This document shows positions 1 through 57,913 of a stretch of DNA of 57,913 bases, one piece after another. The translations under genes were made by a program, and so were the position numbers. The notes under the pieces are model-generated. The model was given only the letters and a program-made list of their open reading frames with translations. It did not search any database and had not been told where the DNA came from. The DNA lies in the NCBI GenBank assembly GCA_024401295.1, contig JAKSLG010000016.1, positions 1-57,913 on the forward strand. The letters run 5' to 3'. The stretch comes from Bacteroidales bacterium (GTDB taxonomy: Bacteria; Bacteroidota; Bacteroidia; Bacteroidales; Marinilabiliaceae). Within the stretch, counting starts at the first letter, position 1; every line of letters starts with the position of its first letter.

Positions 1-373
1 AGATATATCCATTTTCCGAATCTGCAAAACTTTTTCAGATATTTTTTCAGATCCCTTTATGGAAACCAGTTCCGACTCTCGCTGAAACCGCGCTTCCCCT
101 TCGGAAAGCGAGTGCAAAGTTAGACCCTTTTTCCGCTTTTACAAAACTTTTTATGCAAAAACTTTTCAGAAAGTTGAGAAAAACCAAATATTACATTGAT
201 ATACACTCGATTATACATTGGTTAAAAAAACAAAATACATTATAGAATGGGTTCAAATATAAAAGTATGCGCATCAAATTTGCGGAGTCACTCGCACAAA
301 TTTGACGCGCATACGATAAAAACAAGAATAACAAATATCGAAAACCGAATGAAATCTATGGTAAATATATGAA
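1..373. other. Intergenic, no gene seen
   Basis: AT-rich sequence with no convincing reading frame on either strand. The only structure I see is the long hairpin at 265-314, listed separately. A gene to the left may end outside the window. Confidence 0.6.
265..314. repeat. Long near-perfect inverted repeat
   Basis: Arms of about 20 bases (265-285 and 293-314) pair almost perfectly around a short spacer. The left arm begins GTATGCGCATCAAATTTG and the right arm is its complement with one substitution and one extra base. It lies about 60 bases downstream of the ferritin stop on that gene's strand. It could be a transcript-end structure for ferritin or a protein-binding dyad. No T-run follows, so it is not a classic terminator. 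Confidence 0.6.
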
Positions 374-895
374 CTACTCCTGCAATGCTGATGCCGATGA
401 ATATCTTCGGCTTGCCATATTACAATCAATATGATATAAAAGACTGTCGCTATTCATTGCGAGTTCCATCTTGTTAACCATCTCGCGAGCAGAGCTTTCT
501 TCCTCAATTTGCTCGGTAATGAACCATTGCATACGAATATAAGTCGCATAATCGGATATCTCTGTTGCCAATTTTGCAACATGACAAATCATAGATGTAA
601 CCTTACGCTCATGGGCAAGAGCATCATTGAACATATCCAAAGGTGTGTCCCAAGATGTCGGTACTGACGCGATTGGCATCAATTCGACCTTTGCTCCCTG
701 GTCATTCATGTAGTGCTGGATAATGCGTGCATGGTCCTCCTCCTCGCGAGATTGTACATAGAACCAATTTGAAACACCAGACAATCCTTTGTCGGCTGCA
801 TCTAATGACATTGAAAGATACAAATATGCCGACCAGAGTTCAGCATTAATCTGAACATTTAGAGCATTTGTGATTTCTGACGATAACATAGCCAT
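374..895 (-). CDS. ftnA: Non-haem ferritin
   Basis: Bacterial ferritin that oxidises Fe(II) and stores the iron as a mineral core inside a 24-subunit cytoplasmic shell. Numbered from the ATG at 893-895, the diiron-site residues fall as in E. coli FtnA: E19, E52, H55 (in REEEDHA), E96, Q129 and E132 (in TEQIEEE). Length is 173 residues against about 160-170 for the family. The C-terminal Ser/Arg-rich tail is slightly long. The frame is open a further 28 codons upstream, but the aligned N-terminus (MAMLSSEI) supports this start. It is transcribed divergently from the NlpC/P60 gene and stands alone. Confidence 0.93.
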   Translation of the reverse strand: MAMLSSEITNALNVQINAELWSAYLYLSMSLDAADKGLSGVSNWFYVQSREEEDHARIIQHYMNDQGAKVELMPIASVPTSWDTPLDMFNDALAHERKVTSMICHVAKLATEISDYATYIRMQWFITEQIEEESSAREMVNKMELAMNSDSLLYHIDCNMASRRYSSASALQE

Positions 896-916
896 TTGTT
901 TTAAAGTTTGATATGG

Positions 917-924
917 CAAAATTA
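917..924 (-). promoter_or_regulatory. Putative -7 box for ferritin
   Basis: Read on the minus strand, TAATTTTG matches the Bacteroidetes -7 consensus TAnnTTTG, about 22 bases upstream of the ferritin ATG. No exact TTTG is seen at the -33 distance. Confidence 0.45.
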
Positions 925-1005
925 TCACTAGACAAATGTGGATAAAAGAATTCTTATTTCGAATTACGACATACAACAATTAGAATCGTTTATAACAGAG
1001 ACATA

Positions 1006-1037
1006 TTTGGATATAAAAAGACAAAATCATACATTTG
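1006..1037 (+). promoter_or_regulatory. Bacteroidetes promoter (TTTG-N20-TACATTTG)
   Basis: TTTG at 1006-1009 and TACATTTG at 1030-1037 with 20 bases between them match the -33/-7 consensus of Bacteroides exactly. The ATG of the NlpC/P60 gene follows 21 bases later, so the leader is very short. Confidence 0.7.
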
Positions 1038-1058
1038 CAGAAAGATAGATCCAATGCT

Positions 1059-1637
1059 ATGACTAACAAGCTTACAACAACACTTATAATTTGCAGTTTG
1101 TTACTGCTTTCTGGATGCGCCTCTCAGAGAGTCACATCAAGTGCATACAGTGTAAGCAAGAAAACGTCGAAAAGCCCAATATCAAAGACAACTTCAGACA
1201 TCCCGAAATCAGGCCATGAAGCGAACTGCAGAAAACTAAATGTAAGTTCTGCAAAAGGCGACAATACAAAACTCTATGCAGAATGTGCATCTTGGATGGG
1301 CGTGGCATATAAATATGGAGGAACAAACAAAAGTGGAGTCGACTGTTCTGGATTGACATATCTTATATATAAAGCTGTTTATGGAAAGACCTTGACACGT
1401 CAATCCTCCGGTATGCTGTCAGACAACTGCAAACGCATAAACAAGAGTCAGTTGCAGGAAGGCGATCTTGTTTTTTTCAGAACAGATGGAAAAAAAACTT
1501 CAACTCCGAACCACGTAGGTATTTACCTCAAACAGAATAAATTTATACATGCAAGCACATCCAAAGGTGTCATAGTCAGTGATTTAAATCAGGATTATTA
1601 CATACAGAATTGGATTACGGGAGGACGTGTAAAATAA
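1059..1637 (+). CDS. NlpC/P60 family lipoprotein, putative peptidoglycan endopeptidase
   Basis: Predicted cell-wall hydrolase that cuts stem-peptide bonds of peptidoglycan, anchored as a lipoprotein. Residues 1-20 form a lipoprotein signal with lipobox LLSGC (C20). After a Ser/Lys-rich linker, the NlpC/P60 domain covers about residues 70-192, with catalytic C96 in GVDCSGL, H152 in NHVGIYL and a third polar residue H164 in FIHAS. At 192 residues it resembles compact Spr/MepS-like enzymes. The ATG at 1059 is chosen over an upstream in-frame TTG because it starts the signal peptide directly and fits the promoter at 1006-1037. Monocistronic; ends in a shared terminator with the convergent LolA operon. 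Confidence 0.92.
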   Translation: MTNKLTTTLIICSLLLLSGCASQRVTSSAYSVSKKTSKSPISKTTSDIPKSGHEANCRKLNVSSAKGDNTKLYAECASWMGVAYKYGGTNKSGVDCSGLTYLIYKAVYGKTLTRQSSGMLSDNCKRINKSQLQEGDLVFFRTDGKKTSTPNHVGIYLKQNKFIHASTSKGVIVSDLNQDYYIQNWITGGRVK

Positions 1638-1668
1638 GAAACCGAGAATTCAAAGAACTCTCGGTTTC
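1638..1668. terminator. Bidirectional hairpin terminator
   Basis: Perfect 10-bp stem (1638-1647 with 1659-1668) between the convergent NlpC/P60 gene and the LolA operon. On the minus strand it is followed by a T-rich TTATTTT stretch. Confidence 0.65.
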
Positions 1669-1689
1669 GCATCTATAATGTGTATATCT

Positions 1690-2310
1690 TTACTTCACGC
1701 TATATACGCTTTCATCTATTGATTTATTCAAAGTCTTCTGCTGAAGTTCATATAACGTATATGATCCATCGGCCTCAATGAGATTGATGCTTTCAATAAT
1801 ATGATTCTTTCCATATTTGATTTCAACCTTTGACACAAGGCTTTGACCGACCTTGAAATTATCAACCTTCACATTGATAACAGCACCACTACCCTGCTCC
1901 TTCGCACTTTCAAGCTGTCCATCAAGTTTATTCAAATCACCAGAAACACAACCAAGCAAAGTTGCTACCAATGGGGCCGCATGCTTATTCGTTGCCTTAA
2001 GTTTGCGAGTCTTACCCTTTTTACCAAGCACAACCTCGTTGCCGTTCATAACAAGAACCTCACCGTTTGTATATTTCATGCTAAGCTTATTGTCTTTAGT
2101 GAAATAGAAATCGCCATCGCTTTTCACAACTTGGTCACTAAAAGACATTTTCTTAGTCTGTGTAAACTTACAACTAATCGATTTTACTGACTCGTTTGCA
2201 GATTTAACTTTTGCGACAACTGCATTTCCTTCTGCATTCTTCAGCTGAGCAGAAGCAATACCAACAGACATAAATGCCAGCGCAGCCACAATAAATAAGT
2301 TCTTCTTCAT
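1690..2310 (-). CDS. LolA-like outer-membrane lipoprotein carrier family protein
   Basis: Periplasmic protein of the LolA/COG2834 family, 206 residues. Residues 1-21 are a Sec signal peptide ending ASA-Q. The rest has the family pattern of an early KSISCKFTQTKKM strand and a FYFTKDNKLSMKYTNGE segment. The start is fixed by a 4-base ATGA overlap with the preceding gene, which implies translational coupling. As last gene of a ketosynthase/exporter operon it is probably a dedicated shuttle for the lipid-like product rather than the housekeeping LolA. That dedication is inferred from context, by analogy with LolA-like genes in aryl-polyene clusters. Confidence 0.8.
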   Translation of the reverse strand: MKKNLFIVAALAFMSVGIASAQLKNAEGNAVVAKVKSANESVKSISCKFTQTKKMSFSDQVVKSDGDFYFTKDNKLSMKYTNGEVLVMNGNEVVLGKKGKTRKLKATNKHAAPLVATLLGCVSGDLNKLDGQLESAKEQGSGAVINVKVDNFKVGQSLVSKVEIKYGKNHIIESINLIEADGSYTLYELQQKTLNKSIDESVYSVK

Positions 2311-3800
2311 ATCTTTTGCAATTCGTTTTGAATAGTTTGCATACCAATTATCTCTCCACAAGTGAATATTGATGTCATTGAGACACCAAGGATTCCGTGT
2401 AGATTCAAGCTTTGACCAGTCAACAATAAGTTCGAAACAGGTGTTCTAGGCGTCAAGACGGTAAACATCAACGCGTTGTAATCCTTCCGTATTCCATATG
2501 CGGAGCCATTCATTGTTCCCGTATAGTCAGAATACGTCAGAGGCGTGCTCGTGAATACTGCTTCAACCGCATCTTGCAAACCTGCAACATACTTAGATGC
2601 TTCAGAAACAAGACGTTCTGCCACCAACTGTTTCATTGCTTCGTAGTCATCTCCTCTACTCGCAATTTTCGTGCCAAACCATTTCGACACTTCCTCCCAT
2701 TTCATTGGAGTCAAAATGTCAATATTTCTGACATATTTTGCATCATTATCTGGAGGATTTACGCTGATTAGAATCTGACGAATATCACCTTCACTTGCTT
2801 CTTGAGAAATGTGCCAAATATCACCTTCTGTGTATGCAAATATATTATGATTAAAATATTCTATCGTTTCAGGCTTCAACACAAGATGAGCTGTAAACAT
2901 ACCCTGAGTGTTTTCAAGGTTATTGATACGCTTGCGGTATATGTTGCGAACGAGTTTGCTTTCTTCAAGCAAATTCATTGTTACTGCAGGATGAATGTCT
3001 GAGATAAATGTATCTGCAGAATAAACAGATTCTCCATTATTAACAACAACACTCTCAATTTTCCCTTCTGAACCTATGACACCTGTAACCTCAGCATTTC
3101 TAACGACTTCACCGCCCATCCGCTCAATGCTCCTACGCAGAGATTCCGCAATCTGCATACCACCACCTCTTAGGCGATAAGCACTTTGAACAAAAGAGCT
3201 ACTAATCTGCGCAAATGTATACAAAGGCAACTTATCTGGATTCAACTCCATCTTAATTGCCGTTCCTGAAATAACATCAATAAGACGTTCGTCAGAGAAA
3301 GTTTCCTTTAGATAATCGTATGCAGAGCGAGCAAAAAGTGACTGTGTGTAAAAATCATTACTATCGCGAGGCTCAAAACTTCTCGATGTATTATCACCGA
3401 TTTGCTTCAGCAATTTAACGTATTCCTCAATCGCATCTTTTTCATGTGGAAATGCTAGAGCCAAAGATTTTGCGTAATTATCATATCCTTGAACGATATC
3501 ATACGACTGACCACATATTACAACTTTATCGAAGACGTCGTCCATTCGCTTCCAAGGAAGATTCATCAAATCGAAATAGGAAAACAACCTCCAAAGCATT
3601 TGTCCTTTTTCGAGACCACCAACATAATGAAAACCTGTATCCAGAGCCACACCATTACGTCGAAAAGTCTGAAGACAACCGCCTATGAGAGCATTTTTTT
3701 CAAGAACGCAAACACGTTTACCATGCTTCGATAAAATATATGCGCATTCAAGCCCGCCAAGTCCTGCACCTATAATGACAACATCGTATTTAAAAGCCAT
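2307..3800 (-). CDS. FAD-dependent phytoene desaturase/retinol saturase-like oxidoreductase
   Basis: 497-residue flavoprotein. The N-terminus holds the Rossmann dinucleotide motif GAGLGGLECA (from about residue 11) and, about 20 residues on, an acidic VLEKN strand end. The C-terminal part (about 440-490) has the conserved second FAD contact in a TGQSLNLHGILG context. The family (CrtI, all-trans-retinol 13,14-reductase) desaturates, isomerises or saturates conjugated polyene chains. Its place inside a ketosynthase/dehydratase operon suggests a polyene or polyunsaturated acyl substrate, an inference not shown by sequence alone. It starts 10 bases after the exporter and overlaps the LolA-like gene by 4 bases. 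Confidence 0.85.
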   Translation of the reverse strand: MAFKYDVVIIGAGLGGLECAYILSKHGKRVCVLEKNALIGGCLQTFRRNGVALDTGFHYVGGLEKGQMLWRLFSYFDLMNLPWKRMDDVFDKVVICGQSYDIVQGYDNYAKSLALAFPHEKDAIEEYVKLLKQIGDNTSRSFEPRDSNDFYTQSLFARSAYDYLKETFSDERLIDVISGTAIKMELNPDKLPLYTFAQISSSFVQSAYRLRGGGMQIAESLRRSIERMGGEVVRNAEVTGVIGSEGKIESVVVNNGESVYSADTFISDIHPAVTMNLLEESKLVRNIYRKRINNLENTQGMFTAHLVLKPETIEYFNHNIFAYTEGDIWHISQEASEGDIRQILISVNPPDNDAKYVRNIDILTPMKWEEVSKWFGTKIASRGDDYEAMKQLVAERLVSEASKYVAGLQDAVEAVFTSTPLTYSDYTGTMNGSAYGIRKDYNALMFTVLTPRTPVSNLLLTGQSLNLHGILGVSMTSIFTCGEIIGMQTIQNELQKI

Positions 3801-3810
3801 GCGCTTAAAT

Positions 3811-6300
3811 TCATTTATTACCCAACCATTTTGACTTTATGCCATACTTATGCATGAACTTCACAATCATACTGAAAAGGAATGGCTGAAGCGTATATGC
3901 TAAAAGAACCGCCGAACTCATTCCAATGATTGTTGCAATACCAATAGACTTTAGTGCTGGATGTGTTGCGAACAAAAGTGATCCTGTACTAACCATGAGC
4001 ACAATTGCTGAGAAGAAAATCGCAGTCTTATGATACATAAGGAGACGCGGTGTTGAAGCAGACTTAACCTTCGAAAGCAAACCCTCCATGATAAAGATGC
4101 TATAGTCAACACCGATACCAAAAATGAATGTCGAAATTACAATGTTTATCAAATTAAACTGTAATCCAAATATTCCCATCACACCCAAAACGATGAACCA
4201 CGAGAGCATCATAGGAATGAATGCCAAAATAGAAAGAATGATATTTCGGAATGACAGAAGAAGAACAATGAAAACAAATGCCATTGAAATATTAAGTGCA
4301 ATATTAAAGTCATTATTGATTGTCTTAACCATTTCAGATGCGTAGAACATTGGATCAACAACGACAACATCAGGAATCTGAACCATCTCATTGCCAATTT
4401 CAAACTTGTCCTCTATCTTCATCTGAACTGGAGTGAAGACCATGTAAACTCCATCGGTATTTTCAATCATGTTGCTGAGCAATCCACTTGGAATTACATC
4501 TGCGTCAAACAACGATTCTGGTTCATATTCGCTTGTGATCAAATCTTCAAATGGATTGAAGAATGATGGATTAATTCCATATTTCGCGCCAGCTTTTCCG
4601 ACATTTGCGACTGTTGATGCTACAAGATCATCGGACCAGTATTCTGTCCATCTGTCAATATTGTTTTGCTGTTCCTCCATTGTCAGAAACAGATTTGAAG
4701 CCTTCGAGAATCCATGGATTCTACCAGAATTCTTTAAACTGTCGAGCTTAGCTACCATCTTTCTGCTTGTCATCAAAGCTGAATCAAGATCGTACGATGA
4801 TGCAGCAAAGTAAACGGTCTGATAACCATTCTGCGTCTTCTCGGCATATAGCTCGTTTGATTTAAGAATCTTTGGGGAGTAATAACTAATGTTCGACAGA
4901 TTCGAATCGAATGTCACGAAACGCTGTGTATAAAACGACACACCGCATACAATAACAATCAAAACAATAAGCCATGTATATTTCTCAAACGGATGAGAAT
5001 TGATCTTCTCGAGAATAGAGAAAGCTTTTTCTGATTTCTTGTTCTTCTCAGGATTAAAGAAATGCGGTAAGAATACAAGACTGAAGAATGTAGTTCCAAT
5101 AAGAGCAAATGATGCGAACAGACCGAAATCCTTCAAAAGATCAGACTGTGTGAAAAGCAAACCGAGGAAGGATCCGATTGTCGTAAGACAGCCCAAGAAC
5201 ACCGGCTTTGCCTGATCACGCAGTACCTGGTCCGGCGTACTGACATATTTGTAGTGAGTTATAACATGCAAACAATAGCTCAACGCAACACCTAGAACAA
5301 TCGCACCAATGCCCAATGCCATCAACGACATGCTACCTTTTATAAGATACATCATTGCAAGTGCAAAGAATGAACCATAAAGAACCGGTATGAGCATCAT
5401 CGGCAATGTCATCTTATTCTTGAAGCAGAAGAGAATGACAAAGCATATTACCAAAAGTGACATGACAACGGTAAGGAGCAAATCCTTCTTCACCTGACGC
5501 GAATTATAGACGCTCTGCAATGGGGCTCCATGGTAATAAACCTTTACATCAGGATGAAGCGACTCAATATTTGCGACCTCGTCCTCAAGTAATCTGATAA
5601 GAAGAGCACTGCTCTTCGAGTCATACGCCTTGAAGTTTGGTGAAATATAAGCAATGGCAATGGTTGTATCCGGAGTGAAAAGATGATTGTCATAAATCGC
5701 ATGATTACCTCCCATGCCATCGCGGACCTCTTTGAATTTGTTCAGAAGAATTGTTCGCATGCCAATAGGATCGCTTGCAACCATACCTCTGAGAGCCATT
5801 CCTTCCATTGAAGTCAACGTCTCATAGTTGCTAGCCATCTGCTCATCAATATGTTCCTTTGTAAGAAGCGAATCAATATATGCGAAAGAAGAACTATCAA
5901 CAAAAGACGCAAAATGGTCGGAAAGATATCCGACAGCATCCATAAGCACGTCCTCATCAATGCCGGAAAGAATATCTGAAATATAATTTGTCGCACTATC
6001 CTTTTCCGTGATGCTCTCGACGAACTCATCACATATCTCTATCAGATCTTCTGGAGCGAGAGCATCACTATCGTCGCGCGAGGCGAATAGCACATAAATC
6101 TTGTCCTTTACACGCAAATTTGAGAACGCAAGTTTCTCATTGCCATTGTTAGTTGCCGGAAGCAACGACGTGATATCCTCTTCATACGTAACCTGAAGTC
6201 CGAGTGCAACAAGTACAAGAGAACTCAACACCATAAGCAGATTACGAGTCTTCTTGTGCTGAGAAAAATATCTGTATATATTGAGAACGAATTCTGTCAT
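3811..6300 (-). CDS. MMPL/RND-superfamily lipid exporter
   Basis: 829-residue inner-membrane protein with the two-fold RND/MMPL layout: one N-terminal transmembrane helix (about 18-38), a large periplasmic loop, a block of five helices (about 270-410), a seventh helix near 440-460, a second large loop, and a final block of five helices (about 660-810). The family exports lipids and lipid-linked polyketides using the proton gradient. COG4258-type members recur in aryl-polyene and related clusters. It follows the FabZ-like gene by 9 bases and precedes the FAD enzyme by 10. It likely passes the operon product to the periplasm, where the LolA-like protein could take it over. Confidence 0.85.
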   Translation of the reverse strand: MTEFVLNIYRYFSQHKKTRNLLMVLSSLVLVALGLQVTYEEDITSLLPATNNGNEKLAFSNLRVKDKIYVLFASRDDSDALAPEDLIEICDEFVESITEKDSATNYISDILSGIDEDVLMDAVGYLSDHFASFVDSSSFAYIDSLLTKEHIDEQMASNYETLTSMEGMALRGMVASDPIGMRTILLNKFKEVRDGMGGNHAIYDNHLFTPDTTIAIAYISPNFKAYDSKSSALLIRLLEDEVANIESLHPDVKVYYHGAPLQSVYNSRQVKKDLLLTVVMSLLVICFVILFCFKNKMTLPMMLIPVLYGSFFALAMMYLIKGSMSLMALGIGAIVLGVALSYCLHVITHYKYVSTPDQVLRDQAKPVFLGCLTTIGSFLGLLFTQSDLLKDFGLFASFALIGTTFFSLVFLPHFFNPEKNKKSEKAFSILEKINSHPFEKYTWLIVLIVIVCGVSFYTQRFVTFDSNLSNISYYSPKILKSNELYAEKTQNGYQTVYFAASSYDLDSALMTSRKMVAKLDSLKNSGRIHGFSKASNLFLTMEEQQNNIDRWTEYWSDDLVASTVANVGKAGAKYGINPSFFNPFEDLITSEYEPESLFDADVIPSGLLSNMIENTDGVYMVFTPVQMKIEDKFEIGNEMVQIPDVVVVDPMFYASEMVKTINNDFNIALNISMAFVFIVLLLSFRNIILSILAFIPMMLSWFIVLGVMGIFGLQFNLINIVISTFIFGIGVDYSIFIMEGLLSKVKSASTPRLLMYHKTAIFFSAIVLMVSTGSLLFATHPALKSIGIATIIGMSSAVLLAYTLQPFLFSMIVKFMHKYGIKSKWLGNK

Positions 6301-6309
6301 AGTCTAAAG

Positions 6310-6681
6310 TTATTTTTCAATGAACTCACCTTTGAAGGTAACGAATACGAGAGATTCTGAATTGTCAGACAAAACAATATTTGCCTTCACAGACGCGCCT
6401 TCAATTACAGGAGAGATTTTCAAAAGGAGATTCTGTCCCTTATCAGGAGTCAGAACATTAACGAAACGACAAAGTCCAATTGAGACTATTATCATACTTT
6501 TTCCCGTAATCTTTTCGATGCATTCACGCATCATTTGAATAGAACAGACTCCTGGCGAAACGGGATTTCCAGGAAAATGTCCTTCATAAATCCGATGTTG
6601 CGGCATCAGACTTATGTTGAAAACGAAATCTGAATTTGATTCTTTGAATTCGTTTATTTTAAAATAATTGTCTATCAGCAT
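6310..6681 (-). CDS. FabZ-like hotdog 3-hydroxyacyl-ACP dehydratase
   Basis: 123-residue single hotdog domain. The motif YEGHFPGNPVSPGV matches the FabZ active-site strand, with catalytic His in GHFPG (H35). In FabZ a catalytic Glu follows in the helix after PGV (LExxAQ). Here that helix reads CSIQMMRE, which puts Gln where the Glu is expected. This may be a lineage-typical variant with altered chemistry or a non-dehydrating role. It lies 14 bases after the second hotdog gene and 9 before the exporter. Together they probably handle 3-hydroxyacyl intermediates on the operon's own ACP. Confidence 0.78.
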   Translation of the reverse strand: MLIDNYFKINEFKESNSDFVFNISLMPQHRIYEGHFPGNPVSPGVCSIQMMRECIEKITGKSMIIVSIGLCRFVNVLTPDKGQNLLLKISPVIEGASVKANIVLSDNSESLVFVTFKGEFIEK

Positions 6682-6695
6682 TATACATCAATAAA

Positions 6696-7127
6696 TCATA
6701 TTGACAATTTCATCTGGCAAGAGGCAACTAACTGATCATTGACAAAAGTTTCGCCTGTAAACATAGTTATATTCATGACAACAGACTGAATTCGAATCGT
6801 TGTCCGAAGAGTGTCACCAACTTTTGGCAGAAAACCAAGTTTAAACTTCTTTACCTCGCCTATGTATCCGACAGGAGCCTTTTCTGTCCCATCAAAACTG
6901 ATAGCCTTATAACCTACAAAAGCCGATGCTGATTGAGCAATATGCTCAATCAACCCCGGTTCTGTAAATTCTCCGCTTATGCAGAAGACGTTATCTTCTG
7001 CAATTTTCAAAGATGTCTCACACTCGACGTCGGACAAGCATTTGAAGCATCCGACCATAAGTATTGGATCTCTTTGATTTAAAAGCTTCCTGATATCTTC
7101 GCTTTCGTATATCTCTTTGATATCCAT
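6696..7127 (-). CDS. ApeP-like hotdog dehydratase
   Basis: 143-residue hotdog protein. Features that fit the ApeP-type dehydratase family are the N-terminal LLNQRDPILMVG, the central GLIEHIAQSASAFVGY helix (family pattern L-E-x-hAQ), and the GYIGEVKKFKL strand. ApeP-like enzymes dehydrate 3-hydroxyacyl-ACP while aryl polyenes are built. It starts 18 bases after the ACP gene and ends 14 before the FabZ-like gene. Alternative: a dehydratase acting in another polyketide/fatty-acid branch. Confidence 0.72.
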   Translation of the reverse strand: MDIKEIYESEDIRKLLNQRDPILMVGCFKCLSDVECETSLKIAEDNVFCISGEFTEPGLIEHIAQSASAFVGYKAISFDGTEKAPVGYIGEVKKFKLGFLPKVGDTLRTTIRIQSVVMNITMFTGETFVNDQLVASCQMKLSI

Positions 7128-7145
7128 CTGCTTAAGATGTCTAAA

Positions 7146-7391
7146 TTACTTCGACATTCTTGCAGCGATGAAGTCGTAGAGGTTTGCGAAAGTCTGAATC
7201 GAACTAAGCTCAGAATTCTGAATCTTAACACTGAAAGTGCTTTCGATGAGTGCAACCATATCAACAAGGCTAAGGCTGTCAAGCTGAAGAGTCTCCTTGA
7301 TATTTGCGTCTGGAGTGATTTCGCTCACTTCAACTTCGAATTCCTCTGCAAGCACTTCGTTTACCTGATCAATTAATTCCTGCTTTTCCAT
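7146..7391 (-). CDS. Acyl carrier protein
   Basis: 81-residue acidic ACP with the phosphopantetheine attachment site S39 in LQLDSLSLVDM. It would hold the growing acyl chain for the neighbouring ketosynthase and dehydratases. It sits 43 bases after the ketosynthase and is distinct from a housekeeping AcpP by context: no fabF/fabD/rpmF setting is present. A phosphopantetheinyl transferase must act in trans. Confidence 0.9.
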   Translation of the reverse strand: MEKQELIDQVNEVLAEEFEVEVSEITPDANIKETLQLDSLSLVDMVALIESTFSVKIQNSELSSIQTFANLYDFIAARMSK

Positions 7392-7434
7392 GAATCTTTA
7401 TATTATAGTTTATTGTTTATTAATAGTGTCAAAA

Positions 7435-8655
7435 TCACATGTTCTTCACGATGAGTGTCGAGTTTGTGCCACCGAAACCGAACGAGTTCGACAAGAATGT
7501 ATCGAAGTGAGCCTGAATTCTCTCACCTGGAATATACAACTTAGCAGAATCTTCGTCTGGATTTTCAAAGTTAAGGCTCGCACCGATAAAGTCATTCTTC
7601 ATCATGAGCATTGAATAAATCACCTCACTGGCACCAGCCATCCACATTTCGTGACCAGTCTGACCCTTTGTTGAAGTAACAGGGACTTTGTGATCACCAA
7701 ATACATTGTAGATTGCCTTAGCTTCGTTTGTATCACCGACATGAGTTGATGTTGCATGAGCATTGATATATCCAATATCCTTAATACCCATCTTAGCCTG
7801 CTCAAGACACATCTGAAGTGAGCGTGTTGGGCCTGCCACATTTGGAGAAGAAATATGGTCGCCATTTGACGAGAATCCATAACCCATAATCTCACCAAGA
7901 ATTGGAGCACCACGCTTTACAGCATGTTCGTATTCTTCGATAATTACAGTTGCAGCGCCACCACCAGGAACAAGACCATCACGATCGCGGTCGAATGGAC
8001 GGCTTGCCTTTGTTGGATCGTTCTCGCGAGATGAGAATGCCGAGATACCATCAAAAGAACCAATTGAGAATGGGTTAACTTCCTGAGCACCACCACAAAC
8101 TATCATATCCTGAAGTCCCCACTTGATAAGAAGCGAACCAAGACCGATTGCATGAGAACCTGATGCACAAGCTGCAGAAACTGTCATGTTAATACCACGA
8201 AGCTTGAAGAGACAACCGAGGTTCATTGTAACTGTTGAGTTCATCGACTGAAAGATTGCGCCAGAACCTACAAGCGTAGTATCTTTCTTCTCACGCATTG
8301 TATCAACGCTCTTCACAACAGCATCAGCACTACTATCGTTACCATAAAGGAGACCTACTGCATTCTTTTCGAGGTAATCCTGATCAAGACCTGCATTGTC
8401 GAGAGCTTCCTTTGTTGCGACATAAGCATACTTACACTCCTCTGCCATATACACACGCTGATTGCGTGAAAGGACTCCCTTCAAGTTTGGCTCATCGAGC
8501 TTAGCAGTCAAAGCCGAACGAAAGCCCATTTCCTTACGAACAGGATCAAAAACAATACCCGACTTGCCCGTATAGAGCGACTCGCGTACTTCATCGAGGG
8601 TTTTACCGAGGCATGAATAGATGCCCATGCCCGTGATTACAACTCTTCTTTCCAT
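7435..8655 (-). CDS. Beta-ketoacyl-ACP synthase (FabF/KS family)
   Basis: 406-residue decarboxylating condensing enzyme and first gene of the operon. The thiolase-fold triad is intact: C163 in SAACASGSHA, H300 in NAHATST, H335 in GQTGHEMWMAGASE. The Cys-His-His set and GGGAA glycine loop identify an elongating KS. The residues after H335 (EMWMAG) depart from FabF (LLGAAG) and look like KS enzymes of specialised lipid pathways. No ketoreductase, malonyl transferase or chain-length factor is in the window, so the pathway must borrow these from fatty-acid synthesis or lies partly elsewhere. Confidence 0.87.
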   Translation of the reverse strand: MERRVVITGMGIYSCLGKTLDEVRESLYTGKSGIVFDPVRKEMGFRSALTAKLDEPNLKGVLSRNQRVYMAEECKYAYVATKEALDNAGLDQDYLEKNAVGLLYGNDSSADAVVKSVDTMREKKDTTLVGSGAIFQSMNSTVTMNLGCLFKLRGINMTVSAACASGSHAIGLGSLLIKWGLQDMIVCGGAQEVNPFSIGSFDGISAFSSRENDPTKASRPFDRDRDGLVPGGGAATVIIEEYEHAVKRGAPILGEIMGYGFSSNGDHISSPNVAGPTRSLQMCLEQAKMGIKDIGYINAHATSTHVGDTNEAKAIYNVFGDHKVPVTSTKGQTGHEMWMAGASEVIYSMLMMKNDFIGASLNFENPDEDSAKLYIPGERIQAHFDTFLSNSFGFGGTNSTLIVKNM

Positions 8656-8966
8656 ATAGATCTATAAATATCTTTTCTTTTCTTCTTTTTCACATCGCGG
8701 AATAATACGCAAACAACAAATTACAGTTGCTTTTTGACAAACAAAAAACATTAAATAGATTCGTCTGCGCCACCCAAAGATACGTTGTAGATAAAATTAA
8801 TATCCTGATTCACAATGTATTCCAACCGCAAAACATTGCAAATGCGATACACAAAGCACTTCTTCGAGCATTATTCGCACCGCCAAAGTTACATTTTTTT
8901 TTTCAAATTGCAGTCTTTTTTCTTTTTTAGAAAAAGAATTAGACAGACAATTTTTCATGGACATCA
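8656..8966. other. Intergenic region carrying the operon promoter
   Basis: 310 bases without a gene. Two minus-strand matches to TAnnTTTG occur (8775-8782 as TATCTTTG and 8884-8891 as TAACTTTG), each without an exact -33 TTTG. One of them probably drives the ketosynthase operon. A T-rich stretch at 8890-8937 lies just past the stop of the upstream gene. Confidence 0.35.
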
Positions 8967-10868
8967 TCAAATATACTTAGCGACGATATCCTTGAGAGCT
9001 TTGGCATTGATTGGCTTAGAGACAAAATCAGAGCATCCGCTTTCGAGCGTTTTTGCCTTATCGCTTTCAAAAGCAAAAGCTGTCAGCGCGATTATAGGAG
9101 TTGTCTTGTCCGTTTCGCGAATACGACTTGTGGCAGTAAGTCCGCCGAGGCGAGGCATACGTACATCCATGAGGATCAAATCCGGATGATCTTTCTCATA
9201 TAGTTCGAGAGCCTCAACGCCATCGTGAGCCCAAATCAGTTCATAATCGTTGCGAAGAATGTATGACACAAGCATATAATTGCTCTCAGTATCTTCAGCT
9301 ACCAAGATACGCTTTTTCTGTCCATCTCCTGCAGAGACAGCCGAAGTGTCACCACTTGTCTTTTCAGCAGTTGCTTCATCGCCCGAGATAGAATTCTTGA
9401 TGAATGCCGAATCGAGCAACGACTGCGCATTTTCTTTGATTATCTCCATATATTTTTCTTTTGCTTTTTCATCGGATTCTGTCGAAAGAAGTTCGGCAAA
9501 ACCCAATATTGCGTTAAGATTCGTTCTAATAGCATGTTGCATCTCGCGAGAAACCAACCGCTCGCGGGCAACAGACTGCACTTCCCTGTTTGATGAAAAG
9601 AGCATTTGTATATCCGTACTCAATATGCACTGCAAGTCATTATATCCCGACATAAACATATCGGCGCATATTGTACGACCATTAACATAAAAGAAGTCTT
9701 CAACTATGCGTTTTTCGCCAACATGAGCGACATTTGTACATACCGTCAGCATGTGCTGAAGTTCTCTTCCAAACACATTACTAACCAGCTTGCCCGAAAT
9801 GCCATTCACACCAAGCAACTTCTCTACAACTCGATTCGCATCCACAATCAGCATGTCATGAGGACGATGCTGGCTGTTGTACAAGAACCGAAGATGCAAG
9901 AAGCCAAATGGCATATTATTAATAATGTTGTCAAAATGATATTTCTCGTCGATATGAGTACGCTCAGTATTCACAATGCTGACACTATATTCCACAACGT
10001 GACCGATTGTTCGAAGCCAATTGCGCTCAGAGAGTTCTACGTTGTGCGACTTAGAAATATAATCAATCAGCATATAGCCGACAAGAGCCTCTTCATGCAA
10101 GAGAGGAATAGCGGCCATCGACTTGACATTCTTGCAACAAAGAAGATCGAGAAGGTTAAACGTCTCGGTCGGCAACGATTTCAAATCAGAGACAAATGTC
10201 ACCTCAGACATTGCGACTACTCGCGAAAGCCACGGAACAATATCAATAGGAAGATTTTTGACCATATTGACACGCGGCTGGACATTGTAGCCGGCGACTT
10301 CATAGGTACAAGTCTGCGTTTTTGTCTGAAAATCGTATTCTATGACGCTTACACGATCGGCTCCGAGAGAAGCCATCACATCCTTGAGGATGGATTGTGT
10401 GAGATTTTCTATATTTCCACCTTCGATTCGCGAAATAAGTCTTGAAACGATTTGGCTTTGCTTTTGCAACAGGCCAGACAGATGAGCATTATCGGGAGCA
10501 AAATCACTGTCGAAAATACACTCCGTCAAATAACCGTAGGCGACCTTGCCGTCGATATCAACATGAGTCAGCTTCAAATTGACCCAGCGAAAATTTGTTG
10601 GAAAGATAAGATTAAGCTTTCGCTCATCGAGGAGTTCATCCAATGCCAAACGAACAAATTGTCGATAATCCACACGAACGGCCTGTTCGAACTCATCGAA
10701 AGTCATATCATCAGACTGCACACCAATAATCTCGCAGAATTTGTTGTAGCCGTGAATGGTTCGCGACGACATATCAATGCTCCACAAACCGAAGGGCAAC
10801 TCTCGAGTTATTGCGCTTGCAATCTCTTCAATATTTAATCCACTTACCACCATATAGGCAATGTCCAT
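8967..10868 (-). CDS. Hybrid sensor-like protein: PAS/GAF/HisKA/receiver without ATPase domain
   Basis: About 633-646 residues depending on start. Numbered from an upstream GTG at 10907: a PAS-like segment (about 30-135), a GAF-like domain (about 165-312), a second PAS-like segment (about 320-435), a HisKA dimerisation helix with phosphoacceptor-like H458 in MQHAIRTNLNAILGF, then only ~60 residues of linker, and a receiver domain (about 532-646) with acidic pair E538/D539, phosphoacceptor D581 in LILMDVRMP and K631. The HATPase_c domain expected between HisKA and receiver (N, G1, F, G2 boxes) is absent. It cannot phosphorylate itself by the usual route and may accept phosphate in trans or act as a phosphate sink. 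Starts at 10892, 10868 and 10853 are all possible. No transmembrane helix or signal peptide is evident. Confidence 0.82.
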   Translation of the reverse strand: MDIAYMVVSGLNIEEIASAITRELPFGLWSIDMSSRTIHGYNKFCEIIGVQSDDMTFDEFEQAVRVDYRQFVRLALDELLDERKLNLIFPTNFRWVNLKLTHVDIDGKVAYGYLTECIFDSDFAPDNAHLSGLLQKQSQIVSRLISRIEGGNIENLTQSILKDVMASLGADRVSVIEYDFQTKTQTCTYEVAGYNVQPRVNMVKNLPIDIVPWLSRVVAMSEVTFVSDLKSLPTETFNLLDLLCCKNVKSMAAIPLLHEEALVGYMLIDYISKSHNVELSERNWLRTIGHVVEYSVSIVNTERTHIDEKYHFDNIINNMPFGFLHLRFLYNSQHRPHDMLIVDANRVVEKLLGVNGISGKLVSNVFGRELQHMLTVCTNVAHVGEKRIVEDFFYVNGRTICADMFMSGYNDLQCILSTDIQMLFSSNREVQSVARERLVSREMQHAIRTNLNAILGFAELLSTESDEKAKEKYMEIIKENAQSLLDSAFIKNSISGDEATAEKTSGDTSAVSAGDGQKKRILVAEDTESNYMLVSYILRNDYELIWAHDGVEALELYEKDHPDLILMDVRMPRLGGLTATSRIRETDKTTPIIALTAFAFESDKAKTLESGCSDFVSKPINAKALKDIVAKYI

Positions 10869-11146
10869 GCAGTTAAACGCAAAAATAAACATTTTTAAAC
10901 AAAACACAACTCAGACATACTAAATTATGCAACATTAGAGGCGATTTAGCGCAAAAACCCGTTTCCAAAAAAACAAAAAAGGCATCATCACACAACAAAA
11001 GGCCGCACCACAAAAAAGTTCTGACGGTAATCCAATAAAACGAGAATTCTTAATTTAAACAAGAAAAAAGCAAGACTTCAACAAACGACAGAAACGCTTT
11101 ATCACAAAAAAACAATTAAAAAAATCACTTATATCCATAAAAAAGG

Positions 11147-11178
11147 TTTGTAATTATGACAAAATTCAAATATATTTG
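11147..11178 (+). promoter_or_regulatory. Perfect Bacteroidetes promoter (TTTG-N20-TATATTTG)
   Basis: TTTG at 11147-11150, 20 bases, then TATATTTG at 11171-11178. It points at the candidate small RNA and, beyond its terminator, at gyrA. Confidence 0.7.
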
Positions 11179-11184
11179 CATGCA

Positions 11185-11249
11185 TTATTTTTTGAGGATT
11201 TAGTTAGTATTGATGGGCCGCGCCGAGATGGTTGCGGCTTGTTTTTTTA
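11185..11249 (+). ncRNA. Candidate ~65-nt small RNA or attenuated gyrA leader
   Basis: Between an exact promoter (start expected near 11185) and an intrinsic terminator lies a transcript of only about 65 bases with no credible reading frame. It may be an independent sRNA, or a leader whose terminator controls read-through into gyrA 220 bases downstream. I do not recognise an Rfam family. Support is the promoter-terminator pairing only. Confidence 0.4.
11217..11249 (+). terminator. Intrinsic terminator
   Basis: GC-rich stem GCCGC/GCGGC (11217-11221 with 11234-11238), with an inner CC/GG pair, is followed by TTGTTTTTTT. It has the classic rho-independent form and lies in the middle of the 600-base gap before gyrA. 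Confidence 0.6.
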
Positions 11250-11316
11250 TAAGAATAACTTATTGCACGATAAGACCGCCTAATACATCCAAGACTGCAT
11301 CAGGCAGAAATATAAA

Positions 11317-11346
11317 ATTGACGACACAAAAACCGATGTATATTTG
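11317..11346 (+). promoter_or_regulatory. Putative gyrA promoter
   Basis: TATATTTG at 11339-11346 preceded by ATTG at 11317-11320 (18-base spacer). It would give a ~110-base leader for gyrA. The -33 element differs from TTTG in one base. Confidence 0.5.
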
Positions 11347-11466
11347 GTCATTTTGAAATAAAGCGTTATTTTAGCACGATTTTTCGCATTTGAATCATTT
11401 TTCGATACCCCATCGAATATGACAGCAAAATGCAAATAACGAGAGAAAAACAATAAAGACTAAATA

Positions 11467-14019
11467 ATGGCAGAAGAAACAGAGGAAAGAATTATCCCCG
11501 TCAAGATTGAGGAACAGATGAAGACGGCGTATATCGACTATTCGATGTCGGTTATTGTTGCGCGTGCTCTTCCTGATGCCCGAGACGGTTTCAAGCCAGT
11601 CCACAGACGTATTTTGTTTGGCATGAACGAGTTGGGCAACCGCTCAAACCAGCCATACAAGAAATCTGCGAGAATTGTGGGCGACGTGCTTGGTAAGTAT
11701 CACCCACATGGTGATTCATCAGTTTATGGTGCACTTGTTCATTTGGCTCAGCCTTGGTCGGTGCGTTATACGCTTGTTGATGGTCAAGGAAACTTTGGCT
11801 CGATGGATGGTGATGGCGCAGCTGCAATGCGTTACACAGAGGCCCGAATGGCAAAGATTGCCGAGGAGATGCTCGTAGATATCGACAAGGATACCGTTGA
11901 CATGACAAAGAACTTCGACGAGTCGCTTGATGAGCCAACGGTTTTGCCTGCGCGCATTCCGAACTTGCTTGTCAATGGTTCGTCGGGTATCGCTGTAGGT
12001 ATGGCAACAAATATGGCGCCACACAATTTGTGTGATGCGATTGATGCTATCACAGCCTATATTGATAACAAAGACATCACGATTGAGGAGTTGATCCCAA
12101 TCATCAAGTCACCAGACTTCCCTACAGGCGGCACTATATATGGATATCAAGGTGTAAAGGATGCTTATCTGACCGGTAAGGGTCGCATCGTTTTGCGTTC
12201 GAAATGCGAATTCGATGTGATTGATGGTCATGACTGCATCATTGTCACAGAGATACCTTATATGGTAAACCGCGCAGAGATGGTGAGCCGCATTGCTCAG
12301 ATGGTCAACGACAAGAAGATTGACGGCATTTCGAATATTCAGGACGAGAGTGATACAAACACTCGAATCGTGATCGAATTGCGCCACGATGCAATGCCTC
12401 AGGTCGTATTGAACCATTTATATAAGAATACATCGCTCCAGTCGAGCTTCTGCGTGAACAACATTGCGCTTGTCAATGGTCGTCCAAAGCTGCTCAACTT
12501 GAAAGATATTATTGAGTGTTTTGTTGATCATCGCCACAACGTTGTTGTACGTCGTGCTCAGTATGAGAAGCGCAAGGCAGAGGAGCGTGCACACATTCTT
12601 GAGGGTCTGATTATTGCTTCGGACAATATCGACGAAGTTGTGCACATTATACGTTCAGCTTCGAGCCCGGACGATGCACAGCAGAAACTCATTTCACGCT
12701 TCAACCTTGACGAAATTCAAGCGAAAGCAATTGTCGAGATGCGTTTGCGTCAGTTGACAGGACTTGAGCAGGACAAACTTCGTGCGGAGTTTGATGAACT
12801 CCAGAAGAAGATTGCATACTTGACAGAGTTCCTTGGCAGCGTTGAAATGCAGATGGCAAAAATCAAGGAAGAACTCATCGAAATCAAAGAGAAGTATGGC
12901 GACGAACGCCGCACAACAATTGAATATTCTGCAGGCGAGTTCAACCCAGAGGATTTCTATGCCGATGACGAAGTTGTCATTACAGTCAGCCATGTCGGTT
13001 ACATCAAGCGTACGCTCTTGAGCGAATTTAAGGCTCAGAGCCGTGGCGGCATGGGTTCGAAGGGCACAGGCACACGCGATCAGGATTTCATCGAGCATCT
13101 CTATTTTGCAAAGATGCACGACACGATGATGTTCTTCACAAAGCAAGGCCGTTGCTTCTGGTACAAAGTATTCGACATTCCAGAGGGCAACAAGCAATCG
13201 AAAGGCCGCGCAATTCAGAACCTTCTCAACATCGAGAAAGACGATCAAGTCAAGGCATTCATCACGGTAAGAGGTCTCAACGACAAAGAATATACAGATT
13301 CGCACTACATCATCATGGCTACAAAGCAAGGTGTTGTCAAGAAGTCATTGCTTACCGATTACTCACGTCCACGTACAAACGGCATCATAGCCATAACTGT
13401 CAAGGACGGAGACGAACTCTTGAAAGCAATTCTGACAGACGGCAATAACCACTTGATGCTCGCGACACGTTATGGTCGTGCAAATCGATTCCACGAAGAC
13501 ACAGTTCGTTGCATCGGCAGAACAGGTGCAGGTGTGCGTGGTGTGACACTCGATGGCGATGACGATCAAGTCGTTGGTTTCATTGGCGTTAGCGAAAATG
13601 AAGCATCAAACATCTTTGTTCTTTCCGGCAATGGATTCGGCAAGCGCTCAATCGTAGATGACTACCGAATTACTAATCGAGGAGGAAAAGGTGTGCTTAA
13701 TTTCCGCATAACAGACAAAACTGGCCCGGTTATTGCTATAGACAAAATAACGGACGATGATGACCTCATGCTCATCACACGTTCGGGCATTACGATACGT
13801 CTTGCAGCGAACCAAATTCGCGTAAGTGGACGTGCGACACAAGGCGTTAAGCTCATCAACCTGTCGAAGCGTAACGATACAATTGCTTCGGGCACTGTTG
13901 TTCCTCATGATGACGAGGAAGAGCACGAGAGTGTTGATGGCGAAATGACCGAGGAAGTGCCAATGGATGACAATCAGGAGGCAACGGAAACGACAGACAA
14001 TAACACAAATAACGAATAA
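11467..14019 (+). CDS. gyrA: DNA gyrase subunit A
   Basis: 850-residue breakage-reunion subunit of type IIA topoisomerase, which introduces negative supercoils with GyrB. Catalytic Tyr is Y123 in [10 protein letters not shown]. The quinolone region reads [13 protein letters not shown], so the usual Ser is kept (S84), but the acidic position four residues on is Gly (G88). The C-terminal DNA-wrapping domain starts with a GyrA-box-like motif, [10 protein letters not shown] (about 524-533), which argues for GyrA over ParC. A very acidic tail follows. The TPR gene starts 16 bases after the stop. Confidence 0.95.
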
Positions 14020-14035
14020 TAAAAACCATTAGAAA

Positions 14036-15196
14036 ATGAATAAGCTTACACTTATGGTTGCAGCACTCTCAGTATGTGCTACATCCGCATTTGCCCAGAA
14101 GGGTAAAGTCAACGCTGCAGAAAACTGCCTCATACTCAAGAAGTATGATGAAGCAAAGCAGAACATCGATGCTGCGCTTGCACATCCGAAAACAGAAAAC
14201 GATCCTAACACTTACATCGTTGCATCACGCGTTGAAGGTCAGATGGCTGCAGACGGCAAGGGTGGCGACATCAACAAGGCTCGTGAGTATTTCGAAAAAG
14301 CTATTACGCTTGACAGCACTCCAGACGCAAAGGGAAAAACCGGCAAGGCTCAGAAAGACATTGCAAAGGAGTACAGCACATTTGCGAACAACGCTATCAA
14401 CTTTGGCGTTCGTTGCTTTGAGACACAGGACTACAAAGGTGCTGAGGCTGCATTCATAAATGCGAACTGGGCAAACAGCATGAAGCCTGGCTACACAGAT
14501 GCAAGCGACTCGCTCATCATCTACAATGCTGCAATTGCTGCTATGCAGGCAGAGGACTACGAGACTGCTGTCAAGTTCTTCGACAAGACTGTTGACGTTG
14601 ACTACGAAGGTCCTATGTCGGTTTTGCGTATCAACTACTGCTATCAGCAGATGAAGGCTTCATCTGACAAGATGGAAAGCAACCTCAAGAAGGGTTTCGA
14701 AAAGTATCCTGCAAACAAGGACGTGCTCACAACTCTTATCCAGTACTACCTCAACGAGCAGCGCAATGAAGAAGCTCTTGCATACCTCAACGAGGCTATT
14801 GACAAGGACGACTCAAACGCACGCTACTATTTTGCACGTGGCTGTCTCAACGAGAAGATCAACATTGATAATGCAATAAAGGATTATGAGACTGCCATTG
14901 CTAAGGACAGCGAACTCTTCATTGCATATTTCAACCTTGCAGTTGTTTACTACAACCAGGGTGTTGAGAAGTTCGGTGAAGCTAACAACGAGCGTGACCA
15001 GAAGAAGTACAACGCCATGATTGGCGAAGCAAACGAGATGTTCAAGAAATCTCTTCCTTACATGGAAAAAGCAGCAACAATCGCTGACACTGTTGAGAAC
15101 AAGAAGCAGTGCCTCGAGACTGTCAAGAGCATCTACTATCGTCTTGGCGACTACGACAAGTCACAGGCTGTAGCTGACCAGATCAAGACTCTCTAA
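14036..15196 (+). CDS. Secreted TPR-repeat protein
   Basis: 386 residues with a signal peptide (residues 1-20, cleavage after AFA-Q) followed by tandem tetratricopeptide-like helices. Examples are YDEAKQNIDAAL, DYETAVKFFDKTVDVD, NEEALAYLNEAIDKDD and DNAIKDYETAIAKD. TPR arrays bind partner proteins; no enzymatic motif is present. It lies 16 bases behind gyrA, so it is co-transcribed, and a strong terminator follows. The gyrA linkage may simply be conserved gene order. Molecular role unknown. Confidence 0.85.
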   Translation: MNKLTLMVAALSVCATSAFAQKGKVNAAENCLILKKYDEAKQNIDAALAHPKTENDPNTYIVASRVEGQMAADGKGGDINKAREYFEKAITLDSTPDAKGKTGKAQKDIAKEYSTFANNAINFGVRCFETQDYKGAEAAFINANWANSMKPGYTDASDSLIIYNAAIAAMQAEDYETAVKFFDKTVDVDYEGPMSVLRINYCYQQMKASSDKMESNLKKGFEKYPANKDVLTTLIQYYLNEQRNEEALAYLNEAIDKDDSNARYYFARGCLNEKINIDNAIKDYETAIAKDSELFIAYFNLAVVYYNQGVEKFGEANNERDQKKYNAMIGEANEMFKKSLPYMEKAATIADTVENKKQCLETVKSIYYRLGDYDKSQAVADQIKTL

Positions 15197-15221
15197 GCCT
15201 AAACAGACCTTTATAATAAAG

Positions 15222-15253
15222 GGCATCGGTTTGCAAAAGCCGATGCCTTTTTT
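15222..15253 (+). terminator. Intrinsic terminator of gyrA-TPR operon
   Basis: Perfect 8-bp stem GGCATCGG/CCGATGCC (15222-15229 with 15240-15247) followed by six T. Confidence 0.85.
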
Positions 15254-15350
15254 GTTTCCTCTTGCACCTCAAATACCGATTTTGAGGCGATTTTTGTACT
15301 ATTTTTGATGCAAATCGTACATATAAACCAATCAAAAGCTCATTATAGCC

Positions 15351-15381
15351 TTTATATACCAATTTTCATGATATAAATTTG
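15351..15381 (+). promoter_or_regulatory. Putative promoter of efflux operon
   Basis: TAAATTTG at 15374-15381 matches the -7 consensus. TTTA at 15351-15354 lies at the right distance for -33 but has one mismatch. The adaptor ATG follows after 80 bases. Confidence 0.5.
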
Positions 15382-15461
15382 CAGCATAAAAATGATAGAA
15401 AAAGAACAACATCTACTACTATCATTTACAATATGGGAAATGGCATAAAATAAAACAGATC

Positions 15462-16523
15462 ATGATAAGTAGATTTTTTTTGAATTTAACAGGTATTACT
15501 TTAATGCTGCTCGCTACATCATGTAGCGAAAAGTCGCAAAAGGCTGAAAAAACGAAGCTTGTAATTTTGTCCGAAGTGAAAAGCGCATCACCAGAGATGA
15601 CAATTCAATATCCGGGAAAGGTGAAAGCTGCTGAAGACGCCAATCTTTCTTTCAAAGTGGCTGGCCGCATAAGCAGAATGGTTGCAGATGAGGGCCAATT
15701 CGTAAGAAAAGGACAAGTTCTGGCAGAAATGGATGCAACCGACTACAATCTGCAACTGAAGGCGACAGAAGCTGAATATGCACAAATAAAGGGCGATTGC
15801 GAACGAATCATAGCGCTCTACAATGATTCGGCTACAACAAAGAGCAACTATGACAAGGCTGTGAGTGGTTTACAGCAGATAAGTGCAAAGCTTGAGAATC
15901 ACAGAAATCAGGTCGCATATACAAAAATCACGGCCCCATACGACGGATATGTCCAGAAACACTTGATGGCAGCAAATGAGATTGTAGGAGCAGGCATGCC
16001 AGTAATCTCGATGATGTCGTCAAAAACACTCGAAGTAGAGGTTAACCTTCCGGCGACAGACTATATACGTCGTAATCAGATGAAGAAATTCACATGTCTG
16101 TTTGACGTTTTGCCTGGCCAGACATTCGATTTGAAGCTGACAAACATGACGCCAAAAGCCAATTCGAACCAACTCTACCCTATCAGACTTCAGCTTGAAA
16201 GCTGTGAAAACGTGACAGTTGGAATGAACACGACAGTTTGTGTGAGTATGCAGCAAGATGACACAAAAGAGCTTCGCGTTCCAACATCGGCAGTCAGAAG
16301 AGATGGCGAGAAAAGCCACGTGTTTGTATTCAACAACGACCGTGTCCAAGAATGCGAAGTGGATGTCAGAGCTGTCAAGACAGACGGGACATGCATCGTT
16401 ATAAGCGATGAGCTCAAGAGTGGCGACAAGATTGTCTCTTCGGGCATACATCACATTGATAACGGCGACAAAGTCCGTGAAGTAAAAAACAAGAGCAATA
16501 GCAATGTTGGCGAATTGCTTTAA
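15462..16523 (+). CDS. RND efflux periplasmic adaptor (membrane fusion) lipoprotein
   Basis: 353 residues with a lipoprotein signal ending LLATSC (C21). The biotinyl-lipoyl-like half-motifs are visible: LSFKVAGRISRMVADEGQFVRKGQVLAEMD near 65-95 and AYTKITAPYDGYV near 150-162. A short helical hairpin lies between them, and a beta-barrel and proximal domain follow. It bridges the inner-membrane pump and outer-membrane channel of a tripartite exporter. It precedes the permease by 31 bases. Substrate unknown. Confidence 0.92.
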   Translation: MISRFFLNLTGITLMLLATSCSEKSQKAEKTKLVILSEVKSASPEMTIQYPGKVKAAEDANLSFKVAGRISRMVADEGQFVRKGQVLAEMDATDYNLQLKATEAEYAQIKGDCERIIALYNDSATTKSNYDKAVSGLQQISAKLENHRNQVAYTKITAPYDGYVQKHLMAANEIVGAGMPVISMMSSKTLEVEVNLPATDYIRRNQMKKFTCLFDVLPGQTFDLKLTNMTPKANSNQLYPIRLQLESCENVTVGMNTTVCVSMQQDDTKELRVPTSAVRRDGEKSHVFVFNNDRVQECEVDVRAVKTDGTCIVISDELKSGDKIVSSGIHHIDNGDKVREVKNKSNSNVGELL

Positions 16524-16554
16524 GGATGTTTCAACTTATTTGCATTATTAGGTT

Positions 16555-19500
16555 ATGGATTTTAGCAAATTTGGTTTTGACAATCGCAATCTGATTCATT
16601 TTCTAGTTGTAGTCTTGATTGTCGGCGGACTATACTCGGCCTACAACATGAGCAAACTTGAAGACCCTGAGATAAAGGTCAAGATGGCGATGGTTGTCAC
16701 TACATATCCTGGAGCATCGGCTCATCAAGTGGAGCTTGAAGTGACAGACCCGATAGAGAAAAAAATACGCTCGATGGGCTCAATTGAAAACCTCGAAAGT
16801 TACTCAATGAATGATCTTTCGATAATTCAGGTTGAGGTAAAGAGCACCATTCCGGACGATGAGATTGAGCAGATGTGGGACCTGCTAAGACGCAAAGTAG
16901 GTGATGCTGCAGCATCATTGCCTTCTGGAGCGACAACGCCACAAGTACGTGATGATTTCGGCAACGTCTATGGCATGTTCTATGCACTTACAGGCGATGG
17001 TCTTCCTGATCAGAAGCTTGCGGACTATGCGGAACTGATAAAGCGCGAAGTCAATGATATAGAAGGCGTTGCTCGCGTAGATATATATGGCAAGAAATCG
17101 GAATGCATCAACATTGTCATGTCACAAGACCGTATGGCGAATCTGGGTGTCAGTCCGGCTGAGGTTTTGATGACATTGAATGGTCAGAATAAAACGAACT
17201 ACACAGGCTATTACGACAATGGCAACTATCGTCTACGCGTTACTGTAAGCGACAAATTCCAAAGCGTTGACGAAATTGGCGAGATGATTATTCAGGGTCA
17301 TAACAGCGACCAGCTTCGTCTCAGAGATATCGCCACCGTGGAAGAGAGTTTTGCAGAGCCATGTCGCAACGAACTGCTGTATGACGGCGAGAATGCGCTT
17401 GGAATACTGATTGCCGCATCGTCGGGAAGCGACATCCTGAAAGTAGGCAAAGCTATCGAGAAAAGGCTTGAAGAGTTGCAAGAGACACGCCTCCCTGCTG
17501 GCATAACATACCAAAAGGTATTTTATCAGCCAGAAAGAGTCAGCGTCTCGCTTGGCACATTCCTCATAAACCTTCTTGAATCCGTCATCATCGTTGTCAT
17601 CGTATTGATGATTTTCATGGGTTTCAAAAGCGGCCTTATCATTGGTGCGAGCCTTATCATCACGGTTCTCGGTTCGTTTCTATTCCTTCAGGCAGCAGGA
17701 GGAACGATGCAACGCGTGTCTCTCGCATCATTTGTTTTGGCAATGGGTATGCTTGTGGACAACGCGATAGTCATTGTCGATGGCATTCTCGTCGATTTGA
17801 AGGCCGGCAAAAACAGACGCGAAGCGCTAACCGCTATCGGTCGACAGACGGCTATGCCTCTTCTGGGCGCAACCATAATTGCGATATTGGCATTCTTACC
17901 TATATATATGTCACCAGATACAGCAGGCGTATATGTGCGCGACCTATTCATTGTGCTTGCCGTGTCGCTTCTGCTCAGTTGGGTGCTCGCGCTGATTCAC
18001 GTTCCAATCATGTCTGACGCGATTTTCAACAAGACGAACAATGACAAGAGTAAAAATTCGTCAGAAGAGTATAGCGGCAAGACATATGCGATATTGCGAA
18101 AAATACTCAACTACGGATTGAAGCACCGCATCAGCGTGATTGTCGTGATGATTGCACTCCTCGCTCTTTCAGGTTTCGGATATACACAGATGAGACAGGG
18201 CTTCTTTCCTGACATGGTTTATGATCAGCTTTACATGGAATATAAACTGCCTGAAGCCAACAATTATACACAAGTCAAGAAAGATCTTGCCGAGATTGAA
18301 GCTTACCTGAAGACGCGAAAGGAAATCACGCATGTCACGACATCGCTCGGTGGCACACCAGGACGCTACAATCTCGTAAGAAGCATCGCATTGCCATCGC
18401 TTTCGTATGGCGAACTCATCATTGACTTTACGAGCGCAGAAGACCTTGTCAAGAACATTGACGAGATACAAGAGATTCTCAACGAGCGCTATCCAGAAGC
18501 ATATATCAAGCTCAAGCGTTACAATTTGATGTTCAAGAAATATCCGATTGAAGCACAATTCCTTGGTCCAGATCCGGAAATTCTGCATCAACTCGCAGAC
18601 TCGGCACGCAAAATCATGGAGGCGACGCCTGAAGTTTGTCTGATTACGACAAACTGGGAACCACAAGCACCAGTTTTAACCGTAGAATACGACCAGCCGA
18701 CAGCGCGTGCGCTTGGACTCTCGCGAAGCGATGTCAGCATGTCGCTCCTGACAGCAACAGGCGGCATTCCAATTGGCGAGTTCTACGATGGAATCCATCC
18801 AAAAACGATATACGTCAAGACGACAGAAACGAATGGAAATCCTGTTGAAGACCTGGGAAACGCGAACATCTTCTCACAAGTTCCTGCCATCAGCAATGTG
18901 CTTAACAAAGAGACTTTGATAAAGATCAAAAACGGTCAATTCGATAAAGAAGAGATCATCCAGAACGTACTTTCGACAACGCCGCTTCGACAGGCATCAA
19001 AAAACATCAGCATCGAATGGGAGCCGACGGTCATTCCACGCTACAATGGTCAGCGATGCCAGCGTGTACAATGTTCACCAGCACCTGGCATTGAGACAGA
19101 AAAGGCTTGGAAAATAGTGTCGAAACAGATTGAGAAAATCGACCTTCCTGAAGGATATACACTCGACTGGCAAGGCGAGAAAGTCGCATCGACACGTTCG
19201 ATGAAGTATCTGTTCCAGAACTTCCCGCTCGCGATAATCCTCATGATTGCCATTCTCATAATGCTCTTCAAGGACTATCGAAAGCCAGCGATAATCTTCT
19301 GCTGCCTTCCATTCATACTTGTTGGTGTGGTGGCCGTAATGCTGATTACTGGCAAGACATTCAACTTCGTTGCAATCGTCGGAACGCTGGGCCTCATCGG
19401 TATGCTCATCAAGAACGGCATCGTGCTGATGGACGAAATATCGTTGCAGATAGGAAATGGCAAGGAGCCGATCAAGGCGCTCATCGACAGCTCGCAGAGC

Positions 19501-19698
19501 CGTCTGCGTCCGGTCATGATGGCTTCGCTCACAACCATTCTGGGAATGATTCCACTTTTGCCAGATTCTATGTTCGGATCGCTTGCAGCATCAATCATGG
19601 GAGGTCTGCTTTTTGCGACACTCATCACATTGCTATTCGTTCCCGTGCTATATGCACTTTTCTTTCATATCCATAACGATAACAGAGAAGAAAAATGA
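16555..19698 (+). CDS. RND-type multidrug/solute efflux permease (AcrB family)
   Basis: 1047-residue proton-driven pump with the RND layout: helix 1 near residues 12-30, a porter-domain loop with YPGAS...VTDPIE, a helix block near 335-480, helix 7 near 530-548, a second porter loop, and a final block near 880-1040. In helix 4 the proton-relay motif reads GMLVDNAIVIVDG (D402-N403), so only one of the two Asp of AcrB is kept; a VDNAIV form is common among other HAE1-type pumps. An ATGA overlap joins it to the channel gene. Drug efflux is plausible but the substrate cannot be read from sequence. Confidence 0.93.
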   Translation: MDFSKFGFDNRNLIHFLVVVLIVGGLYSAYNMSKLEDPEIKVKMAMVVTTYPGASAHQVELEVTDPIEKKIRSMGSIENLESYSMNDLSIIQVEVKSTIPDDEIEQMWDLLRRKVGDAAASLPSGATTPQVRDDFGNVYGMFYALTGDGLPDQKLADYAELIKREVNDIEGVARVDIYGKKSECINIVMSQDRMANLGVSPAEVLMTLNGQNKTNYTGYYDNGNYRLRVTVSDKFQSVDEIGEMIIQGHNSDQLRLRDIATVEESFAEPCRNELLYDGENALGILIAASSGSDILKVGKAIEKRLEELQETRLPAGITYQKVFYQPERVSVSLGTFLINLLESVIIVVIVLMIFMGFKSGLIIGASLIITVLGSFLFLQAAGGTMQRVSLASFVLAMGMLVDNAIVIVDGILVDLKAGKNRREALTAIGRQTAMPLLGATIIAILAFLPIYMSPDTAGVYVRDLFIVLAVSLLLSWVLALIHVPIMSDAIFNKTNNDKSKNSSEEYSGKTYAILRKILNYGLKHRISVIVVMIALLALSGFGYTQMRQGFFPDMVYDQLYMEYKLPEANNYTQVKKDLAEIEAYLKTRKEITHVTTSLGGTPGRYNLVRSIALPSLSYGELIIDFTSAEDLVKNIDEIQEILNERYPEAYIKLKRYNLMFKKYPIEAQFLGPDPEILHQLADSARKIMEATPEVCLITTNWEPQAPVLTVEYDQPTARALGLSRSDVSMSLLTATGGIPIGEFYDGIHPKTIYVKTTETNGNPVEDLGNANIFSQVPAISNVLNKETLIKIKNGQFDKEEIIQNVLSTTPLRQASKNISIEWEPTVIPRYNGQRCQRVQCSPAPGIETEKAWKIVSKQIEKIDLPEGYTLDWQGEKVASTRSMKYLFQNFPLAIILMIAILIMLFKDYRKPAIIFCCLPFILVGVVAVMLITGKTFNFVAIVGTLGLIGMLIKNGIVLMDEISLQIGNGKEPIKALIDSSQSRLRPVMMASLTTILGMIPLLPDSMFGSLAASIMGGLLFATLITLLFVPVLYALFFHIHNDNREEK

Positions 19699-21134
19699 CA
19701 AGGAGAATTATTTATACATTTGTAGCAACAACGATTGCATTTTCGTCGTATGCCCAAGAGTTGCTTTCTATTGATCAGTGCCGTAAACTTGCACTGCAGA
19801 ACAACAAGCAGATACAGCAGGCGCATCAGCAGACAGCAAACGCAGAATACACAGCAAAAAGCTACAAGGCCCTATATTTCCCGAACTTCAAACTGAGAGC
19901 TGCAGGTTTGTACAGCACAGCGCAAGGCAACTACCAGTTCGACCTTGGTGCGCTTGAGACTGCCATCGGAGGACTCGGACAGACGATTGGAGGACTCGGA
20001 CAAATTATTGGTGGATTAGTACAAAATCATCCAGAAATGGTTGCACAAAATCCAGAGATAATAAGTAAATTGCAGCAAATTTCACAACTCGGTCAGGTTG
20101 AGATGCCGGGCATTGGACTTGATTATGAAGTCGGACCTATGTTCATGGCAGGAGTCACCTTGGAGCAGCCGATTTTTATGGGTGGAAAGATCAAGGCAGC
20201 AAACGAGATGGCCAAGGCTGGAGTAGAAATGGCACAGAAAAATGATGAACTTGTCAGAAGCAATGTGATTGCCGAAGTGGACAATGCATACGCATTGGCC
20301 GTCAAGGCGAACGAGATGCTGAAGGTTGCAAAGAGCTACAATGAGATTCTGAACGAGTTGATGCAGAACGTAGAAAGTGCATATCGTAACGGGCTAAAAC
20401 AGAAAAACGATGTCATGAAGGTTAGCGTCAAACTCAGCGAGAGCGAACTTAACATTCGCAAAGCAGAAAACGCGCAACGTCTCTCGCAAATGAATCTTTG
20501 CCATATAATCGGACGTCCGCTTGATAGCAAAATCGAGGTGAGCAGTGAGTATCCAGAAGTTGGCGCAAGCGTTGAGAGCGACGACATCAGTTCAAGACCT
20601 GAGTATGGGATACTGAACCAACGCATCGTCATGGCAGAAAAACAAGCGAACATAGAACGTAGCAGCGCTATGCCAGAAATCGGCATTCTAGCAGCAGGAA
20701 GCTACTTGAACGGATTTGAGCTGAACGGAAGCAAATTGTTCGATGATTTCAGTGGAAGCGTAATGCTTAACATCAGTGTACCACTATTTCATTTCGGCGA
20801 AAACAGCAATAAAATCAAGGCTGCGAGAGCAAAAGTCGAAATGGCACGTTACGAACGCGAAAACCTTAACGAGCAGATGCAACTTCAGCTGACACAGGCC
20901 GCCAACAATCTTGACGAGGCCCGACTGGAAGCATCGCTCAGCGACAAGAACCTTGAACAGGCCGCAGAAAACATGCGACTCAGTTTCAAGCAATACAAGG
21001 CAGAGATGGAAACTCTGTCTGACTATCTCGAAGCGCAAACGCTTTGGCAACAGGCAAACGCAGCACGCGTCGAGGCTCATTTCAAGCTATATTTAGCTGA
21101 TGTAGAATACAAGAAAGCCGCAGGCAAATTATAA
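19695..21134 (+). CDS. TolC-family outer-membrane efflux channel
   Basis: 479 residues with signal peptide 1-20 (SYA-Q). The two halves of the family have long helical hairpins (about 150-260 and 370-475) and LxLDQCRxLAL-like and LEAQTLWQQAN-like segments. The first beta-strand loop carries an unusual insertion, about residues 84-139, with near-repeats of IGGLGQ followed by a helical stretch. It forms the outer-membrane exit duct for the adjacent adaptor and pump, and overlaps the pump gene by 4 bases. Confidence 0.92.
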   Translation: MTRRIIYTFVATTIAFSSYAQELLSIDQCRKLALQNNKQIQQAHQQTANAEYTAKSYKALYFPNFKLRAAGLYSTAQGNYQFDLGALETAIGGLGQTIGGLGQIIGGLVQNHPEMVAQNPEIISKLQQISQLGQVEMPGIGLDYEVGPMFMAGVTLEQPIFMGGKIKAANEMAKAGVEMAQKNDELVRSNVIAEVDNAYALAVKANEMLKVAKSYNEILNELMQNVESAYRNGLKQKNDVMKVSVKLSESELNIRKAENAQRLSQMNLCHIIGRPLDSKIEVSSEYPEVGASVESDDISSRPEYGILNQRIVMAEKQANIERSSAMPEIGILAAGSYLNGFELNGSKLFDDFSGSVMLNISVPLFHFGENSNKIKAARAKVEMARYERENLNEQMQLQLTQAANNLDEARLEASLSDKNLEQAAENMRLSFKQYKAEMETLSDYLEAQTLWQQANAARVEAHFKLYLADVEYKKAAGKL

Positions 21135-21153
21135 ACATTTTAAAAATTCACAA

Positions 21154-22017
21154 ATGGAAGTAGTATTAGAAAAAACATTTCGCTTTGCCAACATCAGCAA
21201 AGACAACATGGACATTTTTTCACTTGGCAAGGTAATTAACCGTCTTGACAGATGCGGTATTTTCATGTGTTTCAAAGGTAGTGCAGAACTCCTTGTTGAT
21301 GACAAACCATTAACCATCTCACAAAATGGCCTCTACATATACATGCCATCAACAAAGATGAAGCCTGTCAAGGTTTCTGATGAACTCGAAGGCATCCTCG
21401 TTTCTGTTGACATTGACTATCTCGTTAACGCAATAAGCAGAGTTTCTCCAATCGAGAATATCCTCTATTTGCGTGACAATCCATACGTCGTGCTTACGAA
21501 TGCGCAAATCAATGAGGCACAGACGATTATAGGTCAATTGCGCAAGCGTACAGAAGAAGCAGACTCAACACTGAGCGGAATCGACAAAGCAATTGCAACA
21601 GAGACACTTCGTTCGCTCGGACAGGTTGCGATATACATCATCTTCAGCTATCTCTATAGCCAGAAGCCTGTTGACTACAGACCTCACACAAAGCGTGACA
21701 TAATATTCTTCAAGTTCCTTGTTTCGCTCTACAAGAACCACGTACGCCAGCGCGAAGTTTCATACTATGCAGCAGAGCAAAATCTTTCGCCACGCTATTT
21801 TTCGGCACTTGTCAAAGAGAAATCTGGCAACAGCGCACTTCAGTGGATCGTACGCGTAGTCATCGGCGACATCAAACAATTGCTTGAGACAACAGACATG
21901 ACAGTAAAAGAAATTTCCGTCATGCTCAATTTCCCGACACAGAGCTTTTTCGGCAAATATTTCAAGCAATACACAGGAATGGCACCAAAAGAATATCGCG
22001 ACGCAAGTCGCAGATAA
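21154..22017 (+). CDS. AraC/XylS family transcriptional regulator
   Basis: 287 residues. The N-terminal half has cupin-like beta character (about 20-150: GSAELLVDD, NGLYIYMPS). The C-terminal AraC DNA-binding domain covers about 185-285: first HTH around VSYYAAEQNLSPRYFSALVKEKSG, second around MTVKEISVMLNFPTQSFFGKYFKQYTGMAPKEYR, ending in the family signature. It begins 19 bases after the TolC gene and is probably the last gene of the efflux operon, likely regulating it. No effector can be inferred. Confidence 0.9.
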   Translation: MEVVLEKTFRFANISKDNMDIFSLGKVINRLDRCGIFMCFKGSAELLVDDKPLTISQNGLYIYMPSTKMKPVKVSDELEGILVSVDIDYLVNAISRVSPIENILYLRDNPYVVLTNAQINEAQTIIGQLRKRTEEADSTLSGIDKAIATETLRSLGQVAIYIIFSYLYSQKPVDYRPHTKRDIIFFKFLVSLYKNHVRQREVSYYAAEQNLSPRYFSALVKEKSGNSALQWIVRVVIGDIKQLLETTDMTVKEISVMLNFPTQSFFGKYFKQYTGMAPKEYRDASRR

Positions 22018-23295
22018 TCATTGCGGACGACTTAGGAATCTGTGGCCCCAACGGCAATTGAGGCAACGACGCTTTTGGCAATATTCAGACGAGAGATGGA
22101 GCAACGCCTGAGCCTCGCCCTCGTCAAGAGCCTCTACACCACACTGAGCCCAATCGTCAAGACAATGGTTATGCTCAATGGGCATGAAACGCAACATCTC
22201 AACGACGTTCATCATTTGATGTTCGTCGTTTTTTCTTTTTGCACAGGCAAACAGGAATGGTATAACCGCATTGATAATGACAAGGCGCCGGCCGTCGAGT
22301 CCGAGACGCTTCGTCTGCACACGCGAACTCTGTGTTCCGAAAGCATAGTGCGACGACCAATAGTCCGATGCAGAGACATCGAGCTTATCCAACAGGACCT
22401 TTGTGTTGAGCGTGGAGAATACGCTTTCGAAATTCCCTGGGATACGCCCGACAACATCGGCAATCTGAGACAAACGTATTATCGGGAAATTACCAGGTCG
22501 AAGACGCAATCGCTTCCATTCACTGGCATCAATCGGCGAAAGCGAGAACTTTGTTCGCAGAAAGTCATACTCCTTTTGCAACCGCGCCATATAATCATCG
22601 GCCGGATCTCCAGCAAGCATACCTGCCTGACCAAGCAAAAGCGCCTCCATCTGAAAAGGATCACTATGTCTCACCAATATGCTGACAGGCGTCACACGCG
22701 CCAAATGTTCCATCGGCTGAGCATTGACAGAAAAGCCCATAGCTCGACATAAAAGAGCAAAAAAGACCTGATCCCAATCGCCATTGAAATCGTCAAAGAG
22801 CGTCGAAACTCTTTCGCACCGCTTCTCGATTCGCTCAACGACAAGACGGTCGAGCCACGCATTGCGCGACATTTTGTCGAGTGACTTCAAAAAAGGCGCA
22901 CAACGGACAACCGAAAGCGATTTGTCGATACTATCATAACGATTGCATATATCACCGGAAAAACGGAGAACAATCTCGGGCACTTCACGCCCCGATTGCG
23001 TGATTGCCGGCTTTTTTCCTGGCGTCAAGACGACGTGGAGAATGACATTATTATATGCAGCATCGCGATCATGTCCATGACGATACCAATCGTCGGCTGA
23101 AATATGAATCTCGACATTTCCAGCCCACAACGTTGAACCGATGCGAACCTGTGCATTGAAGAAATCAGGTCCGGCATCACTGTTCCGGCGACCGACGTTA
23201 ATTATTTCAACAGCATCGCCACCATTGCATGTAGTGATGTCCTGAGGATAGAAAAGGCGGTTGAGCCATATGTAATGCAAGAGATTCTCGGTCAT
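22018..23295 (-). CDS. DUF2851 family protein
   Basis: 425-residue cytoplasmic protein typical of Bacteroidetes. Visible conserved elements are GRRNSDAGPDFFNAQVRI and GNVEIHISADDWYRHGHDRDAAYNNVILHVVL near the N-terminus and a Cys pattern YCQKRRCLNCRWG at the C-terminus that could bind zinc. The spaced D and ExH residues in the N-terminal strands recall PD-(D/E)XK nucleases. I offer that only as a hypothesis; the family has no assigned activity known to me. It converges on the AraC gene with no base between the two stop codons, so the transcripts must overlap. Confidence 0.88.
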   Translation of the reverse strand: MTENLLHYIWLNRLFYPQDITTCNGGDAVEIINVGRRNSDAGPDFFNAQVRIGSTLWAGNVEIHISADDWYRHGHDRDAAYNNVILHVVLTPGKKPAITQSGREVPEIVLRFSGDICNRYDSIDKSLSVVRCAPFLKSLDKMSRNAWLDRLVVERIEKRCERVSTLFDDFNGDWDQVFFALLCRAMGFSVNAQPMEHLARVTPVSILVRHSDPFQMEALLLGQAGMLAGDPADDYMARLQKEYDFLRTKFSLSPIDASEWKRLRLRPGNFPIIRLSQIADVVGRIPGNFESVFSTLNTKVLLDKLDVSASDYWSSHYAFGTQSSRVQTKRLGLDGRRLVIINAVIPFLFACAKRKNDEHQMMNVVEMLRFMPIEHNHCLDDWAQCGVEALDEGEAQALLHLSSEYCQKRRCLNCRWGHRFLSRPQ

Positions 23296-23318
23296 ATATC
23301 ATAGATTGTTCAATGGTA

Positions 23319-23351
23319 CAAATATAAACAATTTCAGAAACATGCCACAAA
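23319..23351 (-). promoter_or_regulatory. Promoter of DUF2851 gene
   Basis: On the minus strand TTTG (23348-23351), 21 bases, TATATTTG (23319-23326): a full consensus match. The ATG lies 23 bases after the -7 box. Confidence 0.65.
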
Positions 23352-23394
23352 TCGGCAAAAAAGCCGGATACAAGTTTCATGTGTTTAAAAAAGT

Positions 23395-23411
23395 TTGGCA
23401 CGGTGTTTGCA
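23395..23411 (+). promoter_or_regulatory. Sigma-54 (-24/-12) promoter upstream of yfiR-like gene
   Basis: TTGGCACGGTGTTTGCA fits the RpoN consensus YTGGCACGRNNNTTGCW at every defined position, with GG and GC exactly 10 bases apart. Transcription would start near 23422, leaving a leader of ~45 bases. It needs an activator of the NtrC class, and none is in the window. A small dyad TGCC-n7-GGCA at 23343-23357 lies upstream. Confidence 0.75.
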
Positions 23412-23466
23412 AATGACGAAATAGAACAGAAATAACAAGAGTAAAAAACTATAAAAAACACGCAAT

Positions 23467-23970
23467 ATGAAAAAGATTATCCTTAGCATTGTCCTTGCCT
23501 TCTGCTGCATCGGTGCGAAGGCTCAAATGGCACAGTTCCAGGCTTTGTACATCTACAACTTCGCAAAGAACATCGGCTGGCCGAACGAAGACTCAAACAA
23601 GGATCTTGTCATAACCATAATCGGCGACAACGACCTTGCATCAGAACTCAACAAGCTTGCATCAACCAAGGCAATTGGTTCACGCAAGGTAGTGATCAAG
23701 GAGTCGGCAACGACAAACGGCATCCAAAAGAGCGACATCGTCTATATCGGCGAAGCCAAATCAAATCAGATTTCGAGCCTCATGAATGCACAAGAAGGCA
23801 ATAAGAACCTGATTGTCAGCGGCAAGAGCGGTCTTTGTTCACAAGGTGCCGGCATTTCATTCCTCTCAGAGGGAGGAAAGCTCAAGTTCGAAATCTCGAA
23901 CAAAAACATTGCAAAACGTGGACTTCAAGTCAGCCAGAAGCTGGTGCAGCTCGGCGTAGAAGTCGACTAA
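23467..23970 (+). CDS. YfiR/DUF4154 family periplasmic protein, copy 1
   Basis: 167 residues with signal peptide 1-19 (AKA-Q). Family features: AQFQALYIYNFAKNIGWP near the N-terminus, two central Cys, and the C-terminal GAGISFLSEGGKLKFEISN...A..GLQVSQKL segment. In Pseudomonas, YfiR restrains the diguanylate cyclase YfiN in the periplasm. In Bacteroidetes, YfiR proteins usually sit beside TonB receptors. It is nearly identical to the second copy at 27296-27799. The two copies flank one TonB receptor. Function here unknown. Confidence 0.85.
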   Translation: MKKIILSIVLAFCCIGAKAQMAQFQALYIYNFAKNIGWPNEDSNKDLVITIIGDNDLASELNKLASTKAIGSRKVVIKESATTNGIQKSDIVYIGEAKSNQISSLMNAQEGNKNLIVSGKSGLCSQGAGISFLSEGGKLKFEISNKNIAKRGLQVSQKLVQLGVEVD

Positions 23971-24007
23971 CATTCAGATAGACAAACTCAATATTCTGAA
24001 GGGGGAG

Positions 24008-24045
24008 GCGTCGCTCGTGCCATAGGCGATGTCTCTCTTTTTTTT
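24008..24045 (+). terminator. Terminator after yfiR-like copy 1
   Basis: Stem of seven pairs including two G-U (24008-24014 with 24026-24032), followed by a T-rich run to 24045. It separates copy 1 from the receptor transcript. Confidence 0.6.
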
Positions 24046-24308
24046 GAAAAAATGCTCTGTTTTTGAAACCAACAGACGACTTTTGCGTACCACATAACAG
24101 AAACGATAATAACACGCATCGAGAAATAAAGATGCGCAAAGATAAAAACCGAAAGGTGATTTTTGGATTGGGTGTGTACCCGCTCTTGGACAATGGTCTG
24201 AGGCGGGTATTTTTTTGTTCTATTTTTACACACATATCCAAAATAGAACATATTTATGCGCCATATCACACATACGAGATAATAAATTTGTATTTTTTAT
24301 TATGAAAA
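24046..24308. other. Intergenic with two unexplained hairpins
   Basis: No credible gene. A 6-bp hairpin CGCATC/GATGCG spans 24115-24136. A terminator-like stem TACCCGC/GCGGGTA (24177-24183 with 24203-24209) is followed by seven or eight T. No exact TAnnTTTG promoter precedes the terminator on the plus strand, so its transcript is unclear. Confidence 0.5.
24177..24217 (+). terminator. Orphan intrinsic terminator
   Basis: Perfect 7-bp stem with a 19-base loop and a T-run. It lies in the gap between yfiR copy 1 and the receptor promoter and may end an unrecognised short RNA or back up the terminator at 24008. Confidence 0.55.
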
Positions 24309-24341
24309 TTTGTTCGTTTAATTTGAAAAAATATATATTTG
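24309..24341 (+). promoter_or_regulatory. Promoter of TonB-dependent receptor
   Basis: TTTG (24309-24312), 21 bases, TATATTTG (24334-24341), a full consensus match. It gives a leader of about 58 bases. The receptor and yfiR copy 2 can therefore be expressed without the sigma-54 promoter. Confidence 0.68.
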
Positions 24342-24405
24342 CAGAAAACAAGCATATAAATCCTTCAAAGGATAATAACAGGTAACATAAAAACCATAAT
24401 GTATT

Positions 24406-27270
24406 ATGAAAGCTAAAAAATTGATCGTTACCTTTTTAGCTGCATTGTTGTGTCTGAATATTGATGCACAACAAAAGCTGACAAAGGAACAAATCCTGGA
24501 CATGTCCATAGAGGAATTGAGTGAATTGCCACTCGAGGATCTTATGGCAGCAGTTGAGACACTCGGAGTGTCAAGCGTTGACGAACTTTTCAGTATGATC
24601 ATGAACAAGAACGTTTCGTCCGCTTCAAAGCAAGAAGAGAATTCATTTACCTCGCCATTGTCAACAAGCGTAATCACACGCGATGAAATGCGTACTTATG
24701 GCGTATCAAGCGTTGAGGAAGCTTTGCGACTCATTCCTGGTATGATTGTCGCAGAGAAACTGAACGGCATATATGACGTACAGATGCGAGGTCTGAACAA
24801 TATTCCAGACAACAACCTGTATCTCTACACGGAAAACATGAATATTCTCGTGATGATTGACGGCCGAATCACTCACAACTATGCAGTCGGCATGCCAGCA
24901 CTTGAGAATATTCCGATTTCAATTGAGGATATTGAGCGTGTTGAGGTCGTACGTGGTGCAACGTCATCGCTTTATGGACCAAACGCAGTGCAGGGCGTGA
25001 TCAACATCATCACGCAGAAACCAGACAATGCACCTGCAAGCGTGAGCGGAAGCGTTAAGGTTGGCAACAACGTAATGCAAGGCGACGTTGCATTGCGCAA
25101 GAAATTCAACAACAAAATCAGCCTTGGATTGACATATAACATCCAGCGCCGCAAGAGATTCACAGACAAGCTTTACATCACGCCTTCAAAGGAGCGCTAT
25201 GTGATTGACGAAAAATACATAACAGGCGAAAGCGGTTATATCAGCAATGAGAAACTTGCTGAGGGCTTGGCTGCAGGCACAATCAGAAACGTAAGTGCGG
25301 GTGCAGACTTGACAGTTGATGAATATTGCCATTTCTATGCGGCTGCAAATGCTGATGAGAATGGCGTACTATTCAATTACAACGGTTCAGCCGACGGCAA
25401 TGTATCGTACCCAGATCCAAGCCTTTCGCGCCGCAACGATGGCGTAAATGGCTATGTCACATTCAACCCGACAAGTGACATCCATTTCAATTTGACTGGC
25501 GGCTATCAGTACTCATTCAACAATAATACGCAAGTAGGACAAGACAACGTGATTCTCAGAGGTCGAGAATTCTCAACGGCTTACGTCAACCTCAATGCAG
25601 ACATCAAGAACTTGAAGTTGCTTGCAAACTATTATGGCGGTTGCAACCACTACTGCGTCGGTTCTGCCGGTTTCCAGATGTACATGAAGATGGGAAGCGC
25701 ATCGGCAGAATATACAATCAAGGTTGGTGACCTGGCAATCAAGCCTGGCGTCGGCTATCAGAAAGTGTATCTTGAGGACCACAAGCCAGAAACAGTCAAC
25801 TACAACGACGGATATGGCGACCGCGAGACATCAGGTTTCTGGGGCTACTACAGCCAAGGAAACAAGTCGGCAGACAATGACGACCTTTCAGGTAGCCTCC
25901 GACTTGACTACAAGCACAATGGCTTGCGACTGATTGCAGCCGGACGATTCGACAAGACAAGCATTCCTGACAACTGGAATCCATCATGGCAGTTCGCTGC
26001 AGCATACCAAATCAACGATGCAAACTTTATTCGCATCGATTATGGCCGTGCACGCCGCTCTGCAGCCCTCGTGAATTCGTCGAGCAACTATAACTGGCAT
26101 AGTCCATCAATGCCAAATTGGATGCAGTTTGTTGGAAATCCAGAAGCTCCACTCGTTAGCATAGACAACTTTGAACTTGGTTATCGCTGGAAGCCATCAG
26201 CAAAGGTTCTTGTTGACGCAGAGGCATTCTACTCTATCAGCCGAGACTATGGCGAATTGAAAGCATATTCATCGATGCTGACACTTCCAGATGACAGACT
26301 CACAAATACACTTGTCAGTCTCATAACAGGCCAGGTTGACCCCACACAGCTCAGCGGAGTGTTGCCGACGCTCTTTGGTTCAAAGGCTTACATCCGTTAT
26401 GACAACATGCCTTTCAAGGTTCACCAGAAGGGTATCAGCATGAACATCGACTGGATCATTTCGCCAAAGCTTATTGCAAAAATCAGTGCAAACGGACAGC
26501 AAACAAAGGTTGACAAGTACTACCAGTACAGCCAAGTCGAAATGATCACCAAGCAGCTGACAAAATCAGCAGAAGTCACGACACAGAACATTGGAATGCT
26601 TATACCAGAAATCATGGGCGGTGTTCAAGCAGCTGCCAATGAAGCAGCCGTTACAGTCATGATGAATGGCGGAAGCGAAGAAGAGGCCAAACTCGCTGCT
26701 TCGAATGCAGGAATGGCTTACGTAGGAGCATGCACCGGCTATACACCGGTTCATCCATATCGTGGAAGATATGACGCAATGGACGAGGCCAGCCAGAAAG
26801 AGTTCCTTGCAGACCTCTTGGAAAAGCATAAGAAAGGCGAAATGGTCGATGGCAATGTGCGTCCACTCGGTCTGTACTATGCAATGAAGTATAGAATTGA
26901 GTATAACAAAGAGACAAAGGAGTACTATTTTGGTTCTTCAGTTGCAGAGGAGCCACAGACAACAGATGGATATAAGCACAAAGCAGCGCCATCGTTCTAT
27001 GGAACTCTCGGCCTCATCTACAAGCCAATTGACAAGCTTTCATTCTCGACATTTGCATATTTCATGAGCAAACGAGAGTTGAGCACGATCTTCGGCCTCG
27101 ACAAGATTGATCCTGTCTTTACAATGAATCTGAAAGCAGGATACAAGCCTATTCAGAATTGTGAAATATTCTTTGAGGCACATGACCTCTTCAATTCTGA
27201 CAAGAAGCAGTCTGCATACACAAACAAGATCAGAGGCGTATATTCATTTGGTGTAAACTTTGAGTTTTAA
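24406..27270 (+). CDS. TonB-dependent outer-membrane receptor
   Basis: 954-residue active importer. Signal peptide 1-21 (IDA-Q). An acidic N-terminal stretch (about 25-70) with LPLEDLM-like helices replaces an STN domain. The plug domain is about 80-205, with VRGATSSLYGPNAVQGVINIIT near its end. A 22-strand barrel follows, ending in aromatic F954 (GVNFEF). A barrel loop near residues 735-775 is strikingly Ala/Glu-rich and looks helical. No SusD-like partner is present, so a small ligand (siderophore, cofactor, peptide) is more likely than glycan. The neighbours on both sides are YfiR-like proteins; yfiR copy 2 follows after 25 bases. Confidence 0.9.
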   Translation: MKAKKLIVTFLAALLCLNIDAQQKLTKEQILDMSIEELSELPLEDLMAAVETLGVSSVDELFSMIMNKNVSSASKQEENSFTSPLSTSVITRDEMRTYGVSSVEEALRLIPGMIVAEKLNGIYDVQMRGLNNIPDNNLYLYTENMNILVMIDGRITHNYAVGMPALENIPISIEDIERVEVVRGATSSLYGPNAVQGVINIITQKPDNAPASVSGSVKVGNNVMQGDVALRKKFNNKISLGLTYNIQRRKRFTDKLYITPSKERYVIDEKYITGESGYISNEKLAEGLAAGTIRNVSAGADLTVDEYCHFYAAANADENGVLFNYNGSADGNVSYPDPSLSRRNDGVNGYVTFNPTSDIHFNLTGGYQYSFNNNTQVGQDNVILRGREFSTAYVNLNADIKNLKLLANYYGGCNHYCVGSAGFQMYMKMGSASAEYTIKVGDLAIKPGVGYQKVYLEDHKPETVNYNDGYGDRETSGFWGYYSQGNKSADNDDLSGSLRLDYKHNGLRLIAAGRFDKTSIPDNWNPSWQFAAAYQINDANFIRIDYGRARRSAALVNSSSNYNWHSPSMPNWMQFVGNPEAPLVSIDNFELGYRWKPSAKVLVDAEAFYSISRDYGELKAYSSMLTLPDDRLTNTLVSLITGQVDPTQLSGVLPTLFGSKAYIRYDNMPFKVHQKGISMNIDWIISPKLIAKISANGQQTKVDKYYQYSQVEMITKQLTKSAEVTTQNIGMLIPEIMGGVQAAANEAAVTVMMNGGSEEEAKLAASNAGMAYVGACTGYTPVHPYRGRYDAMDEASQKEFLADLLEKHKKGEMVDGNVRPLGLYYAMKYRIEYNKETKEYYFGSSVAEEPQTTDGYKHKAAPSFYGTLGLIYKPIDKLSFSTFAYFMSKRELSTIFGLDKIDPVFTMNLKAGYKPIQNCEIFFEAHDLFNSDKKQSAYTNKIRGVYSFGVNFEF

Positions 27271-27295
27271 ATCTCAAACCTAAAAGCACAAAGCA

Positions 27296-27799
27296 ATGAA
27301 ACGAATAATATTAATTGCACTATTCGCAACAATGTGCACATTATGCAAGGCACAGATGGCTCAATTCCAAGCATTGTACATATACAACTTTGCGAAGAAT
27401 ATCGGATGGCCGTCAGAGGATTCAAACAAAGACCTTGTCATCACGGTCATTGGTGACAATGATCTTGCATCGGAGCTCAACAAGCTTGCGGCATCAAAGT
27501 CCATCGGCATACGCAAGGTCGTCATTAAGGAGTCGGCGACTACCAATGGTCTGCAGAAGAGCGACATCGTCTATCTTGGTGAATCGAAATCCGGACAGAT
27601 TTCTTCGCTCATCAGCGCACAAGAGGGCAACAAGAACCTCATTGTTTGCGGAAAGAAAGGATTGTGCAGTCAAGGCGCTGGAATTTCGTTTCTTTCGGAA
27701 GGCGGAAAACTGATGTTTGAAATTTCAAACAAGAACATTTCAAAAAGAGGATTGCAGGTCAGCCAGAAGCTTCTCTCGCTTGGCACGGAAGTAGATTAA
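27296..27799 (+). CDS. YfiR/DUF4154 family periplasmic protein, copy 2
   Basis: 167 residues, same length as copy 1 and identical over most of the mature protein. Changes are mainly in the signal peptide and conservative swaps such as V/I and K/R. Signal peptide 1-19 (CKA-Q), then the same AQFQALYIYNFAKNIGWP start and FLSEGGKLMFEISN end. It is co-transcribed with the receptor (25-base gap), while copy 1 has its own sigma-54 promoter. The pair thus gives two regulatory inputs for one protein. Probably a recent duplication, though many third-position differences show it is not newly copied. Confidence 0.85.
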   Translation: MKRIILIALFATMCTLCKAQMAQFQALYIYNFAKNIGWPSEDSNKDLVITVIGDNDLASELNKLAASKSIGIRKVVIKESATTNGLQKSDIVYLGESKSGQISSLISAQEGNKNLIVCGKKGLCSQGAGISFLSEGGKLMFEISNKNISKRGLQVSQKLLSLGTEVD

Positions 27800-27823
27800 A
27801 CGAAGAATAAGACTTGATAAATG

Positions 27824-27853
27824 CGGCATCGGATTTTGTCCGGTGCCGTTTTT
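27824..27853 (+). terminator. Terminator after receptor operon
   Basis: Nine-pair stem CGGCATCGG/CCGGTGCCG (27824-27832 with 27840-27848, one G-U) followed by five T. Confidence 0.8.
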
Positions 27854-27943
27854 GTTTGCTGGCGATAAGCTGAAAAAAAGTGCTGCAGAAGGACGATTTT
27901 GAATTTTTATCTTTCTTTTTAAGACAAACTGAAAGAAAATTCG

Positions 27944-27951
27944 TAATTTTG
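27944..27951 (+). promoter_or_regulatory. -7 box of ppnP promoter
   Basis: TAATTTTG matches TAnnTTTG, 29 bases before the ATG. No TTTG is seen at the -33 distance. Confidence 0.5.
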
Positions 27952-27980
27952 CCTACAAATTAACATCAAAACAGTGTATC

Positions 27981-28262
27981 ATGTTTAAGACTAATGAGTA
28001 TTTCAATGGCGACGTTGTTTCGATGTCGCTCAATAGTGCAGAAGGAAAGGCTACAGTCGGCATCATGGCTGCAGGTGAATATGAATTCGGAACTTCGACA
28101 GTTGAGATTATGACTGTTATCTCGGGCGAGTTGACAATCCAGCAGCCTGGCGAGAGTGAGTGGAAGACTTACAAGAAGTTTGAGTCGTTCGTTGTTGCGA
28201 AGGATGTCAAGTACAAGGTAAAATGCAGCCAGGACACTCCTTATTTGTGTCTTTACAAGTAA
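27981..28262 (+). CDS. ppnP: Pyrimidine/purine nucleoside phosphorylase (DUF1255/PpnP)
   Basis: 93-residue cupin. Matches PpnP along its length: TNEYFNGDVVSM at the start, GEYEFGTSTVEIMTVISGELTI in the middle, PYLCLYK at the end. Only about one turn of loop differs from the E. coli protein. PpnP phosphorolyses several nucleosides to base and ribose 1-phosphate. Monocistronic, with its own -7 box and terminators. Confidence 0.92.
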   Translation: MFKTNEYFNGDVVSMSLNSAEGKATVGIMAAGEYEFGTSTVEIMTVISGELTIQQPGESEWKTYKKFESFVVAKDVKYKVKCSQDTPYLCLYK

Positions 28263-28275
28263 ATAAAAAGCATAG

Positions 28276-28331
28276 GGCTCTTTATGAGAGCCGAAACAGG
28301 AGAGAATTGCGAAAGCGGTTCTCTCTTTTTT
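28276..28331 (+). terminator. Double hairpin terminator after ppnP
   Basis: A 6-bp hairpin GGCTCT/AGAGCC (28276-28292), then an 11-pair stem with GAAA tetraloop (28300-28325) followed by TTTTTT. Confidence 0.8.
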
Positions 28332-28345
28332 ATGGGAAGAGAGCC

Positions 28346-28449
28346 CAAAGCGGGGCTGGTCCAACGGCGTTTGACGGAGCGGAGAGGGCCAGTGAGGGGG
28401 GAGCGAGAGTGCCGCCATGCGGCCGAAGCGAGGGGGAGACTTCCCCCAC
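28346..28449. repeat. GC-rich dispersed repeat, copy A
   Basis: A ~104-base GC-rich block that recurs in the same orientation at 33266-33370. The best-kept parts are a GCGGAGAGGGCCAGTGAGGG stretch and a right part containing GCGGCCGAAGCGAGG and the palindrome GGGGGAGACTTCCCCC. It stands out from the AT-rich gaps around it. Confidence 0.75.
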
Positions 28450-28464
28450 ACGCAAAAAAAAGAT

Positions 28465-29229
28465 TTATTCGAAGTATGTTATTTCGCGGCGTGCGATTTC
28501 GACTGGCGTGCCGTCTTTGTATGTTGTCCGGACTGTCCAGTCGCCTTGTGTGTTTGTTTCGTATTCGAATGTGAATGTTTCTTTGCTGCCGGCTTTTTCG
28601 ATGGTCATTTTTGTCGGGAGCTTCTTGAAGCCGTAGGAGAAAGTTGTTGAAGATGTGACGTCGCCGCGTCGGGTGACGTTGACGAGATATCCTTGTTTGT
28701 TGTATTCGTAGCGTGTTTCGACTGATTCACCGTCGGTGTTGTAGCTTTCGCTGACAGAGGACCATGTTTGTGTATGGCTGATTTCGGAAGTGCTGATTGT
28801 CAATCCCATGGCGTCGGTGAGTCTCATTCGAGCGCAAAATCCGTCGGCTGTGTAGGCGTAGAGTGTCTGAAGCTGTCGCTGTCCCTGTGCGTCGAGATGT
28901 GTGCTGACGTAGAGGTTACTGTCGCGATACTGATAGAGCGTTCCGCGGAGTTTGTTGCCGTCGGCGTCGAAGCTGCGTTCGCTTTCGAGCTGTCCGATGG
29001 CGTTGTAGTTGCGCTCGACGGATTCGAGGAATTCGCCTTGCTGTATGACGTGGCGCGAGAAATCGACGACGTATGTAGATGTGCGAATGGTTTGCACATT
29101 GGTTGAAAGGCCCTGTGCCTGGCGGCATGTCATGCCGATCGGCTCAACTCCGGCTTGTGGGAATTGGGCGAAGGCAGAGATGGCTGCGAGTGCGGCAATG
29201 AGCAGTATGTTGATACGTGATGCAATCAT
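28465..29229 (-). CDS. Secreted protein with RHS/YD-like repeats
   Basis: 254 residues with signal peptide 1-21 (ISAFA-Q). The mature part repeats short strands of the form YxxxGxLxxxxxYxxxG (YNAIGQLESERSFDADGNK, YEYNKQGYLVNVTRRGD), as in YD/RHS or wapA-type beta-repeat proteins, but far too short for a toxin-encapsulating shell. No enzymatic motif. The ATG at 29227-29229 is preferred because it starts the signal peptide and follows the promoter at 29251-29282. It is divergent from uvrA. Role unknown. Confidence 0.78.
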   Translation of the reverse strand: MIASRINILLIAALAAISAFAQFPQAGVEPIGMTCRQAQGLSTNVQTIRTSTYVVDFSRHVIQQGEFLESVERNYNAIGQLESERSFDADGNKLRGTLYQYRDSNLYVSTHLDAQGQRQLQTLYAYTADGFCARMRLTDAMGLTISTSEISHTQTWSSVSESYNTDGESVETRYEYNKQGYLVNVTRRGDVTSSTTFSYGFKKLPTKMTIEKAGSKETFTFEYETNTQGDWTVRTTYKDGTPVEIARREITYFE

Positions 29230-29250
29230 GTCGGGAAAAGTTTGACTACG

Positions 29251-29282
29251 CAAAATAAAGCAACGCTGGGCAGAAAAACAAA
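29251..29282 (-). promoter_or_regulatory. Promoter of secreted YD-like protein
   Basis: Minus-strand TTTG (29279-29282), 20 bases, TTATTTTG (29251-29258), one mismatch from TAnnTTTG; 21 bases before the ATG. Confidence 0.5.
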
Positions 29283-29291
29283 CATAATTAC

Positions 29292-29299
29292 TAATTTTG
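29292..29299 (+). promoter_or_regulatory. -7 box of uvrA promoter
   Basis: TAATTTTG, 22 bases before the uvrA ATG. No LexA-type dyad was recognised near it. Confidence 0.5.
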
Positions 29300-29321
29300 C
29301 AGTTGATTTTTCGCCAACGAC

Positions 29322-32192
29322 ATGAACAAAGAAACGAAGGAAAGCAATCTTGACCAAATTAGTTCGCAAGAAGATGTCATTCAAATATTTGGCGCACGCG
29401 AACATAATCTGAAAAATATAGACCTGACAATTCCGCGCAACAGCCTTGTTGTCTTTACCGGAATGAGCGGTAGCGGCAAGTCGTCGCTTGCTTTCGACAC
29501 GATATATGCCGAAGGACAGCGCAGGTATATTGAGACGTTTTCGGCATATGCACGTCAGTTTCTGGGTGGAGGTCAGCGTCCGAATGTTGACAAGATTACA
29601 GGCTTGAGCCCTGTTATCTCGATTGAGCAAAAGACGACGAACAACAACCCTCGTTCGACTGTCGGCACCGTGACTGAAGTGTATGATTTTTTCCGTTTGC
29701 TCTATGCCCGCGCAGGTGTTGCATATAGCTATGAGACTGGCGAAAAGATGGTTAAATATACCGAGGATCAGATTGTTAATCTCATTCTCGAATCATATTC
29801 GGCCAGGAGGGTTTACCTTCTGGCGCCAATGGTCAGAGGCCGCAAGGGCCATTACAAGGAAGTCTTTGAACAGATACGCAAACGCGGATATCTATATGCA
29901 CGTGTTGACGGCGAGATCTGCGAGGTAACACATGGCATGAAGCTCGACCGATACAAGAATCACTTCATCGAGCTGATGGTTGACAAGTTGCGCGTTGACG
30001 ACACAGACATCAAGCGTCTGAAACAGTCTGTGGAACTGGCTCTCAACATCGGAAAAGGCATCATGATGATCGTTGATGCGGATGACAAAGAGGGGAATCC
30101 GCGTTTCTTCAGTCGTCTGCTGATGTGCCCGACAACGGGCATATCATATGCTGAACCGGCACCACACAATTTCTCGTTCAACTCACCTCAGGGTGCTTGC
30201 CCGAAGTGCAAAGGCATTGGCCACCTGACACAGATTGACATTGAAAAAATCATTCCAGATACATCGAAATCGATTGCAGACGGAGCCATCGAACCTATTG
30301 GCAAAGTACGCAACACATTGATTTTCGCCCAACTTGAGGCTATCGTAGAAAAATATGACTGCACACTGAAGACACCTGTGCGTGACCTGCCAGAAGAGGC
30401 CATGGACACGATTCTCTATGGCACGACAGAGCGCTTGACGCTGAAGAACGAGAGCGGACTGTCGAACAACTTCTACCCTACTTTCGACGGCATCATAACA
30501 TATATCGATTCAATCCAGGAATCGACAACGTCGATGAAAGAAAAGAAGTGGGCTACACAGTTTGCACGTGAAATCGTATGTCCGGAATGTGGCGGTCAAC
30601 GATTGAACCGCGAAGCATTGCACTTCAAAATTGACGGCAAGAACATTGCCGAAGTGGCCGAAATGGACATACAGCAACTGTCGGAATGGCTTGAAAATCT
30701 TGAAGACAGACTCGACAGCCGTCAACAGGCAATTGCCCACGAAGTGTTGAAAGAGATACGCAGCCGCATCGGCTTCCTGCTCGATGTCGGACTTAACTAT
30801 CTTTCGATGAACCGCAGCGCGCAGACGCTTTCGGGTGGCGAGAGTCAGCGCATCAGACTGGCTACACAGATCGGCTCGCAACTGGTCAATGTGCTTTACA
30901 TCCTTGACGAGCCAAGCATCGGCCTACATCAACGCGACAATGTCCGACTGATTGACTCGCTCAAGAAGTTGCGAGACACGGGCAATAGCGTAATCGTTGT
31001 GGAACACGATCGCGATATGATGATGGAGGCAGACTATATCGTTGACGTAGGTCCAGGAGCAGGCAGACATGGCGGCCACATCGTTGCTCACGGAAAGCCT
31101 CAGGAATTTCTGAAAACAGAGACGATGACTGCGCAATATCTGCGTGGCATACGCGCCATTGAAGTGCCGAAAGAGCGACGCAAAGGAAGCGGCAAGACAT
31201 TGACACTCAAGGGATGCAAAGGCAACAACCTAAAAAATGTAAACGTCAATTTCCCGCTCGGGACTCTCATTTGCATGACGGGCGTCAGCGGAAGCGGAAA
31301 GTCAACACTCATCAACGAGACGCTCTACCCTCTTCTGAGCCAGCGTTTCTATCGTTCGCTCAAGGACCCGATGCCATACGAAAGTGCTGAGGGACTGGAG
31401 TTTGTCGATAAGGTTGTGGCTGTTGATCAATCGCCAATAGGCAGGACACCTCGCTCCAATCCGGCGACATATACAGGTCTTTTCGACGATATAAGAAAGC
31501 TGTTTGCAGAACTGCCAGAGTCAAAGCTACGCAACTACAAAAACGGACGTTTCTCATTCAACGTGAGTGGCGGACGATGCGAGACCTGCAAAGGCGGCGG
31601 AGTACAAGTGATTGAAATGAGCCTTTTGCCTGACGTGATGGTCGAATGTCCGACATGCCGAGGCAAGCGATACAATCGCGAGACGCTTGAGGTACGTTTC
31701 AAGGGAAAGTCGATTGGCGATGTTCTCCAGATGACCATCAACATGGCTGCAGAATTTTTCCAGAATATTCCAAGCATATACAACAAACTCAGCACCTTAC
31801 AGAGTGTCGGCCTGGGATATATCACACTCGGCCAGCCATCGACGACGCTTTCGGGCGGCGAGAGCCAACGCGTGAAACTGGCTACCGAACTGGCTCGAAA
31901 AGATACGGGCAACACAGTCTATCTGCTCGATGAACCGACAACAGGCTTGCATTTTGAGGATATCAGAATCTTGATGGATGTCATCAATAAACTCGTTGAC
32001 AAAGGCAACACGGTAATCGTCATTGAGCATAATCTTGACGTCATAAAAATGGCAGACTACATCATTGACATGGGACCAGAAGGTGGTCGAAATGGCGGCG
32101 AAGTGGTTGCATGCGGAACGCCGGAAGAGATTGTCAAACAGAAGAGCGGCTTCACGTGGAAATTTCTGCGCGACGAGTTGAAAGATAAGTAG
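29322..32192 (+). CDS. uvrA: Excinuclease ABC subunit A
   Basis: 956-residue damage-recognition ATPase of nucleotide excision repair; it loads UvrB at lesions. Two ABC modules: Walker [11 protein letters not shown] at 47-56 and [10 protein letters not shown] near 653-662, each followed by an LSGGESQR signature (around 505 and 845) and LLDEP-type Walker B. Zinc pairs CPKCKG, CPECGG, CETCKG and CPTCRG are intact. Length is typical. The ECF sigma gene starts 3 bases after its stop, so the two are probably co-translated. Confidence 0.97.
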
Positions 32193-32195
32193 GCG

Positions 32196-32786
32196 ATGAC
32201 CATCAGCGAGGCATTAAATTTCATTAAATCAGAAAGTTCTGAACGAGCATTCCGTTTCATTTTTGACACGCAATATGAAAGGATGTTCCGCACGGCCTTT
32301 TTCTATACAAAAGACGATGAGATGGCTCGCGAAGTGGTGCTTGACGTTTTTGCATCGATATGGAATAGACGGCAGACATTGATCATCCCAAAGGATTTTG
32401 GTGCCTACTGCTTTATTGCGGTGAAGAATATGGCTCTCAACCTTATCAAGAAAAACCCGTTGTCTGCCCACGAAGAATTGCCGCAGAACATGATGGCAGA
32501 CGGAAGCAATCCTGAACAACAGATTATTGACGAAGAGATTTTTGAGCATTACGAAAAGGTGCTTTACGGGTTGCCCGATCGTTGCCGTGAGATTTTCATA
32601 ATGGCAAGAGAGGACGGAATGTCGTATGCTGAAATAGCAGAGAAACTGAATATCAGCACAAAAACCGTTGATGCACAATTGCAAAAGGCGACGAAGCTGA
32701 TTCGCAGCCAGATGGAAGATTTTGTCAGGGGAAATGCAGATGGCAGCCATTCGGTGAATGCTTTCTGCTTGTTTTTTGCATTTTAA
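32196..32786 (+). CDS. ECF RNA polymerase sigma-70 factor (Bacteroidetes family)
   Basis: 196 residues. Region 2 spans about 18-75 (FRFIFDTQYERMFRTAFFYTKDDEMAREVVLDVFASIWNRR pattern); region 4 spans about 122-172 (LPDRCREIFIMAREDGMSYAEIAEKLNISTKTVDAQLQKA pattern). The hydrophobic C-terminal tail is common in these Bacteroidetes sigmas. Such factors normally pair with a FecR anti-sigma and an STN-type TonB receptor. Here no FecR follows directly; a repeat-filled gap lies between it and the receptor at 33461, and a truncated FecR-like gene appears 4.6 kb further on. Coupling to uvrA is unusual. Confidence 0.9.
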   Translation: MTISEALNFIKSESSERAFRFIFDTQYERMFRTAFFYTKDDEMAREVVLDVFASIWNRRQTLIIPKDFGAYCFIAVKNMALNLIKKNPLSAHEELPQNMMADGSNPEQQIIDEEIFEHYEKVLYGLPDRCREIFIMAREDGMSYAEIAEKLNISTKTVDAQLQKATKLIRSQMEDFVRGNADGSHSVNAFCLFFAF

Positions 32787-32818
32787 TCTTGAATCGAAGA
32801 TTGACCGATCTGACTCCT

Positions 32819-32847
32819 GTTCGGCGTAGGCAGAGCCAACGCCGAAC
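32819..32847. repeat. GTTCGGCG hairpin element, copy 1
   Basis: Thirteen-position stem with one A-A mismatch and an AGA loop, 33 bases after the sigma gene. Related copies occur at 33213-33242 (close to its reverse complement) and 41533-41561. Confidence 0.75.
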
Positions 32848-32871
32848 ATTTTAGCGGCTGGCTTTGTCATG

Positions 32872-32998
32872 TCTTCATTTTCTCTGTACCGCTCAGAGAA
32901 ACGAAGCAAAAGAGAGCTCGTCGCCGGCATTTTTTTTCATGAGCCTTCTCTTCATTTCTTTTCTGTCCGTCAGAAAAGAAACCGAAGCAAAGAAAAGA
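32872..32998. repeat. Two related hairpin units
   Basis: Each unit starts TCTTCATTT, folds (TTCTCTG/CAGAGAA at 32880-32900; TTCTTTTCTG/CAGAAAAGAA at 32956-32980) and ends with a CGAAGCAAA-type word and an AG-rich stretch. The two have different stem sequences but full pairing. Confidence 0.65.
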
Positions 32999-33212
32999 CT
33001 CTGCCGCAGCACTTCCGTGCCTAAGATTTCTGCTGCGAGCCTACGACCGCTAAAACGCCTCGCTCCGCTCGTTGAACGGCACCGGTCGTTTAACGGCTCT
33101 CCGGGCGAAATCTTTTAACGGCACTCCACTGAGGCGGCATTTTTTCTCTTGATGTTCTTCACAGGCTCAAGGCGACTTTTTCGCGTGAGGGGCATTCTTA
33201 AGTTATAAGTTT

Positions 33213-33242
33213 GTTCGGCGTTGGCAGGAGCCTACGCCGAAC
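33213..33242. repeat. GTTCGGCG hairpin element, copy 2
   Basis: Thirteen-position stem with one T-T mismatch at the position where copy 1 has A-A; loop AGGA. Confidence 0.75.
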
Positions 33243-33265
33243 ATTTGAGGCAAACGGGAGATGGG

Positions 33266-33370
33266 CAAAGGTGGGGCGGATCCAACGGCGGATGGCGAAG
33301 CGGAGAGGGCCAGTGAGGGGGGAGCGAAAGTGACGCGCAGCGGCCGAAGCGAGGGGGAGACTTCCCCCAC
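33266..33370. repeat. GC-rich dispersed repeat, copy B
   Basis: Second copy of the block at 28346-28449, same orientation. The central and right-hand parts are almost identical and the left third is diverged. Confidence 0.75.
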
Positions 33371-33460
33371 CCCAAAGAAAAAATTGAAAATTTATTGTTT
33401 TGGAATAGGGAGTTTTTGATTTTGGGATGTCTTTATGGGCAAACAAGGTAAAGAAACACA

Positions 33461-36256
33461 ATGAAAAAAAGAATTGCATTAATCGTATTATCTTTCATTT
33501 CTGTAATGGCGTGGGCACAGGAGATCAGCCTGAGCCTGCATGACGCGACGCTTGAGGATTTCGTAAAAGCTGTTCAAGAGAAGACGCAATATACTTTTGT
33601 CTATGGCCAAGACATTGTGCTGAAGAGCAATGTGAACATTGATGTCAAGAATGCTTCGCTCGATGATATTCTGAGCAGGCTCCTTACGCCTCGCGGCATT
33701 GCATACAGCATTAAGGGACAACATGTTACGCTGACAAAAAAGGGCGGCGCAGATATTCAGAACGGGAGTAAGACTTTTACGCTGAGCGGCTATGTGAAGG
33801 ACAGCAGTTCGCGCGAGACGCTGATTGGCGCGACGGTCTATTCGACGGAGACGCATAAAGGTGCGGTGACCAATGCATACGGTTTTTTCTCGCTCACGCT
33901 GCCGGAGGGAATCGGCAATATTGTGTGCTCATACATAGGCTATGAGCAGCAGAAACATAGCATAAACCTGAAGGAGGATCTGATGATGACTTTCGACCTT
34001 GTTGCGGACAACAAGATTGAGGAGGTTGTCGTAGAAGCCGATCGCCCTGAGACGGGAACAGCCAGCAGCCGAACGGGAGCGATGACCATACCGGTCGAGA
34101 TGATAAGCAAACAGCCTTCCCTGCTGGGTGAGCCTGACGTGCTGAAAGCAATACAGTCGATGCCGGGAGTGCAGCGCGGCATGGCAGGCACGAGCGGCGT
34201 GCACGTCAGAGGTGGCAGTCCGGACCAGAACCTATATCTGCTGGATGGAGTGCCGATGTATAACATCGACCATGTGTTGGGATTCATGTCGGCTTTCACG
34301 CCTGATGCGGTCAAGCATGTCGATTTCTATAAGGCTTCGTTTCCAGCCCGCTATGGCGGACGTCTCTCTTCGGTCATCGACGTACGTACAAAAGACGGCG
34401 ACATGCACAGCTACCATGGCATGGCCCAGATAGGCACGTTGTCAAGCCATCTGTCGATCGAAGGTCCGATAAAGGAGGACAGGACATCGTTCATCGTGAG
34501 TGCGCGACGCAGCTATTTCGACCTTATTGCGGCACCAATAATGAAAGCACAAGAGCCCGACATCAGCATGTTCAAGCTGAATTTCTATGACATCAACGCA
34601 AAAGTAAACCACATATTCAGCGACAGGGACCGCATCTATGCCTCGTTCTATATGGGACGCGACGTACTCGGAACAGGAGAGAAATCGAAAGAGAAGAACA
34701 GATTTGACGAATTTGAAAACGAGAGCAAAAGCCTGTTCGAAACAGACATGAGATGGGGAAACACGCTAGGGAGCCTGAGATGGAACCACATCTTCAATCC
34801 GAAACTGTTCAGCAACGCTACTTTGGCTTTCAACAGGTTCAACTTCTCTGTCAAAATCGAAGACATGACGTCGACATCATACACGTCGCTTGGCTACTAC
34901 GACGAGAACAACATCTTCCACAAGCACGAACAGCCATACACGACAGCCGAGACCACCCGCTTCAAATCGGACATCAACAGCGGCATCGACGACCTCACCG
35001 GAATCATGGACTTCGACTACCATCCGACATCGCACCACCACGTGAAGTTCGGAGGCCAGTACATTTTCCACAATTTCCGTCCTAACATAAGTACTTCGAA
35101 CTCATACTCGTCAAACAACGACACTACCGTCAACGACAAATTCAAGAACCATGACAACAAGGCCATAGGCAACGAGTTTGACCTCTACGCAGATGACGAC
35201 ATGAGCATTGGCGACAAGTGGCAGATGTCGGCCGGCATCCACGCTACCCTCTTCGCCGTGAAAGGCAAGATGTACAGAAGCCTCGAGCCTCGCCTTTCGG
35301 CAGCCTATCAGATAGCCCGCGGATGGCGAGTAAAGGGATCGTACGCCATGATGCATCAATACGTCCATCTGCTGCAGTCGGCACCTATATCGTTGCCATC
35401 CAACCTCTGGGTTCCTATCGACAAGAACGTAAAGCCTATGGTGTCAAACCTGTTTTCCATAGGCGCAAGCAGCAGCGCACTCAGCGGATGGGAATTTACG
35501 CTTGAGGCATACTACAAGGAGATGCGCCACATACTCGACTACAAGGACGGCGAAGAGTTCAGCGGCAGCAACAGGAACTGGCAGGAGCTCGTGGCCGAAG
35601 GCCGCGGTCGCTCGAGAGGCATAGAGCTGTCTGCACGACGCATTGTCGGCAAGACAACTGGAGCCGTGAGCTACACCATTTCCAAGACCGACAGAAAATT
35701 CGGACATCGCATCAACGCCGGCAAATGGTTCCCATATAAATTCGACCGCCGACACACAGCCGACATCATCGTCATGCACAAGATAAACGACAGGATTGAC
35801 GTCGCGGCAACATGGAACATCATGTCGGGATCGTATGAGACGGTGGCAAAGCAACGCATAATGCTGCCAATGCCACAAAACAACATATATTCCAGATACG
35901 CCGACACACAACACATAAGCTATGACGAGTACGACTACTTTGACAGCCGCAACAATTACAGGCTCAAGCCTTCGCACCAGCTCGACCTGAGCGTCAATTT
36001 CCACAAGCAGCTGAAGCATTTTTCGCGCACAATCAACGTCAGCATCATCAATGCATATAACCACCACAACCAAGACATGGTGCGTGCCGAACGCGAAAGG
36101 AAACACAGAGAAGAGCCGATGGCAGAAGACGACCCGAACTACATCGTTGGAGGAACAGATAACTACACGGTCGTCGACGAGGGATACAAAACGACTCTCT
36201 ACCAGACATCAATCATCCCGATCATGCCATCGATTTCCTACACATTACATTTCTAA
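33461..36256 (+). CDS. STN-domain TonB-dependent receptor, module 1
   Basis: 931 residues. Signal peptide 1-19 (AWA-Q); STN signalling domain about 20-95, which in FecA-type systems contacts a FecR anti-sigma in the periplasm; carboxypeptidase-regulatory-like Ig domain about 107-190 (SGYVKDSSSRETLIGATVYS pattern); plug about 205-330 (GVHVRGGSPDQNLYLLDGVPMYN pattern); then the barrel to the terminal F931 (YTLHF). Partner lipoprotein gene follows after 19 bases. It is a paralogue of the receptor at 37824-40451. Likely imports a ligand captured by the DUF4249 protein and reports its presence to sigma. Ligand unknown. Confidence 0.92.
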   Translation: MKKRIALIVLSFISVMAWAQEISLSLHDATLEDFVKAVQEKTQYTFVYGQDIVLKSNVNIDVKNASLDDILSRLLTPRGIAYSIKGQHVTLTKKGGADIQNGSKTFTLSGYVKDSSSRETLIGATVYSTETHKGAVTNAYGFFSLTLPEGIGNIVCSYIGYEQQKHSINLKEDLMMTFDLVADNKIEEVVVEADRPETGTASSRTGAMTIPVEMISKQPSLLGEPDVLKAIQSMPGVQRGMAGTSGVHVRGGSPDQNLYLLDGVPMYNIDHVLGFMSAFTPDAVKHVDFYKASFPARYGGRLSSVIDVRTKDGDMHSYHGMAQIGTLSSHLSIEGPIKEDRTSFIVSARRSYFDLIAAPIMKAQEPDISMFKLNFYDINAKVNHIFSDRDRIYASFYMGRDVLGTGEKSKEKNRFDEFENESKSLFETDMRWGNTLGSLRWNHIFNPKLFSNATLAFNRFNFSVKIEDMTSTSYTSLGYYDENNIFHKHEQPYTTAETTRFKSDINSGIDDLTGIMDFDYHPTSHHHVKFGGQYIFHNFRPNISTSNSYSSNNDTTVNDKFKNHDNKAIGNEFDLYADDDMSIGDKWQMSAGIHATLFAVKGKMYRSLEPRLSAAYQIARGWRVKGSYAMMHQYVHLLQSAPISLPSNLWVPIDKNVKPMVSNLFSIGASSSALSGWEFTLEAYYKEMRHILDYKDGEEFSGSNRNWQELVAEGRGRSRGIELSARRIVGKTTGAVSYTISKTDRKFGHRINAGKWFPYKFDRRHTADIIVMHKINDRIDVAATWNIMSGSYETVAKQRIMLPMPQNNIYSRYADTQHISYDEYDYFDSRNNYRLKPSHQLDLSVNFHKQLKHFSRTINVSIINAYNHHNQDMVRAERERKHREEPMAEDDPNYIVGGTDNYTVVDEGYKTTLYQTSIIPIMPSISYTLHF

Positions 36257-36275
36257 CACATAAACGACTATCAAC

Positions 36276-37358
36276 ATGAGAAAAAACATCATATCATCAG
36301 TATTTGCAGCCTTGTCGATCATGCTATCTGCATGCGAAGAGGATCTTGGAGAGATAACATTCGACGAAGAGCCTTTGATGGTTGTCAACGCGCTCTTCGA
36401 GGCCGAGGCCGAAAGCAACGTAGCGCAGCTGAGCCTTACAGGCATTAGCGCCCCCACTTTGCTCTGCAATGCCGAAGTGGCAATATTCATCAACGGCAAG
36501 CTCACCGAAACCGTCACATCGGCAACCGACCGATACGTCATCAAGAGCCGATTCAAGGCTGGCGACAAAGTGACCATCGAGGCCACTTGCGACTCACTCG
36601 GCCTGAAGGCCAGCGCCACATGCATAGTGCCACAGCCACTGGAGATAACAAGCACGGCAACAACGATATTCAACAAGAACGTGCAAGGAGGCCGCTACGA
36701 TGCAAACTACCACATGGAGCTGTTTCGCCGCACCCTCATAAGCACCGACAACCACTCGAATGAGAATCGCTATTACCGAATGACCGTCGATGACAATACG
36801 ATGTTCTTTGGCTACCAGAACTATTCTTCGGGCGGATTGGAAGACAACGACTGGAGCATCACACGCGAATACAGCTCGAACTACTATTACAACAACGACA
36901 TGGCACTCACCGACGGACAGGCCAGCACTGGCGGAGAAGCGCACGACTTCATCGACTGGTATGAACAGGCTCCTAACAAATATGGCATATTCCGTTCAAG
37001 CTACTTTGACAATGGATGCTACACACTAAAGATTGACACCCGCTACGAATACAGAAAAGGCGAAGACTGGCTCCGGCAGACAACATTCAACGTGAGAAGC
37101 ATCACCGAAGCCGAATACAACTACATCTCCGGCCTGCAGAAACTCGAAAACTATTCCAGCGCAGGAATCGTCAACAACGCACCGATAGTCTATAGCAACA
37201 TCGAGGGCGGATGTGGAATATTTGCCATATCTACATCAACCTCGATAACATACGACGAATATAACCTCATAAGGCTCACCAAAGACGAGTTATACGAGAT
37301 AAACGACAAATACCAAGGCAATTACGCTTACACGACACAAGAAAACATCCTTAAATAG
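36276..37358 (+). CDS. DUF4249 outer-membrane lipoprotein, module 1
   Basis: 360 residues with lipobox IMLSAC (C20). An Ig-like N-terminal part follows (EEPLMVVNALFEAEAESNVAQLSLTG...AEVAIFINGKLTETVT pattern, then FKAGDKVTIEATCDSLG). DUF4249 proteins accompany STN-type TonB receptors in Bacteroidetes and probably act as ligand-binding or gating partners, in the way SusD partners SusC. Paralogue of 40456-41520. It ends 9 bases before the mini-FecR gene. Confidence 0.85.
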   Translation: MRKNIISSVFAALSIMLSACEEDLGEITFDEEPLMVVNALFEAEAESNVAQLSLTGISAPTLLCNAEVAIFINGKLTETVTSATDRYVIKSRFKAGDKVTIEATCDSLGLKASATCIVPQPLEITSTATTIFNKNVQGGRYDANYHMELFRRTLISTDNHSNENRYYRMTVDDNTMFFGYQNYSSGGLEDNDWSITREYSSNYYYNNDMALTDGQASTGGEAHDFIDWYEQAPNKYGIFRSSYFDNGCYTLKIDTRYEYRKGEDWLRQTTFNVRSITEAEYNYISGLQKLENYSSAGIVNNAPIVYSNIEGGCGIFAISTSTSITYDEYNLIRLTKDELYEINDKYQGNYAYTTQENILK

Positions 37359-37367
37359 ACCGAAGCC

Positions 37368-37817
37368 ATGGGAAAGAATATCAACATCGACATAGAGCGG
37401 CTTTCACGCCTCACACATTCACCTAAAGGTGAATATGCCGCCACCGAGGACAACTACTTGCGACTCAAGAATCGACTCATCGATCAACCGGCCGATGCGC
37501 AACAACATCGCAAAGCATCAAGGCTTTGGAAGAAAATAGCCATTGCTGCATGCATATTCATCATTTCCGGCATCAGCTATGCTATGATAAAAACATATAT
37601 CATCGACATGCCGTCGGCACGCACAATGACCTACCACGAGGCGCCACTGGGCCAGATTATCAGCGACATCGAAAACACTTACGGAGTGAGCATCGGCATT
37701 GCCGACACCACGATGCTGGACTACAGAATGACAGCAGAATTTTCAACAGACGAGCCGCTGACCGACATTATCGACGCACTCACAGCGGCTAGTGGTGTAA
37801 AGATTACAATAAAATAA
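37368..37817 (+). CDS. Truncated FecR-like anti-sigma protein (cytoplasmic segment, TM, DUF4974)
   Basis: 149 residues against about 300-350 for FecR. A cytoplasmic segment (1-54, charged, with KKIAI at the membrane edge), one transmembrane helix (about 55-74), and directly after a short linker a DUF4974/STN-like domain (about 84-149: APLGQIISDIENTYGVSIGI, then DEPLTDIIDALTAASGVKITI). The whole middle FecR domain is missing. The reading frame is clean, with 9- and 6-base gaps to its neighbours, so this looks like a working mini-protein rather than debris. It may pass a signal from either receptor's STN domain to the ECF sigma. Confidence 0.78.
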   Translation: MGKNINIDIERLSRLTHSPKGEYAATEDNYLRLKNRLIDQPADAQQHRKASRLWKKIAIAACIFIISGISYAMIKTYIIDMPSARTMTYHEAPLGQIISDIENTYGVSIGIADTTMLDYRMTAEFSTDEPLTDIIDALTAASGVKITIK

Positions 37818-37823
37818 AATTGT

Positions 37824-40451
37824 ATGAGGAACATATTCATTAATGCATTATTGATGGTGGTGTCCATATTGCCAATCTCGGCCCAAGACATCAGCATTTC
37901 ACTTAAAGGTGCAACCCTTGAAACCTTCGTCAAGCGTGTACAGCAACAGACCGACTATACGTTCATCTATGGACAGGATGTTGAATTTGATTATGCAGTC
38001 AACATTGAAGTGAAAAATGCTCCACTCGAGCGAATCCTTGCAGATATACTCACGCCTCAGCATATTTCATTCAAGATAAGCAAACTACACATCTCACTCG
38101 TAAAAAATGCGAGCCAAGGCAACCCGCCGGGAAAGGAGAACAAGCCTATGCATACAATAAGCGGATATATCAAGGATGCTTCATCGCGCGAAACGCTCAT
38201 CGGTGCAACCGCATACTCCATCGACAATCATAAAGGCATGGTGACCAATGCATATGGTTTTTTCTCACTTACACTACCGGAAGGTGTCAATCACATACAC
38301 TTCTCATATATCGGCTATGAATCTCAGACACACAGCATCAATTTCAAGGAAGATGTGGAAATGATTGTCAATCTGGTCAGTGACAATAAGCTCGAAGAGA
38401 TAACAATAGAAGCAGACAGGCCAGAAACCGGAATCGCAAGCAGCCGCACTGGAGCAACGACGATGCCTGTCGACCGAATCAAGAGCCAGCCGGCCCTCCT
38501 CGGCGAAGCCGATGTACTTAAATCTCTCCAAATTCTACCAGGCGTTCAGCAAGGCATTGGAGGCATGAGCAACATTTATGTTCACGGAGGCAGCCCAGAC
38601 CAGAATCTGTACATGCTCGATGGTGTACCAATGTATAACATCGACCACATGCTAGGCTTTGTCTCTGCATTTTCATCCGACGTAACAAAAAACGTAGATT
38701 TCTTCAAAGCATCATTTCCTGCCCGTTATGGAGGCCGCCTGTCTTCAGTCATTGATGTCCGCACAAAGGATGGAAATATGCAGAACTGGCACACCGAAGC
38801 ACAAATAGGCATACTATCAGCTCATCTTACAGTTGAAGGTCCTCTCGTCAAAGATAAAACATCGATACTCATAAGTGGCAGACAGAGCCTGATACATCTG
38901 GCAGACCCGCTCATCAATAATATAACAGGAACTGCTTTGGGTACGCGATTCACGGATATAAATGTAAAGGTAAACCACATATTCACGAACAAAGACAGAA
39001 TATTCGCATCTTTCTACCTTGGACGCGACAGACAACATTCATCTGACGATTACATAAAAAATATCATGGATGCAAAATGGGGCAATACACTCGGCGCATT
39101 CAGGTGGAACCACGTATTCTCACCAAAGTTGTTCAGCAATACGACCTTATCGTTCAACCATTTCTATTCAAACGAAGCGTCTGCTTATGGAAACTATTCA
39201 TATAACTATGGACAACCATTAGTAAAAAGCGATGTCGAAATAGTGCAAAAAAGCAAAATAGACGACATCTCTGCAACAATCGATTTCGACTATCACCCTA
39301 TACCGCACCACCATATCCAATTTGGCGGACAATATACGAACCATACATATAGTCCACAAATACGCGAAATGGAAACACTCGTATCACTGAACGACTCGGT
39401 CACAAGAGACTATAGTATTAAAGACAATGGTGAAACACACTGCAACGAAGTATCACTATATGCCGAGGACGATTTCAGCATAAAAAAACTCGTACAGATG
39501 AACATCGGTATTCGTGCCGTACTATTCGCGACAGACAACAGTACCTATTGCAATGTTGAGCCTCGTCTCTCTTCTGCCATAAATATTGCATCGGGTCTAA
39601 AAACAAAAGCATCATACACAATGATGCATCAATATGTCCAGTTGCTTCAAACAAACCGCCTTGCAATGCCATCAGACATTTGGCTGCCAATAAGTGAGAA
39701 ATTCAAGCCGATGATTTCTAATCAGTTTTCCGTCGGCATATATTATTCTGGAGTCAAGTTTTGGGAATTCAGTGCTGAAGCCTATTACAGAGACATGCGA
39801 AACATTCTTGACTTCCGCGATAATACAATATACAATGGAAATACTGCGAAATGGGAAAATCTTGTATCCGCAGGCAAAGGGTACTCTGAAGGCATAGAAT
39901 TTTTTGCTCGGAAAACCGAAGGCAGGACAACAGGCTCTGTGAGCTACACTTTGGCCAAAACAAACCGAAAGTTCGACAAGAGTATAAATAACGGACATTG
40001 GTTCCCATACAGATACGATCGTCGTCATACCGCTAATATCACTATTTCACACCAAATAACAAAGGATATAGACATTGTTGCATCCTGGTTCTATGCAAGC
40101 GGAATCTGGGAAACCATTTCAAGACAGATTACCTCATACGCAACCCCAGTTGAAAACTCCAATGAATATCTTTTTGAGCAGAATTATGGATATTGTGACA
40201 GAAGGAATAATTATCGATTGGATCCATCTCACAGACTTGACATTTGTGCGAACTTCCACAAAAAACTGAAACATGCGTCACGCATATTGAGTATCGGATT
40301 GGTAAACGCATATTGCCACAAGAATCCAGACTATGCATTTAATAAGTATGAACGGTGGTACGAAGACGACGAATTGAATAGTCAACTGGTTTTATGCCAG
40401 CAATCGCTTATCCCTATACTTCCATCTATCACATACACAATTAAATTTTGA
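37824..40451 (+). CDS. STN-domain TonB-dependent receptor, module 2
   Basis: 875 residues. Signal peptide 1-20 (ISA-Q), STN domain about 21-95, regulatory-like Ig domain about 110-195, plug about 205-330 (HGGSPDQNLYMLDGVPMYN pattern), barrel to F875 (YTIKF). Clearly homologous to module 1 over its full length, with shorter barrel loops. Base composition is more AT-rich than module 1, and synonymous divergence is high, so the duplication is old or one module was acquired. It starts 6 bases after the mini-FecR gene. Confidence 0.92.
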   Translation: MRNIFINALLMVVSILPISAQDISISLKGATLETFVKRVQQQTDYTFIYGQDVEFDYAVNIEVKNAPLERILADILTPQHISFKISKLHISLVKNASQGNPPGKENKPMHTISGYIKDASSRETLIGATAYSIDNHKGMVTNAYGFFSLTLPEGVNHIHFSYIGYESQTHSINFKEDVEMIVNLVSDNKLEEITIEADRPETGIASSRTGATTMPVDRIKSQPALLGEADVLKSLQILPGVQQGIGGMSNIYVHGGSPDQNLYMLDGVPMYNIDHMLGFVSAFSSDVTKNVDFFKASFPARYGGRLSSVIDVRTKDGNMQNWHTEAQIGILSAHLTVEGPLVKDKTSILISGRQSLIHLADPLINNITGTALGTRFTDINVKVNHIFTNKDRIFASFYLGRDRQHSSDDYIKNIMDAKWGNTLGAFRWNHVFSPKLFSNTTLSFNHFYSNEASAYGNYSYNYGQPLVKSDVEIVQKSKIDDISATIDFDYHPIPHHHIQFGGQYTNHTYSPQIREMETLVSLNDSVTRDYSIKDNGETHCNEVSLYAEDDFSIKKLVQMNIGIRAVLFATDNSTYCNVEPRLSSAINIASGLKTKASYTMMHQYVQLLQTNRLAMPSDIWLPISEKFKPMISNQFSVGIYYSGVKFWEFSAEAYYRDMRNILDFRDNTIYNGNTAKWENLVSAGKGYSEGIEFFARKTEGRTTGSVSYTLAKTNRKFDKSINNGHWFPYRYDRRHTANITISHQITKDIDIVASWFYASGIWETISRQITSYATPVENSNEYLFEQNYGYCDRRNNYRLDPSHRLDICANFHKKLKHASRILSIGLVNAYCHKNPDYAFNKYERWYEDDELNSQLVLCQQSLIPILPSITYTIKF

Positions 40452-40455
40452 AACC

Positions 40456-41520
40456 ATGAAACATATCAATATAACCACTATCCTATTGCTTTTGTTCGCA
40501 ACAGCTTGTGAAGACTTTGGAACAACTGAAGTGCTTAAACCCCAAGGCGATAAACCTGTTATGATTCTCAATGCACTTTTCAATGCAGAAGATGACACAC
40601 ACGAAGCCGAACTAAAAATGACCGGCTTCAGTTGTACTACGCCAGTCCCACATGCAGAAATCAAACTTTTCGTAAATGGCGAAATAAAGGAAATCGTGAC
40701 ATCTGACACGTGCGTATATTTGTTTCACACACACTTCAGACCTGGCGACAAAGTTAGAATAGAAGCAAAAAGCGACTCTCTCGGCAAGACTGTGAGTGCA
40801 GTTTGCGAAGTGCCACAACCTGTCGAAATCACAAATGTGCAGAAAATTGATCTTGATGATAATGCTTATTGGCACAAAACCATAAAGTATGCTATAAATA
40901 TCCGCAAAACATCCAACGAAAGACATTACTATCGATTGACCATCGACGATAAATTGTACTATGGCAGGTTTTCAGAAAATAGAGATTCTTGCGAAATAAA
41001 CATGTATGAGAAAAGACCGTCATATGGATACATGGGTGACATTGCATTGACAGACAATTACACGTATGAAGACCGAGAGTTCGCAGAGAATTACTTTGAC
41101 ATACACGAGAAGATGCCTAACAGATTTGGTATCTTCAACTCAGACTATTTTACCAATAATCAATATACGATAAACATAACATCAGAAAGAGAAGAACTCG
41201 CATGGTATGAGCTTTATTGGCGAACCTTGATAAAGGTCAGAAGCATATCAGAAGATGAATATGACTATCTTAAAGCCGTAAATGCAAATGCACGCACATC
41301 GAAAAATTCAGAACTGCTGCAACCAACAATAATTACACCCAGCAATATTGCCGGAGGAACAGGTATTTTCTCAATATCGTCATGCACAACCTTATCATAT
41401 GAGTATGTCACCGATATGTACGATCCAGAATATATATGTAAATTACTGATAGACAACGGATATAATGATTTGCAATTCGATTATACAATAGTGAGAGATC
41501 ATTTATACCTAAGAGACTAA
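40456..41520 (+). CDS. DUF4249 outer-membrane lipoprotein, module 2
   Basis: 354 residues with lipobox LFATAC (C18) and the same layout as the module 1 partner: KPVMILNALFNAEDDTHEAELKMTG-type strand, AEIKLFVNGEIKEIVT, then FRPGDKVRIEAKSDSLGK. It starts 4 bases after the receptor stop and closes the operon; the hairpin at 41533-41561 follows. Partner role inferred from family context. Confidence 0.85.
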   Translation: MKHINITTILLLLFATACEDFGTTEVLKPQGDKPVMILNALFNAEDDTHEAELKMTGFSCTTPVPHAEIKLFVNGEIKEIVTSDTCVYLFHTHFRPGDKVRIEAKSDSLGKTVSAVCEVPQPVEITNVQKIDLDDNAYWHKTIKYAINIRKTSNERHYYRLTIDDKLYYGRFSENRDSCEINMYEKRPSYGYMGDIALTDNYTYEDREFAENYFDIHEKMPNRFGIFNSDYFTNNQYTINITSEREELAWYELYWRTLIKVRSISEDEYDYLKAVNANARTSKNSELLQPTIITPSNIAGGTGIFSISSCTTLSYEYVTDMYDPEYICKLLIDNGYNDLQFDYTIVRDHLYLRD

Positions 41521-41532
41521 GTAAAACTCTTA

Positions 41533-41561
41533 GTTCGGCGTAGGCTCTGCCTGTGTTGAAC
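41533..41561 (+). repeat. GTTCGGCG hairpin element, copy 3
   Basis: Twelve positions pair as RNA, four of them through G-U or U-G wobbles, around a CTCTG loop; 12 bases after the operon stop. It would fold as RNA on the plus strand but poorly on the other strand, so it may stabilise or end this transcript. Confidence 0.7.
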
Positions 41562-41596
41562 GGGGAACAACCATCCAAACAGAACGTGACAATATA

Positions 41597-42574
41597 CTAT
41601 TCCTTATGCGTTGGACTTCTCAAACTACTCCTCCATTTTTCAAAATCTCCAAGCCTGCTTTTATGAATGTAACCTCCAAACTTCTTCCCCGTTGGCAAGT
41701 CATTGTCTGAAAGTCTTTCATCGACGTAAACAACCTCAAACCAACTGCCGTCTGGCGTGCCACAAGTGGCAACATACGACGAATCCTTTATTTGGTACAA
41801 CACTTCTGAATTTACACTTGGCGATTTTCTTACATTTGAATAACCGTCACTATCCTGGATGTAACCCATATAATTATACAAACCCGTTTGCCTCTCTTTT
41901 TCTACAAAATATCCATCAGACGACAGTTTCAAAACCTTTCGATGTGCATAATCCCAATCCGCATATAGGCCCTCATCTTCAGGCAGTTCACTGCCATGAC
42001 TTTCAAAGAAAACGAAGGTAAAATCATCGATAAAATATGATCTGTTTAGATGATCAATTACAAGATATGCTGATATCATCTGTTGAGTACTTTTCCTGAA
42101 AGTGTAAAATTCACGCCTCTGACTAATAATTGGTGAATCATCGAATAACATGGTATATTTTAAATTGCACAACATAATCATGACGATGTCATCTGCCACG
42201 TCAATTTTACCGATGGGATACACTTCGCCATATTCGCCCATCTTCTCGTAGTGCATAAGGTTACCATCAACATCGACGATATGAGGAGGAGGCGTTTCAT
42301 GATCAGAGTCTGCCGATTTTCTTTCATCCCGTATGTGATTATATACATTCTGAGGATCCTCAAACCACATGTTACGTTTCAGCATTTTATGGGATATTTG
42401 TTCTCGGGATTCTATCAACTCTTGATTATATATTAGCTTATTGAGCTCATCCCATGTAGTAGAAGGGAAAAGCGAGAGAAACTTCTCAAACTCCCTCTGC
42501 ATCTGAGCCTGCGCATTTACGCTAGACGTTGCACATAACAACAAACCGATAATCAACCCAATAGTTTTTCTCAT
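41597..42574 (-). CDS. Secreted SH3-domain protein
   Basis: 325 residues with signal peptide 1-21 (VNA-Q). The first two thirds match no family I recognise. A bacterial SH3 domain lies at about 240-305 (DGYSNVRKSPSVNSEVLYQIKDSS...GGYIHKSRL). SH3b domains often bind peptidoglycan, or serve as generic adaptors in Bacteroidetes surface proteins. It is convergent with the receptor operon. No promoter with full consensus was found upstream. Confidence 0.78.
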   Translation of the reverse strand: MRKTIGLIIGLLLCATSSVNAQAQMQREFEKFLSLFPSTTWDELNKLIYNQELIESREQISHKMLKRNMWFEDPQNVYNHIRDERKSADSDHETPPPHIVDVDGNLMHYEKMGEYGEVYPIGKIDVADDIVMIMLCNLKYTMLFDDSPIISQRREFYTFRKSTQQMISAYLVIDHLNRSYFIDDFTFVFFESHGSELPEDEGLYADWDYAHRKVLKLSSDGYFVEKERQTGLYNYMGYIQDSDGYSNVRKSPSVNSEVLYQIKDSSYVATCGTPDGSWFEVVYVDERLSDNDLPTGKKFGGYIHKSRLGDFEKWRSSLRSPTHKE

Positions 42575-42830
42575 GATATCATTGTTTTTTAATTGTCATA
42601 TAATTGTCGCCTTCCCCATTTCAGGAGTGGCTAAAATTAGATAATTGTTTGTAAAACTCATAATATTTCATGAAAAATCCCGCTCGGAAAGCTTCCTGCG
42701 GTAAGGGGCAGGAGCAGTCTCCGACGAGAGAAGAATTGCTCCGACACCAACAAGAATGGTTAGTGTTATCGCTTTTTTCGTTACAATTCGACGCAAAAAC
42801 GATATTTATCATAAAAAATTGCAAGAAAAT
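42575..42830. other. Intergenic, no gene seen
   Basis: The divergent gap between the SH3 gene and asnB. It has a short GC-richer patch at 42680-42740 without clear structure. The asnB promoter follows at 42831. Confidence 0.5.
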
Positions 42831-42861
42831 TTTGTTGTTTTAATTACTATTCATAACTTTG
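42831..42861 (+). promoter_or_regulatory. Promoter of asnB
   Basis: TTTG (42831-42834), 19 bases, TAACTTTG (42854-42861): full consensus. It leaves a leader of about 70 bases. Confidence 0.68.
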
Positions 42862-42939
42862 CATTGTCAAAATAAGAAAAACAATAAGTTTACAACAACC
42901 AAAACTTATAAATTATAACTGAAAAGTACGTTAGCAACT

Positions 42940-44532
42940 ATGTGTGGATTTACCGTTTATACAGGAAGCGTGGCTAAAACGAAACTCGAAATAGCTCACG
43001 AAACATACAGAATCAAGCATCGCGGACCAGACAACTCATACGCAGTTGATTTTCCGCGCGGTTGGATGTCATTCCACCGTCTCAGCATCATGGATACTTC
43101 AAACGCAGGCAATCAGCCTTTCATCTATGAGAATGTGCATCTGACCTGCAATGGTGAAATCTACAACAATCTTCAACTCCGTGAGAAGTATTCGGATTTC
43201 CCTTTCAAATCGGGAAGCGATTGCGAGTCAATCATTCCGCTCTACATGGCCAAAGGCATCGAAGGCATGGCCAAGGATCTTGACGGTGAGTTTGCTCTCG
43301 TGATTTATGACAAGAAGCTCGATAAATTCCTTGCCGCCCGCGACCCTATCGGAATCCGCGGTATGTTCTATGGCTATACAGCAGAAGGCGACATCTGCTT
43401 TGCATCGGAGATGAAGTCGCTCCATAAATGCTGCAAAAAGGTGATGCCATTCCCTCCAGGACACTATTATGACGGCGAGACATTCAAGCCATATATCGAC
43501 ATTGCTGCCGTAGAGAAATATTCAGATGACTCGTATGAGACAATGTACAAGAAGATCAACGAACTCCTCACGAAGGGCGTTGAGAAGCGTCTTCAGAGCG
43601 ACGTGCCAGTCGGCTTCCTTCTCTCTGGCGGTCTTGACTCGTCTCTCGTATGCGCCATTGCAGCAAAACTTCTTAAGAAGCCTATCAAGACTTACGCCAT
43701 CGGTATTGTCGATGGTCCAATCGATACGAAATATGCAAAGATCGTTGCAGACTATCTGCATACGGATCATACGGAAATTCTCTTTACAAAGGACGACATC
43801 TTCAACTCGCTCCACCATCTCATCTATCTCATCGAGACATTCGACATCACCACAATCCGTGCATCTATGGGCATGTATCTCATCTGCAAGTACATACGCG
43901 AGAACACCGATGTCAGAGTACTTCTCACAGGTGAGATTTCCGACGAGATGTTCGGTTACAAGTATACCGATTTCGCTCCATCTCCAGAGGCATTCCAGGA
44001 GGAAGCAGCAAAGCGTGTACGCGAGCTTTACATGTATGACGTATTGCGTGCCGACCGATGCATTTCAGGCAACAGTCTCGAAGCACGTGTGCCATTCGGC
44101 GACATCGATTTCGTGAAGTACGTTATGTCTATTCCACCAGAGAGAAAGATGAACAAGAAAGAGATCACTGGTGGCATGGGTAAATATATTCTCCGCAAGG
44201 CTTTCGAAGGCGATTATCTGCCAGAGGAGATTTTGTGGCGCGAGAAAGCAGCATTCTCTGATGCTGTAGGTCACAGCTCAGTTGAATATCTCAAGATGTT
44301 TGCGGAAGAGTATTACACCGATGCGGAATTTGAAGAGAAGCGCAAGAAATATACTCACGTTCCACCAATCAGCAAGGAATCACTCCTCTATCGTGAGATT
44401 TTCGAGGAACATTTCCCTGGCCGTGCGGAGACAATCAAGGATTTCTGGATGCCAAACAAGGAGTGGGAGAACTGCAATGTCAACGACCCATCGGCTCGTG
44501 TGCTTCCAAACTACGGCAAGAGCGGCGAATAA
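42940..44532 (+). CDS. asnB: Asparagine synthase (glutamine-hydrolysing), class B
   Basis: 530 residues. C2 after Met removal is the glutaminase nucleophile (MCGFTVYTG). The N-terminal Ntn domain has RHRGPDN-like (KHRGPDNS), FHRLSIMD and CNGEIYN motifs. The synthetase domain holds the PP-loop SGGLDSS at 229-235. It makes asparagine from aspartate, glutamine and ATP. Length is slightly under the usual ~550. Monocistronic, with its own promoter and terminator. Confidence 0.92.
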   Translation: MCGFTVYTGSVAKTKLEIAHETYRIKHRGPDNSYAVDFPRGWMSFHRLSIMDTSNAGNQPFIYENVHLTCNGEIYNNLQLREKYSDFPFKSGSDCESIIPLYMAKGIEGMAKDLDGEFALVIYDKKLDKFLAARDPIGIRGMFYGYTAEGDICFASEMKSLHKCCKKVMPFPPGHYYDGETFKPYIDIAAVEKYSDDSYETMYKKINELLTKGVEKRLQSDVPVGFLLSGGLDSSLVCAIAAKLLKKPIKTYAIGIVDGPIDTKYAKIVADYLHTDHTEILFTKDDIFNSLHHLIYLIETFDITTIRASMGMYLICKYIRENTDVRVLLTGEISDEMFGYKYTDFAPSPEAFQEEAAKRVRELYMYDVLRADRCISGNSLEARVPFGDIDFVKYVMSIPPERKMNKKEITGGMGKYILRKAFEGDYLPEEILWREKAAFSDAVGHSSVEYLKMFAEEYYTDAEFEEKRKKYTHVPPISKESLLYREIFEEHFPGRAETIKDFWMPNKEWENCNVNDPSARVLPNYGKSGE

Positions 44533-44556
44533 AAAGCAAGCCATATAAATTCGAGA

Positions 44557-44593
44557 AGATGCTGCAGGTGTCAATCATCTGCAGCATCTTTGT
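44557..44593 (+). terminator. Terminator of asnB
   Basis: Perfect 11-bp stem AGATGCTGCAG/CTGCAGCATCT followed by TTGTTT. Confidence 0.75.
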
Positions 44594-44709
44594 TTATGCG
44601 CATATTGATCGAGAAGAACAGGAAAGACAGAGCCATCGCATTGGTTTAAAAAATGTCAAAAGGAGACATTTTGCAGATGAAAATATAACAATCATCAACA
44701 TAAAAAGGA

Positions 44710-44717
44710 TAACTTTG
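44710..44717 (+). promoter_or_regulatory. -7 box of porin promoter
   Basis: TAACTTTG, 40 bases before the porin ATG at 44758. No TTTG at the -33 distance. Confidence 0.5.
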
Positions 44718-44757
44718 CGCCGTTTTTTTGAAAAAAAGAATGAAACATAACAATAAC

Positions 44758-46317
44758 ATGAATAGAAAACTTGCAGCCATAATGATGGCTCTTTCTTCAC
44801 TTTCGGCAACAGCAGGCGGTCTGCTCACGAATACGAATCAGAATGTTGCCTTTCTCAGAAATCCATCGCGCGATGCAGCAATCGGCATTGATGGCGTATA
44901 TTCAAACCCAGCCGGTGTCGCATTTCTCAATGAAGGCTTCCATCTATCGCTCAACTGGCAGAATGCACATCAGAAAAGAACCGTTACTTCGACGTTCGGC
45001 ACTTTCAAATATGGAATAAACAATGGTGGTCAGATGACCAAGAAGTTCGAAGGCAAAGCTGACGCGCCTTTCGTCCCTTCGGTTCAGTTTGCATACAACC
45101 GCAACAAATGGAGCTTTCAGTTCGGATTCGCCATAACAGGCGGTGGCGGAAAAGCGACTTTCGACAAAGGTCTCGGATCGTTCGAGAGCGTTGTTTCACT
45201 CATTCCTGCACTTGCCAACAGCAATGGAATGAACATAACAGGCTATGACTTTGAGAGCTACCTGAAAGGTCGCCAATACTATTTCGGTGTGCAGCTTGGT
45301 TCTGCATACAAAGTGACAGAAAACCTTTCGGTCTATGGTGGTCTGAGAGTCATCTACGGCAGCTGCAACTATTATGGATATCTGCGCAATATCAGCGTTG
45401 AGGTTGACAACAAAGCCTTGAACGCCTCTGAATATTTCGGTTCGCTCTGCACTCAGGCCATCGAAGGTGCCGCGAAGTGCAAAGATGCCGCAGAGAAGTA
45501 TGTTGCAGCCGGCATGCTCGAGGATGCAGCAACATATGCGACAATGGCCGAGACATACGCAACATCAGCAAAAAAACTCGGAGCGCTCTCTGTAGCTACT
45601 AAGGATATCACCCTCAACTGCGACCAGACAGGCGCCGGCGTTGCGCCAGTGGTTGGCATCGACTACAAGGCTGGCAAATGGAACTTTGCCGTCAAGTATG
45701 ACTTCAAGACAAAGATGCGCCTCGAAAACAAGTCAGCAAACTCAGAAAGCGCCAACAATCTTTCGGCTCTCGAGAAATTTGCAGATGGCAAAACAATTGC
45801 CGAGGACGCCCCTGCCCTTCTGACTGCCGGCATTCAGTTTGAGCCAATCGAAAGACTCCGCATCAGCGCCGGCTATCACCTTTTCTTTGACAAGCAGGCA
45901 AAGCAGTATGCTGATCATCAGAAACTGCTCGACGGAAACACATTCGAATATATGGCTGGTGCAGAATTTGACATCAACAAGCATTTGCAGGTATCTGCCG
46001 GCTATCAGAATACAAACTATCAGTTTACTGATGACTACATGAGCGACATCAGCTTCAACGTAAGTTCATACACTCTTGGCGGCGGATTCGGAATCATCAT
46101 CAATGACAAGCTGAAGTTCAATCTGGCATATTTCCAGACAAACTACGACACATATCGCAAGCAGACATCAGACTACAACAACCTCTCGGGATTAATCGGT
46201 TCTCTCGCAGGTGATGCAGCAGCCCAAGCGATGGTCAGCGCAGGACAACTTGCCGGTAAAGACGAATTCACACGCACAAACCGCGTTATCGGCCTTGGCG
46301 TTGAGATCAACTTCTAA
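44758..46317 (+). CDS. OmpP1/FadL/TodX family outer-membrane transporter
   Basis: 519 residues. Signal peptide about 1-19 (SATA-G), then the FadL-type start: VAFLRNPSRDAAIGIDGVYSNPAGVAFL contains the NPAG hallmark. A 14-stranded barrel follows, ending in F519 (GVEINF). FadL proteins let hydrophobic molecules such as long-chain fatty acids cross the outer membrane by lateral diffusion. An Ala-rich helical insertion (about 215-275) lies in one loop. The ATG at 44758 is preferred to one 30 bases upstream because it starts the signal peptide directly. Confidence 0.88.
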   Translation: MNRKLAAIMMALSSLSATAGGLLTNTNQNVAFLRNPSRDAAIGIDGVYSNPAGVAFLNEGFHLSLNWQNAHQKRTVTSTFGTFKYGINNGGQMTKKFEGKADAPFVPSVQFAYNRNKWSFQFGFAITGGGGKATFDKGLGSFESVVSLIPALANSNGMNITGYDFESYLKGRQYYFGVQLGSAYKVTENLSVYGGLRVIYGSCNYYGYLRNISVEVDNKALNASEYFGSLCTQAIEGAAKCKDAAEKYVAAGMLEDAATYATMAETYATSAKKLGALSVATKDITLNCDQTGAGVAPVVGIDYKAGKWNFAVKYDFKTKMRLENKSANSESANNLSALEKFADGKTIAEDAPALLTAGIQFEPIERLRISAGYHLFFDKQAKQYADHQKLLDGNTFEYMAGAEFDINKHLQVSAGYQNTNYQFTDDYMSDISFNVSSYTLGGGFGIIINDKLKFNLAYFQTNYDTYRKQTSDYNNLSGLIGSLAGDAAAQAMVSAGQLAGKDEFTRTNRVIGLGVEINF

Positions 46318-46343
46318 AACGATATAAAAGCGAAATGCAAACG

Positions 46344-46376
46344 GAGGGCATCACAATGTGGTGTCCTCTTTTTTTT
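46344..46376 (+). terminator. Terminator of porin gene
   Basis: Eleven-pair stem (46344-46354 with 46358-46368) and eight T. The T-run overlaps the last bases of the convergent xseA, including part of its stop codon. Confidence 0.85.
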
Positions 46377-47607
46377 AGATTACAACGGAGTGTATTTCAC
46401 CGTCGCTGGTATAAGTTGTCAGTTCATCACCACTCTTCACGTCTGACGCCTTGGTGATGCGACGGCCCTCGGCAAATGTCATCGTAAAACCACGATTGAA
46501 CGTATCAGTCGGATTAAGCGCTACAGACATCTTTCGCAGACTCTCGATGCGTTGCTGCTCGGCAACGAGATATGACTCTACATAGTTTTTCAACCTAAGC
46601 CGACGTTCCTGAATGGCTGACATCTTAGCATCGACAATACGCGACGAGGCCATTCGGAGCATCATCATGCGCTGCGAGATGCCGTTAAGCTCTCGACCGA
46701 TACGGTCCTGAGCGGCATTCCTGGCCTTGACAATAAGCTCTTCAATATGACAAAGCAGGTCATAGTTGTGCGACACAAGAAATTCGGCTGCGGCCGTAGG
46801 CGTCTTAACCCTCGTATGCGCAACCATGTCGCAGACAGAAGTATCACGTTCGTGTCCGATGCCGGCAATCACAGGCAGCGGGAATTGCGCGACGTTGGCG
46901 CATAACTCATAATCATCGAAACACAACAGATCTGACCGGCTTCCGCCGCCACGAATAATGACAACGACATCAGGCAATTCTTCTTGCGAAGCAATGGCAT
47001 CGAGAGCGGCAATTATTGATGCAGGCGCATCATTGCCTTGAACAAGAGCCGGATAAAGCGTAATATCAAAATGAAGTCCGTATGGATTATTGGCAATCTG
47101 ATTGCAGAAATCGCCATAGCCGGCAGCTGTCTCGCTCGAGATTACAGCAACACGCTCTATTGCGGTCGGCAGTTCGAGCGATTTGTTTATGTCGAAAATA
47201 CCATCGGCCATAAGCCGCTCAATTGTCGCACGACGCTGTAGTTCAAGATCACCGAGCGTGAACTCTGAGTTGATAGCCGAGACCGTCGCGCTCATGCCGT
47301 AACACTCGCTATACGTGGCCGTTACGAAAGCCATAATCTTCATTCCGGCCTTCAGCTGCTGCCCAGTCTCAGCTTCAAAACGCGAGAGTATTGCACGAGC
47401 ATTTGATGCCCAGATATTGAAACGCATCTTGGCAATCGGCTTGCCCGTCTCAGGCGAATTCTCGATGCATTCGATATAGCAATGCTGCGATATGCTTATG
47501 GAATGAATTTCAGCAACGACCCACGCGCTAAGCTGCGCCTCGCTGACAAGACGTCGCAAGGCAAGCCCGAACTGGCTGAGTGTCAATGATACGATTTCGT
47601 CATTCAT
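46375..47607 (-). CDS. xseA: Exodeoxyribonuclease VII large subunit
   Basis: 410 residues. N-terminal OB-fold (about 1-105: WVVAEIHSIS, then CYGMSATVSAI). The central catalytic domain has AVISSETAAGYGDF, the RGGGSRSDLLCFDDYELC motif, and GIGHERDTSVCDMVAHTRVKTPTAAAEFL. A coiled-coil C-terminal region closes it. With XseB it cuts single-stranded DNA into short oligonucleotides. No xseB follows inside the window, as the gene is last in this leftward operon. It starts 3 bases after the MORN-protein stop. Confidence 0.94.
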   Translation of the reverse strand: MNDEIVSLTLSQFGLALRRLVSEAQLSAWVVAEIHSISISQHCYIECIENSPETGKPIAKMRFNIWASNARAILSRFEAETGQQLKAGMKIMAFVTATYSECYGMSATVSAINSEFTLGDLELQRRATIERLMADGIFDINKSLELPTAIERVAVISSETAAGYGDFCNQIANNPYGLHFDITLYPALVQGNDAPASIIAALDAIASQEELPDVVVIIRGGGSRSDLLCFDDYELCANVAQFPLPVIAGIGHERDTSVCDMVAHTRVKTPTAAAEFLVSHNYDLLCHIEELIVKARNAAQDRIGRELNGISQRMMMLRMASSRIVDAKMSAIQERRLRLKNYVESYLVAEQQRIESLRKMSVALNPTDTFNRGFTMTFAEGRRITKASDVKSGDELTTYTSDGEIHSVVI

Positions 47608-47610
47608 CGC

Positions 47611-48501
47611 TTAATTGCTGAACGGATCATATTGCTCCGGAGAATTGATGTAGTTCTGAGGATCGTTTATCTGGAAACGATTGCGTTCATAATATTCAAG
47701 ACGTGATGTCATGCGTCGCTGGACCTCATCTTCGTTCAGAAGGTGGCCCTGATTGTCATATTTCATCAGAAAAACGCCCTTTCCATTATCCTCATAGACC
47801 TTCCAGTCACCGACCATGAAACCATCGGCATACATACCATCGATGCTGAGCGAACCGCCGTCGTTCCAGTAACGATATCGGCCGTTAAGCTTACCTTTCG
47901 TATAATGAGCCTCAAGCTGGCGATGACCAGTATAATAATATTGAATCCACAATCCGTCAGGCGCATCATCTGAACAGTTGAGCTCAATCGAGACACCGCC
48001 ATTGTCATAATAGGTGAACTGCGTTCCGCTACGTTTGCCAGCCGCATACGTCTCGCGAGAGACCAAAACACCCGACTCATCATAGAAAAGCCATTCGCCG
48101 TCGCGTTGCTGCTTGACATAATGTCCCTTCGATGCAACTTTGCCATTCTCGTGATAGAAAACGCCGTCAGCATCGCCATTGGTCGCATATTTCATTTCTG
48201 AACTCTTGCGGCCACGCTCGTCGTAACGCACAACGGTTCCAACAGGCTTGTCGTCAACAAAGTTGGCAACATACATATATTGTCCATTCGGATATTTCTT
48301 TGCCCATTCGCCTTGTTTGCGACCCATTGCATCGAGTTTATTAGGCTTGTCCGGCAAGTTAAAATGACGCGTATTCTCTGTCTGCGGCTTCTTGCCGGGA
48401 GCCATCTGCCCAAAGACATCAAACTGAGCCATAACCTCGCTACACACGAAAAGCATAATCGCCGAGGCAATCACCTTTATATCTATCTTCATCTTTTTCA
48501 T
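47611..48501 (-). CDS. Secreted MORN-repeat (YwqK-type) protein
   Basis: 297 residues with signal peptide about 1-25 (SEVMA-Q). The body is a run of MORN-variant repeats of about 22 residues, for example GEWAKKYPNGQYMYVANFVDDK, DGVFYHENGKVASKGHYV, DGEWLFYDESGVLVSRETY and NGRYRYWNDGGSLSIDGMY. The family is annotated as YwqK antitoxin-like, but in Bacteroidetes these are mostly secreted or surface repeat proteins with no toxin nearby, as here. Starts at 48501 or 48492 are both possible. First gene of the operon with xseA. Confidence 0.82.
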   Translation of the reverse strand: MKKMKIDIKVIASAIMLFVCSEVMAQFDVFGQMAPGKKPQTENTRHFNLPDKPNKLDAMGRKQGEWAKKYPNGQYMYVANFVDDKPVGTVVRYDERGRKSSEMKYATNGDADGVFYHENGKVASKGHYVKQQRDGEWLFYDESGVLVSRETYAAGKRSGTQFTYYDNGGVSIELNCSDDAPDGLWIQYYYTGHRQLEAHYTKGKLNGRYRYWNDGGSLSIDGMYADGFMVGDWKVYEDNGKGVFLMKYDNQGHLLNEDEVQRRMTSRLEYYERNRFQINDPQNYINSPEQYDPFSN

Positions 48502-48516
48502 GTTTTTCCTTGTCTG

Positions 48517-48524
48517 CAAAAATA
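48517..48524 (-). promoter_or_regulatory. -7 box of MORN-xseA operon
   Basis: TATTTTTG on the minus strand fits TAnnTTTG, 15 bases before the ATG at 48501. The -33 element is not clear. Confidence 0.42.
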
Positions 48525-48554
48525 GGAAATAATAAGACACAATAACTCTGCCAA

Positions 48555-48596
48555 ATTGTCATAAGTATGCAAAAAACACTGCCAAAACATGACAAT
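48555..48596. promoter_or_regulatory. Dyad and direct repeats upstream of dnaK
   Basis: ATTGTCAT (48555-48562) and ATGACAAT (48589-48596) form a perfect interrupted dyad. CTGCCAAA occurs twice 30 bases apart (48549-48556, 48579-48586). The elements lie 40-100 bases upstream of the sigma-54-like site and could be enhancer-binding sites. Confidence 0.5.
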
Positions 48597-48635
48597 ATTA
48601 CGTCAAACATAGGCTTTTGGCACACAAAAATGAGT

Positions 48636-48652
48636 TTGGCACGGCCTTTGAC
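48636..48652 (+). promoter_or_regulatory. Sigma-54-like site upstream of dnaK
   Basis: TTGGCACGGCCTTTGAC fits the RpoN consensus except that the -12 GC reads GA. GG and GA are spaced 10 bases. No TAnnTTTG promoter was seen for dnaK, so this may be its main promoter. Confidence 0.5.
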
Positions 48653-48718
48653 TAATGGGATAGCGTCTGAAAATGACATAAACAACAAACGAAAAATAAA
48701 GAAAAAAAACATACTACA

Positions 48719-50623
48719 ATGGGAAAGATTATTGGTATCGACCTTGGCACAACAAACTCATGTGTGTCAGTCATGGAAGGCTCTGAGCCTATCGTAATCG
48801 CGAATAGCGAAGGCAAGCGCACAACACCTTCAGTCGTTGCATTCATCGACGGTGGCGAGCGCAAGATTGGTGACCCTGCAAAGCGTCAGGCTGTCACAAA
48901 TCCTCATAAGACAATCTACTCTATCAAGCGCTTCATGGGTGAGACATACGATCGTCTCTCGAAGGAAATTGAGCGAGTACCTTACAAGGTTGCCAAGGGT
49001 GACAACAACACACCACGTGTTGACATCGACGGCCGCCTCTACACTCCACAGGAAATCTCTGCAATGATTCTTCAGAAGATGAAGAAGACTGCTGAGGAAT
49101 ATCTCGGCCAGGAAGTGACAGAAGCTGTCATCACAGTTCCTGCATACTTCAACGACGCTCAGCGTCAGGCAACTAAGGAAGCAGGCCAGATCGCAGGCCT
49201 CAACGTTCGCCGTATCGTGAACGAGCCAACAGCTGCTGCTCTTGCATACGGTCTCGACAAGAAGAAAGACGACATGAAGATTGTAGTGTTCGACTGCGGT
49301 GGCGGTACACACGATGTATCGGTCCTCGAACTTGGCGATGGCGTATTTGAAGTGAAATCAACAGATGGTGATACACACCTCGGTGGCGATGACTTCGACC
49401 ACAGAATCATTGACTGGCTTGCAGACGAGTTCAAGAGCAACGAAGGTGTTGACCTCCGTCAAGACCCAATGGCACTTCAGCGTTTGAAAGAGGCTGCTGA
49501 GAAGGCAAAGATCGAGCTCTCTTCATCAGCTTCTACAGAAATCAACTTGCCATACATTTCTGTTGCAAACGGCATGCCTAAGCACCTTGTAACAACACTT
49601 ACACGTGCAAAATTCGAACAGCTCATCGACGACCTCATCAAGCGTACAATTGATCCATGCCGCACAGCACTTCAGAACGCAGGTCTCTCAGTTTCAGATA
49701 TCGACGAGATCATCCTCGTAGGTGGTTCAACACGTATCCCTGCAATTCAGGCTGCTGTTGAGCAGTTCTTCGGCAAGGCACCATCTAAGGGCGTTAACCC
49801 AGACGAAGTTGTTGCCGTTGGTGCAGCAATTCAGGGTGCAGTCCTCACAGGCGAGGTTAAGGATGTCCTCCTCCTCGACGTGACTCCACTTTCACTCGGT
49901 ATCGAGACAATGGGTGGCGTGATGACACGACTCATCGACGCAAACACTACAATCCCTACAAAGAAGAGCCAGGTATTCTCAACTGCAGCCGACAATCAGC
50001 CAGCCGTTGACATCCACGTTCTTCAGGGCGAACGTCCAATGGCAGCACAGAATAAGAGCATCGGTAACTTCCAGCTCAACAATATTCCACCAGCACCACG
50101 TGGCGTTCCACAGATTGAGGTGACATTCGACATCGACGCAAACGGTATCCTCAACGTAACAGCCAAGGACAAGGCAACTGGCAAGGAACAGTCAATCCGC
50201 ATTGAGGCATCATCGGGTCTTTCTGATGACGAAATCAAGCGTATGAAGGCTGAGGCTGAGGCTAATGCTGCTGCCGACAATGCTGCAAAGGAGAAGGTTG
50301 AGAAGATCAACCAGGCCGATTCGATGATTTTCCAGACAGAGAAGCAGCTCAAGGAATTCGGCGACAAACTTCCTGCAGACAAGAAGTCTGAAATCGAAGG
50401 CGCACTTGCGAAGCTCAAGGAAGCTCATAAGAATCAGGACATTGCTGCAATCGACACAGCAATGAATGAGCTCAACACAATCTTCCAGGCAGCATCACAG
50501 CAGATGTATCAGCAGGCAGGACCACAGGACGGCCCTCAAGCAGGTCCACAGGGCGGTGCTAACAACGGCGGCCAGAAGAGCGGCGACGACGTAACAGACG
50601 TGGACTTCGAGGAGGTTAAGTAG
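48719..50623 (+). CDS. dnaK: Chaperone DnaK (Hsp70)
   Basis: 634 residues. ATPase domain with [16 protein letters not shown] at the start, [44 protein letters not shown] and [13 protein letters not shown]. The substrate domain starts near 385 ([18 protein letters not shown]), followed by a helical lid and a Gly/Gln/Pro-rich tail ending in the EEVK-type acidic C-terminus. DnaK folds and protects proteins with DnaJ and GrpE, neither of which is adjacent here. Monocistronic, ended by the hairpin at 50656-50689. Confidence 0.97.
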
Positions 50624-50655
50624 TTTTTAGAAAACAAAAATAGCCTAATATAATT

Positions 50656-50689
50656 AAGCGAGTGTAACTCAGGGAGTTATGCTCGCTTT
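50656..50689 (+). terminator. Terminator of dnaK
   Basis: Long stem of about 12 pairs (GCGAG/CTCGC outer part, two G-U inside) followed by TTTCTGTT. Confidence 0.75.
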
Positions 50690-50740
50690 CTGTTATTTGT
50701 TAATTATTGGTTGTAAGGTTGTTTTGATAGATTTTCTAGC

Positions 50741-50764
50741 TATATTTGCACCATATTTGTACCG
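50741..50764 (+). promoter_or_regulatory. Promoter box and possible attachment core of the element
   Basis: TATATTTGCACC (50741-50752) is followed at once by ATATTTGTACC. The first fits the -7 promoter consensus and, apart from one base, the GTANNTTTGC core described for CTnDOT attB sites. The same ATATTTG(C/T)AC words recur inside the element at 53397-53405 and 54022-54030. The junction of chromosome and element is probably near here. Confidence 0.4.
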
Positions 50765-50790
50765 CGCCTTAATTCGGAGACAAGGTGCGC

Positions 50791-50829
50791 CTTATTAGGT
50801 CTTATTATGTCTTAACAAGTCTTATTACC
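50791..50829 (+). repeat. Decamer array 1 (GTCTTATTAN x4)
   Basis: Four tandem units with an exact 10-base period: CTTATTAGGT, CTTATTATGT, CTTAACAAGT, CTTATTACCG. The array ends 3 bases before the ATG of the double-HTH gene, so a bound protein would block its translation-start region and sit on the promoter-proximal leader. Confidence 0.8.
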
Positions 50830-50832
50830 GAT

Positions 50833-51393
50833 ATGCCAGCAGCTAAGTATAACATAGAGAGAACGTGTGCCTGTTGTGGTGCTTCTTTCAAGGCAAAAAC
50901 GATAGACTCTGTCTATTGTTCAAAGGCATGCAGCAACAAAGCTTATAAGTTACGCATGAAAGAGAAAAAAGAAGAGGAAGAGAAACGTCACAGATCGGAA
51001 GCTATTTCTGAGAATCGTCTTTTCGTATCTGTTTCGGAAGCAGTTGACATGTTCGGAATAAGCAAAGACACAATTCGTCGTTTGATAAAGAAAGGAAGAT
51101 TGAGTGCTACAAATCTTGGAGAACGATTAACTCGTATCAGTCTCGCAAGTCTTCAGGCGATGTTTCCCAAGGAGGAACAAAAGAACCGAAACACGAATCC
51201 TGTTCAAACACCCAACGAAAGACTCAACCCAGAAGAGTGTTATACTATAGGTGAGATACCCGAGAAGTTCGGAGTCTCTTCAAAGACAGTCTACGACATG
51301 ATCCGAAGGTATGGCATTCCCAAACAGCAGATTGGCAAGTATGTATATGTATCAAAAAAGTTAATTGAAAATATTTTAGGCTCTCCAAAATGA
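50833..51393 (+). CDS. Zinc-finger, double helix-turn-helix (excisionase-type) protein
   Basis: 186 residues. A Cys cluster CACCG...YCSKAC (about 11-33) suggests a small zinc finger. A charged KE-rich helix and two excisionase/MerR-like HTH domains follow: about 62-110 (FVSVSEAVDMFGISKDTIRRLIKKGRL pattern) and about 140-184 (YTIGEIPEKFGVSSKTVYDMIRRYGI pattern). Such genes accompany tyrosine integrases of Bacteroidetes elements and may direct excision. The ATG at 50833 is chosen over the upstream frame, which runs through the decamer array. It overlaps the integrase by 4 bases (ATGA). Confidence 0.85.
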   Translation: MPAAKYNIERTCACCGASFKAKTIDSVYCSKACSNKAYKLRMKEKKEEEEKRHRSEAISENRLFVSVSEAVDMFGISKDTIRRLIKKGRLSATNLGERLTRISLASLQAMFPKEEQKNRNTNPVQTPNERLNPEECYTIGEIPEKFGVSSKTVYDMIRRYGIPKQQIGKYVYVSKKLIENILGSPK

Positions 51394-52646
51394 AAAAAGC
51401 ACTTACCCATACAAAAGCGACTGTACGTCTACGCAAGTCAGAATATGCTAACGAGTGGTATCTGTTCGTTGAGTCATATCCTGTATTTGAAAAAGGTAGT
51501 TCAACTCCTAAGAGAGTACGTGAATATCTCAATAGAGTGATAACAACTCCTATTTGGGATAAATCTCGCTCAGCGAGGACAACAGACTCAGGCAAAACAC
51601 TAAAACCTAAGAGAGACTCAAATGGCGTTATACTTTGTAAGTCTGAATTGGATCAGGAGAACTGCATATATGCTGATAGCATAAGGAAATTAAGGCAAAA
51701 AGAGTACGACAACGCTTCACTTTATACCGAAACTGAGGCTGAGCAGGCTGAGTTGCAGAATAAAATGCAATCTAACTTCTTTGAATTTTACGATAGAGCA
51801 AATATGCAGCTTCATGCTAGAAGTTCATACGCTATTATAATCAATTGGAATCGAGTAAGAGAATTGGTAAAGCTATTTGTTGGTAGCGAAGACTTAACAT
51901 TTTCTCAGATAGACCTTCAATTTGTTGAAAGATTCAGGTCATTCTTATTAACAGCTCCATGCGGTGGAAATAAAAGCGGTACCGTATCTCAGAATACAGC
52001 TTCTACTTATTTTTCTGTATTTAAGGCAGCTCTAAAGCAAGCTTTCGTAGAAGGATACTTTGTTTCTGATATTTCGGCTAAAGCAAAAGGCATTCAAGAA
52101 CAAGAATGCAGACGAGAGCATCTGAGCACCGAAGAACTCAATATCTTGGCATCTACCCCTTGTGATAAACCAATAGTAAAACGGGCAGCTTTATTCTCTG
52201 CACTGACAGGACTTCGTCATTGTGACATTCAGAAACTTACATGGTCTGAGGTTCAGAATAATGGAGACAAATACGTGCCAAACTTCACTCAGAAGAAAAC
52301 GAAGGGAGTTGAGTATATGCCTATTAGTTCTATTGCATATCAACTATGTGGCGAACGTGGAGAAGACAATCAATTGGTATTTGAAAATCTCCCTGATCCA
52401 TCTTGGATATCTAAGCCGTTGCAACGGTGGATAAAAGCGGCAAACATCAATCGTCGTATTACATTCCATTGCTTCAGACATACATTTGCTACATTGCAGC
52501 TTGTAAATGGCACTGATATTTATACTGTCAGTAAGATGCTTGGTCACACGAATGTGAAAACAACCCAAATATATGCCAAGGTAATTGATGAGAAAAAACA
52601 GAAAGCCGCAGATGCAATCAAGATAGACCTTGATGACATAATGTAG
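51390..52646 (+). CDS. Tyrosine recombinase / integrase
   Basis: 418 residues. An N-terminal arm-binding and SAM-like core-binding region (about 1-230) precedes the catalytic domain. The catalytic set is complete: R276 in TGLRHCDI, a likely Lys near 303, H360 and R363 in FHCFRHTF, H386 in LGHTNVK and Y395 in TTQIYAKV. Typical of integrases of Bacteroides mobile elements (phage_integrase with an N-terminal Arm-DNA-bind region). It should move the element whose left end lies near 50.75 kb. Confidence 0.95.
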   Translation: MKKALTHTKATVRLRKSEYANEWYLFVESYPVFEKGSSTPKRVREYLNRVITTPIWDKSRSARTTDSGKTLKPKRDSNGVILCKSELDQENCIYADSIRKLRQKEYDNASLYTETEAEQAELQNKMQSNFFEFYDRANMQLHARSSYAIIINWNRVRELVKLFVGSEDLTFSQIDLQFVERFRSFLLTAPCGGNKSGTVSQNTASTYFSVFKAALKQAFVEGYFVSDISAKAKGIQEQECRREHLSTEELNILASTPCDKPIVKRAALFSALTGLRHCDIQKLTWSEVQNNGDKYVPNFTQKKTKGVEYMPISSIAYQLCGERGEDNQLVFENLPDPSWISKPLQRWIKAANINRRITFHCFRHTFATLQLVNGTDIYTVSKMLGHTNVKTTQIYAKVIDEKKQKAADAIKIDLDDIM

Positions 52647-52889
52647 CTATCACGTTGATTTGTGGTATTGAATATGATTCGATTGAGGTGAAATGCGAGT
52701 TCAATCTTGGTTTCATTGAGAAATAATGGAACTCGATTGAGTACGAATTGAGGTTCAATATCGGAATATTGGGATTTGATTATGTTTTAATTGCGTATCA
52801 ACCTCCAATACTCAATAGAATCAAAGTAAATATCACAAAAATACTCATTGCAACATGGTAATAACCGATTCTTTTCAATATTGAACGAT
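52647..52889. other. AT-rich gap after the integrase
   Basis: About 240 bases with no gene. Several GATT/ATTGAG-type words recur (52670-52770, for example TTCGATTGAGG, CTCGATTGAG, GAATTGAGGTTCAAT), giving an irregular, repeat-like texture without exact period. No terminator recognised. Confidence 0.4.
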
Positions 52890-53250
52890 ATGCAGAACGA
52901 ACAGAATACCATTATCTACAATACCATTGATGGTAAAGCCTGCCGATGATGGAAAGCAATACAATGTAAGATTCTATTCTTTAGACATGTCAAAAGTTGC
53001 GTACGAAGGAGCAAAAAGATCTAACCATTGCTTTTTGGAGAGACAATGTTAACAACCTACTGGAATTTCAGGGGAAAGATATATTGAAAGGACCTGGGTC
53101 TGTTACCAATGCGGAGATGGAGGCTCACGTAAAAGCCGTATATGAGGAATTCGACCTAAGACGAAACATAGGGATGCGTTGCTAGCAGATCAAGAAGATA
53201 ACGATGACTTGGACGATTTAACATCTCAGGTAAAAGACATTAAGCATTAG
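52890..53250 (+). pseudogene. Decayed RhuM-like gene
   Basis: Fragments in three registers. 52890-52946 gives MQNEQNTIIYNTIDGKA then stops, like the N-terminus of RhuM-family proteins. 52948-52989 gives DGKQYNVRFYSLDM, like their middle. 52997 onward gives an FWRDNVNNLLEF...DILKGPGSVTNAEMEAH C-terminal segment, which after one more frameshift near 53165 continues as RDALLADQEDNDDLDDL to a stop at 53250. Most of the ~1-kb gene is deleted. The family assignment rests on these short matches. Confidence 0.6.
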
Positions 53251-53313
53251 GCAAAGTATATAATAGCCGTATTCAGAGTGGTCTGGTGCGGCTATTGTTA
53301 TTTCTTACATGAC

Positions 53314-53374
53314 ACAACCTATACAAACCTATACTAATCCGTACTAACCTATACTAACTTATACTAACCTATAC
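53314..53374 (-). repeat. Decamer array 2a (GTTAGTATAG on minus strand)
   Basis: Five full 10-base units at 53321-53370 plus partial units at both ends. On the plus strand they read ATACAAACCT, ATACTAATCC, GTACTAACCT, ATACTAACTT, ATACTAACCT. Confidence 0.85.
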
Positions 53375-53398
53375 ATTGCTAGTTTGCGCTTGTAGATA

Positions 53399-53412
53399 TT
53401 TGTACCTACAAA
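53399..53412. promoter_or_regulatory. Palindrome TTTGTA-CC-TACAAA
   Basis: A perfect dyad midway between arrays 2a and 2b. The equivalent in copy B (54024-54037) reads TTTGCA-CT-TGCAAA: both arms changed together, so pairing is kept. Confidence 0.7.
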
Positions 53413-53448
53413 GGCAAAAACGAACTACAGATAAGGACACATGCTAGA

Positions 53449-53505
53449 GTCATATAAACTCATATAAAGTCATAAAAAGTCCGATAAAGTCCGATAAAGT
53501 CATAT
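53449..53505 (+). repeat. Decamer array 2b (GTCATATAAA/GTCCGATAAA)
   Basis: Five full 10-base units at 53451-53500 (CATATAAACT, CATATAAAGT, CATAAAAAGT, CCGATAAAGT twice) and a partial sixth. Units start with GT on the plus strand, opposite to array 2a. Confidence 0.85.
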
Positions 53506-53850
53506 CGCAAGATTTGAAGATTATTCTTTTGTAGTCGCATTTGACATTGCTAATGCCTCATCAGATTCTAATCCGCAGAATCTGAACAGAGATAACAAGC
53601 GGGTTTACGAAATACGACAATGAAACGACAAACATGAAGTCTTGTTAAAGACAAACAAAAGATAAAGTTGATGGTTTGTATCACTGTTAGTTGTTGCGAT
53701 TAACGACAAAAAGATAGTCCATCATTTGACAAACCAGCAGTCCAGTATTCGACCATAACTATAAGAATAAAACAATAAAAAATAAGAATAAATATCCTCT
53801 AGCATCCCATAGGGATGCCGTGGGTACTCAATCAAACAACACACATCATT

Positions 53851-53982
53851 ATGAATCAAACAATATCACTTGTTGAGATGCCTGAATCGTTAAGCATTAT
53901 CCTAAAGAAGGCCAAAAATAATGCAGGTATTCGTATCAAGACTGAATCTATACCCATGCAAATCTCTACTAACTCCTACTAA
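53851..53982 (+). pseudogene. Truncated first copy of the HTH gene
   Basis: 43 codons from ATG to TAA. The first ~20 residues (MNQTISLVEMPESLSIILKK) parallel the start of the intact gene at 54486 (MNITFNEIPEALSMILDK). The frame then runs into array 3a and stops, so the HTH domain is absent. It is either a remnant of the duplication or a short peptide gene; I favour a remnant. Confidence 0.6.
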
Positions 53983-54000
53983 TCCCTACTAACTCCTACA
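53961..54000 (-). repeat. Decamer array 3a (GTTAGTAGGA on minus strand)
   Basis: Four 10-base units: AATCTCTACT, AACTCCTACT, AATCCCTACT, AACTCCTACA. Related to array 2a in the GTTAGTA half only. Confidence 0.8.
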
Positions 54001-54023
54001 TTGATAGTTAGTGCTTGTAGATA

Positions 54024-54037
54024 TTTGCACTTGCAAA
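54024..54037. promoter_or_regulatory. Palindrome TTTGCA-CT-TGCAAA
   Basis: Perfect dyad between arrays 3a and 3b, with compensatory changes relative to 53399-53412. Confidence 0.7.
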
Positions 54038-54070
54038 GGCCAATAAAACAACTACAAAAAGGATAAGAAA

Positions 54071-54140
54071 AGTTGCCGATATGTTCCGAAAGTTACCAAT
54101 AGTTACCGAAAGACGCCAAAAGTTACCGAAAGTTGCATAT
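54071..54140 (+). repeat. Decamer array 3b (AGTTACCGAA x7)
   Basis: Seven 10-base units: AGTTGCCGAT, ATGTTCCGAA, AGTTACCAAT, AGTTACCGAA, AGACGCCAAA, AGTTACCGAA, AGTTGCATAT. Sequence differs strongly from array 2b although the bases right after both arrays (GCAAGATTTGAAG) are identical. Confidence 0.85.
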
Positions 54141-54485
54141 TGCAAGATTTGAAGATTATTCTTTTGTAGTCGCATTTGATATAGCTAATGCCTCATCAGA
54201 TTCTAATCCGCAGAATCTGACTAGAGATAACAAGCGGTTTTACGAAATACGACAATGAAACGACAAACATGAAGTCATGTTGAAGACAAACAAAAGACAA
54301 AATTAATGGTTTGTATCACTGTTAGTTGTTGCGATTAACGACAAAAAGATAGTCCATCATTCGACAAACCGGCAGTCCAGTATTAGACCATAACTATAAG
54401 AATAAAATAATAAAAAAGAAGAATAAATATCCTCTAGCATCCCATAGGGATGCCGTGGGTGCTCAACCAAACAACATACATCATT

Positions 54486-54830
54486 ATGAATATAACATTT
54501 AATGAGATACCTGAAGCGTTAAGCATGATCTTAGATAAGATCCGAGGTATTGAGGGAATTCTCCAGGGCGGACAATATAGCGATCGTCCTCAAGAAGACA
54601 GATGGTTTACTGTTGATGAAATCTGTGATTATCTCCCAGAAAAGCCTGCGAAATCGACTTTGTATGCCTGGATAGGACAACATCACATTCCTTACCATAA
54701 AACAGGTAAGCGTCTTCGTTTCCTCAAATCGGAAATAGACGAGTGGCTTAAACTTAATCGTCGAAAGAGTTTGGCAGAGATTCAAGCTGAAGCTGCCGAG
54801 TACGCAAGAACCCATAAAACTAGATTCTAA
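54486..54830 (+). CDS. Helix-turn-helix (excisionase/MerR-like) DNA-binding protein
   Basis: 114 residues: an amphipathic N-terminal helix (about 5-30), a winged HTH of the HTH_17 type at about 41-89 (FTVDEICDYLPEKPAKSTLYAWIGQ, then HKTGKRLRFLKSEIDEWL), and a basic/helical tail. The ATG at 54486 is conserved in the truncated copy A and begins after a 345-base leader. It overlaps the next gene by one base (TAATG). As first gene behind two decamer arrays it is the best candidate for the protein that binds them. That role is inferred. Confidence 0.82.
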   Translation: MNITFNEIPEALSMILDKIRGIEGILQGGQYSDRPQEDRWFTVDEICDYLPEKPAKSTLYAWIGQHHIPYHKTGKRLRFLKSEIDEWLKLNRRKSLAEIQAEAAEYARTHKTRF

Positions 54831-55486
54831 TGTCAGGGGGGTACATAAAAATTCAGCGAGACTTCATTGAAACGTGGCACGACAAGCCTAATGTCTGTGC
54901 CATGTACCTTCACTTGATGTCTTCTGCGAATATAATGGCAAAAGAATGGCAAGGCATGACAGTCAATAGAGGAGAGTTTGTCACTAGCAAAGAGAAGTTG
55001 GCTCAAGCTCTTAATCTATCAGTACGTCAGGTGCGGACTATCCTGTCTTGTCTTTCAAAAGATAAGCGTATTGCCATAGAATCGACGAAACGATGGACAA
55101 AGATTATCATCTGTGATTATGATTGTTTTGAAAACAAACAACCAATGCCAGAGATTATTGATAGCTCATCAGCGCATAATCCTTCTATGGATGGTAAGAA
55201 GAATACGTCAGTATCCAAAGCATCTACGACAGCCAAGAGGGAGCACTTCTCAAAACCTTCTATTGACGAAGTCCGAGAATATTGCTCATCGAAAAAAAGC
55301 TGCATCAACGCCGATGAATTCTGGAACTTTTATGAAAGCAAGGGGTGGCTAATTGGCAAGTCACCCATGAAAAACTGGCATGCAGCGATAGCTTCATGGG
55401 AACGTAAACGAACTAGTGCTTCGAGCGTCAGCACTATTCTGACAAACAACAGTATAGATAAATATAATAACGACATAACATGGTAA
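54830..55486 (+). CDS. Phage-type replication initiator-like protein
   Basis: 218 residues. The N-terminal half looks like a winged-helix of the replication-protein-O type: YIKIQRDFIETWHDKPNVCAMYLHLMSSAN, then GEFVTSKEKLAQALNLSVRQVRTILSCL, about residues 5-85. A Ser/Thr-rich linker follows. The C-terminal DnaT/DnaD-like stretch (about 143-192: PSIDEVREYCSSKK, FWNFYESKGWLIGKSPMKNWHAAIASWE) often recruits a helicase loader. Both ends overlap neighbours (1 base upstream, 7 bases downstream), so the three genes form one translation unit with the DnaC-like loader. Confidence 0.75.
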   Translation: MSGGYIKIQRDFIETWHDKPNVCAMYLHLMSSANIMAKEWQGMTVNRGEFVTSKEKLAQALNLSVRQVRTILSCLSKDKRIAIESTKRWTKIIICDYDCFENKQPMPEIIDSSSAHNPSMDGKKNTSVSKASTTAKREHFSKPSIDEVREYCSSKKSCINADEFWNFYESKGWLIGKSPMKNWHAAIASWERKRTSASSVSTILTNNSIDKYNNDITW

Positions 55487-56067
55487 ACTCTTTTTCGGAA
55501 ATAATCGAAGCCTACAACAAGCATCTGCCGAAAGAAAAGATTGTATTTCCACCGATACATTTCCAGATTTCCAATGCTAAGAACTGGATGCAGCATGGAC
55601 TGTTTCATTGGTTAGGCGATAAGGCCAAGTGGATGAATGAATATGATCAAGTAGCCGACTGGCTTACAGACAACAATGGCAGAGGCTTATTGTGTATGGG
55701 TAATTGTGGAAGAGGAAAAACCTTGTTGTGTACGAAAATCATTCCACCAATACTCCTAGCAACTGATAACAGAGTGCTTCAAAGCTTTACAATGCAGGAA
55801 GTAGCCACACACCTTGATTCTCTTCTTACAAAAAGGATTCTATGTCTCGACGACGTAGGCACAGAAGCGGATAGCGTCAAATACGGAGAACGTAGGCAGC
55901 CATTCGTAGAACTTGTTGACTCTGCCGAACGCAATAATGGTATTCTGGTTATCACGACTAACCTTACTGCCCAAGAAATTGCTACCAAATATGGTGAACG
56001 CACACTTGATAGACTAAAAGCTCTCACAAAGCTTGTTCATTTCAAGGGTGAAAGCATGAGGAATTGA
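55480..56067 (+). CDS. DnaC/IstB-like AAA+ helicase loader
   Basis: 195 residues. Walker A GNCGRGKT at 74-81, Walker B ILCLDD at 120-125, sensor-1 ITTN near 158-161 and an arginine-finger-like region KYGERTLDRLK at 170-180. Family members load the replicative helicase at phage or plasmid origins; IstB-type members help transposases. The preceding initiator-like gene supports the loader role. Followed by a terminator at 56075. Confidence 0.87.
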   Translation: MVNSFSEIIEAYNKHLPKEKIVFPPIHFQISNAKNWMQHGLFHWLGDKAKWMNEYDQVADWLTDNNGRGLLCMGNCGRGKTLLCTKIIPPILLATDNRVLQSFTMQEVATHLDSLLTKRILCLDDVGTEADSVKYGERRQPFVELVDSAERNNGILVITTNLTAQEIATKYGERTLDRLKALTKLVHFKGESMRN

Positions 56068-56074
56068 ATAAAAT

Positions 56075-56106
56075 GCACTGGTGCTATTGGGTACCAGTGC
56101 GTTTTT
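56075..56106 (+). terminator. Terminator of replication operon
   Basis: Perfect 8-bp stem GCACTGGT/ACCAGTGC (56075-56082 with 56093-56100) followed by GTTTTTG. Confidence 0.85.
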
Positions 56107-56109
56107 GTT

Positions 56110-56241
56110 TGTTATATCTCACGCATCAAGTGCGCCATGAATGGAGACTTCGAGTCCACCAAAGGAAGTGCTGCGCTGTATGCCTGGTTCGTTTGGCAGA
56201 AGGGCTGGAAGGGGGAAACTGTGGTTAGGTGGATAAATTAG
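56110..56241 (+). pseudogene. C-terminal remnant of a DNA adenine methyltransferase-like gene
   Basis: An open stretch ending MNGDFESTKGSAALYAWF followed by VWQKGWKGETVVRWIN and a stop. The YAWFVW...KGxxGxTxVRWI pattern resembles the C-terminus of phage-type DNA N6-adenine methyltransferases. Nothing of the catalytic DPPY region is present. Assignment is tentative, based on one short motif. Confidence 0.45.
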
Positions 56242-56714
56242 AACATTCGCCTAATCCAACGTTTGGAACTTTCCATTCCCCATTGCACGTGCCATTTGTG
56301 GCCATCTGTTTTGTCTATCAATATAAACTGATACATATTCTTGGTAGGATATAGTTCAAAACTTCCAGAACCATACCCGTAGCCAAAAGTCAAGTCATCA
56401 CTATTGATAGATACAGAAAATTCGTTATCGGATTCTAGGGACCATTGTACTTGTTTGATTTTACCTGTTTTGGTATCTAGCTCAAGAAGTGTGTATATGT
56501 TGTCAGTCTGATATAGCTTATATCGATTCTTTAATGACATATCAATATCAATTTGCTCTAAAAGCATGTTGTTCATAGTCAATAGCGAATCAATCTTGGA
56601 TGAAAGGGCTTCTATTTGAAGATCTTTTCCTTTTTGAGTTGAAGTCTGCACTGTTTGCGCCCAAATCGACAATGGCATAACAAGATGCACGAATATTAAA
56701 ATAAATCTATTCAT
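56238..56714 (-). CDS. Small secreted protein with two internal repeats
   Basis: 158 residues with signal peptide 1-20 (IWA-Q), a coiled-coil-like stretch (about 30-60) and two copies of a ~30-residue beta unit at 65-94 and 119-148. The shared pattern is LYxTxNxYxxLxxDxxTGxxxxVQWxxE (D in place of T in the second). Similar short secreted proteins occur across Bacteroidetes mobile elements. No enzymatic motif; function unknown. Confidence 0.72.
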   Translation of the reverse strand: MNRFILIFVHLVMPLSIWAQTVQTSTQKGKDLQIEALSSKIDSLLTMNNMLLEQIDIDMSLKNRYKLYQTDNIYTLLELDTKTGKIKQVQWSLESDNEFSVSINSDDLTFGYGYGSGSFELYPTKNMYQFILIDKTDGHKWHVQWGMESSKRWIRRMF

Positions 56715-56792
56715 ATTGTGAATTTATTAATGTTGCATAATTGAACTTCGTTTTTCACTCTACTAGCATTCATTAGTTTCATTCAAATATTT

Positions 56793-57119
56793 CTACATCC
56801 CCATACACCTGTCTAAAGCTGCATTGATTTCGTAGCGTGACTTTACTTTGCGTATAGAGATTTTGTCGATATATTCCTGCGCAGAAACTGAATCATTATA
56901 CGTAGAAATAAGACGTTCTGTTTGCGATATGCGGACATTCTTCTTTGGACTACTCGACAAATGATAGGCGCAACATGCAGGACAATAATACACCCGTAAT
57001 GTTCGGCCACAACTATTGCCATTGTACTTTATAAATGTCTGAGCCTCACGTTCTGTATCGAAACGCATTTTCGCTCTTCCGCAATCGGGACACATATATC
57101 TGTTTTTTGTTGGTTTCAT
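56793..57119 (-). CDS. Zinc-ribbon protein of unknown function
   Basis: 108 residues. The N-terminal zinc-ribbon-like pattern is CPDCG (10-14), then SCGRTLRVYYCPACCAYHLSS (about 36-56). The C-terminal half is helical and basic. Such proteins may bind nucleic acid. It starts one base after the stop of the gene at 57121-57774, so the two are likely co-expressed. Confidence 0.75.
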   Translation of the reverse strand: MKPTKNRYMCPDCGRAKMRFDTEREAQTFIKYNGNSCGRTLRVYYCPACCAYHLSSSPKKNVRISQTERLISTYNDSVSAQEYIDKISIRKVKSRYEINAALDRCMGM

Positions 57120-57120
57120 A

Positions 57121-57774
57121 TCATTGAAATTTGAATACCCTAATAGGTTTGTCCATGTCTATAGGATTTTGCGAGACGATGCAAGAATACTTTGATTGCC
57201 GTCCATGATAGAAGTGGATATTGCGCTCGCCAAACCTTATCCAGTAGTCAAAACCATATTTGCTAATGTACTTGACCTTAGTCTGTTTGTTTGCTTGCTC
57301 TAATATTCTTAGTTTGAATCCAGAAACCCAATTTGCAATGATGTCACCACTAAAGTAATCAGCAAGGTTATCATACTGTTTGTCTGGCTTTTTGCCTTCA
57401 TAGTATGTTTCCATCTGAACAATGTTCAGACTATGGCAATTGAGCATTTGAAGTGCATTGTCTTCTAGGTCATTTAGTTCCTTGGTAATCAATATCTCTT
57501 CTGGAGAAAGTCGCTTGCCACTTATCACATAGTAATACTTATCGTCAATCTGCGCTAGAAGCTGAGGACGGATTTCATACAGTAAGCCATCGCTGTTCTT
57601 GGTTACACTAAGGACTTCTAAATCGGTATAACGGTATGTGCTATCAAAGTATGTATACATAGGACGTGGTACTGTAGTGATTTCACCTTTCTTGGCACAT
57701 GACTTATCGAGCACATTTTTCAGTTTAATAATCTCTTTCTTCAGCTCTTCGTCTCTATCAGGTTCGTATATCAA
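57121..57774 (-). CDS. Unknown cytoplasmic protein, start unclear
   Basis: 217 residues from a TTG at 57772-57774. Charged N-terminal helix (EELKKEIIKLKNVLDK), a beta-rich middle (TVPRPMYTYFDSTYRYTDLEVLSVTK) and an aromatic C-terminal part ending GRQSKYSCIVSQNP. I recognise no family. The frame stays open upstream to 57888 and encodes a protein-like stretch (LKQVLDLISQGDWAPAKRF), but with no ATG or GTG. One more G in the G6 run at 57861-57866 (as read on this strand) would join it to an ATG at 57898-57900. The true N-terminus is therefore either lost or frameshifted. Confidence 0.55.
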   Translation of the reverse strand: MIYEPDRDEELKKEIIKLKNVLDKSCAKKGEITTVPRPMYTYFDSTYRYTDLEVLSVTKNSDGLLYEIRPQLLAQIDDKYYYVISGKRLSPEEILITKELNDLEDNALQMLNCHSLNIVQMETYYEGKKPDKQYDNLADYFSGDIIANWVSGFKLRILEQANKQTKVKYISKYGFDYWIRFGERNIHFYHGRQSKYSCIVSQNPIDMDKPIRVFKFQ

Positions 57775-57913
57775 CTGAAGATCCTTAGAAGCGTAACAAA
57801 GAAATCGTTTGGCAGGAGCCCAATCCCCTTGGGATATTAGGTCTAATACTTGTTTAAGTACCCCCCACCAAACAAAAAGTACACACCGCTATACACCATC
57901 AACCGCACTTAAC
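57775..57913. other. Right edge: open frame without a start codon
   Basis: The minus-strand frame of the preceding gene continues to a stop at 57889-57891. The homopolymer at 57861-57866 sits where a frameshift would restore an ATG. No att-like copy of the TATATTTGCACC word is seen, so the right end of the element lies beyond the window. Confidence 0.4.

What the first reader, a model, noticed from the sequence alone, without database searches (positions are those of the whole stretch)
53314..54140. Four phased decamer arrays, paired head-to-head around palindromes
Seen: two modules, each with a leftward array (units GTTAGTAnnn on the minus strand) and a rightward array (units GTYnnnnAAA-like on the plus strand), four to seven units each, period exactly 10 bases, flanking a 14-base dyad. 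Known: R1-type plasmid parC centromeres use clusters of ~11-bp repeats on both sides of a promoter, bound by ParR; lambda Xis forms short filaments on phased sites; iterons of origins are usually longer (17-22 bp). Inference: one protein per helical turn on one DNA face builds a curved or filamentous complex for partition, origin control or excision, in an element where I see no ParM/ParA.
Basis: partly seen in the sequence, partly recalled or inferred. Interest (0 to 1): 0.9.

Follow-up and report, generated by a model that had tools for sequence, protein, structure and literature searches.

The report
Mirrored ten-base arrays controlling mobile element
Four stretches of evenly spaced ten-letter DNA repeats, arranged as two mirror-image pairs in front of the excision and replication genes of a mobile element, look like landing tracks on which small excision-type proteins line up one per helix turn; this is a doubled and unusually large version of a control design known from phages.

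Summary
The fourth reported array scores lower; its first steps are 11 and 9.

The arrays lie in an integrative element at the 3' end of dnaK. In 78 of 87 relatives of its integrase, dnaK stands just upstream. The family's left end carries CTTA boxes at exactly 10 bp (53 of 85 sequences; none at other spacings tested). The leader of the next operon (hth2) carries mirrored 2+2 sites at 11 bp in 38 of 46 group-2 relatives.

HTH2 and Xis resemble filament-forming excisionases in predicted fold. Such proteins (phage 186 Apl) bind phased repeats at att and in the control region, as seen here. I read the arrays as excisionase-type filament tracks controlling hth2-rep-dnaC. Origin iterons are the main rival: most Rep homologues examined have repeats inside rep, this Rep does not. 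Partition is not supported. No binding was measured. Novelty: new variant of a known kind.

The parts
50719..50748 (+). promoter-like TTG-n-TATATTTG (Bacteroidota-type -33/-7; the consensus is recalled) before xis-int
   Evidence: regex scan
50742..50763 (+). two 11-bp direct repeats ATATTTGCACC/ATATTTGTACC at the left end; conserved at attL of relatives and also present at the three attR found, so perhaps arm-type integrase sites (inference)
50789..50828 (+). fifth array: four decamers GTCTTATTAn (first begins GCC) at the left end (attL), before xis
   Evidence: family-wide CTTA boxes at 10 bp
50833..51393 (+). Xis-like protein: zinc-ribbon-like N-terminus plus two HTH_17 stretches
   Evidence: Pfam HTH_17 8e-18, two stretches; family profile matches Pukovnik Xis 4j2n E 3e-6; model
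51390..52646 (+). tyrosine integrase with Arm-DNA-bind_5, SAM-like and catalytic domains; family found next to dnaK
53317..53376 (-). module 1 left array, 6 decamers, TAGTATAGGT type
53399..53412 (.). module 1 dyad TTTGTACCTACAAA
53449..53508 (+). module 1 right array, 6 decamers, GTCnnATAAA type
53509..53849 (.). conserved spacer of module 1 (95% identical to that of module 2, no gaps), with AT-rich tract 53761-53794
53851..53945 (+). cut-off start of an hth2-like reading frame (module 1 copy)
53952..54001 (-). module 2 left array, 5 decamers, TAGTAGGAGT type
54024..54037 (.). module 2 dyad TTTGCACTTGCAAA
54072..54141 (+). module 2 right array, 7 units, GTTACCGAAA type, steps 11, 9, 10, 10, 10, 10
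54396..54429 (.). AT-rich tract of module 2 (counterpart of 53761-53794)
54486..54830 (+). HTH2, small winged-HTH protein (HTH_17), first gene behind the modules
54830..55486 (+). Rep: DnaD/lambda-O-like initiator without an evident intragenic iteron array
55480..56067 (+). DnaC-like helicase loader
   Evidence: PHROG 3277 E 2.8e-30

Best explanation
The modules are the control leader of the hth2-rep-dnaC operon of a dnaK-targeted integrative element. Each array is a track on which small winged-HTH proteins of the excisionase (Xis/Cox/Apl/BldC) kind, HTH2 and/or Xis of this element, bind cooperatively head to tail, one protomer per 10-bp turn, and bend the DNA. The two arrays of a module run in opposite directions from a palindrome, so two filaments of opposite polarity enclose it. 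The same kind of track at the left end (attL) ties excision to this switch. Occupancy would repress or set the operon and, at attL, direct the integrase towards excision. Shown: the arrays, their phasing, the family-wide attL array and the mirrored leaders of group 2, and the protein folds by profile or model. Inferred: which protein binds, filament formation, and the regulatory outcome.
Confidence: 0.55

Rival explanations
1. The modules are duplicated replication origins: the decamers are iterons bound by the lambda-O/DnaD-like Rep, moved out of the rep gene into the leader, with the AT-rich tract as unwinding element.
For: Of 25 Rep homologues examined, 18 have a significant 9-13-bp repeat stretch inside rep (p <= 0.01; in some the best stretch is an A-rich tract rather than an iteron-like array). 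L214 and L215 also have 11-bp arrays followed by an A-rich tract. The window rep has only a weak stretch at another place (p 0.05). With Tandem Repeats Finder, arrays lie inside rep in 13 of 23 homologues and outside, within about 1.5 kb, in 1 of 23 (L193, which has none inside), as in the window. The modules carry an AT-rich tract resembling that of L215. Lambdoid origins lie within O (PMC7466680, passages).
Against: Period 10 rather than 11 (9 of the 13 inside arrays have 11); four different unit types for one Rep; I saw no mirrored pairs among the Rep arrays listed; the AT-rich tract is about 250 bp from the arrays; the inside/outside pattern rests on two outside cases; attL has the same 10-bp design with no evident role for Rep.
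Confidence: 0.22
2. Operator of a cassette-specific regulator: in relatives the gene between int and hth2 changes together with the repeat motif in front of hth2; here that gene has been lost and the arrays answer to a regulator encoded elsewhere.
For: The 4 of 4 cluster-15 genes (L073, L075, L078, L087) go with AACCGGTT-type leaders and the 2 of 2 cluster-44 genes (L077, L142) with CACTCCG leaders; the 249-aa cluster goes with group 2. HTH2 does not vary with the motif.
Against: No such gene was seen between int and module 1 here, nor in the 0.5 kb available in G010; the group-1 motifs printed are mostly palindromes, not decamer arrays; the co-variation was not tested statistically.
Confidence: 0.12
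3. The modules are extra attachment or recombination sites (array - core - array, like attP).
For: The centre of module 1 holds ATATTTGTACC, an 11-mer of the left-end repeats, and that of module 2 a 10-mer (ATATTTGCAC) of the other left-end repeat; array-core-array layout.
Against: The three attR of relatives show no evident array within 400 bp and lie beside a short copy of the dnaK 3' end, which the modules lack; G010 keeps only ATATTTGC of the repeat but keeps the palindrome with one mismatch.
Confidence: 0.07
4. Partition centromere of the R1 parC/ParR or a related kind.
Against: No ParM/ParA/TubZ-like gene among the eight proteins scanned; excisionases match HTH2 better.
Confidence: 0.04

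Closest known systems
Phage 186 Apl operators (attP and pR-pL) and other RDF sites (lambda Xis, P2 Cox, Pukovnik Xis)
   Same: Direct repeats one helical turn apart, at att and in the switch region; small winged-HTH protein; weak discrimination (Apl paper, passages)
   Different: Here arrays come as mirrored pairs around a palindrome, in two diverged copies, 5 to 7 units each, with a different unit type in each array
BldC and RdfS filament operators
   Same: Head-to-tail protomers about one per DNA turn, loose consensus, variable repeat number (passages)
   Different: 9-bp repeats in BldC; no consensus in RdfS; no mirrored pairs in the passages read
Lambda-O-type intragenic origins
   Same: Repeat array and AT-rich tract in an element with an O/DnaD-like Rep and helicase loader
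   Different: Arrays lie outside rep, period 10, mirrored, four unit types, tract 250 bp away
CTnDOT/NBU1 integrase group
   Same: Bacteroidota integrase with arm-binding domain (IntCTnDOT subgroup in PMC8138268, passages); a regulator gene and excision operon behind int is recalled
   Different: Inserted at dnaK; phased decamers at attL
R1 parC/ParR
   Same: Two arrays of about 11-bp repeats flanking a centre (recalled)
   Different: No ParM/ParR seen in the part scanned

Membership tests
RDF/Xis-type filament operator | Direct repeats about one helical turn apart | tested here: met
RDF/Xis-type filament operator | Present both at att and in the regulatory region of the element | tested here: met
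   attL array 50789-50828 and leader arrays; that the leader is regulatory is inferred from its place
RDF/Xis-type filament operator | Small winged-HTH protein of the RDF fold encoded by the element | tested here: met
RDF/Xis-type filament operator | Cooperative binding and DNA bending by that protein | not testable with these tools
   needs EMSA and footprinting
Iteron origin of an O/DnaD-like Rep | Iteron array for the Rep | tested here: inconclusive
   Rep without evident intragenic array, arrays 0.7-1.5 kb upstream
Iteron origin of an O/DnaD-like Rep | AT-rich tract adjoining the iterons | tested here: inconclusive
   tract present but about 250 bp away
Iteron origin of an O/DnaD-like Rep | Autonomous replication | not testable with these tools
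   none
Type II (ParM/ParR) partition system | ParM-like ATPase gene in the locus | tested here: inconclusive
   none among eight proteins at 50.8-57.8 kb; the rest of the element lies beyond the contig end
Attachment site (attP) of this integrase | Copy of the dnaK 3' end beside the TTTGTACC-type repeats | tested here: not met
   none in the modules; present at the three attR found

The most novel reading that the evidence does not exclude
The leader is a two-channel switch. Each module is a palindrome enclosed by two excisionase-type filaments of opposite polarity, and its unit sequence has been re-specified while the 341-bp stretch behind it stayed 95% identical. The element therefore carries two operators of different specificity, and its excision and replication operon can be set by two different proteins (its own and that of a related element), a heteroimmunity- or helper-sensing device built from filament tracks that may double as the replication origin.
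Probability: 0.12. Interest if true: 0.75.

Novelty: new variant of a known kind. Interest (0 to 1): 0.5.

Why it matters
It points to a widespread family of Bacteroidota elements next to dnaK whose left end carries strictly phased arrays. It also gives five natural arrays with one spacing but five unit types in one element, a clean test of whether excisionase-type proteins read spacing rather than sequence. The 11-bp arrays inside many DnaD/O-like rep genes would help locate origins in uncultured phages and elements.

Tried and rejected
Tried without result: module DNA against plasmids and phages (no match) and in 100 related genomes (beyond this genome, short matches in 3 genomes, G010, G013, G024, of which only G010 is the module); core and dyad patterns in viral contigs (none); Rfam (two rows, both far below their family cut-offs); dnaK-end repeats inside the loci as attR (none convincing; attR of three relatives was found later by pattern); attR of this element in its own assembly (two weak matches, neither beside a dnaK end; the assembly is 75% complete). 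Comparing the stretch behind dnaK in genomes without this integrase did not settle the exact crossover; several loci there were read on the wrong strand and tell nothing. Only these support 'not seen in print'.

Considered and rejected: the 11-bp GTATAGG arrays of genome G013 as homologues (other phase; no integrase of this family at E <= 1e-60 in that genome); the array of L099/L105 as right end (it precedes a mob-like gene, by eye); modules as coding sequence (no long frame).

Rows dropped: L204 had no annotated gene and was left out of the Rep counts; L189 and L194 (gene cut at the contig start) are (25 homologues) but not (23); of the 42 listed Rep hits were fetched; of 104 integrase relatives 80 were kept by the tool; 15 of the 87 relatives gave no usable hth2 leader; the two HTH2 groups were split at 36% identity to the window protein; a first head-to-head detector was too loose (60 of 72 against 35.8 expected) and was replaced by the stricter test.

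Full report
What is there. The window is one whole contig (G000:C8) of an assembly held as 75% complete; near relatives are named Bacteroidia or Bacteroidales. At its right end an integrative element begins behind dnaK (48719-50623): left-end repeats, a decamer array, xis, int, two modules, hth2, rep, dnaC, then genes without clear family to the contig end. The four arrays and two dyads of the finding are as described, with two corrections: the last array has steps of 11 and 9 before it settles at 10, and a fifth decamer array lies at 50789-50828. For periods 8 to 13 nothing else in 57.9 kb reaches score 14.

The element family. The integrase was sought in 100 related genomes, own included (13 of 100 with E <= 1e-60), in the named genome collection (104 relatives, 80 kept) and in viral contigs (7). 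Of these 87 loci, 78 hold a dnaK match, which ends about 190 to 465 bases before the xis match; of the other 9, five begin at a contig end just before xis. The sequence between dnaK and xis is alike from Flavobacterium to Parabacteroides: two 11-bp repeats of the ATATTTGTACC type and then CTTA boxes. Right ends were found in 3 of 22 records searched, 36.6, 107 and 116 kb away, each with the same repeats followed by a short copy of the dnaK 3' end, GAAGAAGTnAAATA (by inspection). I infer that the target is the dnaK 3' end and that the repeats sit on both arms; the exact crossover was not determined.

Phased boxes at attL. Of 85 sequences of 110 bases before xis (window included), 53 have three or more CTTA/CTAA boxes in phase at exactly 10 bp; none has them at spacings 6 to 9 or 11 to 15; shuffles gave 0.1 or less. 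One more box often lies 22 bp upstream.

Leaders of hth2. The 72 usable leaders were split in two groups by HTH2 identity (cut at 36%). In group 2, 38 of 46 have two direct and two inverted 6-mers, both pairs 11 bp apart (mostly GTGTTT type; in L109/L143 another word at similar places). At the other spacings from 7 to 15, 0 to 7 of 46 qualify (7 at 9 bp). These 46 include close relatives and near-copies (L133, L136, L137), so they are not independent. In group 1, 0 of 26 qualify at 10 or 11 bp (1 at 13); the leaders printed hold palindromes of the AACCGGTT, CACTCCG or other kinds. So a mirrored, phased design in front of this operon is a trait of group 2, and the window, whose HTH2 is closer to group 1, carries a larger 10-bp version, twice. 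One other member of its subgroup is known, G010: its left array has about two units and its contig ends 3 bases after the 26-base motif that holds the dyad.

How the modules diverged. Module 1 against module 2: left arrays 62% identical, centre 78%, right arrays 56%, the following 341 bp 95% without gaps, the start of hth2 72%. Each array is fairly even within itself but differs from its counterpart. The arrays thus differ most yet keep their phase, which fits tracks that need spacing more than sequence, or operators that were re-specified.

Why not simply an origin. Rep matches DnaD-like loaders and O-like initiators. Its homologues often carry repeats inside the gene: 18 of 25 by a shuffle test, some of them A-rich tracts, 13 of 23 by Tandem Repeats Finder, and both of two further ones. 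Of the 13, 9 have an array of period 11. The window Rep has none of note, and its leader has arrays and an AT-rich tract. That is a fair case for displaced iterons, and the two roles could coexist. I rank it second because the period is 10 as at attL, the four unit types differ, and I saw no mirrored pairs among the Rep arrays.

Against my reading. HTH2 occurs in relatives that lack such arrays; HTH2 stretches identical over 63 residues (L079, L151) stand behind different leader motifs; the gene between int and hth2 goes with the motif in the clusters looked at; the promoter scan found no pair in the module centres; and nothing was measured.

Verdict. A real, well-phased structure of a known kind (excisionase-type repeat operators) in an unusual mirrored and doubled form, in a dnaK-associated element family that I did not find described in the searches named under Tried and rejected.

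Noticed in passing
window 52660-53250: Remains of a gene in broken frames between int and module 1; one frame (52997-53185) looks like the C-terminus of a RhuM-family protein (family recalled, no search made).
   Followed up: no
L027 2753-2814, L028 8400-8474, L029 8791-8849 (genome G013): Three arrays of GTATAGGnnTA with 11-bp period, close to the module 1 left unit but in another phase, in a genome without this integrase at E <= 1e-60.
   Followed up: partly
L072 19678-19750: Decamer array of AGTGACTTAA type (Tandem Repeats Finder: 6.4 copies), shortly before a promoter-like TAATTTTGC and a transglutaminase-like gene, 8.4 kb behind the integrase.
   Followed up: partly
L187, L188, L192, L199, L201, L202, L207, L212, L213, L214, L215: DnaD/O-like replication genes of phages and elements carry arrays of 11-bp direct repeats inside the gene, often followed by an A-rich tract: possible intragenic origins.
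   Followed up: yes
L089, L098, L144 about 15.6 kb: A shared stretch (AACAAAGGTGTTCAATTT...TTGCAAAAGACTTC) just before the loci diverge; role unknown.
   Followed up: no
G118:C8:180467-180522: Tandem 11-bp copies of TTATTTGTACC, like the left-end repeat of the dnaK elements, elsewhere in the Flavobacterium piscis genome.
   Followed up: no
L190 1411-1453: A Rep gene with palindromic 10-bp units GTAACGTTAC followed by a TATAGATA tract.
   Followed up: partly
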